A stretch of 64,000 nt of DNA from Luteimonas yindakuii. GTDB taxonomy: Bacteria > Pseudomonadota > Gammaproteobacteria > Xanthomonadales > Xanthomonadaceae. The notes below the pieces were generated by a model. The model had not been told where the DNA came from and did no database searches. It was given only the letters and a program-made list of their open reading frames with translations. Shown here piece by piece: positions 1-64,000 of the stretch. A program made the position numbers and the translations under genes. Position 1 is the stretch's first letter. Each line of letters starts with the position of its first letter. The DNA lies in assembly GCF_004803715.2 (NCBI RefSeq), contig NZ_CP039383.2, positions 1,178,001 through 1,242,000 of the forward strand, read 5' to 3'.

Positions 1-1187
1 GGGCCGGGCGGCGCCTGCGGCGGCAGAAGTTCGATTTCCCGGTGGCGCACGACGCCGACTGGGTGGCCTGGCAGCAGTTCGGCATCGAGGCCTGGCCGAC
101 GGTGGTACTGCTCGATGGCGACGGCCGGATCCGTGAGCGCGTGGTCGGCGAAGGCCCGATCCGCGAACTGGACATGCGCGTGAGCGAACTCGTTGCCGGC
201 CTGGTGCCGCGTTCGCGCAGCCCGCGGCCGATCGAGCTGCGCCGTGGCGGCGAGCCCGGCTTGCCCCTGCGTTTCCCGGTGGGCATCACCCTGTCGGGGG
301 GTTATCTCTATCTCGCCGACAGCAACCACCATCGCGTGCTCGAATGCGACCAGAGCGGGCGTGTCCTGCGCCAGTTCGGCAGTGGCGGCCCGGGCTTCAT
401 CGACGGCCCGATGGAGCTGGCGGCGTTCAACCGCCCGCATGGCATCGCCATCGAGCGCGACACCCTCTATGTCGCCGACAGCGGCAATCACGCGGTGCGC
501 CGCATCCAGCTGCGCACCGGTGATGTCGACACGGTGCTTGGCGCGGGGCGCCCCGGCAGCGCCGAGCCCGGCATCGTCGGCGATCCGCGTGCGGTGATCC
601 TCGACCAGCCACGCGCGGTGGCGCTGGCCGGCGGCCACCTGTACGTGGCCTGCGCCGGCGACAACCGTATCTGGGACCTCGACCTCGGCCAGCGCGAGCT
701 GTCGCTGCTGGCGGGCTCCGGCGCGCTCGACGTGATCGACGGCACCGGCGAGATGGCCGCGTTCGCCGAGCCGGTCGGGCTGACCGCGGTCCAGCAGGCG
801 GTGTACGTCGCCGATGCCGCCGGCTCCGCGATCCGCAGCATCAACGTGCGCACCCGCCAGGTGCAGACGCTGGTCGGGCAGGGCGCATGGGAATTCGGAC
901 GCGCCGACGGCCAGCGCGTGGACGCGCGGCTGCAGCAGCCGCAGGCGCTGGCCCTCGACCCCGATTCGCCGCGCCTGTGGATCGCCGACAGTGGCAACGA
1001 CGTGTTGCGCACCCTGCGCCTGGGTGGTGGCGAACTGACCACGTTCGAACTGCCGCGGCCGCTGCATGGCCCGTCCGGGCTCGCGGTGGCCGATGGGGTG
1101 GTGTGGATCGCCGATACCGATGCGCATGCGGTGCTGCGGCTGGATACGCGCGACGGCACGATGAGCCACGTGCCCATTGGCGAATGA
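1..1187 (+). CDS. Thioredoxin-like/NHL-repeat protein, 5' end outside window
   Basis: The reading frame is open to the left edge (frame of position 3), so the start and the N-terminal half of the first domain are missing. The first ~60 visible residues look like the C-terminal half of a thioredoxin/TlpA fold, including the cis-proline segment AWPTVVLLD. The rest is a run of NHL beta-propeller repeats, each carrying a LYVADSGNH-like motif (near 305, 465, 640, 805, 975 and 1105). This is the domain order of NHLRC2-like proteins. The redox motif, if present, lies upstream. Function is unknown; NHL propellers usually mediate binding. It ends 16 bp before the chosen uvrC start. Family assignment is good, biological role open. 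Confidence 0.8.
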   Translation, partial: AGRRLRRQKFDFPVAHDADWVAWQQFGIEAWPTVVLLDGDGRIRERVVGEGPIRELDMRVSELVAGLVPRSRSPRPIELRRGGEPGLPLRFPVGITLSGGYLYLADSNHHRVLECDQSGRVLRQFGSGGPGFIDGPMELAAFNRPHGIAIERDTLYVADSGNHAVRRIQLRTGDVDTVLGAGRPGSAEPGIVGDPRAVILDQPRAVALAGGHLYVACAGDNRIWDLDLGQRELSLLAGSGALDVIDGTGEMAAFAEPVGLTAVQQAVYVADAAGSAIRSINVRTRQVQTLVGQGAWEFGRADGQRVDARLQQPQALALDPDSPRLWIADSGNDVLRTLRLGGGELTTFELPRPLHGPSGLAVADGVVWIADTDAHAVLRLDTRDGTMSHVPIGE

Positions 1188-1203
1188 CGGCAGTGGGCGG
1201 CGC

Positions 1204-3135
1204 ATGAGCCCGCGCAGGACCGCTGAGGGCAGCGGAAGCTTCGACGGCAAGGCGTACGTCAGCACCCTGAGCACCGCGCCCGGTGTCTACCGGATGCTCG
1301 CCGCCGACGGGGCCGTGCTGTACGTCGGCAAGGCCGCCTCGCTGCGCAAGCGGGTGGCCAACTACTTCAGCGGCGCGCCGAAGCCGACGCGGATCATGTC
1401 GATGGTCTCGCAGATCGCGGCCATCGAAGTCACCGCCACGCGCACCGAAGCGGAAGCACTGCTGCTGGAAAACCAGCTGATCAAGTCGCTCAAGCCGCGT
1501 TACAACGTGATGCTGCGCGACGACAAGAGCTACCCGTACGTGCTGCTGACCGGTGACGAGTGGCCGCGGCTGGCGTTCCATCGTGGCCCGCGTTCGATGC
1601 CCGGCCGCTACTTCGGGCCGTATCCCAGCGCCAGCAGCGTGCGCGAGACGCTCAACGTCATGCACAAGCTGTTCCGCCTGCGCAACTGCGAGGACAGCGT
1701 GTTCCGCAACCGCTCGCGGCCGTGCCTGCAGTACCAGATCGGCCGCTGCAGTGCGCCCTGCGTGAACCTGGTCGACCCGCAGGAGTACGCACAGGCCGTG
1801 CATCGCGCCGGCCTGTTCCTCGACGGGCGCAGCAGCGAGCTCAACGAGGAACTCGCGCAGGCCATGGAGCAGGCGTCGGAAGCGCTGGAGTTCGAGCGCG
1901 CCGCGGCCCTGCGCGACCTCATCGCCACCATCCGCGGTCTGCAGGCGCGCCAGTATGTCGACGGCAGCATCGCCGACCTCGATGTGCTGGCCTGCACGAT
2001 GCAGGGCAGCCAAGCCTGCGTGATGCTGCTGGCCTTCCGCGACGGCCGCAATCTGGGCACCCGGGCATTCTTCCCGCGCACCGCCGGCAGCGAGGACCCG
2101 GCCGAGGTGCTGGCGGCGTTCGTTTCGCAGTACTACGCCGAACAGCTGCCGCCACGCGAGATCGTGCTCGACCGCGCGATCGAGGATGTCGCCCTGTTGC
2201 AGGAGGCGTTCTCCATCAACGCGGGGCGCCGCGTGCAGATCAAGACCAGCGTACGCAGCGAACGCGCCGGTTACGTCGAGCTGGTGCGTCGCAACGCGGC
2301 GCTGTCTCTCGCTGCCCGCATCGACAGCCAGTCGGCGCAGCAGGCCCGGCTCGAAGCCTTGCGCGAACTGCTCGGCATGGAGTCCGCGCCCCGGCGCATC
2401 GAATGCTTCGACATCAGCCACACCATGGGCGAGGCCACGGTGGCGTCATGCGTGGTGTTCGATGGCGAAGGCCCGGTGCGCTCGCAGTACCGGCGCTACA
2501 ACATCACCGGCGTGGTGCCCGGCGACGACTACGCCGCCATGCACCAGGCGCTGACCCGGCGCTTCCGCCGCGCTGCGGCGGCGCTGGGCACGCTGCCGGA
2601 CGCGGCGGGCGAGGGCGTCGAGACCAAGGCCCCGGCACCCCGCGACGCGGTACTGCCCGACGTACTGCTGATCGACGGTGGCGCCGGCCAGGTGGCGCAG
2701 GCGCGCGATGTGATGCAGTCGCTGGGCATCCCGGCGCGCAGCGCAGCCAATCCCGAGGGCGTGCTGCTGGTGGGCGTGGCCAAGGGCGAGGCGCGCAAGG
2801 CGGGGCACGAGACCCTGCTGCTGCCGGATGGCCGCGAACTCAAGCCGGGACCGGACTCGGCGGGGCTGCAGCTGGTGCAGCAGGTGCGCGATGAGGCGCA
2901 TCGTTTCGCGATCACCGGGCACCGCGGCCGCCGACAGAAGGCGCGCAGCGTGAGCCGGCTCGAGGATATTCCCGGCATTGGCCCGCGCAGACGCGCTAAC
3001 CTGTTGCGGCATTTCGGCGGACTCGCCGGCCTCAAGGCCGCCGGTGCCGAGGAGATCGCGCAGGTCGAAGGCGTCAATGCCGCGCTCGCGCGACGCATCT
3101 ACGACAGCCTGCACGGCACCGATTCCGCGACCTGA
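1204..3135 (+). CDS. uvrC: UvrABC system protein C (excinuclease subunit)
   Basis: UvrC makes the two incisions around bulky DNA lesions in nucleotide excision repair, working with UvrA and UvrB. The 643-residue protein has a GIY-YIG nuclease domain at about 24-105 (PGVYRM, LYVGKA), a UVR domain for UvrB contact at about 205-240, an RNase H-like second nuclease (ECFDISHTMGE) and a C-terminal helix-hairpin-helix pair (IPGIGPRRRANLL). The ATG at 1204 is preferred because it aligns with the family N terminus. An in-frame ATG at 1177 would overlap the upstream gene by 11 bp and add nine residues. pgsA follows 4 bp after the stop, the same pairing as in E. coli. Confidence 0.97.
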   Translation: MSPRRTAEGSGSFDGKAYVSTLSTAPGVYRMLAADGAVLYVGKAASLRKRVANYFSGAPKPTRIMSMVSQIAAIEVTATRTEAEALLLENQLIKSLKPRYNVMLRDDKSYPYVLLTGDEWPRLAFHRGPRSMPGRYFGPYPSASSVRETLNVMHKLFRLRNCEDSVFRNRSRPCLQYQIGRCSAPCVNLVDPQEYAQAVHRAGLFLDGRSSELNEELAQAMEQASEALEFERAAALRDLIATIRGLQARQYVDGSIADLDVLACTMQGSQACVMLLAFRDGRNLGTRAFFPRTAGSEDPAEVLAAFVSQYYAEQLPPREIVLDRAIEDVALLQEAFSINAGRRVQIKTSVRSERAGYVELVRRNAALSLAARIDSQSAQQARLEALRELLGMESAPRRIECFDISHTMGEATVASCVVFDGEGPVRSQYRRYNITGVVPGDDYAAMHQALTRRFRRAAAALGTLPDAAGEGVETKAPAPRDAVLPDVLLIDGGAGQVAQARDVMQSLGIPARSAANPEGVLLVGVAKGEARKAGHETLLLPDGRELKPGPDSAGLQLVQQVRDEAHRFAITGHRGRRQKARSVSRLEDIPGIGPRRRANLLRHFGGLAGLKAAGAEEIAQVEGVNAALARRIYDSLHGTDSAT

Positions 3136-3139
3136 CCCG

Positions 3140-3784
3140 ATGAAGCTCACCGTTCCCACCTGGCTCACCCTGCTGCGGATCCTGATGATCCCGCTGCTGG
3201 TGATCGTCTTCTATCTGCCGTTCAAGTGGACCAACTTCGCCTCCGCGGCGATCTTCGGGCTGGCGGCCATCACCGACTGGCTGGATGGCTGGATCGCGCG
3301 CCGCTACCACCAGTCGTCCGCGTTCGGCGCCTTCCTCGACCCGGTGGCCGACAAGTTGATGGTCGCGGTGGCGCTGTTCCTGATCGTGCAGGGGCATCCC
3401 ACACCGTGGATGGCGTTCTGGGCGGCGGTGATCGTGGGTCGGGAGATCGCGGTGTCGGCGCTGCGCGAGTGGATGGCCGCACTCGGCCAGCGCGCCACCG
3501 TGCGGGTCGCCGCGATCGGCAAGTTCAAGACCGTGGTGCAGATGGTCGCGCTGCTGTGCCTGCTGTACTCGGTGACACCGGATCGGCCGGCGCGCGCGAT
3601 GCCGTGGATGGGCGAACCGGTGTTCGTGATCGGTGACTGGCTGCTCGCCGCTGCCGCACTGCTGACCCTGTGGTCGGGCTTCCTTTACCTGCGCGCGGCG
3701 TGGCCGGTACTGATGGAAAGCGAACAGAAAGGTGTTGACACCACCCGAAGTCAGGTTAGAATTTCGTCTCCACCGCGGGAATAG
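3140..3784 (+). CDS. pgsA: CDP-diacylglycerol-glycerol-3-phosphate 3-phosphatidyltransferase
   Basis: PgsA is an inner-membrane enzyme that condenses CDP-diacylglycerol with glycerol-3-phosphate, the committed step to phosphatidylglycerol and cardiolipin. The 214-residue product shows the full CDP-alcohol phosphotransferase signature (DWLDGWIAR, then G-x3-D-x3-D in GAFLDPVAD) and several hydrophobic helices. It is about 30 residues longer than E. coli PgsA. The hydrophilic C-terminal tail is encoded over the tRNA-Gly promoter, and the TAG stop (3782-3784) lies inside the tRNA-Gly gene. The tail may therefore be a by-product of the overlap. The ATG at 3140 lies 4 bp after uvrC, suggesting co-transcription. 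Confidence 0.96.
   Translation: MKLTVPTWLTLLRILMIPLLVIVFYLPFKWTNFASAAIFGLAAITDWLDGWIARRYHQSSAFGAFLDPVADKLMVAVALFLIVQGHPTPWMAFWAAVIVGREIAVSALREWMAALGQRATVRVAAIGKFKTVVQMVALLCLLYSVTPDRPARAMPWMGEPVFVIGDWLLAAAALLTLWSGFLYLRAAWPVLMESEQKGVDTTRSQVRISSPPRE
3735..3762 (+). promoter_or_regulatory. Sigma-70 promoter for the tRNA cluster
   Basis: A perfect -35 hexamer TTGACA (3735-3740) and a five-of-six -10 hexamer TAGAAT (3757-3762) are separated by 16 bp. Transcription would start near 3769, a few bases before tRNA-Gly. Both hexamers lie inside the pgsA reading frame. This is the best promoter match noticed in the window. Confidence 0.8.
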
Positions 3785-3850
3785 CTCAGTTGGTAGAGCG
3801 CAACCTTGCCAAGGTTGAGGTCGAGGGTTCGAGCCCCTTTTCCCGCTCCA
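3775..3850 (+). tRNA. glyW: tRNA-Gly (GCC)
   Basis: The 76-nt sequence folds as a cloverleaf with a 7-bp acceptor stem (GCGGGAA with TTCCCGC), an anticodon stem CAACC/GGTTG around the loop TTGCCAA (anticodon GCC), a GGTTCGA T-loop region and an encoded CCA. Its first ten bases overlap the end of pgsA. Position after pgsA and before tRNA-Cys matches E. coli glyW. Confidence 0.98.
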
Positions 3851-3858
3851 GATTCCAC

Positions 3859-3886
3859 AAGACCCCGCTTGCGGGGTCTTGTTTTA
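3859..3886 (+). terminator. Rho-independent terminator after tRNA-Gly
   Basis: A perfect 10-bp stem (AAGACCCCGC / GCGGGGTCTT) with a TT loop ends at 3880 and is followed by GTTTTA. Its position just after the tRNA CCA suggests that tRNA-Gly is released separately, or partly so, from the two downstream tRNAs. Confidence 0.8.
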
Positions 3887-3932
3887 TCCGCGAAGTGCAC
3901 CGGTTTTCCGCTAGACTTCGCACCGCGTCACC

Positions 3933-4006
3933 GGCCTGGTGGCAGAGTGGTTATGCAGCGGACTGCAAATCCGCGTACGCCGGTTCAATTCCGACCCAGG
4001 CCTCCA
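3933..4006 (+). tRNA. cysT: tRNA-Cys (GCA)
   Basis: The 74-nt cloverleaf has the acceptor stem GGCCTGG/CCAGGCC, discriminator T, encoded CCA, and anticodon stem GCGGA/TCCGC around CTGCAAA (anticodon GCA). It is the second tRNA of the conserved Gly-Cys-Leu trio. A TAGACT hexamer at 3912-3917 could be its -10 element, but no matching -35 was found. Confidence 0.97.
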
Positions 4007-4083
4007 GAACAACGGCGCCGGCCGAAGGCCGCCAGCCTTGCTCCTCCACCGCATGCGCGACACGCCGGCGGAGTGTGAGCCCG

Positions 4084-4106
4084 GAGACCCGCGCAAGCGG
4101 GTCTTC
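4084..4106 (+). terminator. Possible terminator after tRNA-Cys
   Basis: The stem AGACCCGC/GCGGGTCT closes a GCAA tetraloop at 4085-4104. The following T tract is short (TCTGCGTT), so termination may be weak or the hairpin may instead be a processing signal. Confidence 0.5.
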
Positions 4107-4272
4107 TGCGTTGCGGGGTCCGCTCCGGCACGTACATATCGCGTCGGTTCCGTCCGCTCCACGAGCGGATGCCGGAGCATGCGCAAAGCCCCATGCGGCG
4201 TGTATGCAGCGACCACCACGCGGCGTTGCGTGCTTCCGCTGCCGGCCGCGGTCAGGCACGCTATGCGCGCAT

Positions 4273-4359
4273 GCCCGGATGGCGAAACTGGTAAACGCAG
4301 CAGACTTAAAATCTGCCGGTCGCAAGGCCTTCCGGGTTCGATCCCCGGTCCGGGCACCA
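4273..4359 (+). tRNA. leuZ: tRNA-Leu (TAA)
   Basis: The 87-nt class II tRNA has acceptor stem GCCCGGA/TCCGGGC, discriminator A, encoded CCA, a long variable arm and anticodon stem GCAGA/TCTGC around CTTAAAA (anticodon TAA). Anticodon and position match E. coli leuZ. Confidence 0.97.
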
Positions 4360-4379
4360 TCCTCGAGAAAGGCGATCCC

Positions 4380-5666
<1,287 letters not shown>

Positions 5667-5772
5667 CACCGGCTGCGCGTGCGGCAGCCCTCGCAAACTC
5701 CGCCGTGATCCGGGCGACCGCCGGCAGGTGTGTGCTGCATGGCGATGACGGCGTCGTCGGTAGACTGCACGC

Positions 5773-7407
5773 ATGAGCACATCGATCCCTTCCGGCCTCG
5801 GTCGTTACTTCGCGTGGTGGGCGTCGATCGCCCTGGCCCTTGTCAGCATCGGCCTGGCCTTCGCGTGGCCGCAGTGGTGGTGGGGCGCAGCCATCGGCGG
5901 CGTGCTGGCGGCGATCGGCACGGTCGACGTGTTGCAGAAGCGCAGCACCCTGCGCCGCAACTATCCGCTGCTGGCGCACTTCCGCTATGGCCTGGAATCC
6001 ATCGGCCCGGAGATGCGGCAGTACTTCATCGAGGGCGATACCGCCGAGGTGCCGTTCTCGCGCCAGCAGCGAGCGCTGGTCTACCAGCGTGCGAAGTCGG
6101 TCAGCGACGTGCGGCCGTTCGGCTCGCAGCAGAGCGTGTACGCGGTGGACTTCGAATGGATCAACCATTCGTTGCGCCCGGTGCACCTCGAGGAGCATGA
6201 CTTCCGCGTCGAGGTCGGCACGGGCTGTGCGCTGCCGTATTCGGCCAGCGTGTTCAACATCTCGGCGATGAGCTTCGGTTCGCTGTCGGCCAACGCGATC
6301 CTCGCGCTCAACGCCGGCGCGAAGGCGGGTGGCTTCTACCACGACACCGGCGAGGGCTCGATCTCGCGCCACCATCGCGTGCACGGTGGCGACCTGGTGT
6401 GGGAGATCGGCTCCGGCTACTTCGGTTGCCGCAACGCGTCGGGCCTGTTCGATCCGGGCCGGTTCGCCGCCAACGCGCAGGATCCGCAGGTGCGGATGAT
6501 CGAACTCAAGCTGTCGCAGGGTGCCAAGCCCGGCAAGGGCGGGTTGCTGCCGGCCGCCAAGGTGACCGCGGAGATCGCCGAGGCGCGCGGTGTGCTGCCG
6601 GGCGTGGACTGCATCTCGCCGTCCCATCATTCCGCGTTCGATACGCCGATCGGGCTGCTGGAATTCATCGCGAAGATGCGTGAGCTGTCAGGCGGCAAGC
6701 CCACCGGCTTCAAGCTCGCCATCGGTCATCCGTGGGAATGGATGGGCATCGCCAAGGCCATGCTGGAAACCGGGCTGGTGCCCGATTTCATCGTCGTCGA
6801 TGGTGCCGAAGGCGGCACCGGCGCGGCGCCGGCGGAGTTCATCGACCACGTCGGCGTGCCGATGCACGAGGGGCTGATGCTGGTGCACAACACCCTGGTC
6901 GGCATCGGCCTGCGCGAGCGCGTGCGTATCGCCGCGGCAGGCCGCATCACCAGTGCGTTCGATATCGCGCGTACGCTGGCCATGGGCGCGGACTGGTGCA
7001 ACTCCGCGCGCGGCTTCATGTTCGCGCTGGGCTGCATCCAGGCCCAGAGCTGCCACAACGACCGCTGTCCCACCGGTGTCGCGACGCAGGACCCGACGCG
7101 CTGGAAGCAGCTCGACGTCCACGACAAGGGGCTGCGCGTACAGCGTTACCACGAGAACACGTTGCGCGCGTTGCGCGACCTGATTTCCGCCGCCGGGCTC
7201 TCGCATCCGGCGCAGATCTGCCCGGAGCACATCCTGCGCCGGGTCTCGCCGACAGAGATCAGTTCGCTTTCGGCCCTGTACCGCTTCCTCGAGCCCGGCG
7301 AACTGCTGCACGGCGAGCCGCAACATGCGGTGTTCCGTACGTTCTGGGCAGGGGCCCGCAGCGATTCCTTCGCCCCGCCGGAGCGCGTGGGCGCCTACCG
7401 GCGGTAG
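5773..7407 (+). CDS. Membrane-anchored FMN-binding glutamate-synthase-domain protein
   Basis: The 544-residue protein has one or two transmembrane helices in residues 10-55. A glutamate synthase central/FMN barrel domain follows (GGTGAAPAEF, AAGRITSAFDIA), with a cysteine cluster C-x5-C-x4-C in CIQAQSCHNDRC matching the 3Fe-4S ligands of GltB. The glutaminase and C-terminal GltB domains are absent, and no gltD partner is near. It is likely a flavin/iron-sulfur oxidoreductase at the inner face of the membrane; the substrate is unknown and glutamate synthase activity should not be assumed. It converges with phoH, with a 24-bp gap. Confidence 0.85.
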   Translation: MSTSIPSGLGRYFAWWASIALALVSIGLAFAWPQWWWGAAIGGVLAAIGTVDVLQKRSTLRRNYPLLAHFRYGLESIGPEMRQYFIEGDTAEVPFSRQQRALVYQRAKSVSDVRPFGSQQSVYAVDFEWINHSLRPVHLEEHDFRVEVGTGCALPYSASVFNISAMSFGSLSANAILALNAGAKAGGFYHDTGEGSISRHHRVHGGDLVWEIGSGYFGCRNASGLFDPGRFAANAQDPQVRMIELKLSQGAKPGKGGLLPAAKVTAEIAEARGVLPGVDCISPSHHSAFDTPIGLLEFIAKMRELSGGKPTGFKLAIGHPWEWMGIAKAMLETGLVPDFIVVDGAEGGTGAAPAEFIDHVGVPMHEGLMLVHNTLVGIGLRERVRIAAAGRITSAFDIARTLAMGADWCNSARGFMFALGCIQAQSCHNDRCPTGVATQDPTRWKQLDVHDKGLRVQRYHENTLRALRDLISAAGLSHPAQICPEHILRRVSPTEISSLSALYRFLEPGELLHGEPQHAVFRTFWAGARSDSFAPPERVGAYRR

Positions 7408-7431
7408 TGGAGGGCAGGGCGCACGCGCGGC

Positions 7432-8838
7432 CTACAGGACTTCGGACGCGTAATCCGCCAGCCGCGAACGTTCGCCACGGCGCAGGGTGATGTGCGCGCT
7501 GTGCGCCCAGGCCTTGAAGCGGTCCACCGCATAGGTGAGGCCGGACGTCGTTTCGGTGAGGTAGGGCGTGTCGATCTGTTCGACGTTGCCCAGGCAGACG
7601 ATCTTGGTGCCCGGGCCGGCGCGGGTGATCAGCGTCTTCATCTGCTTGGGCGTCAGGTTCTGCGCCTCGTCGAGGATCAGCCAGCGCGACAGGAAGGTGC
7701 GCCCGCGCATGAAGTTCATCGAGCGGATCTTGATGCGGCTGGCGAGCAGGTCGTTGGTCGCCTGCCGGCCCCAGCTGCCGCCTTCCTGGTTGTGGGTGAG
7801 CACCTCCAGGTTGTCGGTCAGCGCGCCCATCCACGGCGTCATCTTTTCCTCCTCGGTGCCGGGCAGGAAGCCGATGTCCTCGCCGACGCTGACCGTGGCG
7901 CGGGTCATGATGATCTCGCGGTAACGCTGCTGGTCCATCACCTGCGCAAGCCCCGCGGCCAGCGCCAGCAGCGTCTTGCCGGTGCCGGCGGTGCCGAGCA
8001 GGGTGACGAAGTCGATCTCCGGATCCATCAGCGCGTTGAGCGCGAAGTTCTGTTCGCGGTTGCGTGCCGAGATTCCCCACACCGAATGCTGCGGGGTGCG
8101 GAAGTCGTCGACGATCTGCAGCACGGCGCGATCGCCCTCCACGCGGGCAACGCGGAACTCCGCATCCTCGTCGCCGGGGAGATAGAGGAACTGGTTGGGG
8201 TGCCAGTCGTCATCCCCGCCCACGCGCACCTCGTAGAAGGTGCGGCCGCGATCGGTCCACGACTTCAGGTCCTTGCCGGAGCGCTCCCAGAAGTCCTCGT
8301 GCAGTGCGGTGGCACCGGTGTAGAGCAGGCTGAAATCATCGAGCGCGCGGTCGTTCTCGTAATCCTCGCTGGGGATCCCGGCGATCGCCGCCTTGATCCG
8401 CAGGTTGATGTCCTTGGAGATGAACACCACCGGGATGTCCGGCGATTCGCGGCGCAGCGCGAGGATCGCGCCCAGGATGCGGTTGTCGGGCGCCACCGCG
8501 CCGAACGAGGCCTTGTCTTCGCTCGGCACCGTGGTCTGGAAGCGCAGGCAGCCGGTACTGGCCACCCCGCGCAGCTGCACCGCGCCCGGACGGTTGAGGG
8601 TGAGGCCGGTCGCGATGTGCCCGGCGCCCTGGTCCTCGATCAGCTCGTTGATGAAGCGGCTGACCTGGCGTGCGTTGCGGCTGGCTTCGGAGGTGCCCTT
8701 CTTGCCGTTGTCGAGTTCCTCGATGACCTGCATCGGCAGGTAGACATCATGTTCCTCGAAGCGGAACAGCGCCGTCGGGTCGTGCATCAGCACGTTGGTG
8801 TCGAGCACGTAGATCCGCTTGCCCTTGGTCATCATCAT
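7432..8838 (-). CDS. PIN domain-PhoH ATPase fusion (PhoH2-like)
   Basis: The 468-residue protein joins an N-terminal PIN ribonuclease domain (YVLDTNVLMHDP, acidic residues toward residue 150) to a C-terminal PhoH ATPase domain with Walker A GTAGTGKT near residue 285 and Walker B LILDEAQN. Characterised PhoH2 proteins unwind and cleave RNA, so an RNA-processing role is inferred. The start is taken at the first of three consecutive ATGs (8838). A longer open frame to 8985 runs through non-conserved sequence. It is probably not strictly co-transcribed with prxQ, whose end lies 100 bp upstream. Confidence 0.9.
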   Translation of the reverse strand: MMMTKGKRIYVLDTNVLMHDPTALFRFEEHDVYLPMQVIEELDNGKKGTSEASRNARQVSRFINELIEDQGAGHIATGLTLNRPGAVQLRGVASTGCLRFQTTVPSEDKASFGAVAPDNRILGAILALRRESPDIPVVFISKDINLRIKAAIAGIPSEDYENDRALDDFSLLYTGATALHEDFWERSGKDLKSWTDRGRTFYEVRVGGDDDWHPNQFLYLPGDEDAEFRVARVEGDRAVLQIVDDFRTPQHSVWGISARNREQNFALNALMDPEIDFVTLLGTAGTGKTLLALAAGLAQVMDQQRYREIIMTRATVSVGEDIGFLPGTEEEKMTPWMGALTDNLEVLTHNQEGGSWGRQATNDLLASRIKIRSMNFMRGRTFLSRWLILDEAQNLTPKQMKTLITRAGPGTKIVCLGNVEQIDTPYLTETTSGLTYAVDRFKAWAHSAHITLRRGERSRLADYASEVL

Positions 8839-8938
8839 CGACGGTGTCCGTGTGGGAGGAAGGGTGTGGAGCGCGCGCAGCCGCAGGCCGCCACGGCCCG
8901 CTGGGCGGGGCGGCGACACGTGGCCGATGCGTGGGGAA

Positions 8939-9442
8939 TCACTGGGCGCGGGCCGCCTGCAGGGCGTCCAGCACGGCCTGTGCATGGCCGGGCACGCGCA
9001 CCTTGCGCCAGGCCTCGCGGATGCGCCCGTCGGGATCGATCAGGAACGTGCTGCGCTCGATGCCGAGCACCTTGCGCCCGTACATGTTCTTCTCGCGGAT
9101 GACGTCGAACGCGCGACACAGCACTTCGTCGGCATCGCTGACCAGGGCGAAGCGGAAGTCCTGCTTCGCGCAGAAGTTGTCGTGCGACTTCACCGAATCG
9201 CGCGACACGCCGAGGATGCTCGCGCCCAGCGCCTCGAACTCCGGCAGCAGCGCGTTGAAGTCGAGGCCTTCGGTGGTGCAGCCGGGCGTCGAATCCTTCG
9301 GATAGAAATAGATCACCAGCCAGCGACCGGCGTAATCGCCGAGGGTCGCCTGCGCGCCGCCGGACAGTGCCAACGGCAGGTCGAGGGTGGCACGGTCGAG
9401 CGTGTCGCCTGGGTTCATTCCGTTTCCGTCAAGCGTGGCCAT
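8939..9442 (-). CDS. bcp: Thiol peroxidase PrxQ (bacterioferritin comigratory protein)
   Basis: PrxQ reduces hydrogen peroxide and organic hydroperoxides, using thioredoxin as reductant. In the 167-residue frame the peroxidatic cysteine is in STPGCTTEG (Cys55). The usual second cysteine five residues on is missing. Instead Cys91 (NFCAKQDF) lies 36 residues downstream, the spacing known for the atypical two-cysteine Xanthomonas PrxQ. An alternative ATG at 9418 would start at MNPGD and shorten the protein by eight residues. The gene follows gcvR by 8 bp and is likely co-transcribed with it, an arrangement also seen in other gammaproteobacteria. Confidence 0.93.
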   Translation of the reverse strand: MATLDGNGMNPGDTLDRATLDLPLALSGGAQATLGDYAGRWLVIYFYPKDSTPGCTTEGLDFNALLPEFEALGASILGVSRDSVKSHDNFCAKQDFRFALVSDADEVLCRAFDVIREKNMYGRKVLGIERSTFLIDPDGRIREAWRKVRVPGHAQAVLDALQAARAQ

Positions 9443-9450
9443 GCCGCCGG

Positions 9451-10017
9451 TCAGAACTTCATCGGGTCCATGATCGCGTCCAGGTTCAGATGGTCGCAGA
9501 ACTCGAGGAAGTCATCGCGCAGCGCGGCGATGTGCATGTCCGCGGGCACGCCGATGGTGACCTGGGCGGAGAACATGTCCGCACCGGTCTGCATCGCGCG
9601 ATAGCGCGAGGAATGCAGGCTTTCGATGGTGATGCCCTGGCGGTCGAAGAAGTCCGCCAGCTGGAACAGGATGCCCGGCTTGTCGGCCGCGATGACCTCG
9701 ACCACGTACGGCAGCAGGTTGGACTGCATCGGCTTCGGGCCGGTGCGGTACCACACCAGCTTCAGGCCCTCGTCGCGATCCAGCCGCGACAGCATCGCCT
9801 CGAGCTTGGCCACCGCATCCCACGAACCCGTGGCCAGCGCGGTGACCGACACGTCGCGGCCGACGGTGGACAGGCGTGCGTCGACCATGTTGCAGCCGCT
9901 GTCGGCGATCCGCCGGCTCACCGCGAGCAGCGGCGAGTTCGGATGCGTCGTGTAGGCGTTGATCAGCAGGTGGTTCTCGTTCGGCGCAGGCCGGGAAGCG
10001 GGATCTGGATCGGTCAA
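9451..10017 (-). CDS. gcvR: Glycine cleavage system transcriptional repressor GcvR (ACT domains)
   Basis: GcvR is a two-ACT-domain protein that binds glycine and holds GcvA in its repressing state. The 188-residue product has a first ACT domain ([13 protein letters not shown]) and a second one ([21 protein letters not shown]). The start is uncertain. The open frame runs to 10110, but sequence before TTG at 10015-10017 looks non-conserved and the TTG gives a product of the usual size; no strong ribosome site is visible. It is divergent from dapA, as in E. coli, with about 160 bp between starts. Confidence 0.88.
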
Positions 10018-10178
10018 GGCGGCATCCGCGACAGTCGGGTGGGGCGATCCGGAAAGCTCCGGATGCCGCGGCCAGCATACTTGCCGCTGCTTCCGGGCCG
10101 CAAGTAACATCGCCGGTCTTCGCGGCGCAATGCCGCCATTTTCCGCGGGTTTGCCCGCTTCAACCGGATCACCACACC

Positions 10179-11084
10179 GTGCGACTGTCTGGCAGCATCA
10201 CCGCGCTGGCGACGCCGTTCACCGCCACCGGTGAACTCGACCTCGATGCCTGGAACCGGCTGCTGGCGCAGCAGCTCGACGGCGGCACCCGCGGACTCGT
10301 GGTCGCCGGTTCCACCGGCGAGGCCGCGGCGCTCTATCACCCGGAGTTCGACCTGCTGGTGCGTACCGCCGTGCAGGTGGTTGCCGGCCGCGTGCCGGTG
10401 ATCGTCGGCACCGGAAACTCCGCCACCGCACGCACGATCGAGCAGACCCGTCGCGCTGCCGACCTGGGTGCCGACGCCGCCCTGGTGGTGACGCCGCCCT
10501 ATGTGCGGCCCACCCAGGCCGGCCTGCTCGCCCATTACGGCGCGGTCGCCGACGATGGCGCACTGCCGGTGCTGCTCTACAACGTGCCGCCACGCACCGG
10601 CTGCGACCTGCTGCCGGAGACGGTGGCCGCACTCGCCGGACATCCGGCCATCCTCGGCATCAAGGAAGCGCGGTCCGAGCCCGAACGCATGCAGGCGCTG
10701 CTGGCGCTGCGCGGCGAGGGATTCGTGGTGCTGAGCGGCGACGACCCCACGGCCGCGCGGGCGATGCTCGCCGGTGCCGACGGCGTGATCTCGGTGGTGT
10801 CGAACATCGTGCCGGCGACGTTCCGCCGCCTGTGCGACCTGGCCACCGGCGGCGATCAGGTGCAGGCGCAGGCGCTCGATGAGCAGTTGCAGGCGCTGTA
10901 CGACTTCGCTGGTATCGAGCCCAACCCGATCCCGGTCAAGGCCGTACTGGCGCGGATGGGCATCGGCCACGGCCTGCGCCTGCCGCTGACCACGCTGTCG
11001 GCCACGCACGCGGCCGCCGCCGATCGCGCCCTCGAGCTCGCGCAGGCGCTGGAACGCTCCAGCCGCGATACACTCGCGCCCTGA
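10179..11084 (+). CDS. dapA: 4-hydroxy-tetrahydrodipicolinate synthase
   Basis: DapA condenses pyruvate with aspartate semialdehyde, the first step of the diaminopimelate/lysine branch that feeds peptidoglycan. The 301-residue TIM barrel starts with GTG and shows the active-site elements: Thr-Thr-like loop as GSTGEAA, catalytic tyrosine in [10 protein letters not shown], Schiff-base lysine in GIKEARSE and the GDDPT loop. C-terminal residues [11 protein letters not shown] match the family closely. A BamC-like lipoprotein follows 16 bp downstream, as dapA-bamC in E. coli. Confidence 0.97.
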
Positions 11085-11100
11085 CCTGCAGGAGACCCCG

Positions 11101-11619
11101 ATGTCCCGTTCCGATTCCCGCCTTCGTACCGCCGTTCTCGCCGGCCTGGCCATCGCGGTACTGGGCACTTCCGGTTGCAGCTGGTTCCGCAAGGAAAACG
11201 CGATGTACGCGCAGGCCCCGGAAACCCGCCCGCTGGAAGTGCCGCCGGAACTCGATCGTCCGCGTACCGATGGCGCGATGGTGGTGCCGGACGCGACGCA
11301 GTCGGTCAGCCGCTCCGAGATCGGCACCCAGCGTGCGCCCGTGGCCAGCGCCACCGGTTTCAGCGTCACCGGCGAGCGCGACCAGATCTTCACCCGCGTC
11401 GGTGAAGTGCTGAACACCATCGACGGCGTCACCATCGCCAGCAGCGCGCAGCTGCTGGGCACGTACGACATCAACTACCAGGACACGAGCTTCCTCGTGC
11501 GCGTGGCGATGACGGGCGAGGGCGCCTACATCTCCGCGGTGGACCCGCGCGGCGTGCCGGCGTCCGGCGATGCGCCGAGCCAGCTGATCGCACGGCTGCG
11601 CGCCGGCATGGGCCAGTGA
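11101..11619 (+). CDS. BamC/NlpB-like lipoprotein
   Basis: The 172-residue protein has a type II signal peptide with lipobox LGTSGC (Cys26), then a segment (PLEVPPELDRP) that resembles the BamD-binding stretch of BamC, a low-complexity linker and one alpha/beta domain at about 90-170 (QIFTRVGEVLNTIDG). E. coli BamC has two such domains, so this would be a short form. The gene follows dapA directly, and E. coli dapA-bamC is the known pairing. Position and the N-terminal motif support a role with the outer-membrane beta-barrel assembly machine; sequence similarity is weak. AGGAG at 11090-11094 is a good ribosome site. Confidence 0.7.
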   Translation: MSRSDSRLRTAVLAGLAIAVLGTSGCSWFRKENAMYAQAPETRPLEVPPELDRPRTDGAMVVPDATQSVSRSEIGTQRAPVASATGFSVTGERDQIFTRVGEVLNTIDGVTIASSAQLLGTYDINYQDTSFLVRVAMTGEGAYISAVDPRGVPASGDAPSQLIARLRAGMGQ

Positions 11620-11653
11620 TCGCGGCGTAAGGCCGGGGCATGTGATCACCTGC

Positions 11654-11675
11654 AACGGGCGCTTCGGCGCCCGTT
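11654..11675. terminator. Bidirectional hairpin between convergent genes
   Basis: A perfect 9-bp stem (AACGGGCGC / GCGCCCGTT) closes a TTCG tetraloop, which is very stable in RNA. It lies between the end of the BamC-like gene (11619, plus) and the end of the DUF502 gene (11709, minus) and could stop both. The T tracts are poor on both sides. Confidence 0.6.
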
Positions 11676-11708
11676 CTGCATTGGGCCGCAGCGCGTGTGG
11701 CCTGCGGC

Positions 11709-12404
11709 TCAAGAAGCGTCGGTGGTCGGCGCTGCCGCGGCCGCAGCCGGTGCCGAGAACGGGATCGTGTCGGGCGCCGATGCGCCGCCGGAGATGATGA
11801 AGCTCATCGCCTGGTCGACCGTCCAGTCGGTGGGCGTGAGCTTTTCCACCGGCACCACTTCGAGATAGCCGGAAGTCGGGTTGGGCGTGGTCGGCACGTA
11901 CACGGCCGCGAGTTCACGTCCGGTGCCCTGCTCGCGCATCACCCGGGTGACCAGGCCGATCGATTTCATCTGGTCGTGGGGGAAGTCGATGAGCACCACG
12001 CGCTGGGTGGTGCCGGGCTTGGTCTGCAGGATGTCGAGCAGCTTGCGCGAGCTGCCGTAGATGATGCCGGCCAGCGGCACCCGGACCACGAAACGCTCGA
12101 ATCCGCGCAGCAGGCTCTGTCCGATCACGCGACGGGTCAGCCAGCCCACGACCAGGATCGCCAGCAAGGTGGCCAGCAGCGCGATCGCGTTCTGCACCCA
12201 CAGCCCGTTCGCCCAGCCGGCCTCGTCGGGGAACCACGCGGCGATGCGCGTCGACACCGGTGCCACCCACGGCAGGCTGATGTCGCTCAACAGCACGAAC
12301 ACGAATTTCACCACCACCCAGGTCAACCAGATCGGCAACAGGGTGAGCAGGCCGGCAATGAACATCCGCTGCAGGCGGCGGTGGAACGGAAGGGGTTCGG
12401 ACAT
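11709..12404 (-). CDS. DUF502 family membrane protein
   Basis: The 231-residue protein has two strong transmembrane helices, at about 15-40 (IAGLLTLLPIWLTWVVVKFVF) and 70-90, followed by a cytoplasmic or periplasmic beta-rich domain with GIIYGSSRKLLD and the DFPHDQMKSIGLVT stretch typical of DUF502. The C-terminal tail is alanine/proline-rich. Family function is unknown. It stands alone on the minus strand, 47 bp downstream of the start of the kinase gene's terminal codon. Confidence 0.85.
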   Translation of the reverse strand: MSEPLPFHRRLQRMFIAGLLTLLPIWLTWVVVKFVFVLLSDISLPWVAPVSTRIAAWFPDEAGWANGLWVQNAIALLATLLAILVVGWLTRRVIGQSLLRGFERFVVRVPLAGIIYGSSRKLLDILQTKPGTTQRVVLIDFPHDQMKSIGLVTRVMREQGTGRELAAVYVPTTPNPTSGYLEVVPVEKLTPTDWTVDQAMSFIISGGASAPDTIPFSAPAAAAAAPTTDAS

Positions 12405-12451
12405 GGGTGAATTCTAGCGGTTCGGCACGCCCGCACCGATGTCGCAATGAC

Positions 12452-14482
12452 TCAGGGTTCGCGCACCAGGCGGAACCCGACGTCGTCGTAACCGCGTTTG
12501 CCGTCGCGTGCGCCGCCGCTCTCGTCGCGGCGCCAGCTGCTGCCACGCACGTGGCGACGTGCGCAGTCGCCTTCGCAGTCGAGCAGCCATTCCGCCACGG
12601 CGCGCGAGCCCCCGCTGGCGGCGCTGCCGGACGCTTCAACGGCGGTGGGCAGGCGGTAGCGGTGGCCGTTGCGCGCGCCGAGCCATTGCGCGAATGCCTG
12701 CGCGTCGTCCCACGACACGCAGACCACCGGATCGGCATTGCCCTGTTCGAAGCCGGGGTCGGTCCAGTCGCGGCGCGCGATCACCCGCAGCACCGAGGCG
12801 CGCTCGCGGCACAGCGCGGCGGGGCGACCGGTGGCCTCGGCAAAGCGCGTGTAGTCACTGCGGCTGATATGGCGGCGCGTGAGCGCATAGGCGCCATCGC
12901 CACTGCGCACCACGGTCATCCGCGCCGGATCACCCGTCAGCACCGCGCCCACCGCGGGCACCGCTTCCGCCTGGCGGCGTAGGCGCTCGCGGGTGGTGGC
13001 GTCCAGCGATGCGGCCTCTGCCAGGGCCACCGCCTTGCGGGCGGTATCACGATCGAAACGCCGGGCGGCGGCCTCGATGCGCGTCGCGAGCGCGGTGGCG
13101 AAGTCGCGCCGCAGTTCGACGGCGAGGTCCTCGTCGCCGAGGCCGGTGGCCTGCGCCAGCGACGCGATGCGTTCGAGCTGGCGGCGTGCCGCGGCGTCGT
13201 TGCCGTTTTTCACCGCATCCGCGGCATCGGCGGCAAGCGCGCGCGCGAGCTGCGCCGACAACTGCGGCAGGTCGAGATGGTCCGGCGCGATGCCCGCCAC
13301 CGCGACCAGGCTGTCGTAGGCGTTGTCGCCGGCGGGCGACACCAGGCGGCGCTGCTGCAGCTGGCGCCGCGCGTCCTCCACCAGGGTGCTGGCTTCCGAC
13401 TCGGGTGCCGCACGCAGCAGTGCATCGTCGGGATTCCCGATCATCGGTATGCCACCGTCGGCGATGGCACCCGGCTGCGATGGCGTTCCGGCGCGGAAGA
13501 ACCCACGCGCCGCGTCGTCGCCATGGCGCATACCGAAGCCCAGCCCGGCCGCCAGCAGCAGGCCCAGCACGATCCACGCCCCGCGCGGCAGTTCGCGCAT
13601 GCGTGCCATGCCGGCAGCGGCGGCGTCACGCGGCGAAAAGCTGCGCTGCGGCCCCTGCGGCAGGCGCTCGAGCGCGTGCAGCATGTCCGCCGCGTCGTGG
13701 AAGCGCTTGAGCGGATACTTCGCCATCGAACGGTCGATGAACGTCTGCCAGTGGCGCAGGTGCGGGGGCAGCCGCGGGATCGGATCCTGCGCGTGCATGA
13801 CCGCCATCGACAACGCGTCCTGTGCCTCGAACGGCAGCCGGCCGGTGAGCATCTCCCAGGTCAGCACGCCCAGTGCGTAGAGGTCGGCACGATGGTCGAC
13901 CTCTTCCCCGCGGGCCTGCTCGGGCGCCATGTAGGCGGTGCTGCCGAGGGCAAGCCCGGCGCTGGTCACGCGGCTGCCATAACCGCGGCGCAGGGCGATG
14001 CCGAAATCCGCCAGCAGCGGGCGGTCGGCCTCGTCGAACAGTACGTTCTCGGCCTTGACGTCGCGGTGGATCACCCCGCGCGCATGCGCATAGGTCAATG
14101 CCGCCAGCAACGCGCGCAGGATCTCGCGGATGCGCGTCTCGTCGCCGGCGAGTTCGCGTTGGCCGAGGTGGCCGCGCGTCATGTGCGGCATCACGAAGAA
14201 CGGGCGGTCGTCGGCGGTGCGGCCGATCTGGTGGATGCCGACGATGTGCGGATGGTCGAGGCGGCCGATCGTGCGCGCCTCGTTCTCGAAGCGGCGGCGG
14301 CTGACTTCGTCGCCCAGCGCTTCCGGGCGCATCACCTTGATCGCCACGTCGCGGCCCAGCGATTCCTGCCGTGCGAGGTACACGGTGGACATGCCGCCGT
14401 CGGCGATCCGGCGCAGCACGCGGTAGCCGGCGATCTCCGGCAATGGCGTTGCCGCGTCGTGGGATGTGGTCCGGTCCTGCAT
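12452..14482 (-). CDS. Ser/Thr protein kinase with C-terminal FGE-sulfatase-like domain
   Basis: The 676-residue protein begins with a Hanks-type kinase domain (about 19-280): glycine loop IADGGMSTVYLA, lysine in VAIKVM (Lys49), catalytic HRDVKAEN (Asp141) and DFG (Asp159). One transmembrane helix follows at about 302-318. The C-terminal ~140 residues resemble the formylglycine-generating-enzyme/SUMF1 fold (VSWDDAQAFAQWL, YRLPTAVEAS, VAEWL, GFRLVR). The domain is short and no FGE-type catalytic cysteine pair is obvious, so it is more likely a ligand- or partner-binding module than an active FGE. The start at 14482 has AGGGGGC 4-10 nt upstream. The open frame upstream of that is non-coding shadow. 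Confidence 0.88.
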   Translation of the reverse strand: MQDRTTSHDAATPLPEIAGYRVLRRIADGGMSTVYLARQESLGRDVAIKVMRPEALGDEVSRRRFENEARTIGRLDHPHIVGIHQIGRTADDRPFFVMPHMTRGHLGQRELAGDETRIREILRALLAALTYAHARGVIHRDVKAENVLFDEADRPLLADFGIALRRGYGSRVTSAGLALGSTAYMAPEQARGEEVDHRADLYALGVLTWEMLTGRLPFEAQDALSMAVMHAQDPIPRLPPHLRHWQTFIDRSMAKYPLKRFHDAADMLHALERLPQGPQRSFSPRDAAAAGMARMRELPRGAWIVLGLLLAAGLGFGMRHGDDAARGFFRAGTPSQPGAIADGGIPMIGNPDDALLRAAPESEASTLVEDARRQLQQRRLVSPAGDNAYDSLVAVAGIAPDHLDLPQLSAQLARALAADAADAVKNGNDAAARRQLERIASLAQATGLGDEDLAVELRRDFATALATRIEAAARRFDRDTARKAVALAEAASLDATTRERLRRQAEAVPAVGAVLTGDPARMTVVRSGDGAYALTRRHISRSDYTRFAEATGRPAALCRERASVLRVIARRDWTDPGFEQGNADPVVCVSWDDAQAFAQWLGARNGHRYRLPTAVEASGSAASGGSRAVAEWLLDCEGDCARRHVRGSSWRRDESGGARDGKRGYDDVGFRLVREP

Positions 14483-14540
14483 GCCGCCCCCTGTCAGGCG
14501 TGCAGCATAGCCACGCCGGCCGCGGTCGTGGTGAATCACG

Positions 14541-14999
14541 TCAGCCGTGCCGACGGTCCTTCTTGCGGCGCACGTAGATCTGCTTGCGCACCCGCGCCAC
14601 CACGTCACCCTCGTCGTCGACGACATCGGTGTCGAACCAGTGCAGGTACTTGCCGCCGTCGGCGGTTTGCGCATGCATGGTGGCCAGCGTCGCATCGTCG
14701 AGCACGAAGCCGGCGCGCACGGTGCCACGGCCCGGCTTCAGGAACTCGATGTCGCCCGCGCGGTCCCAGACGTAGTGGTCGCGGCCGATCGATTCCTTGA
14801 CCAGCAGCATCCAGAACGGGTCGGTCATCGCGAACAGGCTGCCACCGAAGTGGGTACCGACGTAATTGCGGTTCCATGGCCGCATGCGCAGCGCCACCCG
14901 AGCACTGCGCCAGTCGCGATCGATGTGCTCGACGCGGATCCCCGTACACAGGAACGGCGGCCACAGGTTCATCAACAGGCGAAGGCGATCAGCCGTCAT
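14541..14999 (-). CDS. DUF4442 hotdog-fold thioesterase-like protein
   Basis: The 152-residue protein matches the DUF4442/YiiD C-terminal hotdog type, with NYVGTHFGGSLFAMTDPFW forming the central helix and flanking strands. Such proteins are putative acyl-CoA thioesterases; no substrate is known. It lies 58 bp upstream of the kinase gene on the same strand and may be co-transcribed. Confidence 0.8.
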   Translation of the reverse strand: MTADRLRLLMNLWPPFLCTGIRVEHIDRDWRSARVALRMRPWNRNYVGTHFGGSLFAMTDPFWMLLVKESIGRDHYVWDRAGDIEFLKPGRGTVRAGFVLDDATLATMHAQTADGGKYLHWFDTDVVDDEGDVVARVRKQIYVRRKKDRRHG

Positions 15000-15085
15000 T
15001 GCGTCATGCCGGGAAACGGGCCCGGCATTCTGCCATACGCGAAGGTACGGTTGTCCCGGCGCCGGGTATTGCGCCGGTCCGCCGC

Positions 15086-15943
15086 TCAGAACAGCAGCGA
15101 TGCCATGCGGCGGCGGTAGCGGCTGACCAGTTCCGCGTCCTCGACGACCCGGAAGGCGTCGATCAGGCTGCGTCGCGGGAGGCCATCCTCGTAATCGCGG
15201 TTCTGGCGCAGCATTTCGATGAACTGCTGCAGGCCGGCTTCGGGATCGCCCTCGACAATCCCGCGCACGCCGAGCAGGTGACGCGCACCCAGGTCGGCGG
15301 GATCAGCGGCGATGGCCTGTTCGAGTTCGCCGCGCGACGGCGCTCCCTTCAGCAGTGCGGCGAAGCCCAGGCGTGCGCGCGCCTGCACGCTGCGGTCATC
15401 GGTCGCCAGGTTTGCGGGCAGCGCATCGAGCAGGCGCTCGGCTTCATCGGCCTCGCCGGTGCGCAGCAGTGCCAGCACGAGGTCGAGGCGCAGTTCGTCC
15501 TTGTCGGGTTCCGCGGACACCGCTGCGCGCAGGCGGGCGACTTCGGCGGCAGGATCGAGCGGGGCGTCCTCTACTGCTTCCTCGACGGCAGGCGCCGGCT
15601 GGATCCCGTGGCGGGCGAGGAACTCGCGCAGCTGGCCTTCGGGTACCGCACCCGGGAAGCCATCGACGGGCTGTCCACCCACCAGCAGGAACACCGTCGG
15701 CACGGAACGGATCTGGAAGGCGGCGGCGATCTGCTGTTCGCGGTCCACATCCACCTTCGCCAGCACGAACGCACCGGCGTATTCGGCTGCCAGCTTCTCC
15801 AGCACCGGTCCGAGCGTCTTGCACGGGCCGCACCATTCCGCCCAGAAATCGAGCAGCACGGGCACTTCCATCGACTTCTGCAGGACCTCGGTCTCGAAGT
15901 TGGCGGCGGTGGCATCGAACACGTGGGCGGGCTGTGCGGTCAT
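15086..15943 (-). CDS. cnoX: Thioredoxin-TPR co-chaperone (CnoX/YbbN-like)
   Basis: The 285-residue protein has an N-terminal thioredoxin domain (about 8-110) with a complete WCGPCK active site and cis-proline SVPT, followed by TPR-like helices at about 130-285. CnoX/YbbN proteins hold oxidised or unfolding proteins and pass them to GroEL or DnaK. E. coli YbbN lacks the two-cysteine motif, while this one should be redox active. The start at 15943 is chosen because it begins the thioredoxin fold and has AGGA about 9 nt upstream. The upstream in-frame extension to 16153 crosses the divergent gene's start region. Confidence 0.85.
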   Translation of the reverse strand: MTAQPAHVFDATAANFETEVLQKSMEVPVLLDFWAEWCGPCKTLGPVLEKLAAEYAGAFVLAKVDVDREQQIAAAFQIRSVPTVFLLVGGQPVDGFPGAVPEGQLREFLARHGIQPAPAVEEAVEDAPLDPAAEVARLRAAVSAEPDKDELRLDLVLALLRTGEADEAERLLDALPANLATDDRSVQARARLGFAALLKGAPSRGELEQAIAADPADLGARHLLGVRGIVEGDPEAGLQQFIEMLRQNRDYEDGLPRRSLIDAFRVVEDAELVSRYRRRMASLLF

Positions 15944-16037
15944 GCGACTGTTCCTGGCGATCCGAGCTGGAGACAATGGTGTCGCCCGTGACCGAATCCA
16001 AGTGTCACCGGCTTTTCCCATACCACTGGTGCTTCGC

Positions 16038-16643
16038 ATGCCTGCCCGTTCTTCGCCTGGATGGCTGCCGCTTGCCTGCGCAGGCGCGGCACTGATGCTG
16101 ATGGTGGTGACCGCCGCTGCCGGCACGCTGTGGTGGCCGGGGCTGTCGCACACCGGCCACCCGCTGGCCCTGCCCGGTGCGGACGGCGTGCCGCGCGCAG
16201 CTGCCTACAACGCACTGGTGTTCGTGCTGCCGGGGGGGCTGGCGTGCCTGCTGGCCTGCTGGCGCTACAACGCGCTGCCGGGCACGGCGGGGTGGGGTGC
16301 CCGGATCGGCGCCCGCCTGTTGTTGCTGGCGGGCATCGCCTGGGCAGCGCAGGGGATATTCGCGCTCGATCTGCGCGAACTCGACGGTCGCAATGGCCAG
16401 CTGCACGCCGCCGCATGGATGTGCTGGTGGCTGGCTGCAGCCAGTGGCCTGGTGCTGCTGGCGATGCAGGAGCGTCGCGGGCGCTGGGCGGACGCAGTCA
16501 CCGCCGTGTTGCTGGTGCTGCTGGCGCTGTTGCCGTACTGGCCCTGGCCGGCGGGGTTGAGCCAGCGACTGGCGGCGCTGGTCTGGTTCGGCGGATGGCT
16601 CGGCTGGGCGGTCCGCGAATGGCGCGGATCAGGCCTGCGCTGA
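16038..16643 (+). CDS. Hydrophobic membrane protein, DUF998-like
   Basis: The 201-residue protein is mostly hydrophobic, with about six predicted transmembrane helices, the pattern of DUF998 proteins. It begins with a possible first helix (ACAGAALMLMVVTAAAGTLW). Function is unknown. ATG at 16038 is chosen; in-frame GTGs at 16002 and 16029 are alternatives. It is divergent from the cnoX-like gene, and its end overlaps the end of the diguanylate cyclase gene by 15 bp tail-to-tail. Confidence 0.65.
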   Translation: MPARSSPGWLPLACAGAALMLMVVTAAAGTLWWPGLSHTGHPLALPGADGVPRAAAYNALVFVLPGGLACLLACWRYNALPGTAGWGARIGARLLLLAGIAWAAQGIFALDLRELDGRNGQLHAAAWMCWWLAAASGLVLLAMQERRGRWADAVTAVLLVLLALLPYWPWPAGLSQRLAALVWFGGWLGWAVREWRGSGLR

Positions 16644-18344
16644 GGTGTGCAGGACGCGGTCGCGGCCTTCGGCCTTGGCGCGATAAAGCGCGGCGTCGGC
16701 GATTTCCAGCAGCAGGCCGGGGTCCGCGCTGTCATGGGGGGCCGTGGCGATGCCGATGGACACGGTGATCGGTCCGAGCATCCTGTCCATGTGGCGGATC
16801 GTCAGCGACGACATCGCCCGGCAGATCTCCAGGCCGCGCTGGATGGCGGCCTCGGCGCCGGTTTCCGGCAGCACGATGGTGAATTCCTCGCCACCGTAAC
16901 GGCAGGCAAGGTCCTCGGCGCGTACCAGTGACTGCAGGACGCGACCCACGTGCGCCAGCACTGCGTCACCCGCGGCGTGGCCGTGCTGGTCGTTGAAGCG
17001 CTTGAAATGGTCGACGTCGAGCATCATCAGCGACAGCGGCAGGCGTCGCCGTTCGCAGCGCAGCATCTCGCGGACCAGGTTCTCCTCGAGGTAACGGCGG
17101 TTGAAGAGGCCGGTCAGCGGATCGCGGATCGACTGCAGGCGCAGTGTTTCGCGCAACTGCAGGTTGGCGATCGCCATGCCCATCTGTTCGGCGATGGACA
17201 TGATGATGCCCGCGTCGTTGTCCTCGACCGCATCGCTGGTGCGGCCGCTGATATGCAGCAGACCCAGTGACGAGCCCTGCGCCACCAATGGCACGCAAAG
17301 ACTGGAAATGCCGTCGACCGGGGTGTCATCGTCGATATGCGCACAGCGCAGCCCGCCGCTGCGGCCGCGGGTGTAATGCGGCTGGCCGCGGCGCAGGGCC
17401 CAGCACTGCTCGTGCATGATCACGTCGCTGCTGCTGATCACGCGGTCGCCGAAGCTGCCCGCGCTTTCAAGGAAGTTCTGCGAGCTCTTCGAGAGGTAAC
17501 AACGACCACTCGATCCCGGTACCAGGTCCTGCATCGTGCGCATGGTCAGCAACACCAGCTCGTCGCGGCTCTGGCAACTCTGCAGCAGGCCGGCATAGAC
17601 GCTCTGGGCGCGCCGCTGCTCCGCCAGCGTGTCGCGCAGCACCAGCGCGCCCTGCAGCTCGGACACTGCGTGCCTTGCCTCGCGTTCCAGCTGGCGGCTG
17701 CGCTTGTTCTCGCGCGCCAGGCCCGCCAGCAGCAGGCCCAGCAGCACCAGGGCAATGGTCATCGCCAGCACGATGAAGAGGACCAGCGTGCTGGCCTCGC
17801 GCTCGCTGCGCTGGCGGCGCTTCTGCAGCAGCATCTGTTCCACCGCCAGCATTTCCTGGCTGAGGGCGTTGATCTCGGCGACCCGACGCAGGTTCGTGCT
17901 CGCGTTCCTGCGTCGCACCTCGGCATCGGTCGCCTCGATGGCGTTGATGTCGAGCAACACTTGCAAAGCCACCAGGTGCGTGGCAATGGCCTCGCCCAGC
18001 GTGCGTGCACGGGCCTGCTGCTGCGGGTGGTCCGCAGTCAGCTGCGCCAGCTGCTCGGTAAGGCGGGTGGCGCGGCCCACGGCCTCGAAGAACCCGGGGC
18101 GGAACTCGATGAGGTTCGTGTTGCGGAAGCCGCGCGCATTTGCCTCGGCCGCACGCACTGCTGCATCGGTGGCCTCGATCAGATTGATCACCCGGTAACT
18201 GTGCTCAAGCGAACGGTTGGCCGCCTGGAAACTGCGCACGCCCATCACCGAGGCGATGCCGGCGCCCAGCAGCAACACCAGCGCGATCACCACGGCGGGG
18301 ATGCGCAGGCGGCGGGTGCGGGATGAGGGCGCGGACATGGTCAC
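16629..18344 (-). CDS. Diguanylate cyclase with CHASE3-like sensor, GAF and GGDEF domains
   Basis: The 571-residue protein has a transmembrane helix at about 15-37, a periplasmic helical sensor resembling CHASE3 (about 38-185), a second helix at about 190-213, a coiled-coil, a GAF domain (about 250-400) and a GGDEF domain near the C terminus. The active-site motif is GGEEF, a functional variant. The inhibitory I-site RAED lies five residues before it, so product feedback by cyclic di-GMP is likely. It should make c-di-GMP in response to a periplasmic or cytoplasmic signal. It is divergent from leuS. The start could be the first or second ATG (MTMSAP). Confidence 0.92.
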   Translation of the reverse strand: MTMSAPSSRTRRLRIPAVVIALVLLLGAGIASVMGVRSFQAANRSLEHSYRVINLIEATDAAVRAAEANARGFRNTNLIEFRPGFFEAVGRATRLTEQLAQLTADHPQQQARARTLGEAIATHLVALQVLLDINAIEATDAEVRRRNASTNLRRVAEINALSQEMLAVEQMLLQKRRQRSEREASTLVLFIVLAMTIALVLLGLLLAGLARENKRSRQLEREARHAVSELQGALVLRDTLAEQRRAQSVYAGLLQSCQSRDELVLLTMRTMQDLVPGSSGRCYLSKSSQNFLESAGSFGDRVISSSDVIMHEQCWALRRGQPHYTRGRSGGLRCAHIDDDTPVDGISSLCVPLVAQGSSLGLLHISGRTSDAVEDNDAGIIMSIAEQMGMAIANLQLRETLRLQSIRDPLTGLFNRRYLEENLVREMLRCERRRLPLSLMMLDVDHFKRFNDQHGHAAGDAVLAHVGRVLQSLVRAEDLACRYGGEEFTIVLPETGAEAAIQRGLEICRAMSSLTIRHMDRMLGPITVSIGIATAPHDSADPGLLLEIADAALYRAKAEGRDRVLHTSAQA

Positions 18345-18397
18345 AGTCTATCGGGGTGCCGGCCCGCGCCGCTTCGTGGCAGTGCACCGGGGCGTAG

Positions 18398-21169
<2,772 letters not shown>

Positions 21170-21214
21170 CCGCCCGGCTTGCCCCGCGATCCCCGCCTCC
21201 CCCAGACTTCGGCC

Positions 21215-21712
21215 ATGCGCAGACTCCTCCCGCTCGTCCTGCTTTCGACCCTGCTGCTCGGTGCCTGTGGCTTCCATCTGCGCAGCGCGCTCACCCTGCC
21301 GCCCGATCTGGGCGCGGTGCGGGTGGTCACGCAGGATCCGTTCAGTCCGCTGCGCGATGGCCTCGAGCTGGCGCTGCGCCAGGCGGGCGCCGACATCGTG
21401 CCCGCGACCACTGCCGACGTGGCGACGCTCAACGTGCTCTCCGAGCGCTGGGCGGAGACGCCGCTGTCGGTCGACCAGTTCGGTCGTGCACAGGAATACT
21501 CGCTGCGCTACGCAGTGGTGTTCCGCCTGCGCCGCGCCGACGGTGCCGACCTGGTGCCGCAGCAGGCGGTCGAACTGGCACGCGACTACACCTCGAGCCC
21601 GAGCGAGTTGATCGGTACCGAGAGCGAGCGCGAGCTCCTCGGCCGCGAGATGCGCCGCGAGATGGTCGCCTCGATCGTGCGCCGCATCGACGGGGCCTCG
21701 CGGCAGCCGTAG
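21215..21712 (+). CDS. lptE: LPS-assembly lipoprotein LptE
   Basis: LptE is an outer-membrane lipoprotein that plugs the LptD barrel and helps insert lipopolysaccharide. The 165-residue protein has a signal peptide with lipobox LLGAC (Cys18) followed by GFHLR, the sequence typical of LptE/RlpB. The ATG at 21215 begins the signal peptide; a TTG at 21179 in the same frame would add twelve residues and is not preferred. It lies between leuS and holA, its usual place. Confidence 0.92.
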   Translation: MRRLLPLVLLSTLLLGACGFHLRSALTLPPDLGAVRVVTQDPFSPLRDGLELALRQAGADIVPATTADVATLNVLSERWAETPLSVDQFGRAQEYSLRYAVVFRLRRADGADLVPQQAVELARDYTSSPSELIGTESERELLGREMRREMVASIVRRIDGASRQP

Positions 21713-21727
21713 GGCTGGGCGAGCGCA

Positions 21728-22756
21728 ATGGAGCTGACCCCGGAACGTCTCGTCGCCCAGCTCGGGCAGGGACCGCTGCGCCCGGTCTACCTGATCGCCG
21801 GCCCGGAAACGTTGCGCGTGCTCGAGGCTGCCGACGCGGTGCGCACCCGCGCGCGCGAGCAGGGCTATGCCGAGCGCGAGGTGTTCGAGCCCGAAGGCCG
21901 CGACATCGACTGGAACGCGCTCGAAGCCACCCTGCGTGCGCCCAGCCTGTTCGCTGCACGGCGGGTGATCGAGATCCGCCTGCCGACCGCCAAGCCTGGC
22001 AAGGACGGCGCGGCAGCGATCACCGCGTTCTGCGACGCGCCACCCGACGACATCCTGCTGCTGGTGACCGGCGGCGAATGGAGCCGCCAGCACGGTGGCA
22101 AGTGGAGCGAGGCCATCGGCCGCGTGGGCCAGATCGCGGTGGCCTGGGGCGTGAAGCCGCACGAGATGCCGGACTGGATCGAGCGTCGCTTGCGCAGCCG
22201 CGGCGTCAGCGCGGACCGCGATGCGGTGCAGCGGCTGGCGGACCGGGTCGAAGGCAACCTGCTGGCGGCCGCCCAGGAGATCGACAAGCTCGCCCTGCTG
22301 GCCGAGGGCGCGACGCTGGACACCGCGCGGATGGAAGACCTGGTAGCCGATGCCGCGCGCTTCGACGTGTTCCGCCTGGTGGATGCGGCGCTGTCCGGCC
22401 AGGCCGCGCAGGCGGTGCGCATGCTCGCCGGGCTGCGTGCCGAGGGCGAGGCCGTCCCCGCACTGATGGGCATGGTGGTGATGGAACTGCAACGCGCGGC
22501 GGCGCTGGCACGGGTGCAGGCGCGTGGCGGCAACCTGGCGGCGGAATTCCGCGCGCAGCGGGTCTGGGATTCGAAGCAGGCGGTGTATACCCGTGCGCTG
22601 CAGCGTCATCCGGCACCACGCTGGGAGCAGTTCCTCGCCGCCGCCGGACGCATCGACCGCATCGCCAAGGGACGGGCGCCCGGTGACGCCTGGCAGGCGC
22701 TGGAACGCCTGCTGGTGGCGGTCGCCGAAACCCGCGCCGCGCGCGTGATGGGGTGA
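21728..22756 (+). CDS. holA: DNA polymerase III subunit delta
   Basis: HolA opens the beta sliding clamp as part of the clamp-loader complex. The 342-residue protein has the AAA+-like domain I (PVYLIAGPETLRVLEAADAVR), a degraded nucleotide-binding site as usual for delta, and the C-terminal collar domain. It starts 15 bp after lptE, and the order lptE-holA-nadD is conserved with E. coli. dnaE, the polymerase subunit, lies further along in this window. Confidence 0.95.
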   Translation: MELTPERLVAQLGQGPLRPVYLIAGPETLRVLEAADAVRTRAREQGYAEREVFEPEGRDIDWNALEATLRAPSLFAARRVIEIRLPTAKPGKDGAAAITAFCDAPPDDILLLVTGGEWSRQHGGKWSEAIGRVGQIAVAWGVKPHEMPDWIERRLRSRGVSADRDAVQRLADRVEGNLLAAAQEIDKLALLAEGATLDTARMEDLVADAARFDVFRLVDAALSGQAAQAVRMLAGLRAEGEAVPALMGMVVMELQRAAALARVQARGGNLAAEFRAQRVWDSKQAVYTRALQRHPAPRWEQFLAAAGRIDRIAKGRAPGDAWQALERLLVAVAETRAARVMG

Positions 22757-22894
22757 CGACGTGCGGCTCCGCCGCAGTCGCTTCCCCGCGGGATGCACGT
22801 CATCGTGTGCCGCGGATATCGCCGATGACCGCCGATCGCCAGTGGACGCTGCAGATTCGCCTGCTTTCCCGTGATCCGCGGGCCCACCTCGACC

Positions 22895-23587
22895 ATGGAT
22901 GACGACAGCGCCATGACCGACGACGACGGGCTGCTGGTGCTCTACGGTGGCACCTTCGATCCGGTCCACAACGGCCACCTCGCCGTGGCACGGGTCGCCC
23001 GCGACGTGCTTGGCGTACCGGTGCACCTGATGCCGGCCGCCGACCCGCCGCACCGCGCCGCTCCCGGCGCCGATGCCGTGACCCGCGCCGCACTGCTCGA
23101 CCTTGCGGTCGCGGGTGAACCGGGGCTCCGGGTCGACCGCCGTGAACTGCATCGCGCGGGCCGCAGCTGGACCGTCGACACCCTGCGCGCCCTGCGCGAC
23201 GTGGCACCGCGGCGACCGGTGGCGTTGCTGCTGGGTGCCGACGGTTTCCGCGGCCTGCCCGGGTGGAAGGACTGGCAGGCACTGCCGACGCTTGCCCATT
23301 TCGTCGTCGCCGAGCGCGCCGGCGATCCCCTCGACCGCGATCTGCCGGCCGCCCTGGCGGAGCAGCTCGCTGGCCGCTGGACCGATGATCCCGCGGACCT
23401 GCAGACCGCGCCTGGCGGTCGCGTGCTGCGCCTGCGCCAGCCGCTGAGCCCCGAATCGGCGACGGAGATCCGCCGCCGGATCGCCACCGGCCAGCCGTGG
23501 CAGGCGAAGGTGCCGGCGGCGGTGGCTGCACGGATCACGACCGACGGCCTGTATGCACACGGTGCCGACGCCGGTGCGCCGCTATAA
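22895..23587 (+). CDS. nadD: Nicotinate-nucleotide adenylyltransferase
   Basis: NadD adenylates nicotinate mononucleotide in NAD synthesis. The protein shows the nucleotidyltransferase motif [12 protein letters not shown] and the C-terminal ISxTxxR equivalent SATEIRRRI. The start is uncertain: GTG at 22871, ATG at 22895 and ATG at 22913 are in frame and none has a strong ribosome site; 22895 is used here and gives 230 residues. The stop codon TAA is part of a TATAAT hexamer. Confidence 0.93.
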
Positions 23588-23588
23588 T
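23583..23588 (+). promoter_or_regulatory. Possible -10 element for rsfS-rlmH
   Basis: A perfect TATAAT overlaps the nadD stop codon, 28 bp before the chosen rsfS start. In such GC-rich DNA the hexamer is rare by chance. No TTGACA-like -35 lies 16-18 bp upstream and there is no extended TGn, so support is partial. Confidence 0.35.
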
Positions 23589-23615
23589 CCGCCGCAAATC
23601 CAAGAGTCCACCGCT

Positions 23616-24020
23616 TTGTCCAGCCCCGCTCAAGTCATCAAGACCCGTCTTCCCGTCCCGCCGCCGTCCGTCGATGTCCTGCTCGAGCAGGTGCGCGCGG
23701 CCACCGAAGAACTGAAGGCGCGCGACGTCGTCGAACTCGACGTTCGCGGCAAGTCGAGCGTCTGCGACTACATGGTGGTCGCCTCCGGCACCTCCAGCCG
23801 CCACGTCAAATCCATCGCCGACGAGGTGGTCCGCTTCGCCAAGAAGCTCGACGTCCAGCCCCTGGGCGTGGAAGGCGAGCGCGAGGCCGAGTGGGTGCTG
23901 GTCGACCTCGGCGACGTGGTCGTGCACGTCATGCTGCCGCGCGTGCGCGAGTTCTACGCCATCGAGCGTCTGTGGACGGTCGGCGACCAGCCACCCGACA
24001 CCGGCGCGCCCGCACGCTGA
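23616..24020 (+). CDS. rsfS: Ribosome silencing factor RsfS
   Basis: RsfS binds ribosomal protein uL14 and blocks subunit joining when nutrients are short. The 134-residue product contains the Iojap/RsfS core ([20 protein letters not shown], then [12 protein letters not shown] and [19 protein letters not shown]). The TTG at 23616 is preferred because it clears nadD. An ATG at 23553 in frame would overlap nadD by 35 bp. rlmH follows 7 bp after the stop, the usual pair. Confidence 0.92.
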
Positions 24021-24027
24021 TTCCGAA

Positions 24028-24498
24028 GTGAAGGCGCGTCTGGTCGCCGTTGGCGAGCGCGCACCGGGATGGGTGGCCGAGGGGTTCGCCGAATACCGCA
24101 AGCGGCTGTCGTACTGGCTGCCGCTGGATCTTGTCGAGATCGAGCCCGGCCTGCGTGGCAAGGGCCGCGATGCGGTGCGTGCGCGCCAGGATGAAGGCGC
24201 ACGGGTGCTGGCGACACTGCCCCGGCAGGCGCATGTCGTGGCGCTGGATGTCGAAGGGCGCGCGCACTCCTCGGAAGAGCTGGCCCGGCGCCTCGAATAC
24301 TGGCGCGGGCAGGGCCGCGACCTCGCGGTGCTGATCGGCGGGCCGGAGGGCCATGCTCCCGATGTGCTGGCGCGCGCCGATGAGCGCTGGTCGCTGGGGC
24401 CGCTGACCCTGCCGCACATGCTGGTGCGGCTGGTCGCCGCGGAGCAGCTCTACCGTGCCGCCGCGATGCTGGCGAACCACCCGTACCACCGCGCCTGA
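24028..24498 (+). CDS. rlmH: 23S rRNA (pseudouridine1915-N3)-methyltransferase RlmH
   Basis: RlmH methylates pseudouridine 1915 in helix 69 of 23S rRNA on the assembled ribosome. The 156-residue SPOUT protein starts with GTG and has the family knot residues LIGGPEGH, SLGPLTLPHML and the C-terminal YRAAAMLANHPYHR. It follows rsfS as in E. coli. Confidence 0.96.
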   Translation: MKARLVAVGERAPGWVAEGFAEYRKRLSYWLPLDLVEIEPGLRGKGRDAVRARQDEGARVLATLPRQAHVVALDVEGRAHSSEELARRLEYWRGQGRDLAVLIGGPEGHAPDVLARADERWSLGPLTLPHMLVRLVAAEQLYRAAAMLANHPYHRA

Positions 24499-24632
24499 CC
24501 GCGTACCGCGGCCGGGAGATTCGCAGTGGTGGACCGGGTGTCACTCAACCGGGCTAACGGGCGTGGCCCGGACACAGCCGAAGGCCGCATCCGGGCCCGG
24601 GTCACCGGGTCGCCCGAGCCGCGAACCGCAGC

Positions 24633-24824
24633 TCAGCCTTCGTCCGCCGCCGTGTCCGGGGAGTCTTCCGGTTTGCGATCGAGGCCGCCGTGGTCGGGAT
24701 CGCGCCGGTACGGGACGCCCACGTTGCGGGCGTCGTCGCCATCGCGCGGAGTGCGTTCGGCATAGCCGGACTTGTCCGCATCGTTGCCGGCGGGAGTGTC
24801 CTTGCGGGGGATGTCGGGGGTCAT
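24633..24824 (-). CDS. Small hydrophilic protein of unknown function (63 aa)
   Basis: The 63-residue product is unusually rich in Asp, Pro, Arg and Gly, with almost no hydrophobic residues, so it is probably disordered. Support for it being a real gene is a consensus Shine-Dalgarno GAAGGAGG ending 4 nt before the ATG (24826-24833 on the plus strand), and the position 10 bp after the SIMPL gene on the same strand. I do not recognise a family. An osmotic- or stress-type disordered protein would fit, but that is a guess. Confidence 0.6.
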   Translation of the reverse strand: MTPDIPRKDTPAGNDADKSGYAERTPRDGDDARNVGVPYRRDPDHGGLDRKPEDSPDTAADEG

Positions 24825-24834
24825 GGCGCCTCCT

Positions 24835-25581
24835 TCAGCGTCCGAGTTCGAACACCACGTCCAGCGACGCGGACAGGGTGGTTTCGCCTGGCGAAACCGG
24901 GCTGCTTTCCGCCCGCGCGTCCATCGCGGCCATGCGCATCATTGGCATCGGCTGCACGAAGCCGCCGCCCTCGCTGATGCTGACGATCCGCCGCACTCGC
25001 AGGTCGAGCGCGGATGCGTACATTTCCGCGCGCTGGCGGGCGAGATCCAGCGCCTTGCGGCGCGCCTCGTCGTAGACGGCTTCCGGCTGGTCGATCTCGA
25101 AGCTCGGGCCGTTGACCTGGTTGGCGCCGCTGGCGACCAGTGCATCGAGCACCTGGCCCAGGCGCCCGACGTCGCGCAACTTCAGGTTCACCGTGTTGCT
25201 GGCCTGGTAGCCGGTGATGACGGGCGCTTCGTTTTCCGAGTGGCGGTACTGCGGGTGGATGTTGAGACCGGAGGTCTGCACGTCGCGCTCCTGGATGCCG
25301 GCGGCGCGGATGGCCTGCATGAGCCGGTTCATCTGCTCGGCATTCGCGCGCAACGCGGCATTGGCGTCGGCGGCGTTGGTGACCACGCCGGCGGAGAGGG
25401 TCGCCACGTCGGGCGCGCGGCTGGCCTCGGCGCGGGCGCTGACCGACAGCAGGGTGCTGTCGCTGGCGATCTGCGGCGCGGCCGGGCCGGAGGGGGTCTG
25501 GGCGTGGCTGGGCATGCTGGTCGCCAGGGTTCCGAGGGCGAGGGCTGCCACCAGGGCGGCGGCGAGCGGGCGAAAGGTCAT
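24835..25581 (-). CDS. SIMPL domain (DUF541) periplasmic protein
   Basis: The 248-residue protein has a Sec signal peptide (residues 1-27, cleavage after SHA) and a SIMPL/DUF541 domain (LLSVSARAEASRAPDVATL, then the GYQASNTVNL and EARRKALDLARQRAEMYA helices). Members such as E. coli YggE/BP26 are periplasmic or outer-membrane-associated and linked to oxidative stress; the mechanism is unknown. It is divergent from maf. Confidence 0.88.
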   Translation of the reverse strand: MTFRPLAAALVAALALGTLATSMPSHAQTPSGPAAPQIASDSTLLSVSARAEASRAPDVATLSAGVVTNAADANAALRANAEQMNRLMQAIRAAGIQERDVQTSGLNIHPQYRHSENEAPVITGYQASNTVNLKLRDVGRLGQVLDALVASGANQVNGPSFEIDQPEAVYDEARRKALDLARQRAEMYASALDLRVRRIVSISEGGGFVQPMPMMRMAAMDARAESSPVSPGETTLSASLDVVFELGR

Positions 25582-25700
25582 TGGAGTCTCCAGGATGTGG
25601 CGAGAGGGTCGAGCCGCTCCAGTGAACGGGCCGTGAGCCTGAATGGGGTTGAAGGTCGCGCGTCCGGGGTGCGCTGCGACCGCGCGGGTATCCTGTCGAC

Positions 25701-26267
25701 ATGCTGCTGCTTGCCTCCAAATCGCCCCGGCGCCGCGAGTTGCTGGGGCGTCTGGGCGTCCCGTTCGCGGTCCTGGACATCGACATTCCCGAAGTACGCG
25801 CGCCCGGTGAAACGCCGGAGGCCTATGTGCGCCGGGTCGCCCGCGACAAGGCCGACGCGGGCTGGGCCGTGGCGCCCGACGGGACCTCCGCGGTGCTGGC
25901 CTCCGATACCGAGGTGGTGCTCGACGATCGCGTCTACGGCAAGCCCGTGGATGCCGACGACGCGGCCGCGATGCTGCGCAGCCTGGCCGGGCAGACCCAC
26001 GAGGTGCTGACGGCGGTGGCCCTGCGCAGCGCGGCCGGCACCCGCGAGGTGCTGGTGGCGACCACGGTCACCTTCGATGACCTCGACGACCCTGCCATCG
26101 CCGCCTATGTCGCCACCGGCGAACCGATGGGCAAGGCCGGCGCCTACGCGATCCAGGGCGGCGCGGAACGCTTCGTCACCCATCTCGCCGGCAGCTACTC
26201 GGGAGTGATGGGCCTGCCACTGCATGCGACGGCGCAGTTGCTGCGCGCTGCCGGGCTGATGCGATGA
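25701..26267 (+). CDS. maf: Maf/YhdE nucleoside triphosphate pyrophosphatase
   Basis: Maf-type enzymes hydrolyse dTTP/UTP and modified nucleotides to monophosphates and are linked to arrest of cell division. The 188-residue protein has the family start [11 protein letters not shown], the acidic SDTEVVLDD, and [16 protein letters not shown]. It belongs to the YhdE (dTTP/UTP) branch, and the gene order maf-rng-yhdP-tldD is that of E. coli yhdE-rng-yhdP-tldD. Confidence 0.94.
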
Positions 26268-26332
26268 GGGGCGGCGGAACTGCGATGATCGTCGGGTTAC
26301 GCGCACGCGCGTCTGCCAAGGGATAGGTCGGT

Positions 26333-27847
26333 ATGTCGGAGGAAATCCTGGTCAACGTCACCCCGCGCGAGACCCGCGTGGCGGTGGTCGAGAACGGCAT
26401 GCTGCAGGAGCTGCACATCGAGCGAGGTGCCAGCCGCGGCGTGGTCGGCAACATCTACAAGGGCCGCGTGCAGCGGGTGATGCCGGGCATGCAGGCGGCG
26501 TTCGTCGACATCGGCCTCGAGCGCGCGGCGTTCCTGCATGCCAGCGACGTGATGCGCTCGCTGCCGGCGCCGGAGATGGACGCCGAGGCCGGGGCGCTGC
26601 CGGTGCCGGCCACGGTGCCGCCGATCGCGGAACTGCTGCGCGATGGCCAGGACGTGGTGGTGCAGGTGGTCAAGGAGCCGATCGGCACCAAGGGTGCGCG
26701 CGTGACCACCCAGATCAGCATTCCGTCGCGCTACCTGGTGCTGCTGCCGCAGTCGAGCGTGGTCGGGATTTCCGCGCGGATCGAGGACGACGGCGAGCGC
26801 CGGCGATTGAAGACCCTGGTGTCGGACCTCGCCCAGAGCGCCGGCGCCCACGGCTACATCGTGCGCACCAACGCCGAAGGGCAGGGCGAAGAGGCGCTGG
26901 CCGACGACATCACCTATCTCGCGCGGGCGTGGGCGCTGGTCGGCGAGGCCGGGGCGTCGGCACGCGTGGGCACCTGCGTCTACGAGGACCTGACCCTGCC
27001 GATGCGCGCGGTACGCGACCTGATGCGCCGCGACGTCGACAAGGTGCGCGTGGACTCGCGCGAAACCTACGAACGGGTGCGCGCATTCGCCGCCCAGTAC
27101 ATGCCCGCGCTGGCGGACGGTGCAGGCGGACCGCTGGCCGAACGGATCGAGCATTACGCCGGGGCGCGGCCGATCTTCGACCTGTACGGCGTCGAGGACG
27201 AGATCCAGCGCGCGCTCGACAAGCAGGTGCCGCTGAAGTCGGGCGGTTACCTGGTCATCGACCAGACCGAGGCGATGACCACGGTCGACGTCAACACGGG
27301 CTCCTTCCTCGGTCAGCGCAACCTCGAGGAAACCGTCTACCGCACCAACCTGGAAGCCGCGCAGGCGGTGGCGCGCCAGCTGCGCCTGCGCAACCTGGGC
27401 GGGATCATCATCATCGACTTCATCGACATGGTGGATCCGGAGCACCGCCGGCAGGTGCTGCGCACGCTGGAGAAGTCGCTGCTGCGCGACCACGCCAAGA
27501 CCACCGTGTACGATTTCTCGCCGCTGGGGCTGGTGGAGATGACGCGCAAGCGCACCGTCGACAGCCTCGAGCGGCAGCTGTCCGAGACCTGCCAGACCTG
27601 CGGTGGCCGCGGCATGCTCAAGACCACCGAAACGGTGACCTACGAGGTGTTCCGCGAGATCGTGCGCGCGGTGCGCCAGTTCGAATCCGCGCGCCTGCTG
27701 GTGATCGCATCGCCGAAGGTGGTGGCGCGCATCACCGACGAGGAATCCACCGCGGTGGCCGAGCTCGAGGAATTCCTCGGCAAGAGCATCCGCTTCCAGG
27801 CCGACGAGCAGTACCTGCAGGAACAGTTCGATGTCGTCCTGCTCTGA
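26333..27847 (+). CDS. rng: Ribonuclease G
   Basis: RNase G is an endonuclease that matures the 5' end of 16S rRNA and trims mRNAs. The 504-residue protein has the N-terminal S1 region split by the RNase H-like part, catalytic aspartates in VDVNTGSF (about residue 320) and IDFIDMVDP (about 362), and the zinc-link cysteines CQTCGGRG (about 420). It lacks the long C-terminal scaffold of RNase E. The start has AAGGGAT about 10 nt upstream. Confidence 0.97.
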   Translation: MSEEILVNVTPRETRVAVVENGMLQELHIERGASRGVVGNIYKGRVQRVMPGMQAAFVDIGLERAAFLHASDVMRSLPAPEMDAEAGALPVPATVPPIAELLRDGQDVVVQVVKEPIGTKGARVTTQISIPSRYLVLLPQSSVVGISARIEDDGERRRLKTLVSDLAQSAGAHGYIVRTNAEGQGEEALADDITYLARAWALVGEAGASARVGTCVYEDLTLPMRAVRDLMRRDVDKVRVDSRETYERVRAFAAQYMPALADGAGGPLAERIEHYAGARPIFDLYGVEDEIQRALDKQVPLKSGGYLVIDQTEAMTTVDVNTGSFLGQRNLEETVYRTNLEAAQAVARQLRLRNLGGIIIIDFIDMVDPEHRRQVLRTLEKSLLRDHAKTTVYDFSPLGLVEMTRKRTVDSLERQLSETCQTCGGRGMLKTTETVTYEVFREIVRAVRQFESARLLVIASPKVVARITDEESTAVAELEEFLGKSIRFQADEQYLQEQFDVVLL

Positions 27848-27883
27848 AGCACGCCCTGGCGGGATCGCCCGCCAGTCCACTGC

Positions 27884-30800
27884 GTGACCCCCATGCGCCG
27901 ACACGCACGCCGCGCCGGGGCCTGGGTCTGGTACCTGCTGGCGCTGTTGCTGGTGCTGCTGGCAGTGGCCGGCGGCATTGCATCGCAGCTGCTGCTGCCG
28001 CTGGCCGAGCGCCATCCGGACCGCGTCGCCGCCTGGCTGGGCGAGCGCGCCGGGCGGCCGGTGGCGTTCGATTCGCTCGAGACCAGCTGGACCCGGCGCG
28101 GGCCGCTGCTGCAGGTCACCGGGTTGCGCATCGGCGAAACCGACGCGCCGGTGGAAATCGGTGCCGCGGAAATCCTGGTGACGCCCTACACCGGCTGGCT
28201 GCCGGGGCGGTCGCTGACCGAACTGCGCCTGCGCGACCTGCACCTGCAGCTGGAACGCCACGACGACGGCAGCTGGCATGTGCAGGGTCTTCCGGGGCAG
28301 GCCGCCAGCGACAGCGATCCGTTTGCCGCGCTCGAACGGATCGGCGAGGTCGTGCTGCACGACGGCAGCTTGGACATCGTCGCGCCGGGTCTGGGCATCC
28401 ATACCCACGTGCCGCGGATCGACCTGCGCCTGCGCGTGTCCGGTGACCGCGTGCGCGCGGCGGCGAATGCCTGGCGGGTGGAAGCAGATGCCCCGGTGCG
28501 GGCGGTGCTGGACCTGGCGCGCGGCACCGGCAACGGCCGCGCCTGGCTGGGGATCACCCGCGCCGATCTCGATGGCTGGTCGCCGCTGCTGCGTTACGCC
28601 GGGGTGGCGGTGGTCGATGGCCATGGCGACGCCGGTGCCTGGGCGACGCTGGCCGGACGCCGCGTGGTGGCGGTGCGCGCGCGTGCGGAACTCGAGGATG
28701 TCGCCCTGCAGGCGGTCTCCGGCGAAAGCGACGAGGCGCGGTTCGAACAGCTCGACGCCGACGTCCACTGGCAGGCCACCGATGCCGGCTGGCGGCTGGA
28801 CGCCGGCCGCCTTCGGCTGGCCGCGAACGGTGCGAGCCAGTCGCTGGACGGGGCGGTGCTGGGCTCCGGCCCGGTGCTGGCGTTTGCCGCGGATCGCATC
28901 GATGCGGGTCCGCTGCTGGCGCTGCTGCCGCTGTCGGACCGCCTGTCGCCGGCACTGCGCAGCTGGCTGCGCGAGGCGGCTCCGCGCGCTGTCCTGCACG
29001 ACGTCGCGCTGGTGCGCGACTCCGACCGGCGCCTGCGCCTGCACGCAAGGATCGAGGCCGCCGGCTTCGCGCCGATCGGCGAGCGGCCCGGGCTGATGGG
29101 CGCGAGCGGGCGCCTGCGCGGCGACGCGAACGGTCTGGTGTTCGAGCCCGAGCCCGCGACACGCTGGCGGCTGGACTGGCCGGCCGGATTCCGCGACCCG
29201 CACGACTTCAGTCTCGATGGCGCCATCGCCGCCTGGCCCGGCGCCGACGGCTGGCAGGTGCAGACGCCCGGCCTGCGGATCGCCGGCGACGGCTACGGCG
29301 CGCGCGTGCGGGGTGGGCTCGGGTTCGCGCCGGGTGGCGGTCGACCCACGATCGACATCGCCGCCGATGTCGACGAGTCGGAGATCCCGGTGGCACGGCG
29401 CTTCTGGGTGCACCACGTGATGTCGGAGGCGACGATCGCCTGGCTCGACGCCGCGCTGGTGGGCGGGCGCGTGCGCAACGGCCGCGCGGTGGTGTCCGGC
29501 GATCTCGACGACTGGCCGTTCCGTGCGGCGCCAGGCCAGGCCGCCCCGGGCCTGTTCCATGCCGAAGCGGAACTGGTCGATGCGCAGGTGCGGTTCCAGC
29601 CGGACTGGCCAGCGGCGGAACAGCTCAACGGCCGGGTGCGCTTCGTCGGCAACGGCTTCGACCTGCACGGGCGCGCCGCACTGGGCGGGGTGGAGGTGGC
29701 GCAACTCGAGGCGGACATCGCCGATTTCAGCCGCGCGCCGCTGCAGGTGCGCGCGGAGTCCAACGGGGACATCGCCGCGATGTTCGCGATGCTGCGGCAG
29801 ACCCCGCTGTATGCCGGCCTGTCGCCGACGCTGGGCGGGCTGCGTGCCGCGGGCCCGGCGCGCGCGCGCTTCTCGATGGCGCTGGATTTCGGCGAACCGC
29901 CGGTCATCGACGGCGCGGTCGAATTCGACGGCGTGCGCGTGGCCGAGCAGGAATGGGGCCTGCAGCTCGACCAGCTGCGTGGACGCCTGCGCTATGACCA
30001 GCACGGCTTCGGCGCTCCGGCGCTGCAGGGGCAGATGGACGGCCGCACCGCACACCTGCGCATCGCCGCCGGCGACGGTCATGCGCGTAATCCCGCGCTG
30101 GCCTTCGAGGGCGAGCTGGGCGCGGTGGTCGGTATCGGCACGCTGATCGACCGGGTCGAGGCGCTGGACTGGATGCGCACGCAGGCACGCGGGCGCTCGG
30201 CGTGGACGGTCGGCGTGGAGGTGCCGCGCGCCGGCAACGATGCACCGCCCACGCTGGTGCTGCGTTCGGACCTGCGCGGCACCAGCTTCGAGCTGCCGGC
30301 ACCGCTGGCCAAGGCGGCGGGTGCGGCGCTGCCGGCCGAAGTGCGGGTCGAGCTGCCGCTGGAGAAGCGCAACGAACTGTCGGTGCGGCTCGGCCAAAGG
30401 ATGGCGCTGCGAGCGCGCGTCGATGGCGACGCGACCGGGCTGGCGATCGCCCTCGGCGGCGCCGCCGCGACCACGCCACCGGCATCGGGCGTCGTGCTCG
30501 GCGGGCGCACGCCGGAATTCGCGGTGATGGACTGGCTGGGTCTGCTCGGGGGCGGCGACGGTGGCGGCATGCCGCTGCGGCGGATCGACCTGGCCGTGGA
30601 CCGGTTGACCCTCATGGGCGGCAGTTTTGCCGACACCCGGATCCGTGCGGCGCCCGCGGCCGGCGGCACCGCGCTCGGCTTCGAGGGCCCCGCACTGGCC
30701 GGTTCCCTGCAGCTGCCGGACGGCCAGGGGCCGGTGGTGGGCCGCTTCGAGCGCGTGCACTGGCAACGCACGGCGCCGGCGCCGGGCGCGCCGACGTCCG

Positions 30801-31737
30801 CGCGCGACGACACCCCGGCCGACGACAGCACCGATCCCGCGCGCTTGCCCGCGCTGCACATCGACGTCGCCGACCTGCGCGTCGGCAGCGCGCGCGGCTG
30901 GGCGAGGCCAGCCTGCGCACGCAACCGGTGGCCGATGGGCTGCAGCTCGAACGCCTGCGCGTGCGCGCGCCGGGGCAGACGATCGACGCCACCGGCGAGT
31001 GGCGCGGCCGCGGCGCGGCCCAGCGCACGCGGGTGCAGCTCGACATCGACAGCAACGATTACGGTGCGCTGCTGGCCGGTCTCGGCCAGGGCGAACGGCT
31101 GCGCGGCGGCAGCGGCCGCATCGACTTCGATGCCACCTGGCCCGGCAGCCCGACCGGCTTCCGGGTGGAGGCGCTGGAGGGCGAGCTGTCGCTGCTGATC
31201 AAGGACGGCCAGCTGGCCGACGTGGAGCCCGGCGCCGGGCGCGTGCTGGGCCTGCTCAGCGTGGCCGAACTGCCGCGTCGGCTCACCCTGGATTTCCGCG
31301 ATTTCTTCGAACGCGGTTTCGCCTTCAACCGGATCGGCGGCGAGGTGCGGTTCGCCGACGGCCGCGCGCGCGCGCAGGGTCTCGCGCTGGACGGGCCTGC
31401 CGCGGAGATCCATATCACCGGAAGCGCGGACCTGCGCGCGCAGACCTACGACCAGACCATCGACGTGCACCCGCGCTCGGGCAACCTGCTGACCGCGGTG
31501 GGTGCCCTCGCCGGCGGCCCCATCGGTGCGGCGGTCGGAGCCGCGGCCGGGTCGATGCTGCGCCGGCCGCTGGGCGAGATCGGTGCCTCGACCTACCGCG
31601 TCACCGGGCCGTGGAGCGATCCCGAGGTCGAAGTCATCCGACGCGAACCGGCGCGCGGCGGCGCCGCCAATGCCGCCAATGCCGCTACGCCGGAGGCGAC
31701 GCCGGCGCCCGACAAGGCGGAACGGTCGGACCGGTAG
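27884..31737 (+). pseudogene. yhdP: AsmA-like phospholipid transport protein YhdP, frameshifted
   Basis: YhdP is a very large inner-membrane-anchored periplasmic protein that moves phospholipid toward the outer membrane. The reading frame begins with a signal anchor (about residues 10-40, LLALLLVLLAVAGGIASQLLL) and runs in frame to about 30892, then continues in a second frame (LGEASLRTQPVADGLQLERL onward) to the stop at 31737. The switch lies in a GC dinucleotide run at 30888-30896 and equals two extra bases or one missing. The C-terminal frame keeps conserved AsmA-type sequence (LTLDFRDFFERGFAFNRIGG). Recent inactivation and sequencing error are both possible. Without the shift the first frame ends at 31198 with unrelated residues. 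GTG 27884 or ATG 27893 may be the start. Confidence 0.88.
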
Positions 31738-31816
31738 CCGCACGTCGGCCCGGTTGGAACACGGTAAGGCCATCTTCGCGGTTGCCCCCGCGTACCTGCG
31801 CCCCCATCCTTTCGCG

Positions 31817-33268
31817 ATGACCGAATCCCCGATTGCACTTGCCCAGTCCCGCCTGCTTGCACCGGCCGGCCTCGATACCCACCAGCTCGACCGAGCGTTC
31901 TCGGCCCTGCTGGGCCCCGGCGTCGATTTCGGCGACCTCTACTTCCAGCATTCGCGGCGCGAGAGCTGGAGCATGGAGGACGGCATCGTCAAGGACGGTG
32001 CGCACTCGATCGAACAGGGCGTGGGCGTGCGCGCGATTTCCGGCGAGAAGACCGGCTTCGCCTATTCCGACGACATCGACGCACAGGCGCTGCTGGCGGC
32101 GGCGGGTTCGGCGCGCGCGATCTCGCGCGACGGCCGCGCCGTGGCAGCCCAGCGCGTGGCGTTGCCTGCGCGCGACCGTGCGCCGCTGTATCCGGCGCTC
32201 GACCCGGTCGACAGCCTCGACAACGCGGCCAAGGTCGAGGCCCTGCGCCGCATCGACCGCCTGCTGCGTGCGGCCGACCCGCGCGTGCGGCAGGTCATGG
32301 TGAGCCTGTCCGGCACCGTCGACACCATGCTGGTGGCGCGCTCGGACGGCGTGCTCGCCGGCGACGTGCGGCCACTGGTGCGGCTCAACGTGCAGGTGCT
32401 GGTCGAGCAGGACGGCCGGCGCGAATCCGGTTATGCCGGCTACGGCGGGCGCTACGGCTACGAGGAACTGCTGGCCGAGGGGCGCCCCGAACATTTCGCC
32501 CGCGAGGCGCTGCGGCAGGCACTGGTCAACCTCGATGCGGTCGACGCGCCCGCCGGCGTCATGCCGGTGGTGCTGGGCAACGGCTGGCCGGGCGTGCTGC
32601 TGCACGAGGCGGTCGGCCATGGCCTGGAGGGCGATTTCAACCGCAAGGGCACCAGCACCTACGCAGGGCGCATCGGCCAGCGCGTGGCCGCGCCGGGCGT
32701 GACCATCGTCGACGACGGCACCCTGGACGGCCGCCGTGGCTCGCTCAAGGTCGATGACGAGGGCACGCCGACGCGCTGCACCACGCTGATCGAGGACGGC
32801 GTGCTCGCCGGCTACATGCAGGACACCCACAACGCGCGGCTGATGGGCGTGGCGCCGACCGGCAACGGCCGCCGCGAGTCGTTCGCGCACCTGGTGATGC
32901 CGCGGATGACCAACACCTACATGCTGGCCGGGCAGGACGATCCGGAGGACATGATCCGCTCGGTGAAGAAGGGCCTGTACGCGGTCAACTTCGGCGGCGG
33001 CCAGGTCGACATCACCAGCGGCAAGTACGTGTTCTCGGCCACCGAGGCCTACCTGATCGAGGACGGCCGCATCACCGCGCCGGTGAAGGGCGCGACGCTG
33101 ATCGGCAACGGCCCGGAGACCATGCGCAAGGTCAGCCGCATCGGCCACGACCTCGCGCTCGACGACGGCGTCGGTGTATGCGGCAAGGACGGGCAGAGCG
33201 TACCGGTGGGCGTGGGCCAGCCCTCGCTGCTGATCGACGGGATCACCGTGGGCGGCACCCAGGCGTGA
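31817..33268 (+). CDS. tldD: Metalloprotease TldD
   Basis: TldD forms a heterodimer with TldE/PmbA and degrades unfolded peptides; in some species it processes microcin B17-type peptides and CcdA. The 483-residue protein has the zinc motif [11 protein letters not shown] near residue 263 and the conserved [14 protein letters not shown] segment. pmbA, the partner, is about 740 bp downstream, past darP. ATG at 31817 is chosen because it begins the conserved sequence. Confidence 0.96.
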
Positions 33269-33357
33269 CCGGACTGCTTTGCCGCGGATCTTCGCGGTTC
33301 AACATGGATCGGGGCATCGGCGAAAGCCTTGCCGTCTCCGATCCACATGCATCCGCG

Positions 33358-33915
33358 TCACTCCGCGGCTGGCGGCTCTTCTCCGTCGCCTGCGATGTCC
33401 GCAGCCAGCACGTCGCGCAGCAGCCGGAACAGTTCGCGGTAGGCGTGGGGCGGCCGGTTCCTGGCGCGCTCCTGGCTGGCATTGCGGATCAGCGTGCGCA
33501 GCTGCTGGCGGTCGGCATCGGGATGCGCGGCCAGCAGCTCGGCCAGCGCGGTGTCGCCGTCGTCGAGCAGGCGCTCGCGCCAGGTCTCGGCGCGATGCAG
33601 CAGCGCGGTTTCCTGGCGCGATGCTTCGCCACCGGCATCCATCGCATCGCGGATCGCTTCGAGCGTTTCGTCGTCCTCGCGGCGCATCTGCTTGGCCAGG
33701 TAGGCCAGCTGGCGCTTGCGCGCGATATGCGCGGTGATGCGCTGCGTATCGCGGATGTGCGGCAGCAGGTGCTCGGGCAGCGGCAGCTTTTCCAGCTGCG
33801 CCGGGGTCAGGCCCACCAGTCGCTCGCCCAGTTCCAGCACCTCGAGCGCGTCGCGCCGTTGCTGGCTGCGGCTGGGCGAAAGGAATTCGCCGGTTTCATC
33901 GTCGCGTCCGCGCAT
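33358..33915 (-). CDS. darP: Ribosome biogenesis factor DarP/YjgA (DUF615)
   Basis: DarP associates with the late 50S precursor near the peptidyl transferase centre. The 185-residue all-helical, charged protein matches DUF615 ([22 protein letters not shown] and [14 protein letters not shown]). It sits divergent from pmbA, exactly as yjgA-pmbA in E. coli, and converges with tldD. The 89-bp gap to tldD holds a weak 8-bp inverted repeat (33305-33312/33338-33345). Confidence 0.93.
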
Positions 33916-34006
33916 CGTCGTTCCTGTGTGCAGGGCGGGGGTGGTCCCCGGGTCGCCCGCGCGGGCGCGGCGGCGCGGCGGACGTCAATCATCAAAGGAT
34001 AATCCA

Positions 34007-35374
34007 TTGGACGCAGTGACTTCCCCGAAGCAGGGCACCGACGACAGCCGGCAGCGCATCGCCGCACTCGAAGAGGTGGCGCGGCGCGCGCTCGATCTCT
34101 GCCGCGCGCGCGGTGCCAGCCAAGCAGAGGTGTCGTGTTCGGAAGAGCAGGGCCTGAACGTCGGCGTGCGCCTGGGCGAGGTCGAGACGGTCGAGGCCAC
34201 CCGCGATCGCGGCGTTGCGCTGACCGTGTACTTCGGCCAGCGCAAGGGCAGCGCCAGCACCGCCGACCTGCGCGAGGACAGCCTGGTCGCCACCGTCGAG
34301 CAGGCCTGCGCGATCGCGCGCTACACCGAGGACGATCCCGCCGCAGGGCTTGCCGATCCCGCGCTGATGGCGACCTTGCTGCGCGAGTTCGACAGCTGGC
34401 ATCCGTGGGCGCTGGACGCCGACGAAGCGGTGGAGATCGCGCTCGCCTGCGAGCAGGCCGGTCGCGACGCCGATCCGCGCATCGACAATTCCGACGGCGC
34501 TTCGGTCGGCAGCGGCGCAGCGGTATCGGTGTACGCGAACTCGCACGGCTTCGTCGGCAGCAGCCGCGAAACCCACCACAGCGTCGGCTGTGCACTGATC
34601 GCCGGCGAGGGCGAGGCGATGCAGCGCGATGGCTGGTACACGTTCGCTCTGTCGCGAGCGGACCTGCAGGCACCGGTTACGGTCGGCCGCGAAGCGGCGC
34701 GGCGCGCGTTGGCGCGCCTGGATCCGCGTCCCGTGCCCACGGGCACGATGCCGGTGCTGTTCTCGGCGGAAATGGCGCGCTCGCTGGTCGGCCACCTGCT
34801 CGGCGCGGTATCGGGCGGCGCGCTGTACCGGCGTGCGAGCTTCCTCCTCGACAGCCTCGGCGAGCAGCTGTTCCCGGACTGGTTCGCGATCCACGAGCAG
34901 CCATTTCTTCCGCGCGGTCTGCGCTCGTCGTCTTTCGATGCCGAAGGCGTGGCCACGCGCGATTCGGCGCTGGTCGACGGCGGCGTGCTGCAACGCTATG
35001 TGCTCGGCAGTTACTCCGCGCGCAAACTCGGCCTGCAGACCACCGGCAATGCCGGCGGCGTGCACAACCTGGAGCTCGCCGCCAACGCCGGCGACCTCGC
35101 CTCGATGCTGCGCGACATGGGCCGGGGCTTGCTGGTCACAGAGCTGATGGGGCAGGGCGTCAACAGCGTGACCGGTGACTACTCACGCGGCGCGGCGGGC
35201 TTCTGGGTGGAGAACGGCGTGATCGTGCACGCGGTCGATGGCATCACCATCGCCGGCAACCTGCGCGAGATGTTCCGCAACATCCAGGCCGTCGGCAGCG
35301 AATGGGATCCGCGTTCGCACATCCGCACCGGACCGATCCTGCTGCAGCGGATGACCGTGGCCGGGGCCGAATGA
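34007..35374 (+). CDS. pmbA: Metalloprotease PmbA/TldE
   Basis: PmbA (TldE) is the non-catalytic partner of TldD. The 455-residue protein has SRALSGAVSGGALYRRASF-like core sequence (LLGAVSGGALYRRASFL) and the C-terminal GITIAGNLREMF, without the HExxH of TldD. The TTG at 34007 is chosen because AAAGGA (33994-33999) lies 7 nt upstream. A GTG at 34016 is an alternative. The longer open frame back to 33716 overlaps darP and is a shadow. Confidence 0.94.
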   Translation: MDAVTSPKQGTDDSRQRIAALEEVARRALDLCRARGASQAEVSCSEEQGLNVGVRLGEVETVEATRDRGVALTVYFGQRKGSASTADLREDSLVATVEQACAIARYTEDDPAAGLADPALMATLLREFDSWHPWALDADEAVEIALACEQAGRDADPRIDNSDGASVGSGAAVSVYANSHGFVGSSRETHHSVGCALIAGEGEAMQRDGWYTFALSRADLQAPVTVGREAARRALARLDPRPVPTGTMPVLFSAEMARSLVGHLLGAVSGGALYRRASFLLDSLGEQLFPDWFAIHEQPFLPRGLRSSSFDAEGVATRDSALVDGGVLQRYVLGSYSARKLGLQTTGNAGGVHNLELAANAGDLASMLRDMGRGLLVTELMGQGVNSVTGDYSRGAAGFWVENGVIVHAVDGITIAGNLREMFRNIQAVGSEWDPRSHIRTGPILLQRMTVAGAE

Positions 35375-35460
35375 CGTTAGGCTGTCGGACGGAGCACCTC
35401 TCCATCGTCCCCCGGTCGGCGCGCCGCGTGGGCACGGGACCCGCGCGCCAGGGGAACGAC

Positions 35461-35886
35461 ATGAACGCACCGTACGACCACGATGCACCGACGCCCGTCA
35501 ATGCCAGCGGCATCGCTGCCGAACAGCGCCAGTGGGCGATGTTCGCCCACCTGTCCGCATTGCTGGGCGGGCTCGTTACCGCTGGCTGGGCGGGAGGCGT
35601 GGGCTGTTTCCTCGGGCCGCTGGTGATCTGGCTGATGAAGCGCGAAACCATGCCCTTCGTCGGTGACCAGGCGAAGGAAGCGCTGAACTTCAACATCACC
35701 GTCGCCGCGATCATGCTGATCCTGTTCCTGGTCGGCATCTTCACCTTCGGCATCGGCTTCCTGCTGACCCTGCCGCTGATGGCGATCGTCGGGCTGGTGG
35801 CGCTGGTCTTCATCATCATCGCCGCGATCAAGGCCAACGATGGCGTCGCCTACCGCTACCCGTTCGCGATCCGCCTGGTGAAATGA
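35461..35886 (+). CDS. DUF4870 membrane protein (first copy)
   Basis: The 141-residue protein has a short hydrophilic N terminus, then WAMFAHLSALLGGL and three further hydrophobic segments with the KRETMPFVGDQAKEALNFNI motif of DUF4870/Tic20-like proteins. Function is unknown. AGGGGAAC (35449-35456) precedes the ATG. A second, related copy follows 110 bp downstream. Confidence 0.85.
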   Translation: MNAPYDHDAPTPVNASGIAAEQRQWAMFAHLSALLGGLVTAGWAGGVGCFLGPLVIWLMKRETMPFVGDQAKEALNFNITVAAIMLILFLVGIFTFGIGFLLTLPLMAIVGLVALVFIIIAAIKANDGVAYRYPFAIRLVK

Positions 35887-35996
35887 CGCCGCACGCGCCT
35901 GCGTGCGCATAGGTCGTCGGTTGGGTTGGACCGCGCCTGTCGCGGACCCATGATGGTTGCCGGGGCGCGATGTCCGCGCCCGGCAGGAGGACCGTC

Positions 35997-36431
35997 ATGG
36001 CACACATCCAATCGATCACCACGTCGAGTGAGCGCGGCTGGGCCATGGCCGCGCACGTCACCGCCCTGGCGCTGGCACTGATGACCAGCTGGCTGGTCGG
36101 CGTGGCGGGCGTCGTCGGGGCCGGGGCGATCTGGCTGCTCAAGCGCGACGATTCGCCATTCATCGCCCGCCACGCGCGCGAGGCGGTGAATTTCAACCTG
36201 AGCATGCTGATCTACGCGGCCGTGGCCTGCGGCATCGCCGCGGCGCTGGTCGGGCTGACCGTGCTGACCCTCGGGCTCGGCGTGATCCTCACGCTGCCGG
36301 CCGGGCTGGCATTGCTGATGGTGATCGCGGCGATCGCACTGATGTGGCTGGTGTGCAGCATCATCGCTGCGGTCAGGGCGTGGAACGGCGAGGAGTACCG
36401 TTATCCGCTGACCATCCGCCTGCTTGATTGA
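35997..36431 (+). CDS. DUF4870 membrane protein (second copy)
   Basis: The 144-residue protein is a paralogue of the preceding one, with the same layout (GWAMAAHVTALALALM, KRDDSPFIARHAREAVNFNLS) and a shared C-terminal pattern (YRYPLTIRLLD versus YRYPFAIRLVK). ATG at 35997 has a perfect AGGAGG (35985-35990) 6 nt upstream; an ATG at 35970 in frame is less likely. It converges with ispA. Confidence 0.85.
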   Translation: MAHIQSITTSSERGWAMAAHVTALALALMTSWLVGVAGVVGAGAIWLLKRDDSPFIARHAREAVNFNLSMLIYAAVACGIAAALVGLTVLTLGLGVILTLPAGLALLMVIAAIALMWLVCSIIAAVRAWNGEEYRYPLTIRLLD

Positions 36432-36441
36432 AGCGGGCTTG

Positions 36442-36463
36442 GGCGGACGTCCCGGCGTCCGCC
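36442..36463. terminator. Hairpin between convergent genes
   Basis: An 8-bp perfect stem (GGCGGACG/CGTCCGCC) with a 6-nt loop lies between the ends of the second DUF4870 gene and ispA. It has no T tract, so it may end transcription only weakly. Confidence 0.4.
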
Positions 36464-36474
36464 GGGTACGGCGA

Positions 36475-37371
36475 TCAGTAGTTGCGGGTGATCGCGTGGC
36501 GCCCGAGCGCTGCCAGCGCCGTGGCGCGTTCGCCGAACGGCGCCAGCGCCTCGTCCATCGTAGCGGCCAGCGACTGCAGACGCTCGCGCGAGGCCTCGAC
36601 GCCGATCAGCGCCGGGAAGGTGGCCTTGTCCTGGGCGACATCCTTGCCGGCGGTCTTGCCGAGGGTGCCGCTGTCGGACTCCACGTCGAGCAGGTCGTCG
36701 CGGATCTGGAAGGCGAGGCCGAGCGCGTCGGCGAAGGCGTCGAGTCGCACCGCGGTCCCCGCATCGACATCCGCGGCAAGCGCGCCGAGGCGCACCGCGG
36801 CGCGCAGCAGTGCGCCGGTCTTCATCGCATGCAGGCGTTCGAGCGCGGCGATATCGAGGATGCCTGCACCGGTCGCCGCGAGATCGCGTGCCTGGCCGCC
36901 GCACATGCCGCCGGCGCCTGCGGCCACCGCGAGTTCGCGCAGCATCGCCACCCGCGCGGCTGGCGGCTGCGGCGCGTCGGCGAGCACGGCGAATGCCAGC
37001 GACTGCAACGCATCGCCACACAGCACCGCGGTGCCCTCGTCGAATGCCACGTGCACGGTGGGTTGGCCGCGGCGCAGCGCGTCGTCGTCCATCGACGGCA
37101 GGTCATCGTGGACCAGCGAATAGGCGTGGATCAGCTCCACCGCGGCGGCAGCGGGATCCAGCGCGTCCTCGGCAACCCCGAAGGCGGTGCCGGTGGCATA
37201 GACCAGCAGCGGGCGCATGCGCTTGCCGCCCAGCAGCGTGGCGTGGCGCATCGACGCCAGCAGGCGCGGCTCGCTGTCGGCAAGCGTGGCGAGGGCGCTG
37301 CCGATCGCACGGTCGGCACGCTGTCTCCAGGCGTCGAACCGGCCGGGGTCGGCCGCTGCCATCTCAGACAT
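36475..37371 (-). CDS. ispA: Polyprenyl diphosphate synthase, farnesyl type
   Basis: IspA makes farnesyl diphosphate from isopentenyl and dimethylallyl diphosphates, the precursor of undecaprenyl and quinone side chains. The 298-residue protein has the first aspartate-rich motif DDLPSMDDD and the second QIRDDLLD. The start at 37371 overlaps the xseB stop by 8 bp; ATG at 37362 would not overlap. E. coli has xseB-ispA-dxs; dxs is not present in this window, and a DUF4870 gene faces ispA instead. Confidence 0.95.
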
Positions 37372-37654
37372 CGTCGCCAGCCGCAGGGAACGGCTCGGCA
37401 CTGTCGGGCTGCCCGGGATCGCTCAGCAGGCGCACGCGCAGTTCCGCCTGCTCCAGCGCCTGCTGGCAGCGGCGATACAGACCCACGCCGCGCTCGTAGG
37501 CCGCCAGCGAATCCTCGAGGCCGAGTTCGCCGTCTTCCATGCGCTCCACCAGCGCTTCGAGCTGCTGGAGCGACTGCTCGAATTCGCTCACCGGCGACGT
37601 GCTGTCGGCGCCGTCGGCGGGGAGGGCGGGGTCGGAAGTGTGCTTGCGTGCCAT
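37364..37654 (-). CDS. xseB: Exodeoxyribonuclease VII small subunit
   Basis: XseB is the small helical subunit that, with XseA, degrades single-stranded DNA from both ends. The 96-residue protein has the family core [32 protein letters not shown], longer than E. coli XseB because of acidic tails on both sides. It overlaps ispA by 8 bp, so the two are translationally coupled. xseA is not in the window. Confidence 0.93.
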
Positions 37655-37713
37655 GCGCGCATTCTAGGCCGAATCGACCACGGCTTCGTGACCGTGGGCT
37701 GGCGATGCAGGCG

Positions 37714-39030
37714 TCAGCGACTTCCTGGTGGGGTCCAGCGCAGCCGCGCGTGGCGCGTCCGCAGCCACTGGTCGAACCCGGCGGAGAGCACGCGGTCGCC
37801 CGCCGCGAGAAGGCTGCCGTCCGCAGTGGACAGCAACGGCAGATGCGCGCGTTCCCAGCGCGGCACGTCGAGCATCTGCAGCACCTGTTTCAGGCTGTGG
37901 TGGTGACCGCGCCCGGGCAGGCGGATGCGCTCGCCGCCACGGCGCGCATGCACCCGCAACGGCGCATCGAAGCGAAGCGCCAGCGCGTCGGCTTCCAGCC
38001 GCAGCGCGCCGCCATCAGGCAGGGCCAGCGGCGAGGTGCCATCCCAGGTGAGATCGAGATCCGGTGGCAACGGCGCACGCACTGGTCCCGCGTGCAGCAG
38101 GCCGCGCCAGCGCTGGACGCGGGTGCCCGCATAGTCGAAACAGGCGTCGCCGTCGCGCGCTTTGCTGGCGAGCATCTGTTCGATGCACGCCACACCATTG
38201 GCCGGCAACGGCGGCAGCCCGAGTGTCGCGATCCAGTGCCGCAGCGCGCGCGCGCGCCGGGCTGCCGGCAGCGTGCCCAGCACATCCACGCGCACGACTG
38301 CAGGGTCATCGCAGCGTGCCGCGGCGAACGCTTCCGCATCGTCCGCGGCCAGCAGATCGCTGGCCTGCGCCGCGAAGCCGGCGCTGCGGGCGAGGCCCTC
38401 CGCGGCGTGCGGCCAGCGCTCGCGCAATCGCGGCAACACCGCATGGCGGAGGAAGTTGCGGTCCGGATCGAGCCCGGCGTTGCTGGGATCCTCGATCCAC
38501 AGCAGCGCCTGGTCGCGCGCTTGGTGGAACAGGTGCGCGCGCGGCGTCGCCAGCAGCGGGCGCCACAGCCAGCCCGTGCCATGCGCGCGCCACGGGCGCA
38601 TGGCCGACAGCCCCTCAACGCCGGAGGCCCGCAGCGCACGCAACAGGAAGGTCTCGGCCTGGTCGTCGAGATGGTGGGCAAGCGCCAGGATCCCGCCGGG
38701 TTGCAGGCGCGCATCGAAGGCGGCATAGCGCGCGTGGCGTGCGGCTGCCTCCATGCCGTGTCCGGCATCGCGCTGCACCCGTGCGTGGTGGATCTCCAGC
38801 GGCACGTCGAGCGCCGCGCACGTCTGCACGGCATGCGCGGCCCAGTCGTCCGCGGCCGGCTGCAAACCGTGATGCACATGCACCGCACGCAGCCCCTGCG
38901 CGCGCACGTCGCGGTCGACGGCAAGACGATGCAGCAGCACGGTGGAATCGAGGCCGCCGCTGAAACCGACCAGTACCGGACCGGCGACGCCGGACGGGAT
39001 CCACTGCGGCAGGTCGACGGATGCAGGCAT
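37714..39030 (-). CDS. tilS: tRNA(Ile)-lysidine synthetase
   Basis: TilS converts cytidine 34 of tRNA-Ile(CAU) to lysidine so that it reads AUA. The 438-residue protein has the PP-loop SGGLDSTVLL near residues 24-33, the HHGLQPAADDWA region, and the C-terminal TilS domain. It lies upstream of xseB on the same strand, 59 bp apart, and the E. coli accA-tilS neighbours are here separated by an oxidoreductase gene on the other strand. Confidence 0.94.
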   Translation of the reverse strand: MPASVDLPQWIPSGVAGPVLVGFSGGLDSTVLLHRLAVDRDVRAQGLRAVHVHHGLQPAADDWAAHAVQTCAALDVPLEIHHARVQRDAGHGMEAAARHARYAAFDARLQPGGILALAHHLDDQAETFLLRALRASGVEGLSAMRPWRAHGTGWLWRPLLATPRAHLFHQARDQALLWIEDPSNAGLDPDRNFLRHAVLPRLRERWPHAAEGLARSAGFAAQASDLLAADDAEAFAAARCDDPAVVRVDVLGTLPAARRARALRHWIATLGLPPLPANGVACIEQMLASKARDGDACFDYAGTRVQRWRGLLHAGPVRAPLPPDLDLTWDGTSPLALPDGGALRLEADALALRFDAPLRVHARRGGERIRLPGRGHHHSLKQVLQMLDVPRWERAHLPLLSTADGSLLAAGDRVLSAGFDQWLRTRHARLRWTPPGSR

Positions 39031-39129
39031 CCGCGCATGGTGCCACGCCCGCGGCGCTGCGATCCGCCAACCGCATCCCCCATGCCGGCGGCTTCGCTAG
39101 AGTGCCGTGTCCCCATGCGGAAGATCCTG

Positions 39130-40191
39130 ATGAGCCGGCTGTTCGCACCGTTCGCCCAACGTTCCCTCGTCCTGCGCAATCGCATCGCGGTATCGCCGAT
39201 GTGCCAGTACAGCGCCACGGACGGTTTGCCCGGCGCGTGGCATCTGGTGCACCTGGGCAGTCGCGCGGTGGGGGGGGCCGGCGTGGTGATGGCCGAGGCC
39301 ACCGCGGTATCGCCGGAAGGGCGGATCTCGCCGTCCGATACCGGAATGTGGAACGTCGCGCAGGCGGAGGCGTGGGCACCGATCACCGCGTTCCTGGGTG
39401 CGCACGGGGCCGTGCCTGCGGTGCAGCTCGCGCATGCCGGCCGCAAGGCCAGCACCCGGGCGCCCTGGGAAGGCCGGGATGCGGTCCCGGTGGATGCCGG
39501 CGGCTGGCAGGTGGTGGCGCCTTCCGTGGGCACCTACGACGCCGGCTATCCCGAGCCTGCAATGCTGGATGCGGCCGGCATCGACAGGGTCATCGGCGAT
39601 TTCCGCGCCGCCGCGCAACGCGCGCTGGAAGCGGGGTTCGAACTCGTCGAAATCCACGCCGCACACGGCTACCTGCTGCACCAGTTCCTGTCGCCACTCA
39701 CCAACCGGCGCGACGATGCCTGGGGCGGCGGTTTCGAGCAGCGCATCCGGCTGACGCTGGAAGTAATCACGGCGGTGCGCGAGGTCTGGCCGGAACGCCT
39801 GCCGCTGTGGCTGCGGATCTCGGCTACAGACTGGGCAGAGGGCGGCTGGGATCCCGAGCAGAGCATCGCGCTGTGCAGGCGCGTGCGCGACGCAGGCGTC
39901 GACCTCGTCGACGTCTCCAGCGGCGGGCTGGTGCCGTGGCAGCGGATCGAGCTCGGCCCGGGCTACCAGGTGCCGTTCGCCGGTGCGATCCGCCGCGCCG
40001 CCGGCATCGCCACCGGCGCGGTCGGCCTGATCACCAGCGCCGCGCAGGCCGAGGACGTGCTGGCCCGCGAAGAGGCCGACATGGTGCTGCTGGGCCGCGA
40101 ACTGCTGCGCGATCCGTACTTCCCGCAGCATGCCGCACGCGAGCTGGGTGTCGAGGCGCCGGTGCCCGTGCAGTACGCGCGGGCGTGGTGA
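39130..40191 (+). CDS. Old Yellow Enzyme-family NADPH:flavin oxidoreductase (YqjM-like)
   Basis: This FMN-dependent ene-reductase type enzyme reduces activated C=C bonds using NADPH. The 353-residue TIM barrel has the YqjM-branch features: cysteine and tyrosine in SPMCQYSA (tuning residue near 24), the catalytic histidine pair HAAHGYLLHQF, and a conserved C-terminal GRELLRDPYFP. The ATG at 39130 is chosen because GGAAG lies 6 nt upstream; ATG at 39115 is the alternative. The gene lies alone, plus strand, within a minus-strand cluster between tilS and accA, with its stop 3 bp from the accA stop. Confidence 0.92.
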   Translation: MSRLFAPFAQRSLVLRNRIAVSPMCQYSATDGLPGAWHLVHLGSRAVGGAGVVMAEATAVSPEGRISPSDTGMWNVAQAEAWAPITAFLGAHGAVPAVQLAHAGRKASTRAPWEGRDAVPVDAGGWQVVAPSVGTYDAGYPEPAMLDAAGIDRVIGDFRAAAQRALEAGFELVEIHAAHGYLLHQFLSPLTNRRDDAWGGGFEQRIRLTLEVITAVREVWPERLPLWLRISATDWAEGGWDPEQSIALCRRVRDAGVDLVDVSSGGLVPWQRIELGPGYQVPFAGAIRRAAGIATGAVGLITSAAQAEDVLAREEADMVLLGRELLRDPYFPQHAARELGVEAPVPVQYARAW

Positions 40192-40194
40192 GGC

Positions 40195-41154
<960 letters not shown>

Positions 41155-41231
41155 CGGCGGGACTCGGCCGGAAAAGTCGGACAGTCTAGCGTGTAGGTGC
41201 GATGTGGCCCGTACCGCGGGGTAGGGACCGG

Positions 41232-44756
<3,525 letters not shown>

Positions 44757-44903
44757 CGGACGGTGGTTGCGTCGACCCGCCAGCGTAGGCGCGTGGCCCG
44801 GGGGGGACAAGACTTGACAGTCCCCGGGCCGCGCGACGGACACCGGGCGCAGCCCGCATCATCCCGACGCCGGCCTGTCGCTGGCGGAACGCACGACACC
44901 GGT

Positions 44904-45554
44904 TCAGTGGACCTGGAAGCGCGCCCCGCCGGCGGGCACATAGCTCGACAGCCACACCCGGTCCCGATGCGCGTTCAGCGTCGCCTCGGCCAGGCGCGCG
45001 GCCTTCCAGTCGTTGCGATCGAAACGGAACGCGGTCTCCGGGCTGCCGAGCCACTGTGCCTCCAGCCGTCGCAGGCGGCAGAAGTCCACGAAGCCGGCGA
45101 CCTCCGCCGCCAGCCGGGGCCAGGCGGCATCGATCACCAGCGCATCGTCGAGGCGACCGACGCAGGCGAGGTCGTCCGGAATCAGGTCGGCACTGTCGCC
45201 GAGGTAGGCAAGCACGCTGAGCGCAGGGGGCAGCATCGCCTCGTCCACGGCCCAGGCGCGGTCACCGACCATCGGTGCCAGCTGGCCGGCGAGATCGAGC
45301 CGGTGACGGATGCACGGTGGCGCGTCGTTGGCGCCGGCCGTGGCGTGGGCGAGGATCCGCGCGGCGGTGGCGATCTGGTCGGCCTGCAGCGGGTGGGAGC
45401 GTCCGAGCTGACCGAGCAGTGCGTTGAAGCTGTCGAGCCTGCCGGGGTCGAGCACGGCGCCGGCGACATGGCTGCGGCGGCATCGGCCGGCATAGGGTTG
45501 GGTGAGGACCTGCGGGAATGGCAGGGTCTGCGCGATTTCGTCGTTGGCATACAT
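44904..45554 (-). CDS. DUF1232 (YkvA-like) protein
   Basis: The 216-residue protein contains the DUF1232 signature ALSVLAYLGDSADLIPDDLA followed by VGRLDDALVIDAAW. In YkvA relatives this is ALAYFLSPIDLIPD then LGLLDD. It is an uncharacterised family, often membrane-associated. ATG at 45554 with GGAG 8 nt upstream is preferred over a longer frame to 45641. It is divergent from the winged-helix/TPR regulator, with 142 bp between starts, and may be its target. Confidence 0.6.
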   Translation of the reverse strand: MYANDEIAQTLPFPQVLTQPYAGRCRRSHVAGAVLDPGRLDSFNALLGQLGRSHPLQADQIATAARILAHATAGANDAPPCIRHRLDLAGQLAPMVGDRAWAVDEAMLPPALSVLAYLGDSADLIPDDLACVGRLDDALVIDAAWPRLAAEVAGFVDFCRLRRLEAQWLGSPETAFRFDRNDWKAARLAEATLNAHRDRVWLSSYVPAGGARFQVH

Positions 45555-45653
45555 GAGGTGTGCTCCGGGAGAGGTAGCGCCGTGGACTCCGGCGCAATGC
45601 CAGCGTCCCGCACACGGCCGGCCCGGTCGCGATGGCGCCATGCGGGTTCCACA

Positions 45654-45675
45654 CGGATTGATGACGGATCGATGA
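45654..45675. repeat. 11-bp tandem direct repeat, candidate operator
   Basis: CGGATTGATGA (45654-45664) is followed directly by CGGATCGATGA (45665-45675), one mismatch in eleven. The spacing is about one helical turn, the arrangement bound by OmpR-type winged-helix proteins. The second copy abuts an AGGAGG (45675-45680). The repeat lies 22 bp before the winged-helix gene's start, in the shared region with the divergent DUF1232 gene. Confidence 0.5.
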
Positions 45676-45696
45676 GGAGGCCATGAGGGTAGGACG

Positions 45697-47835
45697 ATGC
45701 CGGACGAACACGCCGCAGGCGGGGCCGGCCACGGGCCGGAGCGCTACCGGTTCGGCGATTGCGTGGTCGACGTGCCGGCGCATGTCCTGGAGCGCGGCGG
45801 CGAGCCCCTCACGCTCGAGCCGAAGGCGTTCGCGGTGCTGGTCCATCTGTTGCGGCACGCGGGCGAGCTGGTGCTGCGCGATGCCCTGCTGGATGCGGTA
45901 TGGGGCCACCGGCACGTCACCCCGGGCGTGCTGGCGCGGGCCATCGCCCAGTTGCGCCATGTCCTTGGCGACGATTTCCACCACCCGCACTGCATCCAGA
46001 CCCAGCACGGCCTCGGCTACCGCTTCATCGCCGTGGTCGAGGTGGACGACGCCGCATCCGGGCCCGAGGGCGATCGCCCGGAGGAACACCCGCCGCAGCC
46101 GCCCCGCACCGCGCCGGCACCGAGGAGTCGTTGGGCCGGCTGGTGGCCGTGGCTTGCGGCCGTGGGATTGCTGGTCGCACTCGGCTGGTGGAGCCAGCGC
46201 GCGCCGGCACCGCGAGCGGCGTCGGTCGCCGTGCTGCCGTTCGCCAACCTCGGCAGCAACCGCGAGGACGACTACTTCGCCGAAGGCCTGGCTGTGGAGA
46301 TGCACGACGCGCTTGCCGGCGTGCCCGGGCTGACGGTGGCCGCGCTGATGAGCCCCGGCGCGCTGGATGGCGAACGCGACCCCCGTGCGCTCGGCGAACG
46401 GCTGGGCGTGGCCGCCGTGCTGGATGCGAGCGTGCGCCGCGACGGCCGACGGGTGCGCATCAGCGCGCGCCTGGCCGACACCGCCACCGGCTACACGCTG
46501 TGGAGCCGCCATTACGACCGGGTGCTCGACGACATCTTCGCGACGCAGGGGGAGATCGCCCAGGACGTGGCCTCGGCGCTGGTCACGGTGATGCCCGATA
46601 CCGGCCGCCGGCTCGAACAGCGGCTGGCACCGACCCGCAACGTGGCGGCGTTCGACATCTACCTGCGCGGCCTGCAGCACCTGCGCCGCAGCGGCGGCGA
46701 GGAGGATGCACAGGCGGCGATCTCGCTGTTCCGGCAGGCGCTGGGCGAGGACGCCGGGCTGGCCGCGGCGGAACTCGGCATCTGCCGGTCCGAGCTGTGG
46801 CGGTTCTCCAGTGCGCGCGATGCCTCGGCCCTGGGGCGGGCGCAGGCGGCCTGCGTCGCCGCGCAGCGGCTGGCGCCGGAGTGGCGCCGGGTCGACCTGC
46901 TGCTGGGCGACATCCACCGCCAGCGCGGCGAACCGGATGCGGCACGTGCGCGCTATGCACGCGCGGCGCAGGACCCGGGCCTGCTGGCCGAGGTGCACCT
47001 GCGCCAGGGCCTGCTGCACGACGCCGACGGGAACACCGACGCGGCCATGGCCGAGTACCGGCGCGCCCGCGCGATGCGGCCGGGCGACGCCTCGATCATC
47101 GCCAGGATCGGCTATCGCGAGTTCCTCGCCGGTCGCACCGGTCCCGCGATCCAGGCCTATCGCGAGGCGGTCGCACTGCGTCCGGAGGACGAGAACCTCT
47201 GGAGCAGCCTTGCCGGGATGTATCTCAATGCCGGCCGCCACCGCGAGGCGGCCGACGCGTTCAACCGTTCACTCGCGATCCGTCCGGGCAAGGAGGCCTA
47301 CCTCAACTACGGCATCCTGATGTTCCAGTCCGGTGACTACCCCAGGGCCGCTGAACTGATGCAACGCGCGCTGGAGTTCGACCACGAGGACTTCTGGGTC
47401 TGGGGCGCACTGGCCGACGCCCTGCGGGCGGACCCGGTGACCGCGGCGCAGTCGGCGGCGCGGTACGAACAGGCACGCAGCCTCGCCATCGCCTATCTGG
47501 CGCTCAAGCCCGACGACGCCAAGGCGCAGGCGGCGCTGGGCTGGTACGAGGCCGCCCTCGGCCATCACCAGGCTGCGCGCCAGCGCGCGCTCGAGGCCGA
47601 GCGCCTCGGCGGCGAGCCGGGCGAAGTGGCCGCGATCAATGCGCAGACGTTCTCGCTCGCGGGCAGCACGGCCGAGGTGGCCACGCGCGTTGCCGCCGCC
47701 ACCGCGGCCGGGGTACCCGCGCAACGGTTCGCCAGCAACCCGTTCGTCGATGCCGGCGTTGGCGCCGGCGTCGACTCCACCACGCCCGGAGCTTCCGGGC
47801 GCAACAAGGGAGAGCCGCATGCACAGGTTCATTGA
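45697..47835 (+). CDS. Membrane-anchored winged-helix regulator with TolB-like and TPR domains
   Basis: The 712-residue protein begins with an OmpR/CadC-type winged-helix DNA-binding domain (about 17-112, ending in QTQHGLGYRFIAVVE). A proline-rich linker and one transmembrane helix follow at about 146-165, then a TolB/FlgO-like domain (SVAVLPFANLGSNREDDYFAEGL, about 175-300) and 5-7 tetratricopeptide repeats to the C terminus. It is a CadC-like one-component membrane-bound transcription factor. The ligand is unknown. The ATG at 45697 has no ideal ribosome site: the consensus AGGAGG is 16 nt upstream. Confidence 0.87.
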   Translation: MPDEHAAGGAGHGPERYRFGDCVVDVPAHVLERGGEPLTLEPKAFAVLVHLLRHAGELVLRDALLDAVWGHRHVTPGVLARAIAQLRHVLGDDFHHPHCIQTQHGLGYRFIAVVEVDDAASGPEGDRPEEHPPQPPRTAPAPRSRWAGWWPWLAAVGLLVALGWWSQRAPAPRAASVAVLPFANLGSNREDDYFAEGLAVEMHDALAGVPGLTVAALMSPGALDGERDPRALGERLGVAAVLDASVRRDGRRVRISARLADTATGYTLWSRHYDRVLDDIFATQGEIAQDVASALVTVMPDTGRRLEQRLAPTRNVAAFDIYLRGLQHLRRSGGEEDAQAAISLFRQALGEDAGLAAAELGICRSELWRFSSARDASALGRAQAACVAAQRLAPEWRRVDLLLGDIHRQRGEPDAARARYARAAQDPGLLAEVHLRQGLLHDADGNTDAAMAEYRRARAMRPGDASIIARIGYREFLAGRTGPAIQAYREAVALRPEDENLWSSLAGMYLNAGRHREAADAFNRSLAIRPGKEAYLNYGILMFQSGDYPRAAELMQRALEFDHEDFWVWGALADALRADPVTAAQSAARYEQARSLAIAYLALKPDDAKAQAALGWYEAALGHHQAARQRALEAERLGGEPGEVAAINAQTFSLAGSTAEVATRVAAATAAGVPAQRFASNPFVDAGVGAGVDSTTPGASGRNKGEPHAQVH

Positions 47836-48247
47836 GGTTCTGGTCGACCCGCAGGGCCGGGGCGCCGTCGACTCGCCGCTGCTGGACGTGGGAGACGACG
47901 TCGAACTGGTGTGGATCTGCCGGCAGGCCGGCGTCGGCCCGCTGCGGCTCCACGCCGTCGACGGCCGCGGCGATGACGACATCGAGTTCCTGCCGTTCGT
48001 CCCCACGGCACCGGAAGCGCTGCCTGCACCGGTAGACCGGCAGGACGGGTTCACGCTGGAGGCGAGCGCGCAGACTGTCGTGGTCATCAGCTGGCAGGCG
48101 CCGCGGGCGCAGAGGGCGCGATCGTGGGTCTATCGCATCGTCGCCGAGGACGCGCCGGTGGATTCACGTGACTTCGCCACCGGCGTGATCCATCTGTCGG
48201 CGTCCGCGTCCACCGCCGGCTCCGGCGGCGTCAGCGAGCCGCGCTAG
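47819..48247 (+). CDS. Unknown soluble protein coupled to the TPR regulator
   Basis: The 142-residue protein starts 17 bp before the end of the regulator gene, in another frame, with AAGGGAG about 5 nt upstream, so translational coupling is likely. It looks soluble and beta-rich (FIEVLVDPQGRG, VELVWICRQ, VVVISWQAP), and no transmembrane or signal segment is seen. I do not recognise a family. Its coupling suggests a shared task with the regulator, for example as a binding partner, but nothing in the sequence shows what it does. Confidence 0.65.
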   Translation: MHRFIEVLVDPQGRGAVDSPLLDVGDDVELVWICRQAGVGPLRLHAVDGRGDDDIEFLPFVPTAPEALPAPVDRQDGFTLEASAQTVVVISWQAPRAQRARSWVYRIVAEDAPVDSRDFATGVIHLSASASTAGSGGVSEPR

Positions 48248-48320
48248 CCACGCGCGGCGTGGAATGGCGGGGCAGCGCCAGCGGCGAGCCCGCGCACGGA
48301 GCGGGGCGACCTCGGGCCCG

Positions 48321-48962
48321 TCAGGCCGGGATCAGCGCGCTGTCGAACAGGTCGGCGCAGACCGGCGCCGGCGTCGCCGCCTGGCGCACCGGGGCGAAGC
48401 TGCGGCGGTGGATCACGCAGGGTCCGTGGGTGCGCAGCGCGGCGAGATGCTCGGGCGTGGAATAGCCCTTGTGGCGGTCGAAGCCGTACACCGGGTGGTC
48501 GGCATGCAAGGCCACCATCGCGCGGTCGCGCGCCACCTTGGCGAGGATCGACGCGGCCATGATCGCGCGGTCGCGTGCATCCCCGTCGACCCAGGCTTCC
48601 GCACGGCAGGGCAGGGCCTTGGGCAGGTGGTTGCCATCGATACGCGCCACGCAGCGCTCGCGTTCGAGCCCGCTGATGGCGTTTTCCAGCGCACGGCGCA
48701 TGCCCTGCATGGTGGCGTGGAAGATGTTGATGCGGTCGATCTCGTCGACGTCGACCGACACGATGCTCCATGCCAGTGCGCGCTCGACGATGCGCGCATA
48801 CAGCGCCTCGCGCCGTTCCGCGGTCAGCTGCTTGGAGTCGTTGAGGCCGTTGATGCGCGGCCGCGCGGGATCGAATACCACCGCGGCGACCACCACCGGC
48901 CCGGCGAGGGGGCCACGCCCGGCCTCGTCGACGCCGAGGATCCAGTCATCCGCCGTCGTCAT
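48321..48962 (-). CDS. rnhB: Ribonuclease HII
   Basis: RNase HII cuts RNA in RNA-DNA hybrids and starts ribonucleotide excision. The 213-residue protein has the family start [18 protein letters not shown] with the first catalytic aspartate and glutamate, and the segment [16 protein letters not shown] at 48962 is the family start; the open frame upstream continues 83 codons without conserved sequence. lpxB ends 161 bp upstream; E. coli has lpxB-rnhB-dnaE in the same order. Confidence 0.96.
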
Positions 48963-49123
48963 GGGGCCACGCCCCGGGACAGGCGGCGCCGGCCACGGGC
49001 GCTGGCATGGACCGGAACGGAAATCGGGAGCGGGCGACGGTGCACGCGGGCAGGGTATCGGCGACGGTGCGGCGCGACAAGGACGGCGAACTGACTGCGT
49101 CAGCCGTTTCGCGTACGCATGGC

Positions 49124-50350
49124 TCAGCGGCGGTCGATCAGCGTTTCGATGACATCCGCCGCGCGCGCCGAGGCATCGCGGCGCAGGGTGCGGTGGATCC
49201 CCGCGAAGCACGGCTCCAGTGCGGCCGCCGCGGCCGGATCGTGCAGGAACCCCAGCACCGCGGCCGACAGCCGTTCCGCGGTGCAGTCTTCCTGGATCAG
49301 TTCGGGTACCACCGGCTTTCCCGCCAGCACGTTTGGCAGCGAGTAGGTGTCGACCTTGAGCAGCCCCAGCGCGCGCACGATCGCCGCCGTGGTCCGCGAC
49401 ACCCGGTAGCCCACCACCATCGGTCGCTTCGCCAGCAGGCCTTCCAGCGTGGCGGTGCCCGAAGCCAGCAGCACCACGTCCGCGGCCACCATCGCTTCGC
49501 GCGCCTGGCCGTCGATGATGCGCAGCGCGTCACCGCGTAGCGGGGAGGCGGCGGCGAGTGCGTCGAGCATCTGCCGGCAGGCGGGGTTGGCCGCGGGTAC
49601 CACGACCTGCAGGCCGGGCATGGCGGTGGCGACGAGCGCGGCGGCGTCGAGGAACACCTGCCCCAGTCGCGCGACCTCGCCCTGGCGCGAACCCGGCAAC
49701 ACCGCCAGCACCGGACCCTGCTTCTGCAGGCCGAGCCGCTGGCGCGCGGTGCGTCGATCCGGTTCCAGCGGCATTTCGTCGGCCATCGGGTGGCCGACGA
49801 AGCGCGCATCGACCCCGTATTTCGCGTAGATCGGCGGCTCCATCGGGAACAGGCACAGCACCCGGTCCGCGCTGCGCCCGAGCTTCGCCGCGCGGCCGCG
49901 CCGCCACGCCCATACCGATGGACTCACGTAATGCACGGTGCGCAGCCCGCGCTGTTTCAGGCGCCGCTCGAGGCCGAGGTTGAAGTCCGGTGCATCGATG
50001 CCGATGAACACGTCCGGCTTCCAAGCGAGGATGCGTTGCTGCAGGCCGGCACGCAGGCGCAAAAGCCTGGGCAGGTGGGCGAGGACTTCCGTCAGTCCCA
50101 TCACCGCGAGTTCGGAGGCGTCATGCCACGCATCGAAACCGGCACGACGCATCGCATCGCCACCGACCCCGGCGAACGTGGCCCCCGGGAAGCGCGCGCG
50201 CAGCGCGTCGACCAGGCCGGCGCCGAGCAGGTCCCCGGAGGCTTCGCCGGCAACCAGCGCGAAACGCGGTGCCCGCGGCAACGTGGCCGGGAGCGGGGAG
50301 TGAAGCGTTGCGGTGGCCGGAGAGGCTGCGGTCGTGGGCGTGGTGTTCAC
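49124..50350 (-). CDS. lpxB: Lipid-A-disaccharide synthase
   Basis: LpxB joins UDP-2,3-diacylglucosamine to lipid X to form the lipid A disaccharide. The 408-residue GT19 protein has the start [17 protein letters not shown], the [14 protein letters not shown] segment and [10 protein letters not shown]. It has an N-terminal extension of about 25 residues over E. coli LpxB. It follows lpxA by 28 bp in the minus-strand cluster. Confidence 0.96.
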
Positions 50351-50378
50351 GGGCGCGCGTGGTTCCGGGCCGGGCCGG

Positions 50379-51167
50379 TCATCTTAGCAACGGCCGCTGT
50401 CCGGCTTCGACGAACGCGAGGAAGGCGCGCACGTCGTCACTTTCCGCAGCGAGTTCGGCGAGCCTTGCGCGCGCCTCCTCCAGCGAGCCGCCACCCATGT
50501 AGAGCGCACGGTAGGCGCGCTTGATCGCCGCGGTGCGGGCGGGATCGAAGCCGCGCCGCTTCAGCCCCTCGCTGTTGATGCCGCGCGGGCGGCCGTAGCC
50601 GTCCTGCGCCACCATCACGAAGGGCGGGACGTCGCCGTTGACGAAGGCACCCATGCCGATGAAGGCATGCATGCCGATCCGGCAGAACTGGTGCACGCCG
50701 ACGAAACCGCTGAGGATCACGTGGTCACCGACCTCGACATGGCCGGCCAGCGTCGCGTTGTTGGAGAACACGCAGTGGCTGCCGACGATGCAATCGTGCG
50801 CCACGTGGGTGTAGGCCAGCAGCCAGTTGTCGTCGCCGATGCGGGTGATCCCGCCGCCGTCGCCGGTGCCGCGGTTGATGGTGACGAACTCGCGGATCGT
50901 GTTGCCATCGCCGATCACCAGCTCCACGCGCTCGCCGTGGAACTTCTTGTCCTGCGGTTCGCCGCCGATGGCCGCGTGGCCGTGGATGTGGTTGTCGCGG
51001 CCGATGCGGGTGGGGCCGTGGATGCTGCAGTGCGGCCCGATGCGGGTGCGGTCACCGATCTCGACGTCGGCGCCGACCAGCGTGAACGCGCCGATCTCGA
51101 CGCCTTCACCCAGGCGCGCCCGCGGGTCGACGAACGCGCTCGGATGGATCGTCGCGCCCGCCGCCAT
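50379..51167 (-). CDS. lpxA: UDP-N-acetylglucosamine acyltransferase
   Basis: LpxA adds a 3-hydroxyacyl chain to UDP-GlcNAc, the first step of lipid A synthesis. The 262-residue protein is a left-handed beta-helix of hexapeptide repeats ([20 protein letters not shown] onward) with the catalytic histidine in the [12 protein letters not shown] segment and a helical C-terminal cap. It starts 1 bp after the end of fabZ, so the two are tightly coupled. Confidence 0.97.
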
Positions 51168-51168
51168 G

Positions 51169-51624
51169 TCAGCTACGCGCCTCGGCGCAGAGGATCTCCG
51201 CGCAGGCGACTTCCTTGCCGTCGACGCGGGCGGTGCCGCAGTAGAGCGTCATGTTGCGGATCGCGCGCTTCAGTTGCACCTCGAGCTCCAGGCGGTCACC
51301 GGGCATCACCATGCGCGAGAACTTGGCCTTGTCCACCTTCACCAGGTATGACAGCCCCCCGCGCTGGGTGGCATCGAGGTCCAGATGGCTGAGCACGCCA
51401 CCGGCCTGTGCGAGCGCTTCGATCACCAGCACGCCGGGCATCACCGGACGCCCGGGGAAGTGGCCCTGGAAGAACTGCTCGTTGCCGCTCACGCTCTTGT
51501 GGCAGAGCACGCGCTTGCCGCGCTCGTACTCGACCACGCGGTCGATCATCAGGAACGGGTACCGGTGGGGCAGCAGCTTCTGTACGCCGTCGTGCTCGAT
51601 CGGCAGCTTGAATTCGTCGCTCAT
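51169..51624 (-). CDS. fabZ: 3-hydroxyacyl-ACP dehydratase FabZ
   Basis: FabZ dehydrates 3-hydroxyacyl-ACP in fatty-acid elongation, competing with LpxA and LpxD for the same substrate. The 151-residue hotdog protein has the [11 protein letters not shown] start and catalytic [20 protein letters not shown]. Its ATG overlaps the lpxD stop in ATGA, and GGAAAGGA is directly upstream. Confidence 0.97.
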
Positions 51625-52643
51625 TCCTTTCCCTTCTCCAGCGCGCCGACGCGGCGCGCGAGCGCATCGAGTTGGCGGAAACGCGCGGCATTGCGGCGCC
51701 AGTCGCGCGTCGCCATGGCCGGCATCCCCGACGAGTATTCGCCCGGCTCGCTGATCGAGCTGGACACCATCGACATCGCGTGGACCAGCACGCGATCGCA
51801 GATCTCCAGGTGCCCGGCGATGCCGGCCGCGCCGGCAATCAGGCAATGGCGGCCGATGCGGGTGCTGCCGGCGATGCCGACGCAACCGGCCATCGCGGTA
51901 TGCGCGCCGACGTGGACGTTGTGGGCGATCTGGATCAGGTTGTCCAGGCGCACGCCTTCCTCCAGCACGGTGTCGTCGAGCGCGCCGCGGTCGACCGTGG
52001 TGTTGGCGCCGATCTCGACGTCATCGCCGCAGACCACGCCGCCGAGCTGCGGCACCTTGATCCAGCGGCCATCCTCCATCGCCATGCCGAAGCCTTCCGC
52101 GCCGAGCACGGCACCGGGCTGGATCTGCACGCGCTTGCCGAGTCGCACACGCCGGTCGAGGGTGACGCGGGCGACCAGCACGCAGTCGATGTCGAGATGG
52201 CAGTCCTCGCCGACCACGCAGCCCGGGCCGACCACGCAACCGGCGGCAATGGTGGTGCGGGCGCCGATGCTGGCCAACGGGCCGACTTCGGCGCCCGGAT
52301 GGACCTGTGCGGTCGGATCGACCACTGCGCTCGGGTGGATGCCGGGGCGCAACGGGCGTTTCGGCTCGAACAGTGCCGCGATCTTCGCGTAGGCCACGTA
52401 GGGATCGCGCGCGACCAGCGCGGTACCGGTGAACGCGGCCGCGTCGTCCTCGCGCAGCACCACGATGCCGGCACCGGTGCCGGCGAGCTGGTCGCGCAGG
52501 CGCGGGTTGGACAGGAAGCTGAGTTCGGACGCGGTGGCGCGCGACAGCGGCGCGACGCCTGTTACGTGGGTATCCCCGTTGCCGCGCAGTTCCAGCCCGA
52601 AGCGCCGCGCAAGATCGGCGGCGGTGTGGTGTTGCATGTCCAT
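51621..52643 (-). CDS. lpxD: UDP-3-O-(3-hydroxyacyl)glucosamine N-acyltransferase
   Basis: LpxD adds the second hydroxyacyl chain in lipid A synthesis. The 340-residue protein has an N-terminal uridine-binding domain (SRATASELSFLSNPRLRDQL), hexapeptide repeats (IHPSAVVDPTAQVHPGAEVG) and the catalytic histidine region NLIQIAHNVHVG. ATG at 52643 or 52637 (MDM) may be the start. It overlaps fabZ by 4 bp and begins 17 bp after bamA, with no skp between. Confidence 0.96.
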   Translation of the reverse strand: MDMQHHTAADLARRFGLELRGNGDTHVTGVAPLSRATASELSFLSNPRLRDQLAGTGAGIVVLREDDAAAFTGTALVARDPYVAYAKIAALFEPKRPLRPGIHPSAVVDPTAQVHPGAEVGPLASIGARTTIAAGCVVGPGCVVGEDCHLDIDCVLVARVTLDRRVRLGKRVQIQPGAVLGAEGFGMAMEDGRWIKVPQLGGVVCGDDVEIGANTTVDRGALDDTVLEEGVRLDNLIQIAHNVHVGAHTAMAGCVGIAGSTRIGRHCLIAGAAGIAGHLEICDRVLVHAMSMVSSSISEPGEYSSGMPAMATRDWRRNAARFRQLDALARRVGALEKGKE

Positions 52644-52660
52644 CGTCGAGTTGCGGCGCG

Positions 52661-55192
52661 TCAGAACGCGCCGCCGAAGCTGAACTGCAGGCGTTCGGTT
52701 TCGTCGCCGCGACGGATCAGGTCGCCCGCACCGCCGAACACGTCCTTCTGCGATTCCAGCGGAATCGCGTAGCTGATCGAGATCGGGCCCACCGGCGCAC
52801 GCCACATCAGAGCGACGCCGGCGGAAATGCGCAGGTCCTTGGCGTCGAACGCGTCGAGGTCGCGGAACACGTTGCCGAAGTCGACGAACGCGGAGATGCG
52901 CGCGGCCGGCGAATCGAGCAGGGTGGGGAAGTACATTTCCAGCGAGCCCACGGTCTTCAACGCGCCGCCGATCGGCTGCAGGTAGCCGCTGCCTTCCGCG
53001 GACTCGCGCGGACCCAGGGTGTTGTCACGGAAACCGCGCACCGAGCGCGTGCCACCGGCGTAGAAGTTCTCGAAGAACGGCAGTCCGCTGGCAGTGATGG
53101 TGCGCAGGTAATCCGGCGAGCCCGGGCCGCACGGGTCGGAGGGGTCAGCGCCCGGCTGGACGATTGGCGGCGTGGCCGGATCATTGTCGTGATCGACCAG
53201 CACCGGCGGATTGAAGCAGACATTGCGGGTGACATCGTCGCCGTAGCTGTCGCCGTAGCCGACCTCGGCGCGGGTGTTGAGCACCAGGGCGCGGGTGATC
53301 GGCCAGTACTTCGAGAACTCGTAGTTGAGCTTGAAGAATTCGGCGGTCGAGCCCGGCAACGTGACCTCCAGGCCGACGCGCTGGTAGGTGCCGCGCGTGG
53401 GCTGCAGGAAGTCGTTGCGGCTGTCGCGCGCCCAGCCGAGCTCGGTGCGCCAGGAATTGAAGGTGCGCGAGCCGAACGCGTCGATGTAGTCGACGATGGA
53501 ATCCGGGGTGGCGCCTCGCCAGGCGTAGATCTCGTTGCGGTCGATGCCGAACATCAGCGAGATGCTGTCGTTCTCGGTGATCGGGACGCCGAAGAACATC
53601 TGCGCCGCGGCGTTGGTCGAGGAGTACTGCGCGGTGTTGAACTCGGAGTTGTCGAACTCGCGCCACCACAGGTTGTAGCCCAGCGACATGCCGTCGTCGG
53701 TGAAGTACGGATTGAGGTAGGAGAACGCGTAGCGCTGCAGGTAGACGTTGCGGCTGGCCTCGATCGACACGCGGTTGCCGCTGCCGAGGAAGTTGTTCTG
53801 CGACAGCTGCACCGACGTGGTGACGCCGGCGAGCTGCGAATAGCCGAGGCCGAACACGAAGCTGCCCGACGCGGTTTCCTTGACGTTGAACACCACGTCG
53901 ACCTGGTCGTCGCTGCCCGGGACCGGCTGGGTCTCGACGTTGACGCTGCCCGATTCGAAGAAGCCCAGGCGCTGCAGGCGCACCTTGGAACGGTCGACCG
54001 CGGCCTGCGAGTACCAGCTGCCTTCGAACTGGCGCATCTCGCGGCGCAGCACCTCGTCGGACGTACGGGTGTTGCCCTTGAACACCACGCGGCGCACGTT
54101 GACGCGCGGTCCCGGCACCACCTGCATGTTGATGGCCACCGTGCGGTCGTCGCGGTTCACGTCCGGAATCGGGTTCACCTGCGCGAACGCGTAGCCGATG
54201 TTGGACAGCGTGGCGACGATCGCGTCGGAACTCAGCTCCAGCAGCGCGCGCGAGAAGGTCTGGCCTTCGCGCACGAACACGCGCTCCTCGATCTGTTCCT
54301 TCGGCAGGATCGTGTCGCCGGTGACCTCGACGCCGGAGATCGTGTAGATCTCGCCCTCGGTCAGGCCGGCGGTGAGGTACATGTCGCGGCGATCGGGGCT
54401 GATCGCGACCTGGGTGCTGTCGATGGAGAAATCGACATAGCCGCGGTCGAGGTAGAAGTTGTTGAGCTTCTCGAGGTCGCCGGAAAGCTTCTCGCGCGAA
54501 TACTGGTCGTCGCGGCGGTACCAGCTCAGCCAGTTGCTCTCGGACGACTCCCAGCTGTCGGTGACCGTCTCCTGGTCGTAGGTCTCGTTGCCGACCAGGT
54601 TGATGTGGCGGATCTTCGCCGCCTTGCCTTCGTCCACCGCGATGGTCACGTCGACGCGGTTGCGGTCGAGCTGCGAGACGGTCGGGGTGATGGTGACGTT
54701 GTACTTGCCGCGGTTGTTGTACTGGCGGGTCAGTTCCTGGGTCACGCGGTCGAGCGCGAGGCGGTCGAAGGTGTCGCCTTCGGACAGGCCGATGTCGGCC
54801 AGGCCACGCTGCAGGTCTTCGGTCTTGATGTCCTTGTTGCCGGTCAGCGTGAGGCGGTTGATCGCGGGGCGCTCGGTGACCGCGACGACCAGGATGTCGC
54901 CCTGGCGGCCGACCCGGACGTCCTCGAAGAAGCCGGTGCGATACAGCGCGCGGACCGCCTCGCCGACCTGGGCCTGGTCGATGGTGTCGCCACGCTCGAT
55001 CGGCAGGTAGGTGAACACCGTGCCCGCGCCGATGCGCTGCAGGCCGTCGATGCGGATGTCCGAGACGGTGAACGCGCCGCTGGCCGCCGGCTGCGCGGAG
55101 GGCGCCTGCGGCATGGTCTGGGCCCAGGCGGGGGCGGTAAGGGCCGCGGACAGGGCAAGTGCAAGCAGGCGGCGGCTGGGAATTCGCGTCAT
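52661..55192 (-). CDS. bamA: Outer membrane protein assembly factor BamA
   Basis: BamA is the central outer-membrane insertase that folds beta-barrel proteins. The 843-residue protein has a signal peptide (about 1-24, ending APAWA), five POTRA domains at about 40-440 (FTVSDIRIDGLQRIGAGTVF opens the first) and a C-terminal barrel with the conserved VRGF loop motif (SVRGFRDN, near residue 715). It ends in phenylalanine (SFGGAF), the usual outer-membrane sorting signal. It lies between rseP and lpxD, as in E. coli apart from the missing skp. Confidence 0.97.
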   Translation of the reverse strand: MTRIPSRRLLALALSAALTAPAWAQTMPQAPSAQPAASGAFTVSDIRIDGLQRIGAGTVFTYLPIERGDTIDQAQVGEAVRALYRTGFFEDVRVGRQGDILVVAVTERPAINRLTLTGNKDIKTEDLQRGLADIGLSEGDTFDRLALDRVTQELTRQYNNRGKYNVTITPTVSQLDRNRVDVTIAVDEGKAAKIRHINLVGNETYDQETVTDSWESSESNWLSWYRRDDQYSREKLSGDLEKLNNFYLDRGYVDFSIDSTQVAISPDRRDMYLTAGLTEGEIYTISGVEVTGDTILPKEQIEERVFVREGQTFSRALLELSSDAIVATLSNIGYAFAQVNPIPDVNRDDRTVAINMQVVPGPRVNVRRVVFKGNTRTSDEVLRREMRQFEGSWYSQAAVDRSKVRLQRLGFFESGSVNVETQPVPGSDDQVDVVFNVKETASGSFVFGLGYSQLAGVTTSVQLSQNNFLGSGNRVSIEASRNVYLQRYAFSYLNPYFTDDGMSLGYNLWWREFDNSEFNTAQYSSTNAAAQMFFGVPITENDSISLMFGIDRNEIYAWRGATPDSIVDYIDAFGSRTFNSWRTELGWARDSRNDFLQPTRGTYQRVGLEVTLPGSTAEFFKLNYEFSKYWPITRALVLNTRAEVGYGDSYGDDVTRNVCFNPPVLVDHDNDPATPPIVQPGADPSDPCGPGSPDYLRTITASGLPFFENFYAGGTRSVRGFRDNTLGPRESAEGSGYLQPIGGALKTVGSLEMYFPTLLDSPAARISAFVDFGNVFRDLDAFDAKDLRISAGVALMWRAPVGPISISYAIPLESQKDVFGGAGDLIRRGDETERLQFSFGGAF

Positions 55193-55247
55193 CTAAAACG
55201 TCCGTTGGGGAAGCGCCCGCGGGGGCCGCGGGGCGGGGTTCGTGCGG

Positions 55248-56609
55248 TCAGCGTTGCACCAGTTGCAGGATGTCGTTGTAGAACGCCAGCCCCATGAGGC
55301 CGGCCAGCAGCACCAGGCCGACCGTCTGGCCGGCCGCCATCGCACGTTCGCTGACCGGGCTGCCTTTGACCAACTCGATAAGGTAATACAACAGGTGTCC
55401 GCCATCCAGCAGCGGGATCGGCAGCAGGTTGAGGATCGCCAGGCTCAGCGAGAGCAGCGCGAGGATCGTCAGGTACCAGGCAACGCCCTGCTGCGCATAG
55501 GCATTGGTCGCGCGGGCAATGGTGATCGGGCCCGCCACGGTGTTCTCGACAGCAATCCGGCCGGTGAACGCGCGCCCGATCATTCCGACCAGTTGCCCGG
55601 TGAGGTGCGCGGTTTCGCGCAGCGCCGCCGGTACCGCCTCGAGCGGCCCGTAGCGCTGCAACGCGTCCTTCGCTGGCACTTCGGCGCGTGCCGATTCGAT
55701 GCCGAGCGCCCAGAAGTCCCCGCGGGCGGCGTCCTGTACCAGCCGCGGCGTCACCTCGAGCGCCAGCCGATCGCCGTTGCGCTCCACCTCGATCATGGCC
55801 GCGCCACCGCGCTCTCCCAGCGCCTGCACCAGCGGGCCGATCTGGTCGAAGGTGGCGACCGGGCTGCCGTCGACCGCGGTCACGCGGTCGTCTTCTGCCA
55901 GCACACCCCAGGCGGCGGAGTCGGGATGGACCCGGCCGATCACCGGCGGCGCCAGCAGGTGTCGCGGCAGCACTCCGACGGCCGGCAGCAATGCGCGGTC
56001 GTCGAGGTCGGGCGCCAGCTTCGACAGCGCCAGCACGCGTTCACCGGCATTGCCGTTGGCATCGACCACCTGCAGACGGACGTCGGCGCGGTCGAGGGCG
56101 GCCGGCAACAGCGCCATCTGCACTTCGTTCCAGGTCGGCGTGGCGCGCTCGCCGACCGCTTCGATGCGGTCGCCCCGCGCCAGCCCGGCCTCGGCGGCGA
56201 CGCCCTGCGCATGACCGACCACCGGCGCATAGTCCGGCCGGCCGACGACGAACATCGCCCACAGCAGCGCCACGCACAGCAACAGGTTGGCGGCGGGACC
56301 GGCGGCGACGATCGCCATGCGCTGGCCGACCGACTTGCGGTTGAACGCCTGCGAAGCCTCGTCCGCGGCGACCGGGGCTTCGCGCTCGTCCAGCATCTTC
56401 ACGTAACCGCCGAGCGGAATCGCGGCAATCGCGTACTCGGTGCCGTCGCGTCCGCGGCGCATCCACAGCGGGCGACCGAAGCCGATCGAGAAGCGCAGCA
56501 CCTTGACCCCGTTGCGCCGTGCCACCCAGTAGTGGCCGAACTCGTGGAAGGTGACCAGCAGGCCCAGGCTCACGATGAGCCACCAGACCGAACCGAAGAA
56601 ATCGCTCAT
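55248..56609 (-). CDS. rseP: RIP metalloprotease RseP (site-2 protease)
   Basis: RseP cleaves the anti-sigma factor RseA within the membrane and so releases sigma-E in envelope stress. The 453-residue protein has zinc motif HEFGH at residues 22-26, two PDZ-like regions, and the second ligand motif NLLPIPLLDGG near the C terminus. It stands 50 bp downstream of dxr and 55 bp upstream of bamA. Confidence 0.96.
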   Translation of the reverse strand: MSDFFGSVWWLIVSLGLLVTFHEFGHYWVARRNGVKVLRFSIGFGRPLWMRRGRDGTEYAIAAIPLGGYVKMLDEREAPVAADEASQAFNRKSVGQRMAIVAAGPAANLLLCVALLWAMFVVGRPDYAPVVGHAQGVAAEAGLARGDRIEAVGERATPTWNEVQMALLPAALDRADVRLQVVDANGNAGERVLALSKLAPDLDDRALLPAVGVLPRHLLAPPVIGRVHPDSAAWGVLAEDDRVTAVDGSPVATFDQIGPLVQALGERGGAAMIEVERNGDRLALEVTPRLVQDAARGDFWALGIESARAEVPAKDALQRYGPLEAVPAALRETAHLTGQLVGMIGRAFTGRIAVENTVAGPITIARATNAYAQQGVAWYLTILALLSLSLAILNLLPIPLLDGGHLLYYLIELVKGSPVSERAMAAGQTVGLVLLAGLMGLAFYNDILQLVQR

Positions 56610-56659
56610 TGAAGCGGGCTCATTGACGCTGGCTCATGGTGGCGGGGCGCATCGCCGGC

Positions 56660-57838
56660 TCATGCGCGGGCATGGCGCGGCAGGGCCTGGGTGGCATGGT
56701 GGCGTGCCTGCGCGTCCGCCTCGCGTGCGGCCTCCAGCGAAGCGATCTCGGCCGGGGGCAGCGCTGCGAGCGCGGACTCGACGATGGCGGGAATGCTCAG
56801 GAAAGCGATCCGGCCCTGAAGGAAGGCTGAAACCGCGACCTCGTTGGCGGCATTGAGCACCGCCGGCGCCGAACCGCCGGCGTCCAGCGCCTGCCGGGCG
56901 AGGCGCAGGCAGGCGAAGGTGTCCATGTCCGGCTCCTCGAAGTCGAGCCGCCCATGGGCGATGAGGTCCAGCGGTGGCACGCCCGACGGAATGCGGGCCG
57001 GCCAGGCGAAACCGACGGCGAGCGCGGTGCGCATGTCGGGCAGGCCGAGCTGGGCCAGCGTGGAACCGTCGGTGTATTCCACCAGCGCGTGGACCAGGCT
57101 CTGCGGATGCACGACCACGCCGATGCGGTCGTTGCCGAGGCCGAACAGGTGATGGGCCTCGATCACCTCGAGCCCCTTGTTCATCAGCGTCGCGGAATCG
57201 ACCGAGATCTTCGGGCCCATCGACCATTTCGGATGCGCCACCGCCTGTGCCGGGGTGATCGATGCAAGCGAAGCGCGGTCGCGGCCACGGAATGGCCCAC
57301 CGGAGGCAGTCAGCACCAGGCGCTCGACACCAGCGCTGACGCGACCATCGGGCAGGCACTGGAACAGCGCGTTGTGTTCGCTGTCGATCGGCAGGATGCA
57401 GGCGCCGGCCTGGCGTGCGGCCGCCATCACCAGGTCGCCGGCCATCACCAGCGATTCCTTGTTGGCCAGCAGCAGCCGCTTGCCGGCGCGTGCAGCGGCC
57501 AGGGTGGAGTCGAGGCCGGCGGCGCCGACGATCGCCGCGACCACGCTGTCGCAGGCGTCGCCGGCCACCAGCTCACAGAGGGCGTCGTCGCCCGCATGCG
57601 CATGCGTCGAAAGACCGGCCGCGCGCAGGGACTCGCACAGAGCGCCGTACAGGGCTGGGTCGGCGATCACCGCATGGGCCGGACGATGCTGCACGCACAA
57701 CGCGACGAGTGCATCGACGTTGCGGCCGGCCGCCAGCACGCTGGCCGACAACTGTTGCGGATGGCGGGCGATGACGTCGAGCGCGGAGCTGCCGATCGAG
57801 CCGGTCGCGCCCAGGACCGCGACGCGTTGCCGCTTCAT
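56660..57838 (-). CDS. dxr: 1-deoxy-D-xylulose 5-phosphate reductoisomerase
   Basis: Dxr (IspC) makes methylerythritol phosphate, the committed step to isoprenoids. The 392-residue protein begins [20 protein letters not shown] (NADPH site) and carries the [12 protein letters not shown] and [11 protein letters not shown] segments of the catalytic loop. ATG at 57838 is the family start; the longer frame to 57955 overlaps cdsA. It is a typical neighbour of cdsA and rseP. Confidence 0.97.
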
Positions 57839-57875
57839 CGCGTGCCCGGCTGCGCGGACGGTGCGCGTTGCATGG

Positions 57876-58712
57876 TCAGAATCCCAGCCAGATCTGGCCG
57901 ATGGCGAACACCGGCAGTGCGGCGATGACACCGTCGACGCGGTCGAGCAGGCCACCGTGCCCCGGGATCAGGTTGCCGGAATCCTTCATCCCGACCTGGC
58001 GCTTGAGCAGGCTCTCGAACAGGTCGCCAACCACCGAGAACAGCACCGCGATCAGCGCCACCAGCACCACGCCCCACAGCTGCGTGGCGGGGGTGCCGAG
58101 CAGCAACGCGCCGGCCAGTGCCACCACGAGGCCGGCGAGCAGTCCGCCCAGCAGGCCTTCGACTGTCTTGTTGGGGCTGATCCGCGGCGCCAGCTTGCGA
58201 CGCCCGAATTTCCGGCCGGCGAAATAGGCGCCGGAATCGGCGGCCCAGACGATCATCAGCGCCACCAGCAGCCAGCCGGCCCCGGCCGGCTCGCCGGCGT
58301 GGACCAGGCCGAGCGCGGCCCAGGCCGGAATGATCGCCGCGGTGCCCGCGGCCAGCTTGAAGATCCGTGCGCTGCCGGAGCCGGTGCTGCCGAATTCGAA
58401 CTGGCGCAGCCAGATCATCGCCAGCAGCCACCAGACGATGCCGGCCACGCACAGCAGCTTCAGCAGCACCAGCGATCTGCCGGGGTCGTTGGCCGATGCC
58501 CAGACCACCGCGACCATCAGCAGCAGGTTGGCCAGCAGCAGCACGCCGCGTGCGGTGGTGTCCTCCACTTCGGCCAGCCGGTACCACTCCCACAGCGCCC
58601 CGAGGAACAGCACCGCGGCCATCGCGGCCATCCAGGGAGTGGGCAGCAGCAGGACCGCGGCGATCGCCAGGGGCGCCATCACCAGTGCGGCGAGCACGCG
58701 GGTTCGGGTCAT
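57876..58712 (-). CDS. cdsA: Phosphatidate cytidylyltransferase
   Basis: CdsA makes CDP-diacylglycerol, the branch point of phospholipid synthesis and the substrate of PgsA. The 278-residue protein has about seven or eight hydrophobic helices and the C-terminal signature [12 protein letters not shown] and [18 protein letters not shown]. Its ATG overlaps the uppS stop in ATGA (58709-58712), so translation is coupled. Confidence 0.96.
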
Positions 58713-59506
58713 GCGTCGAGGGTGTCCGTGTCGGGTGGGGCGGGTGCGGCGACCTGGGCGCTGGTGAGCCCGAAGCGCCGCTCGCGGGCGGCGTAGTCGG
58801 CCAATGCACGGTCGAGCACGGCCGCATCGAGGTCGGGCCACAGGGTATCGGTGAACCACAGTTCGGTATAGGCCAGCTGCCACAGCAGGAAGTTGCTGAT
58901 GCGCACGTCGCCACCGGTGCGGATGAAGAGATCCGGCGGCGGCAGCTCGGCCAGGGCAACGCGCGTGCCCAGCAGCTGTTCGTCGATGTCTTCGGGGCGC
59001 AGCCGGCCCGCGGCCACGTCTTCGGCGAGCGATCGCGCCGCCGCGGCGATGTCCTGGCGACCGCCGTAACTCACCGCGATGTTGAGCGCGAGGCGTGCGT
59101 GGCGTGCGGTGCGCGATTCGGCCGTGGCCATGCGCGCCTGCAGCGCCGGCGCAAAGCGCGTGCGTTCGCCGATGAAGCGGATGCGGATGCCGCGACGGTC
59201 GAGTTCGTCGATCTCGCGGTCCAGTGCACCCATGAACAGCTTCATCAGCGCGCCGACCTCGTCCTCGGGGCGACCCCAGTTCTCGCTGGAGAACGCGAAC
59301 AGCGTCAGCGCACCGATGCCACGTGCGACGCACCAGTCGATGCAGAGGTTGACCGCGCGCGCACCGGCACGATGGCCGATCGCGCGCGGCCGACGGCGTC
59401 GTGCCGCCCAGCGGCCGTTGCCGTCCATGATGATCGCGAGGTGCCGTGGCACCCCGTCGAGGCGTTCGTCGCCGGTGACGGCCGGATCCTGCGGGTCCGG
59501 GCGCAT
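58709..59506 (-). CDS. uppS: Undecaprenyl diphosphate synthase
   Basis: UppS extends farnesyl diphosphate to the C55 carrier used for peptidoglycan and O-antigen. The protein has the HLAIIMDGNGRWA motif and the SSENWGRPEDEV and LFIRTGGDVRISNFLLWQ segments. ATG at 59506 (265 residues) places the catalytic motif about 22 residues from the start, as in the family; the GTG at 59551 would add 15 residues. No clear ribosome site supports either. Its neighbours are frr upstream and cdsA downstream. Confidence 0.95.
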   Translation of the reverse strand: MRPDPQDPAVTGDERLDGVPRHLAIIMDGNGRWAARRRRPRAIGHRAGARAVNLCIDWCVARGIGALTLFAFSSENWGRPEDEVGALMKLFMGALDREIDELDRRGIRIRFIGERTRFAPALQARMATAESRTARHARLALNIAVSYGGRQDIAAAARSLAEDVAAGRLRPEDIDEQLLGTRVALAELPPPDLFIRTGGDVRISNFLLWQLAYTELWFTDTLWPDLDAAVLDRALADYAARERRFGLTSAQVAAPAPPDTDTLDA

Positions 59507-59571
59507 GGGCGGGGCCCGGGTATCGCCCGGCGCTGGTGTCTGTCCGATCACGACCCGCGACTGACCGGTCC

Positions 59572-60129
59572 TCAGACCGCCATCAGCTCCTGTTCCTTGG
59601 CCTTGACCACGTCGTCGACGTCCTTGATCGCCTTGTCGGTGAGCTTCTGGATGTCGTCCTCGCTGCGGCGCTCGTCGTCTTCCGAGATCAGCTTCTCCTT
59701 GAGGAGTTCCTTGACCTGCTGGTTGGCATCGCGGCGAATGTTGCGGATGGCGACCTTGGCGTCCTCACCCTCGCCGTGCACGACCTTGGACAGCTCGCGA
59801 CGACGCTCCTCGGTGAGCGCCGGCAGGTTCAGGCGGATGGTGGTGCCAGCGGTGTTCGGCGTCAGGCCGAGATCGGAGGCGAGGATCGCCTTCTCGACGG
59901 CCGCGACCATGGGCTTTTCCCACGGCGTGATCGTGAGCGAGCGCGCGTCGCTGACGGACACGCTCGCGACCTGCGACAGCGGCATGTCGGAACCGTAGTA
60001 GTTCACCTTCAGGTGTTCGACCAGGGCGGTCGAAGCGCGGCCCGTGCGGACCTTGACCAGCGTGTGGCGAAGCGCGTCGACGCTCTTGGCCATGCGGGTC
60101 TGGGTGTCTTTCTTGATATCGTCGAGCAT
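59572..60129 (-). CDS. frr: Ribosome recycling factor
   Basis: RRF with EF-G splits the post-termination ribosome. The 185-residue protein matches the family throughout (RTGRASTALVEHLKVNYYG, then RLNLPALTEERRRELSKVV) and has the usual length. pyrH lies 96 bp upstream and uppS follows closely, as in E. coli. Confidence 0.98.
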   Translation of the reverse strand: MLDDIKKDTQTRMAKSVDALRHTLVKVRTGRASTALVEHLKVNYYGSDMPLSQVASVSVSDARSLTITPWEKPMVAAVEKAILASDLGLTPNTAGTTIRLNLPALTEERRRELSKVVHGEGEDAKVAIRNIRRDANQQVKELLKEKLISEDDERRSEDDIQKLTDKAIKDVDDVVKAKEQELMAV

Positions 60130-60225
60130 CGCCGGCTCCAGCTGCGGTCGGGAACCGCGGGATTATACGTGCACCGCGCAGCGCGCCGGGACCCGTGCAC
60201 GGTCCGGCCGCATCCGGTGCACGGA

Positions 60226-60945
60226 TCAGCGGCCGGTGACGAGGGTGCCGATCGCCTCGCCGCGCAGGATGCGCAGCAGCACGCCGGGCTGGCTCATGTC
60301 GAACACGCGCATCGGCAGGCTGCTGTCGCGGGCCAGCGCGAACGCCGCGGTGTCCATCACCTCGAGCCCGCGCGAGATCACTTCGTCGTAGGTGAGCTGC
60401 TCGAAGCGCACGGCATCGGCATGCTTCTTCGGATCCTTGTCGTAGACGCCATCGACCTTGGTCGCCTTCAGCAGCAGGTCGGCGCCGATCTCGATCGCGC
60501 GCAGCGCAGCGCCCGAATCGGTGGTGAAGAACGGGCTGCCGACGCCGGCGGCGAAGATCACCAGCCGGCCCTTCTCGAGGTGGCGGATGGCGCGACGACG
60601 GATGTAGTCCTCGCAGACGTCGTTGATCTTGATCGCGCTCATCACCCGCGCCTTGGCGCCGAGCTTTTCGAGCGCGTCCTGCATGGCCAGCGCGTTGATG
60701 ACGGTGGCCAGCATGCCCATCTGGTCGCCGGTGACGCGGTCCATGCCACTGGCGGCGAGCCCCGCACCGCGGAAGATGTTGCCACCGCCGATGACCAGCG
60801 CGACTTCCGCGCCGGCGTGCTGGGCTTCGATCACCTCGCGCGCGAGACGGCCGATGACCTTGGGATCGATGCCGTAGTCCTCGTCGCCCATCAGGGCCTC
60901 GCCGGACAGTTTGAGCAGGACGCGGCGATAGGCGAGTGTGGACAT
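60226..60945 (-). CDS. pyrH: UMP kinase
   Basis: PyrH phosphorylates UMP to UDP and is allosterically controlled by GTP and UTP. The 239-residue protein has the amino-acid-kinase features [22 protein letters not shown] and the [11 protein letters not shown] loop. ATG at 60945 is the family start; the longer frame overlaps the HDOD gene. E. coli has tsf-pyrH-frr; here the HDOD-GGDEF gene and the repeat region lie between tsf and pyrH. Confidence 0.97.
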
Positions 60946-61012
60946 GCGGGTCTCGGGGTGGGTAAACCGGCAGGATTCTAGCCGATCGCCCGGTGACCGC
61001 GACGACGACGCG

Positions 61013-62521
61013 CTATGCCGGATCTGGCGAGTACTCCGCGCGCGCCTGCATCGCCACCTGGTTGCGACCCTCGCGCTTTGCGCCATAGAGCGCTTCGTCG
61101 GCGGCGGCCAGCATGGCGTGCGCATCGACGAAGCGGGCATCCTCGCCATGGGTGGCGAGGCCCGCGGAGAAAGTGATGTGGATGCCCGCCCCATCCACCG
61201 TGGCCAGCGGGCAGGCGGCGATGTCGGCGAGGATGCGCTCGAGGATCTGCTTGCCGCGCTCGGCACCGCAACGGCGCAGCACTACCAGGAATTCCTCGCC
61301 GCCATAGCGGGCGAGCAGGTCGCTGGCGCGGAGCATCCGCATCAGCGCCTGGCTGAACTCGCGCAGCACGGTGTCGCCGACGAGGTGGCCGTAGCGGTCG
61401 TTGACCAGCTTGAAGTCGTCGAGGTCGATGAAGGCGATCGACAGCGGCTCGCGACGGCGTTCGGCTTCCTCGAACGCCTGCTGCAGGACATCCTCGAGCT
61501 GCCGGCGGTTGTAGGCGCCGGTCAGCGGGTCGCGCCGCACCAGGTCGTCGAGCTCGCGCGTGCGTGCCTTCAGGCGCGTCGCTTCCCGCACCGCCAGCTG
61601 CAGGTCCTCGCGCTCGAGCAGGTGGCGGATCATCGCCAGCTCGCGTCCCTGCTGCTCGATCTCGCGCGCGTGTTCCTCGCGATGGATGCGCACGTCGAAC
61701 AAGGCCGACATCTCCGGCGCCAGCGCGGACAGGCGTTCCAGCAGCGTCTCGATATCGAGTGGTTCCACGTCGAGTGCCACGGCCACCTGGTCGAGCTGTT
61801 GGCGGGCGTGGTCGTCGTCAGGGCGGATCCAGACATCGGCCAGCAGGCCGGCCGCCACCACGCAGCCGAGGGTGCGATCGCCGGTCTCGATGGTCTCGCT
61901 GCCACGGATCATCCGCTGCAGGTAGCCCGACAGTCCCCAGCGGCCGGCGAGCCAGGCGCCGACCTCGGTATGGTCGCCGCCAAGGTGGTCGCGCTCGACT
62001 TCCAGCCGCTCCGGGCCCTGCAACGGCACCTGCGGCAGTTCCGCGTACCGTTCGGGCATGGCGTGGAGCAGGGCGAGGATGCCGATGTCCTGCAGCAGGG
62101 CGCCGAGCATCAGTTCCTCGGGGCGTTCGAGCTGCAGCCGCTCCGCCAGCAGGCGGGCCGCCATCGCCGCGAGCGCGCTGCGCTGCCATACGCGTTCGTG
62201 CATGCCGGCCAGCGCGTGGTCGGGCTGCAGCGTGCGGGCGACGACGAATCCCAGCGCCAGGCTCAGCGCGGCGTTGAGCCCGAGCAGCGCGAGCGCCTGC
62301 GAGAGCGTGTCCACGCGCCTGCGGTGTGCACTCGCATACAGCGGCGAATTGGCGATGCGCAGCAGGCGCGCGCTCAGTGCAGGATCAAGCGCGATGGCAT
62401 CGGCGGCCATGGCCAGGTCGGTCGCGGGATCCTCCGCCAGCTCGATCATCCGCAGCGCCACGCCCGGAAGCGTCGGCAGCGTCCGGCAGTGCGAGAGCAG
62501 GGAAACCAGTTCGGGGTGCAT
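61013..62521 (-). CDS. HDOD-GGDEF signalling protein
   Basis: The 502-residue protein has an N-terminal HDOD domain (about 5-205, [21 protein letters not shown]) and a C-terminal diguanylate cyclase domain with active site GGEEF and the I-site RASD five residues before it. HDOD domains are HD-like folds usually lacking catalytic metal sites and act in signalling. No transmembrane segment is seen, so it is probably cytoplasmic. It could read an intracellular cue and make c-di-GMP. The start is followed by a 781-bp non-coding region upstream. pyrH begins 67 bp downstream. Confidence 0.92.
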
Positions 62522-62784
62522 GGCTGTGGTCGGTATGCGTCGACAGACATATCGGCGCGTTCCGACGAACCTTTAGCGCGCGGGTGATGCGCGTCACGCC
62601 AGTGGAGGGCGGTTGTTCATGCAGGCGAGTGAGCCAGAGCCAACAGGCGTGGGACATTCCGCGCACGCCCGTCAGAAGACGCGTCTGCAGGTGTTTGCTG
62701 CGCACGGCTGCGGCATCACCGGCTCGAGAACGGTAAGCAAATGTGAAGTTTTCCGATCGCGGCAGCTTTCATAGCAGTCCGGGC

Positions 62785-62900
62785 GGCCCGCCGCGGCCCC
62801 AGGGGGATGTCCAGCCGGATATCTCCGCGTCCTGCTACCACATCCGGCCGCCGGCCATCCATGGCCGGCTCTGGACATCCCCCTGCGTCCGCGGCGGGCC
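62785..62900 (-). repeat. Inverted-repeat element, copy A
   Basis: Outer arms at 62785-62814 and 62871-62900 pair over 30 positions with two mismatches, including a perfect 13-bp block (62802-62814 with 62871-62883). The 56-nt loop contains a perfect 9-bp palindrome at 62850-62869 (GCCGGCCAT/ATGGCCGGC, centre CC). The reverse complement of 62824-62870 matches copy B over 47 positions with three differences. Confidence 0.8.
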
Positions 62901-63014
62901 CCGGGCTGTCATCCCGTCTGGGAGAAAGGGCGAAGACCGAAGGGGGCGTCCTGGCAGGCGACGCCGGCTGCGGCCGCGGTTGCTGTCCGTGCCGGAGCCG
63001 GCGGACGTCTGAGT

Positions 63015-63129
63015 CCGTCGCGTGCACCGGGGGGTGTGCGGACAGCCGGCCATGGATGGCCGGCGGCCGGCCGTGGTAGCTGGACGCGGACTTCGGCCGG
63101 GGAAGCACATCCCCCGGTGCGGGCGACGG
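63015..63129 (+). repeat. Inverted-repeat element, copy B
   Basis: Outer arms at 63015-63039 and 63105-63129 pair with a perfect 7-bp outer block and a 16-nt inner block with one G-T pair. The interior has the same palindrome in reverse orientation (63045-63064, centre GG), and 63044-63090 is the 47-nt block shared with copy A. Arm sequences differ from copy A, but each element keeps its own arms complementary, apart from wobble pairs. Confidence 0.8.
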
Positions 63130-63247
63130 GCAGCGCGAAGCCCACCGGAGCCGCTCTGCTCGTCGCCTCCAATGCCGGGATCCAGGGAGCCCGGACGCAG
63201 CGGAGAGCTCTCCACCGCCGGTTTCGGCAAGGGCAAGGTTCGAACAA

Positions 63248-63277
63248 AGAAAAAGCCGCGGAGGTCCGCGGCTTTTT
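63248..63277 (-). terminator. Rho-independent terminator of tsf
   Basis: On the minus strand a 12-bp perfect stem AAAAAGCCGCGG/CCGCGGCTTTTT with a 4-nt loop ends in a T tract (TTTTTC). It lies about 25 bp after the tsf stop codon and is the best terminator in the window. Confidence 0.92.
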
Positions 63278-63302
63278 CCGGTACGGCGCGAAGCGTGACG
63301 CG

Positions 63303-64000
63303 TCAGGCCAGGCCGGCCTGCTTCATCACTTCGGCGGCGTAGTCTTCCACCACCTTCTCGATGCCTTCGCCCACGGCCAGGCGCTGGAAGCCGACGACTT
63401 CGGCGCCGGCGGCCTTGAGCACCTGCTCGACGGTCCTGTCGGTGTCCAGCACGTACGGCTGGCCGGCCAGCGTGACCTCGTTGACGATCTTGGCGATCTT
63501 GCCGCTGATGATCTTCTCGAGGATCTCGGCAGGCTTGGCCTTGTCCTTGTCGGACATCTTCGCCAGTTCGATTTCCTTTTCCTTGGCGACGAAGTCGGCC
63601 GGGACGTCGGCGGCGGTGTTGTACGGCGGGTTCATCGCAGCAACGTGCATTGCCAGGCCGCGGGCCAGCTCGGCATCACCGCCCTTGAGCTCGACCAGCA
63701 CGCCGATGCGGCCGCCGTGCACGTAGGCGGCGGTGTTGTTGCCGCTGTCGACGCGCGCCATGCGACGCACCTGCACGTTCTCGCCGACCTTGGCGATCAG
63801 TGCGGCGCGGGCTTCCTCGACGCTCTCGCCGGACGCGAGCTTCGCGGCCTTGAGGGCTTCGACGTCGGTACCGTCCACGGCCAGCGCGGCAGCGGCCACG
63901 GCTTCGGTGAAGGCAAGGAAGTTCTCGTCCTTGGCCACGAAGTCGGTCTCGGAGTTGACCTCGACCAGCACGGCACGACCGTCCGCCTGCGCGGTGGCCA
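63303..64000 (-). CDS. tsf: Elongation factor Ts, 5' end outside window
   Basis: EF-Ts regenerates EF-Tu-GTP. The frame stays open to the right edge, so the N-terminal UBA and part of the core are missing. Visible residues include [16 protein letters not shown], the HGGRIGVLV core strand and the C-terminal [16 protein letters not shown]. The upstream tsf-rpsB partner lies beyond the window. A strong terminator directly follows. Confidence 0.96.

Follow-up and report, generated by a model that had tools for sequence, protein, structure and literature searches.

The window, a 64,000-nt stretch of the Luteimonas yindakuii genome, carries near its right end two large hairpins, A (62785-62900, plus strand) and B (63015-63129, opposite strand), which are one old copy of a dispersed short mobile element. 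These limits agree with the initial annotation, as does the 47-nt core common to A and B in opposite orientation, with 44 identities and 3 differences. The outer stem of A (62785-62814/62871-62900) is formed by 30-nt arms that are complementary at 28 of 30 positions (93%), also as first described. The arms of B had been said to pair at all but one or two positions; they measure 25 nt (63015-63039/63105-63129) and are 88% complementary, which leaves three mismatches. Arm pairing, DNA folding and model R1, described below, support both hairpins, which contain 76-77% G+C. R1 scores A at 118.2 bits (E 7.5e-20, A being itself included in the model) and B at 88.8 bits. A spacer of 114 nt (62901-63014) separates them.

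The element exceeds the span first assigned to it. Global alignment to the relative G017 shows that a stretch of approximately 62708-63205 is absent at the matching site, and these approximate limits would enclose the whole unit, probably an ISL3-type MITE copy with decayed ends. The A-side end (62743-62784, plus strand), identified by left-flank alignment of 52 units, is decayed and related to GGTTCTTCTCCCGATCGAGGGG...AGTCCGGGCGG, and the B-side end (63130-63205, plus strand), delimited by right-flank alignment of the 52 units and the empty site in G017, is decayed as well. This copy has no readable terminal inverted repeat (TIR) or target duplication, and an intact 19-nt end, with up to three mismatches allowed, was not found anywhere in the window. 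Adjoining the element and outside it is a terminator-like hairpin with a T run (63249-63278, minus strand), whose 14-nt arms are 100% complementary. It lies downstream of a minus-strand gene ending at 63303, which we take from its sequence to be tsf, and is conserved at the G017 site. Elsewhere in the window, R1 gives insignificant matches at 56833-56949 (minus strand, E 0.47) and 57396-57500 (plus strand, E 0.33); their order is opposite to that of the family, and they may be due to chance.

Folding with DNA parameters reveals that each half is a T, with a long outer stem closing a junction from which two inner hairpin arms emerge. One inner arm contains the conserved part TCCGCGTCCWGCTMCCA, and the other is capped by TCCA. 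In A, the alignment and the DNA fold place the former arm (P2) at 62815-62847 and the latter (P3, GCCGGCCATCCATGGCCGGC, loop TCCA) at 62850-62869, both on the plus strand. In B, the DNA fold places P3 at 63045-63064 on the minus strand, reading GCCGGCCATGGATGGCCGGC on the plus strand. Folding had been recommended in the initial annotation; with each copy taken together with 8-11 nt of flank, it yields z scores of -10.4/-8.7 for A and -6.9/-6.8 for B on the two strands, and none of 200 shuffles reached the native value in any case.

The core is not unique, as a genome-wide search demonstrates. The L. yindakuii genome (G000; 3,040,302 bp, one contig) gives 70 matches to A at E<=10 (best 40 of 74 candidates scored) and 58 to B (40 candidates scored), counts that pool strong and weak matches as well as both strands of the palindromes. 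The 29 loci examined contain at least 27 A copies, at least 26 B copies and at least 24 facing A-B pairs, and 29 loci of G017 contain 28 facing pairs. No A-B neighbors up to 400 nt apart have any non-facing layout in either genome; at L. granuli locus L170, one B does not face its A. Additional same-orientation copies adjoin some pairs in G000 and G017. Spacers range from 106 to 287 nt in the 24 own-genome pairs and from 99 to 253 nt in G017; at the former lengths, the units hold no transposase gene of their own. Matches at E<=0.001 are present in 22 of 61 genomes searched, and among the matches listed, full-length ones occur only in G000, G017, L. padinae (G003), L. granuli (G016), L. colneyensis (G018) and Lysobacteraceae bacterium NML91-0213 (G026). 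Facing pairs are present at L. arsenica loci too.

Some copies depart from the standard arrangement. In two A copies of the own genome (L024:1500-1615 and L025:1500-1615), the inner arm P2 resembles that of B (CCGGCCGAAGTCCGC...), as though pieces might pass between A and B by gene conversion. At L174:5300-6100, B is cut down to short arm remnants, and L204, the G017 site of unit 218031, holds a fusion of an A arm to a B arm. These units, which are missing most of a hairpin, look like products of hairpin deletion.

The proposal that pairing is kept while arm sequences change is well supported by covariation and by folding of single copies. The first alignment, made with MAFFT, comprises 50 copies, 25 A and 25 B, hand-picked from 207 distinct copies, one B having entered through an overlapping locus. 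A hand-written structure was used; gaps disrupted an automatic consensus fold of 108 A copies, and automatic pairing of alignment A1 was ragged. Standard pairs account for 90.3% of cells compared with 83.2% after shuffling, double-change cells number 155 compared with 60.6, and covariation is 0.175 compared with 0.071, slid versions of the structure giving 0.045 or less. The contrast between A and B accounts for much of the double change, and pair types are no more numerous than in shuffles (26 compared with 26.8; 377 of 500 shuffles are equal or higher).

Model R1 was built from this alignment and the hand-written structure, and the second alignment, which was fitted to it, comprises 47 hits drawn from 29 loci, 25 belonging to other genera. 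Here, changes on both sides (double compensatory) are found in 38 of 40 pairs, with 553 double-change cells compared with 170 after shuffling. Pairing cells amount to 90.0% (57.0% shuffled) and covariation to 0.695 (0.159 shuffled, 0.131 or less when slid). The covariance analysis suggested earlier gives covariation above shuffled and slid controls in both alignments. Because the second alignment is fitted to the model, hits were also folded singly. The T is formed by 41 of 43 hits compared with 38 of 430 mononucleotide shuffles; the four hits omitted from the 47 are two reverse-strand self-hits, one weak hit and one partial hit.

The pair cells of the second alignment (n = 1793) comprise 1580 Watson-Crick pairs, 33 GT, 56 AC and 124 other mismatches. 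Wobble pairs are usually tolerated in RNA, and their scarcity here on either strand favors DNA over RNA. AC exceeds GT by 56 to 33, a slight excess of wobble on the other strand and a weak hint of RNA there. An RNA role for the hairpins, for instance in processing, stability or termination at mRNA 3' ends, would also suit their location mostly behind genes: among 51 units of G000 and G017 with a called gene on both sides (of 52 units; the gene calls are heuristic, and some that overlap the unit are surely wrong), 23 are in convergent, 24 in tandem and 4 in divergent contexts. However, such positions are also expected from insertion into T-tracts, and each unit holds both orientations, so that no transcript presents one consistent T. 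Rfam gives three matches at E<=1 in window positions 60000-64000, all below the gathering score and none on A or B. We therefore regard an RNA role as unlikely.

The ends of the element are best seen in L. granuli, where copies up to 98.3% identical over 578 nt (L064/L173) have unlike outer flanks, a sign of recent spread. Many of these copies start with GGTTCTTCTCC and finish with GGAGAAGAACC, which are inverted repeats. Over 37 facing TIR pairs, of which a few are doubtful and probably do not represent elements, the 8-mers on the two sides agree at 57.1% of positions compared with 29.9% when partners are shuffled (maximum 41.2). Exact 8-mers flank four of the 37 (L162, L173, L304 and L310), where 0.18 are expected (maximum 2), and no exact 9-mer is found in this set. 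Flanking 5- to 7-mers are also above control, and low-complexity A/T runs make the duplication length less sharp. The agreement is best explained by 8-bp target duplications, usually in A/T runs. Indeed, A4 or T4 occurs within the outer 10 nt of 39 of 58 element ends with no more than one TIR mismatch, compared with 16 of 6500 random 10-mers taken from intergenic and other DNA of 13 L. granuli loci.

These repeats point to a partner. Of 39 ISL3 and IS1595 loci checked, four (L316, L318, L321 and L327) hold ISL3 elements whose ends form a facing TIR pair of this type, at a spacing of 1304-1310 bp, and the GGTTCTTCTCC ends of the L. granuli copies are common to the ISL3 elements L316, L318 and L321. 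The transposase encoded by L316 belongs to the ISL3 family (NF033550, E 1e-99), and the element has CAACTTTT at both flanks, an exact 8-bp duplication. L316 is the only one of the four with an exact duplication: L318 and L321 lie in T/A runs and have no exact 8-mer, and the flanks of L327 do not match. An 8-bp duplication with an ISL3 element has been reported in the consulted part of PMC11702846. Among 18 testable B-side ends of L. granuli, three, those of the related copies L064, L126 and L173, continue past the TIR with sequence that matches the ISL3 transposase gene at its 3' end with z of 10-14. Beyond the 11-nt TIR, the other 15 B-side ends reach z of at most 5.5, and all 18 A-side ends at most 4.1.

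ISL3 transposases score over the cut-off in 16 of 41 genus genomes. No full ISL3 transposase was found in the own genome, only one sub-threshold match; G017 likewise has one sub-threshold match, and G016 and G018 have no ISL3 match. In G026, six short C-terminal pieces exceed the cut-off and one further match falls short of it, and G003 has a full transposase whose locus holds no facing TIR pair. Given this distribution, the partner is known from other Luteimonas and not from the T-pair genomes themselves. IS1595 was considered as the partner and rejected; it matches in 7 of 41 genus genomes, and none of nine loci has a facing TIR pair. At L341:1468-1730 of NML91-0213, in a stretch that partly reads N, a short, internally deleted ISL3 remnant adjoins a T-pair element and shares its T-tract, which could be read as one terminator used repeatedly as a target.

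Other elements have the same TIRs and a different content. Two without a T match at E<=0.1 are L304 (467 bp, duplication 8/8) and L299 (464 bp, 7/8), and L298, L300, L301 and L312 also lack a T match at this threshold and have flanks that agree poorly; L306, L308 and L313 are TIR elements with a single T. The existence of TIR elements without a detectable T implies that the T does not seem to be required for movement. The T-less L. padinae elements with ISL3-type ends, 460-467 bp in length (L299:492-955, L304:1572-2038 and L298:507-966), probably represent a further MITE family served by the same transposase.

The comparison of G000 and G017 tells of loss. Between two flanking local matches, the place of the window copy measures 494 nt in L. 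yindakuii and 5 nt in G017, where a short AGTCCGGGC resembles the element's own sequence beside A and may be a scar. Of the 24 G000 pairs, 15 correspond to a G017 locus that holds an element and matches in both flanks. The other nine have no such locus, although 17 of their 18 flank tags are found in G017; one of these nine sites is split by 12 kb, and the other eight were aligned. In six of the eight alignments, which were read in whole or in part, hairpin remnants are visible at two G017 sites (218031 and 2125740), and none of the sites read shows a clean insertion. For three of the eight sites (1249458, 1310098 and 1914352), the corresponding position in NML91-0213 carries an element. With remnants in G017 and units at three of these places in NML91-0213, loss in G017 is common.

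The initial annotation likened the pair to a REPIN. The layout does compare with that described in the consulted sections of PMC3116915, in that two inverted hairpins with a spacer, together forming a larger hairpin, occupy extragenic DNA; compensatory changes and clusters of extra copies are further points in common with REPINs and BIMEs. Membership found no support. The units are T folds of about 115 nt and not short REPs, and GTAG (CTAC on the other strand), present in 33 of 113 A and 70 of 110 B copies, is not conserved. A RAYT transposase was sought, as had been advised, and no link to the hairpins was found in the own genome or in the element-bearing genomes searched. Only one Y1 transposase match (L061:1155-2015) occurs in the own genome; it is TIRYT-like and lies between 19-nt inverted repeats, AACGGGGTCAGGTTCACTT, which are 95% complementary and unrelated to A or B. 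They contain GGGGTCAG, which by eye fits the GGGGWSAS motif given for TIRtrons in the consulted part of PMC3733652. Y1 was not found in 14 of 35 element-bearing genomes, including G017 and L. granuli (G016) with its near-identical copies, and none of 30 Y1 loci checked (of 35 Y1 matches) contains a T match at E<=1.

A giant REPIN, in which a RAYT or TIRYT Y1 tyrosine transposase would move the pair on single-stranded DNA, could draw on the inverted hairpins with their spacer and on GTAG in some copies. To our knowledge, Y1 single-strand transposition does not make TIRs with an 8-bp duplication. According to the portion of PMC3733652 that was consulted, Stenotrophomonas has Y1-linked inverted repeats that are self-complementary, and some TIRtrons have paired repeats of this kind. 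Against the genomes in which Y1 was not found, the Y1 loci with no T match, the variable GTAG and the presence of TIRs with a duplication, this explanation is highly improbable. We favor an ISL3-type MITE over a REPIN because copies in relatives share the terminal repeats of ISL3 elements and have flanks that fit 8-bp duplications best, three related L. granuli B-side ends match the ISL3 transposase gene, and no link to Y1 or RAYT was found.

The T hairpins are distributed more widely than these ends. R1 was run on 198 sampled genomes of the family under strict filters, with 18 candidates scored per genome and rough E-values; hairpins were found in 42 of them at E<=0.01, representing 18 of 54 genera, and the best E is below 1e-5 in 28 of the 42. 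In a sample of 151 genomes of the order, eight match; they include G052 (12 matches, best E 6.8e-5) and G042 (2 matches, E 0.0019), which belong to another family, and G058 (1 match, E 0.0013), from a third. At 24 other-genus loci, the best match to the ISL3 TIR within 250 nt of the T hairpins resembles it no better than a reversed-pattern control does. Of 29 loci, 14 have a facing partner in the same plus-then-minus order, one of these partners being weak (E 0.59); another 14 lack a second hairpin that is reliable, and at L224 the two hairpins point the same way. The strings GGCTTCGG/CCGAAGCC in the flanks of other-genus hairpins were an impression only and were set aside, since the reversed control is the same string and hence void.

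It is conceivable, if the less favored view, that the T pair is a mobile element itself, moved by its own enzyme, and that ISL3 ends were acquired later in one lineage only. The occurrence in 42 family genomes and in G052, the TIR matches at the control level and the 14 loci with a facing partner in plus-then-minus order are consistent with this, but the equally many loci without a reliable second hairpin and the same-orientation pair of L224 are not. In a related and similarly tentative reading, the T pair would be its own class of structured foldback DNA, order-wide, served by a structure-specific enzyme and riding on ISL3 ends in Luteimonas. Such a class might keep its shape, namely the outer stem and two arms with RTCCW/ATCCAT-like loops, and let nearly all of the stem sequence drift; this, too, we propose only with reserve.

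We consider it rather probable that A and B are the cargo of a non-autonomous ISL3-type MITE of about 0.5 kb and that the T is a separate module. An ISL3 transposase acting in trans on the element ends would have moved the unit, insertion would have gone into terminator T-tracts, where it should do little harm, and the window copy would now be decaying. The T would be a separate module given that some same-ended elements have no detectable T and that the T occurs in other genera without these ends. Its maintenance as folded DNA, a less certain step, is suggested by near-perfect Watson-Crick arms, free sequence and few wobbles. Either a structure-specific protein may use the T, or its two arms may correct each other when single-stranded.

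As an ISL3-type insertion sequence or bacterial MITE, the element is conventional in its GGTTCTTCTCC terminal repeat, duplication of about 8 bp, T-tract insertion and short, non-autonomous form, and unlike these in carrying two inverted T hairpins of about 115 nt with high G+C. MITEs are typically AT-rich according to the consulted part of the review PMC10969869, which makes no mention of ISL3. Searches of openly licensed PMC papers turned up nothing recognised as this element. Parvoviruses such as AAV have T-shaped terminal repeats. These are alike in shape only, with a T palindrome, two small capped arms and an inverted pair, whereas here the T is internal to transposon ends; no relation is claimed.

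The new part is the cargo, T hairpins kept in shape across family genomes. MITEs are mostly regarded as empty carriers. In this case the cargo of one MITE family is a large DNA fold, conserved in shape, which is found in other genera of the family as well, there with no detectable ISL3 ends. Whether a protein recognises a T-shaped hairpin in these bacteria, and how palindromes of about 115 nt persist, thereby become testable questions. The targeting of T-tracts is a clear example of a harmless insertion niche.

Candidates for an autonomous version, one in which a gene lies between A and B, were rejected. The own-genome singletons L016 and L056 and the NML91-0213 locus L174 look truncated or decayed, and L222 (gap 523) and L230 (gap 904) contain open reading frames among which no transposase was recognised by reading. 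At L171:1900-3550 of NML91-0213, two A copies 1030 nt apart enclose a low-G+C open reading frame of 202 aa, and the second A copy is adjoined by a transposase that by eye looks IS3-like. At L222:1666-2006, a small minus-strand gene resembling, by eye, the antidote of an addiction module lies between facing T hairpins 523 nt apart.
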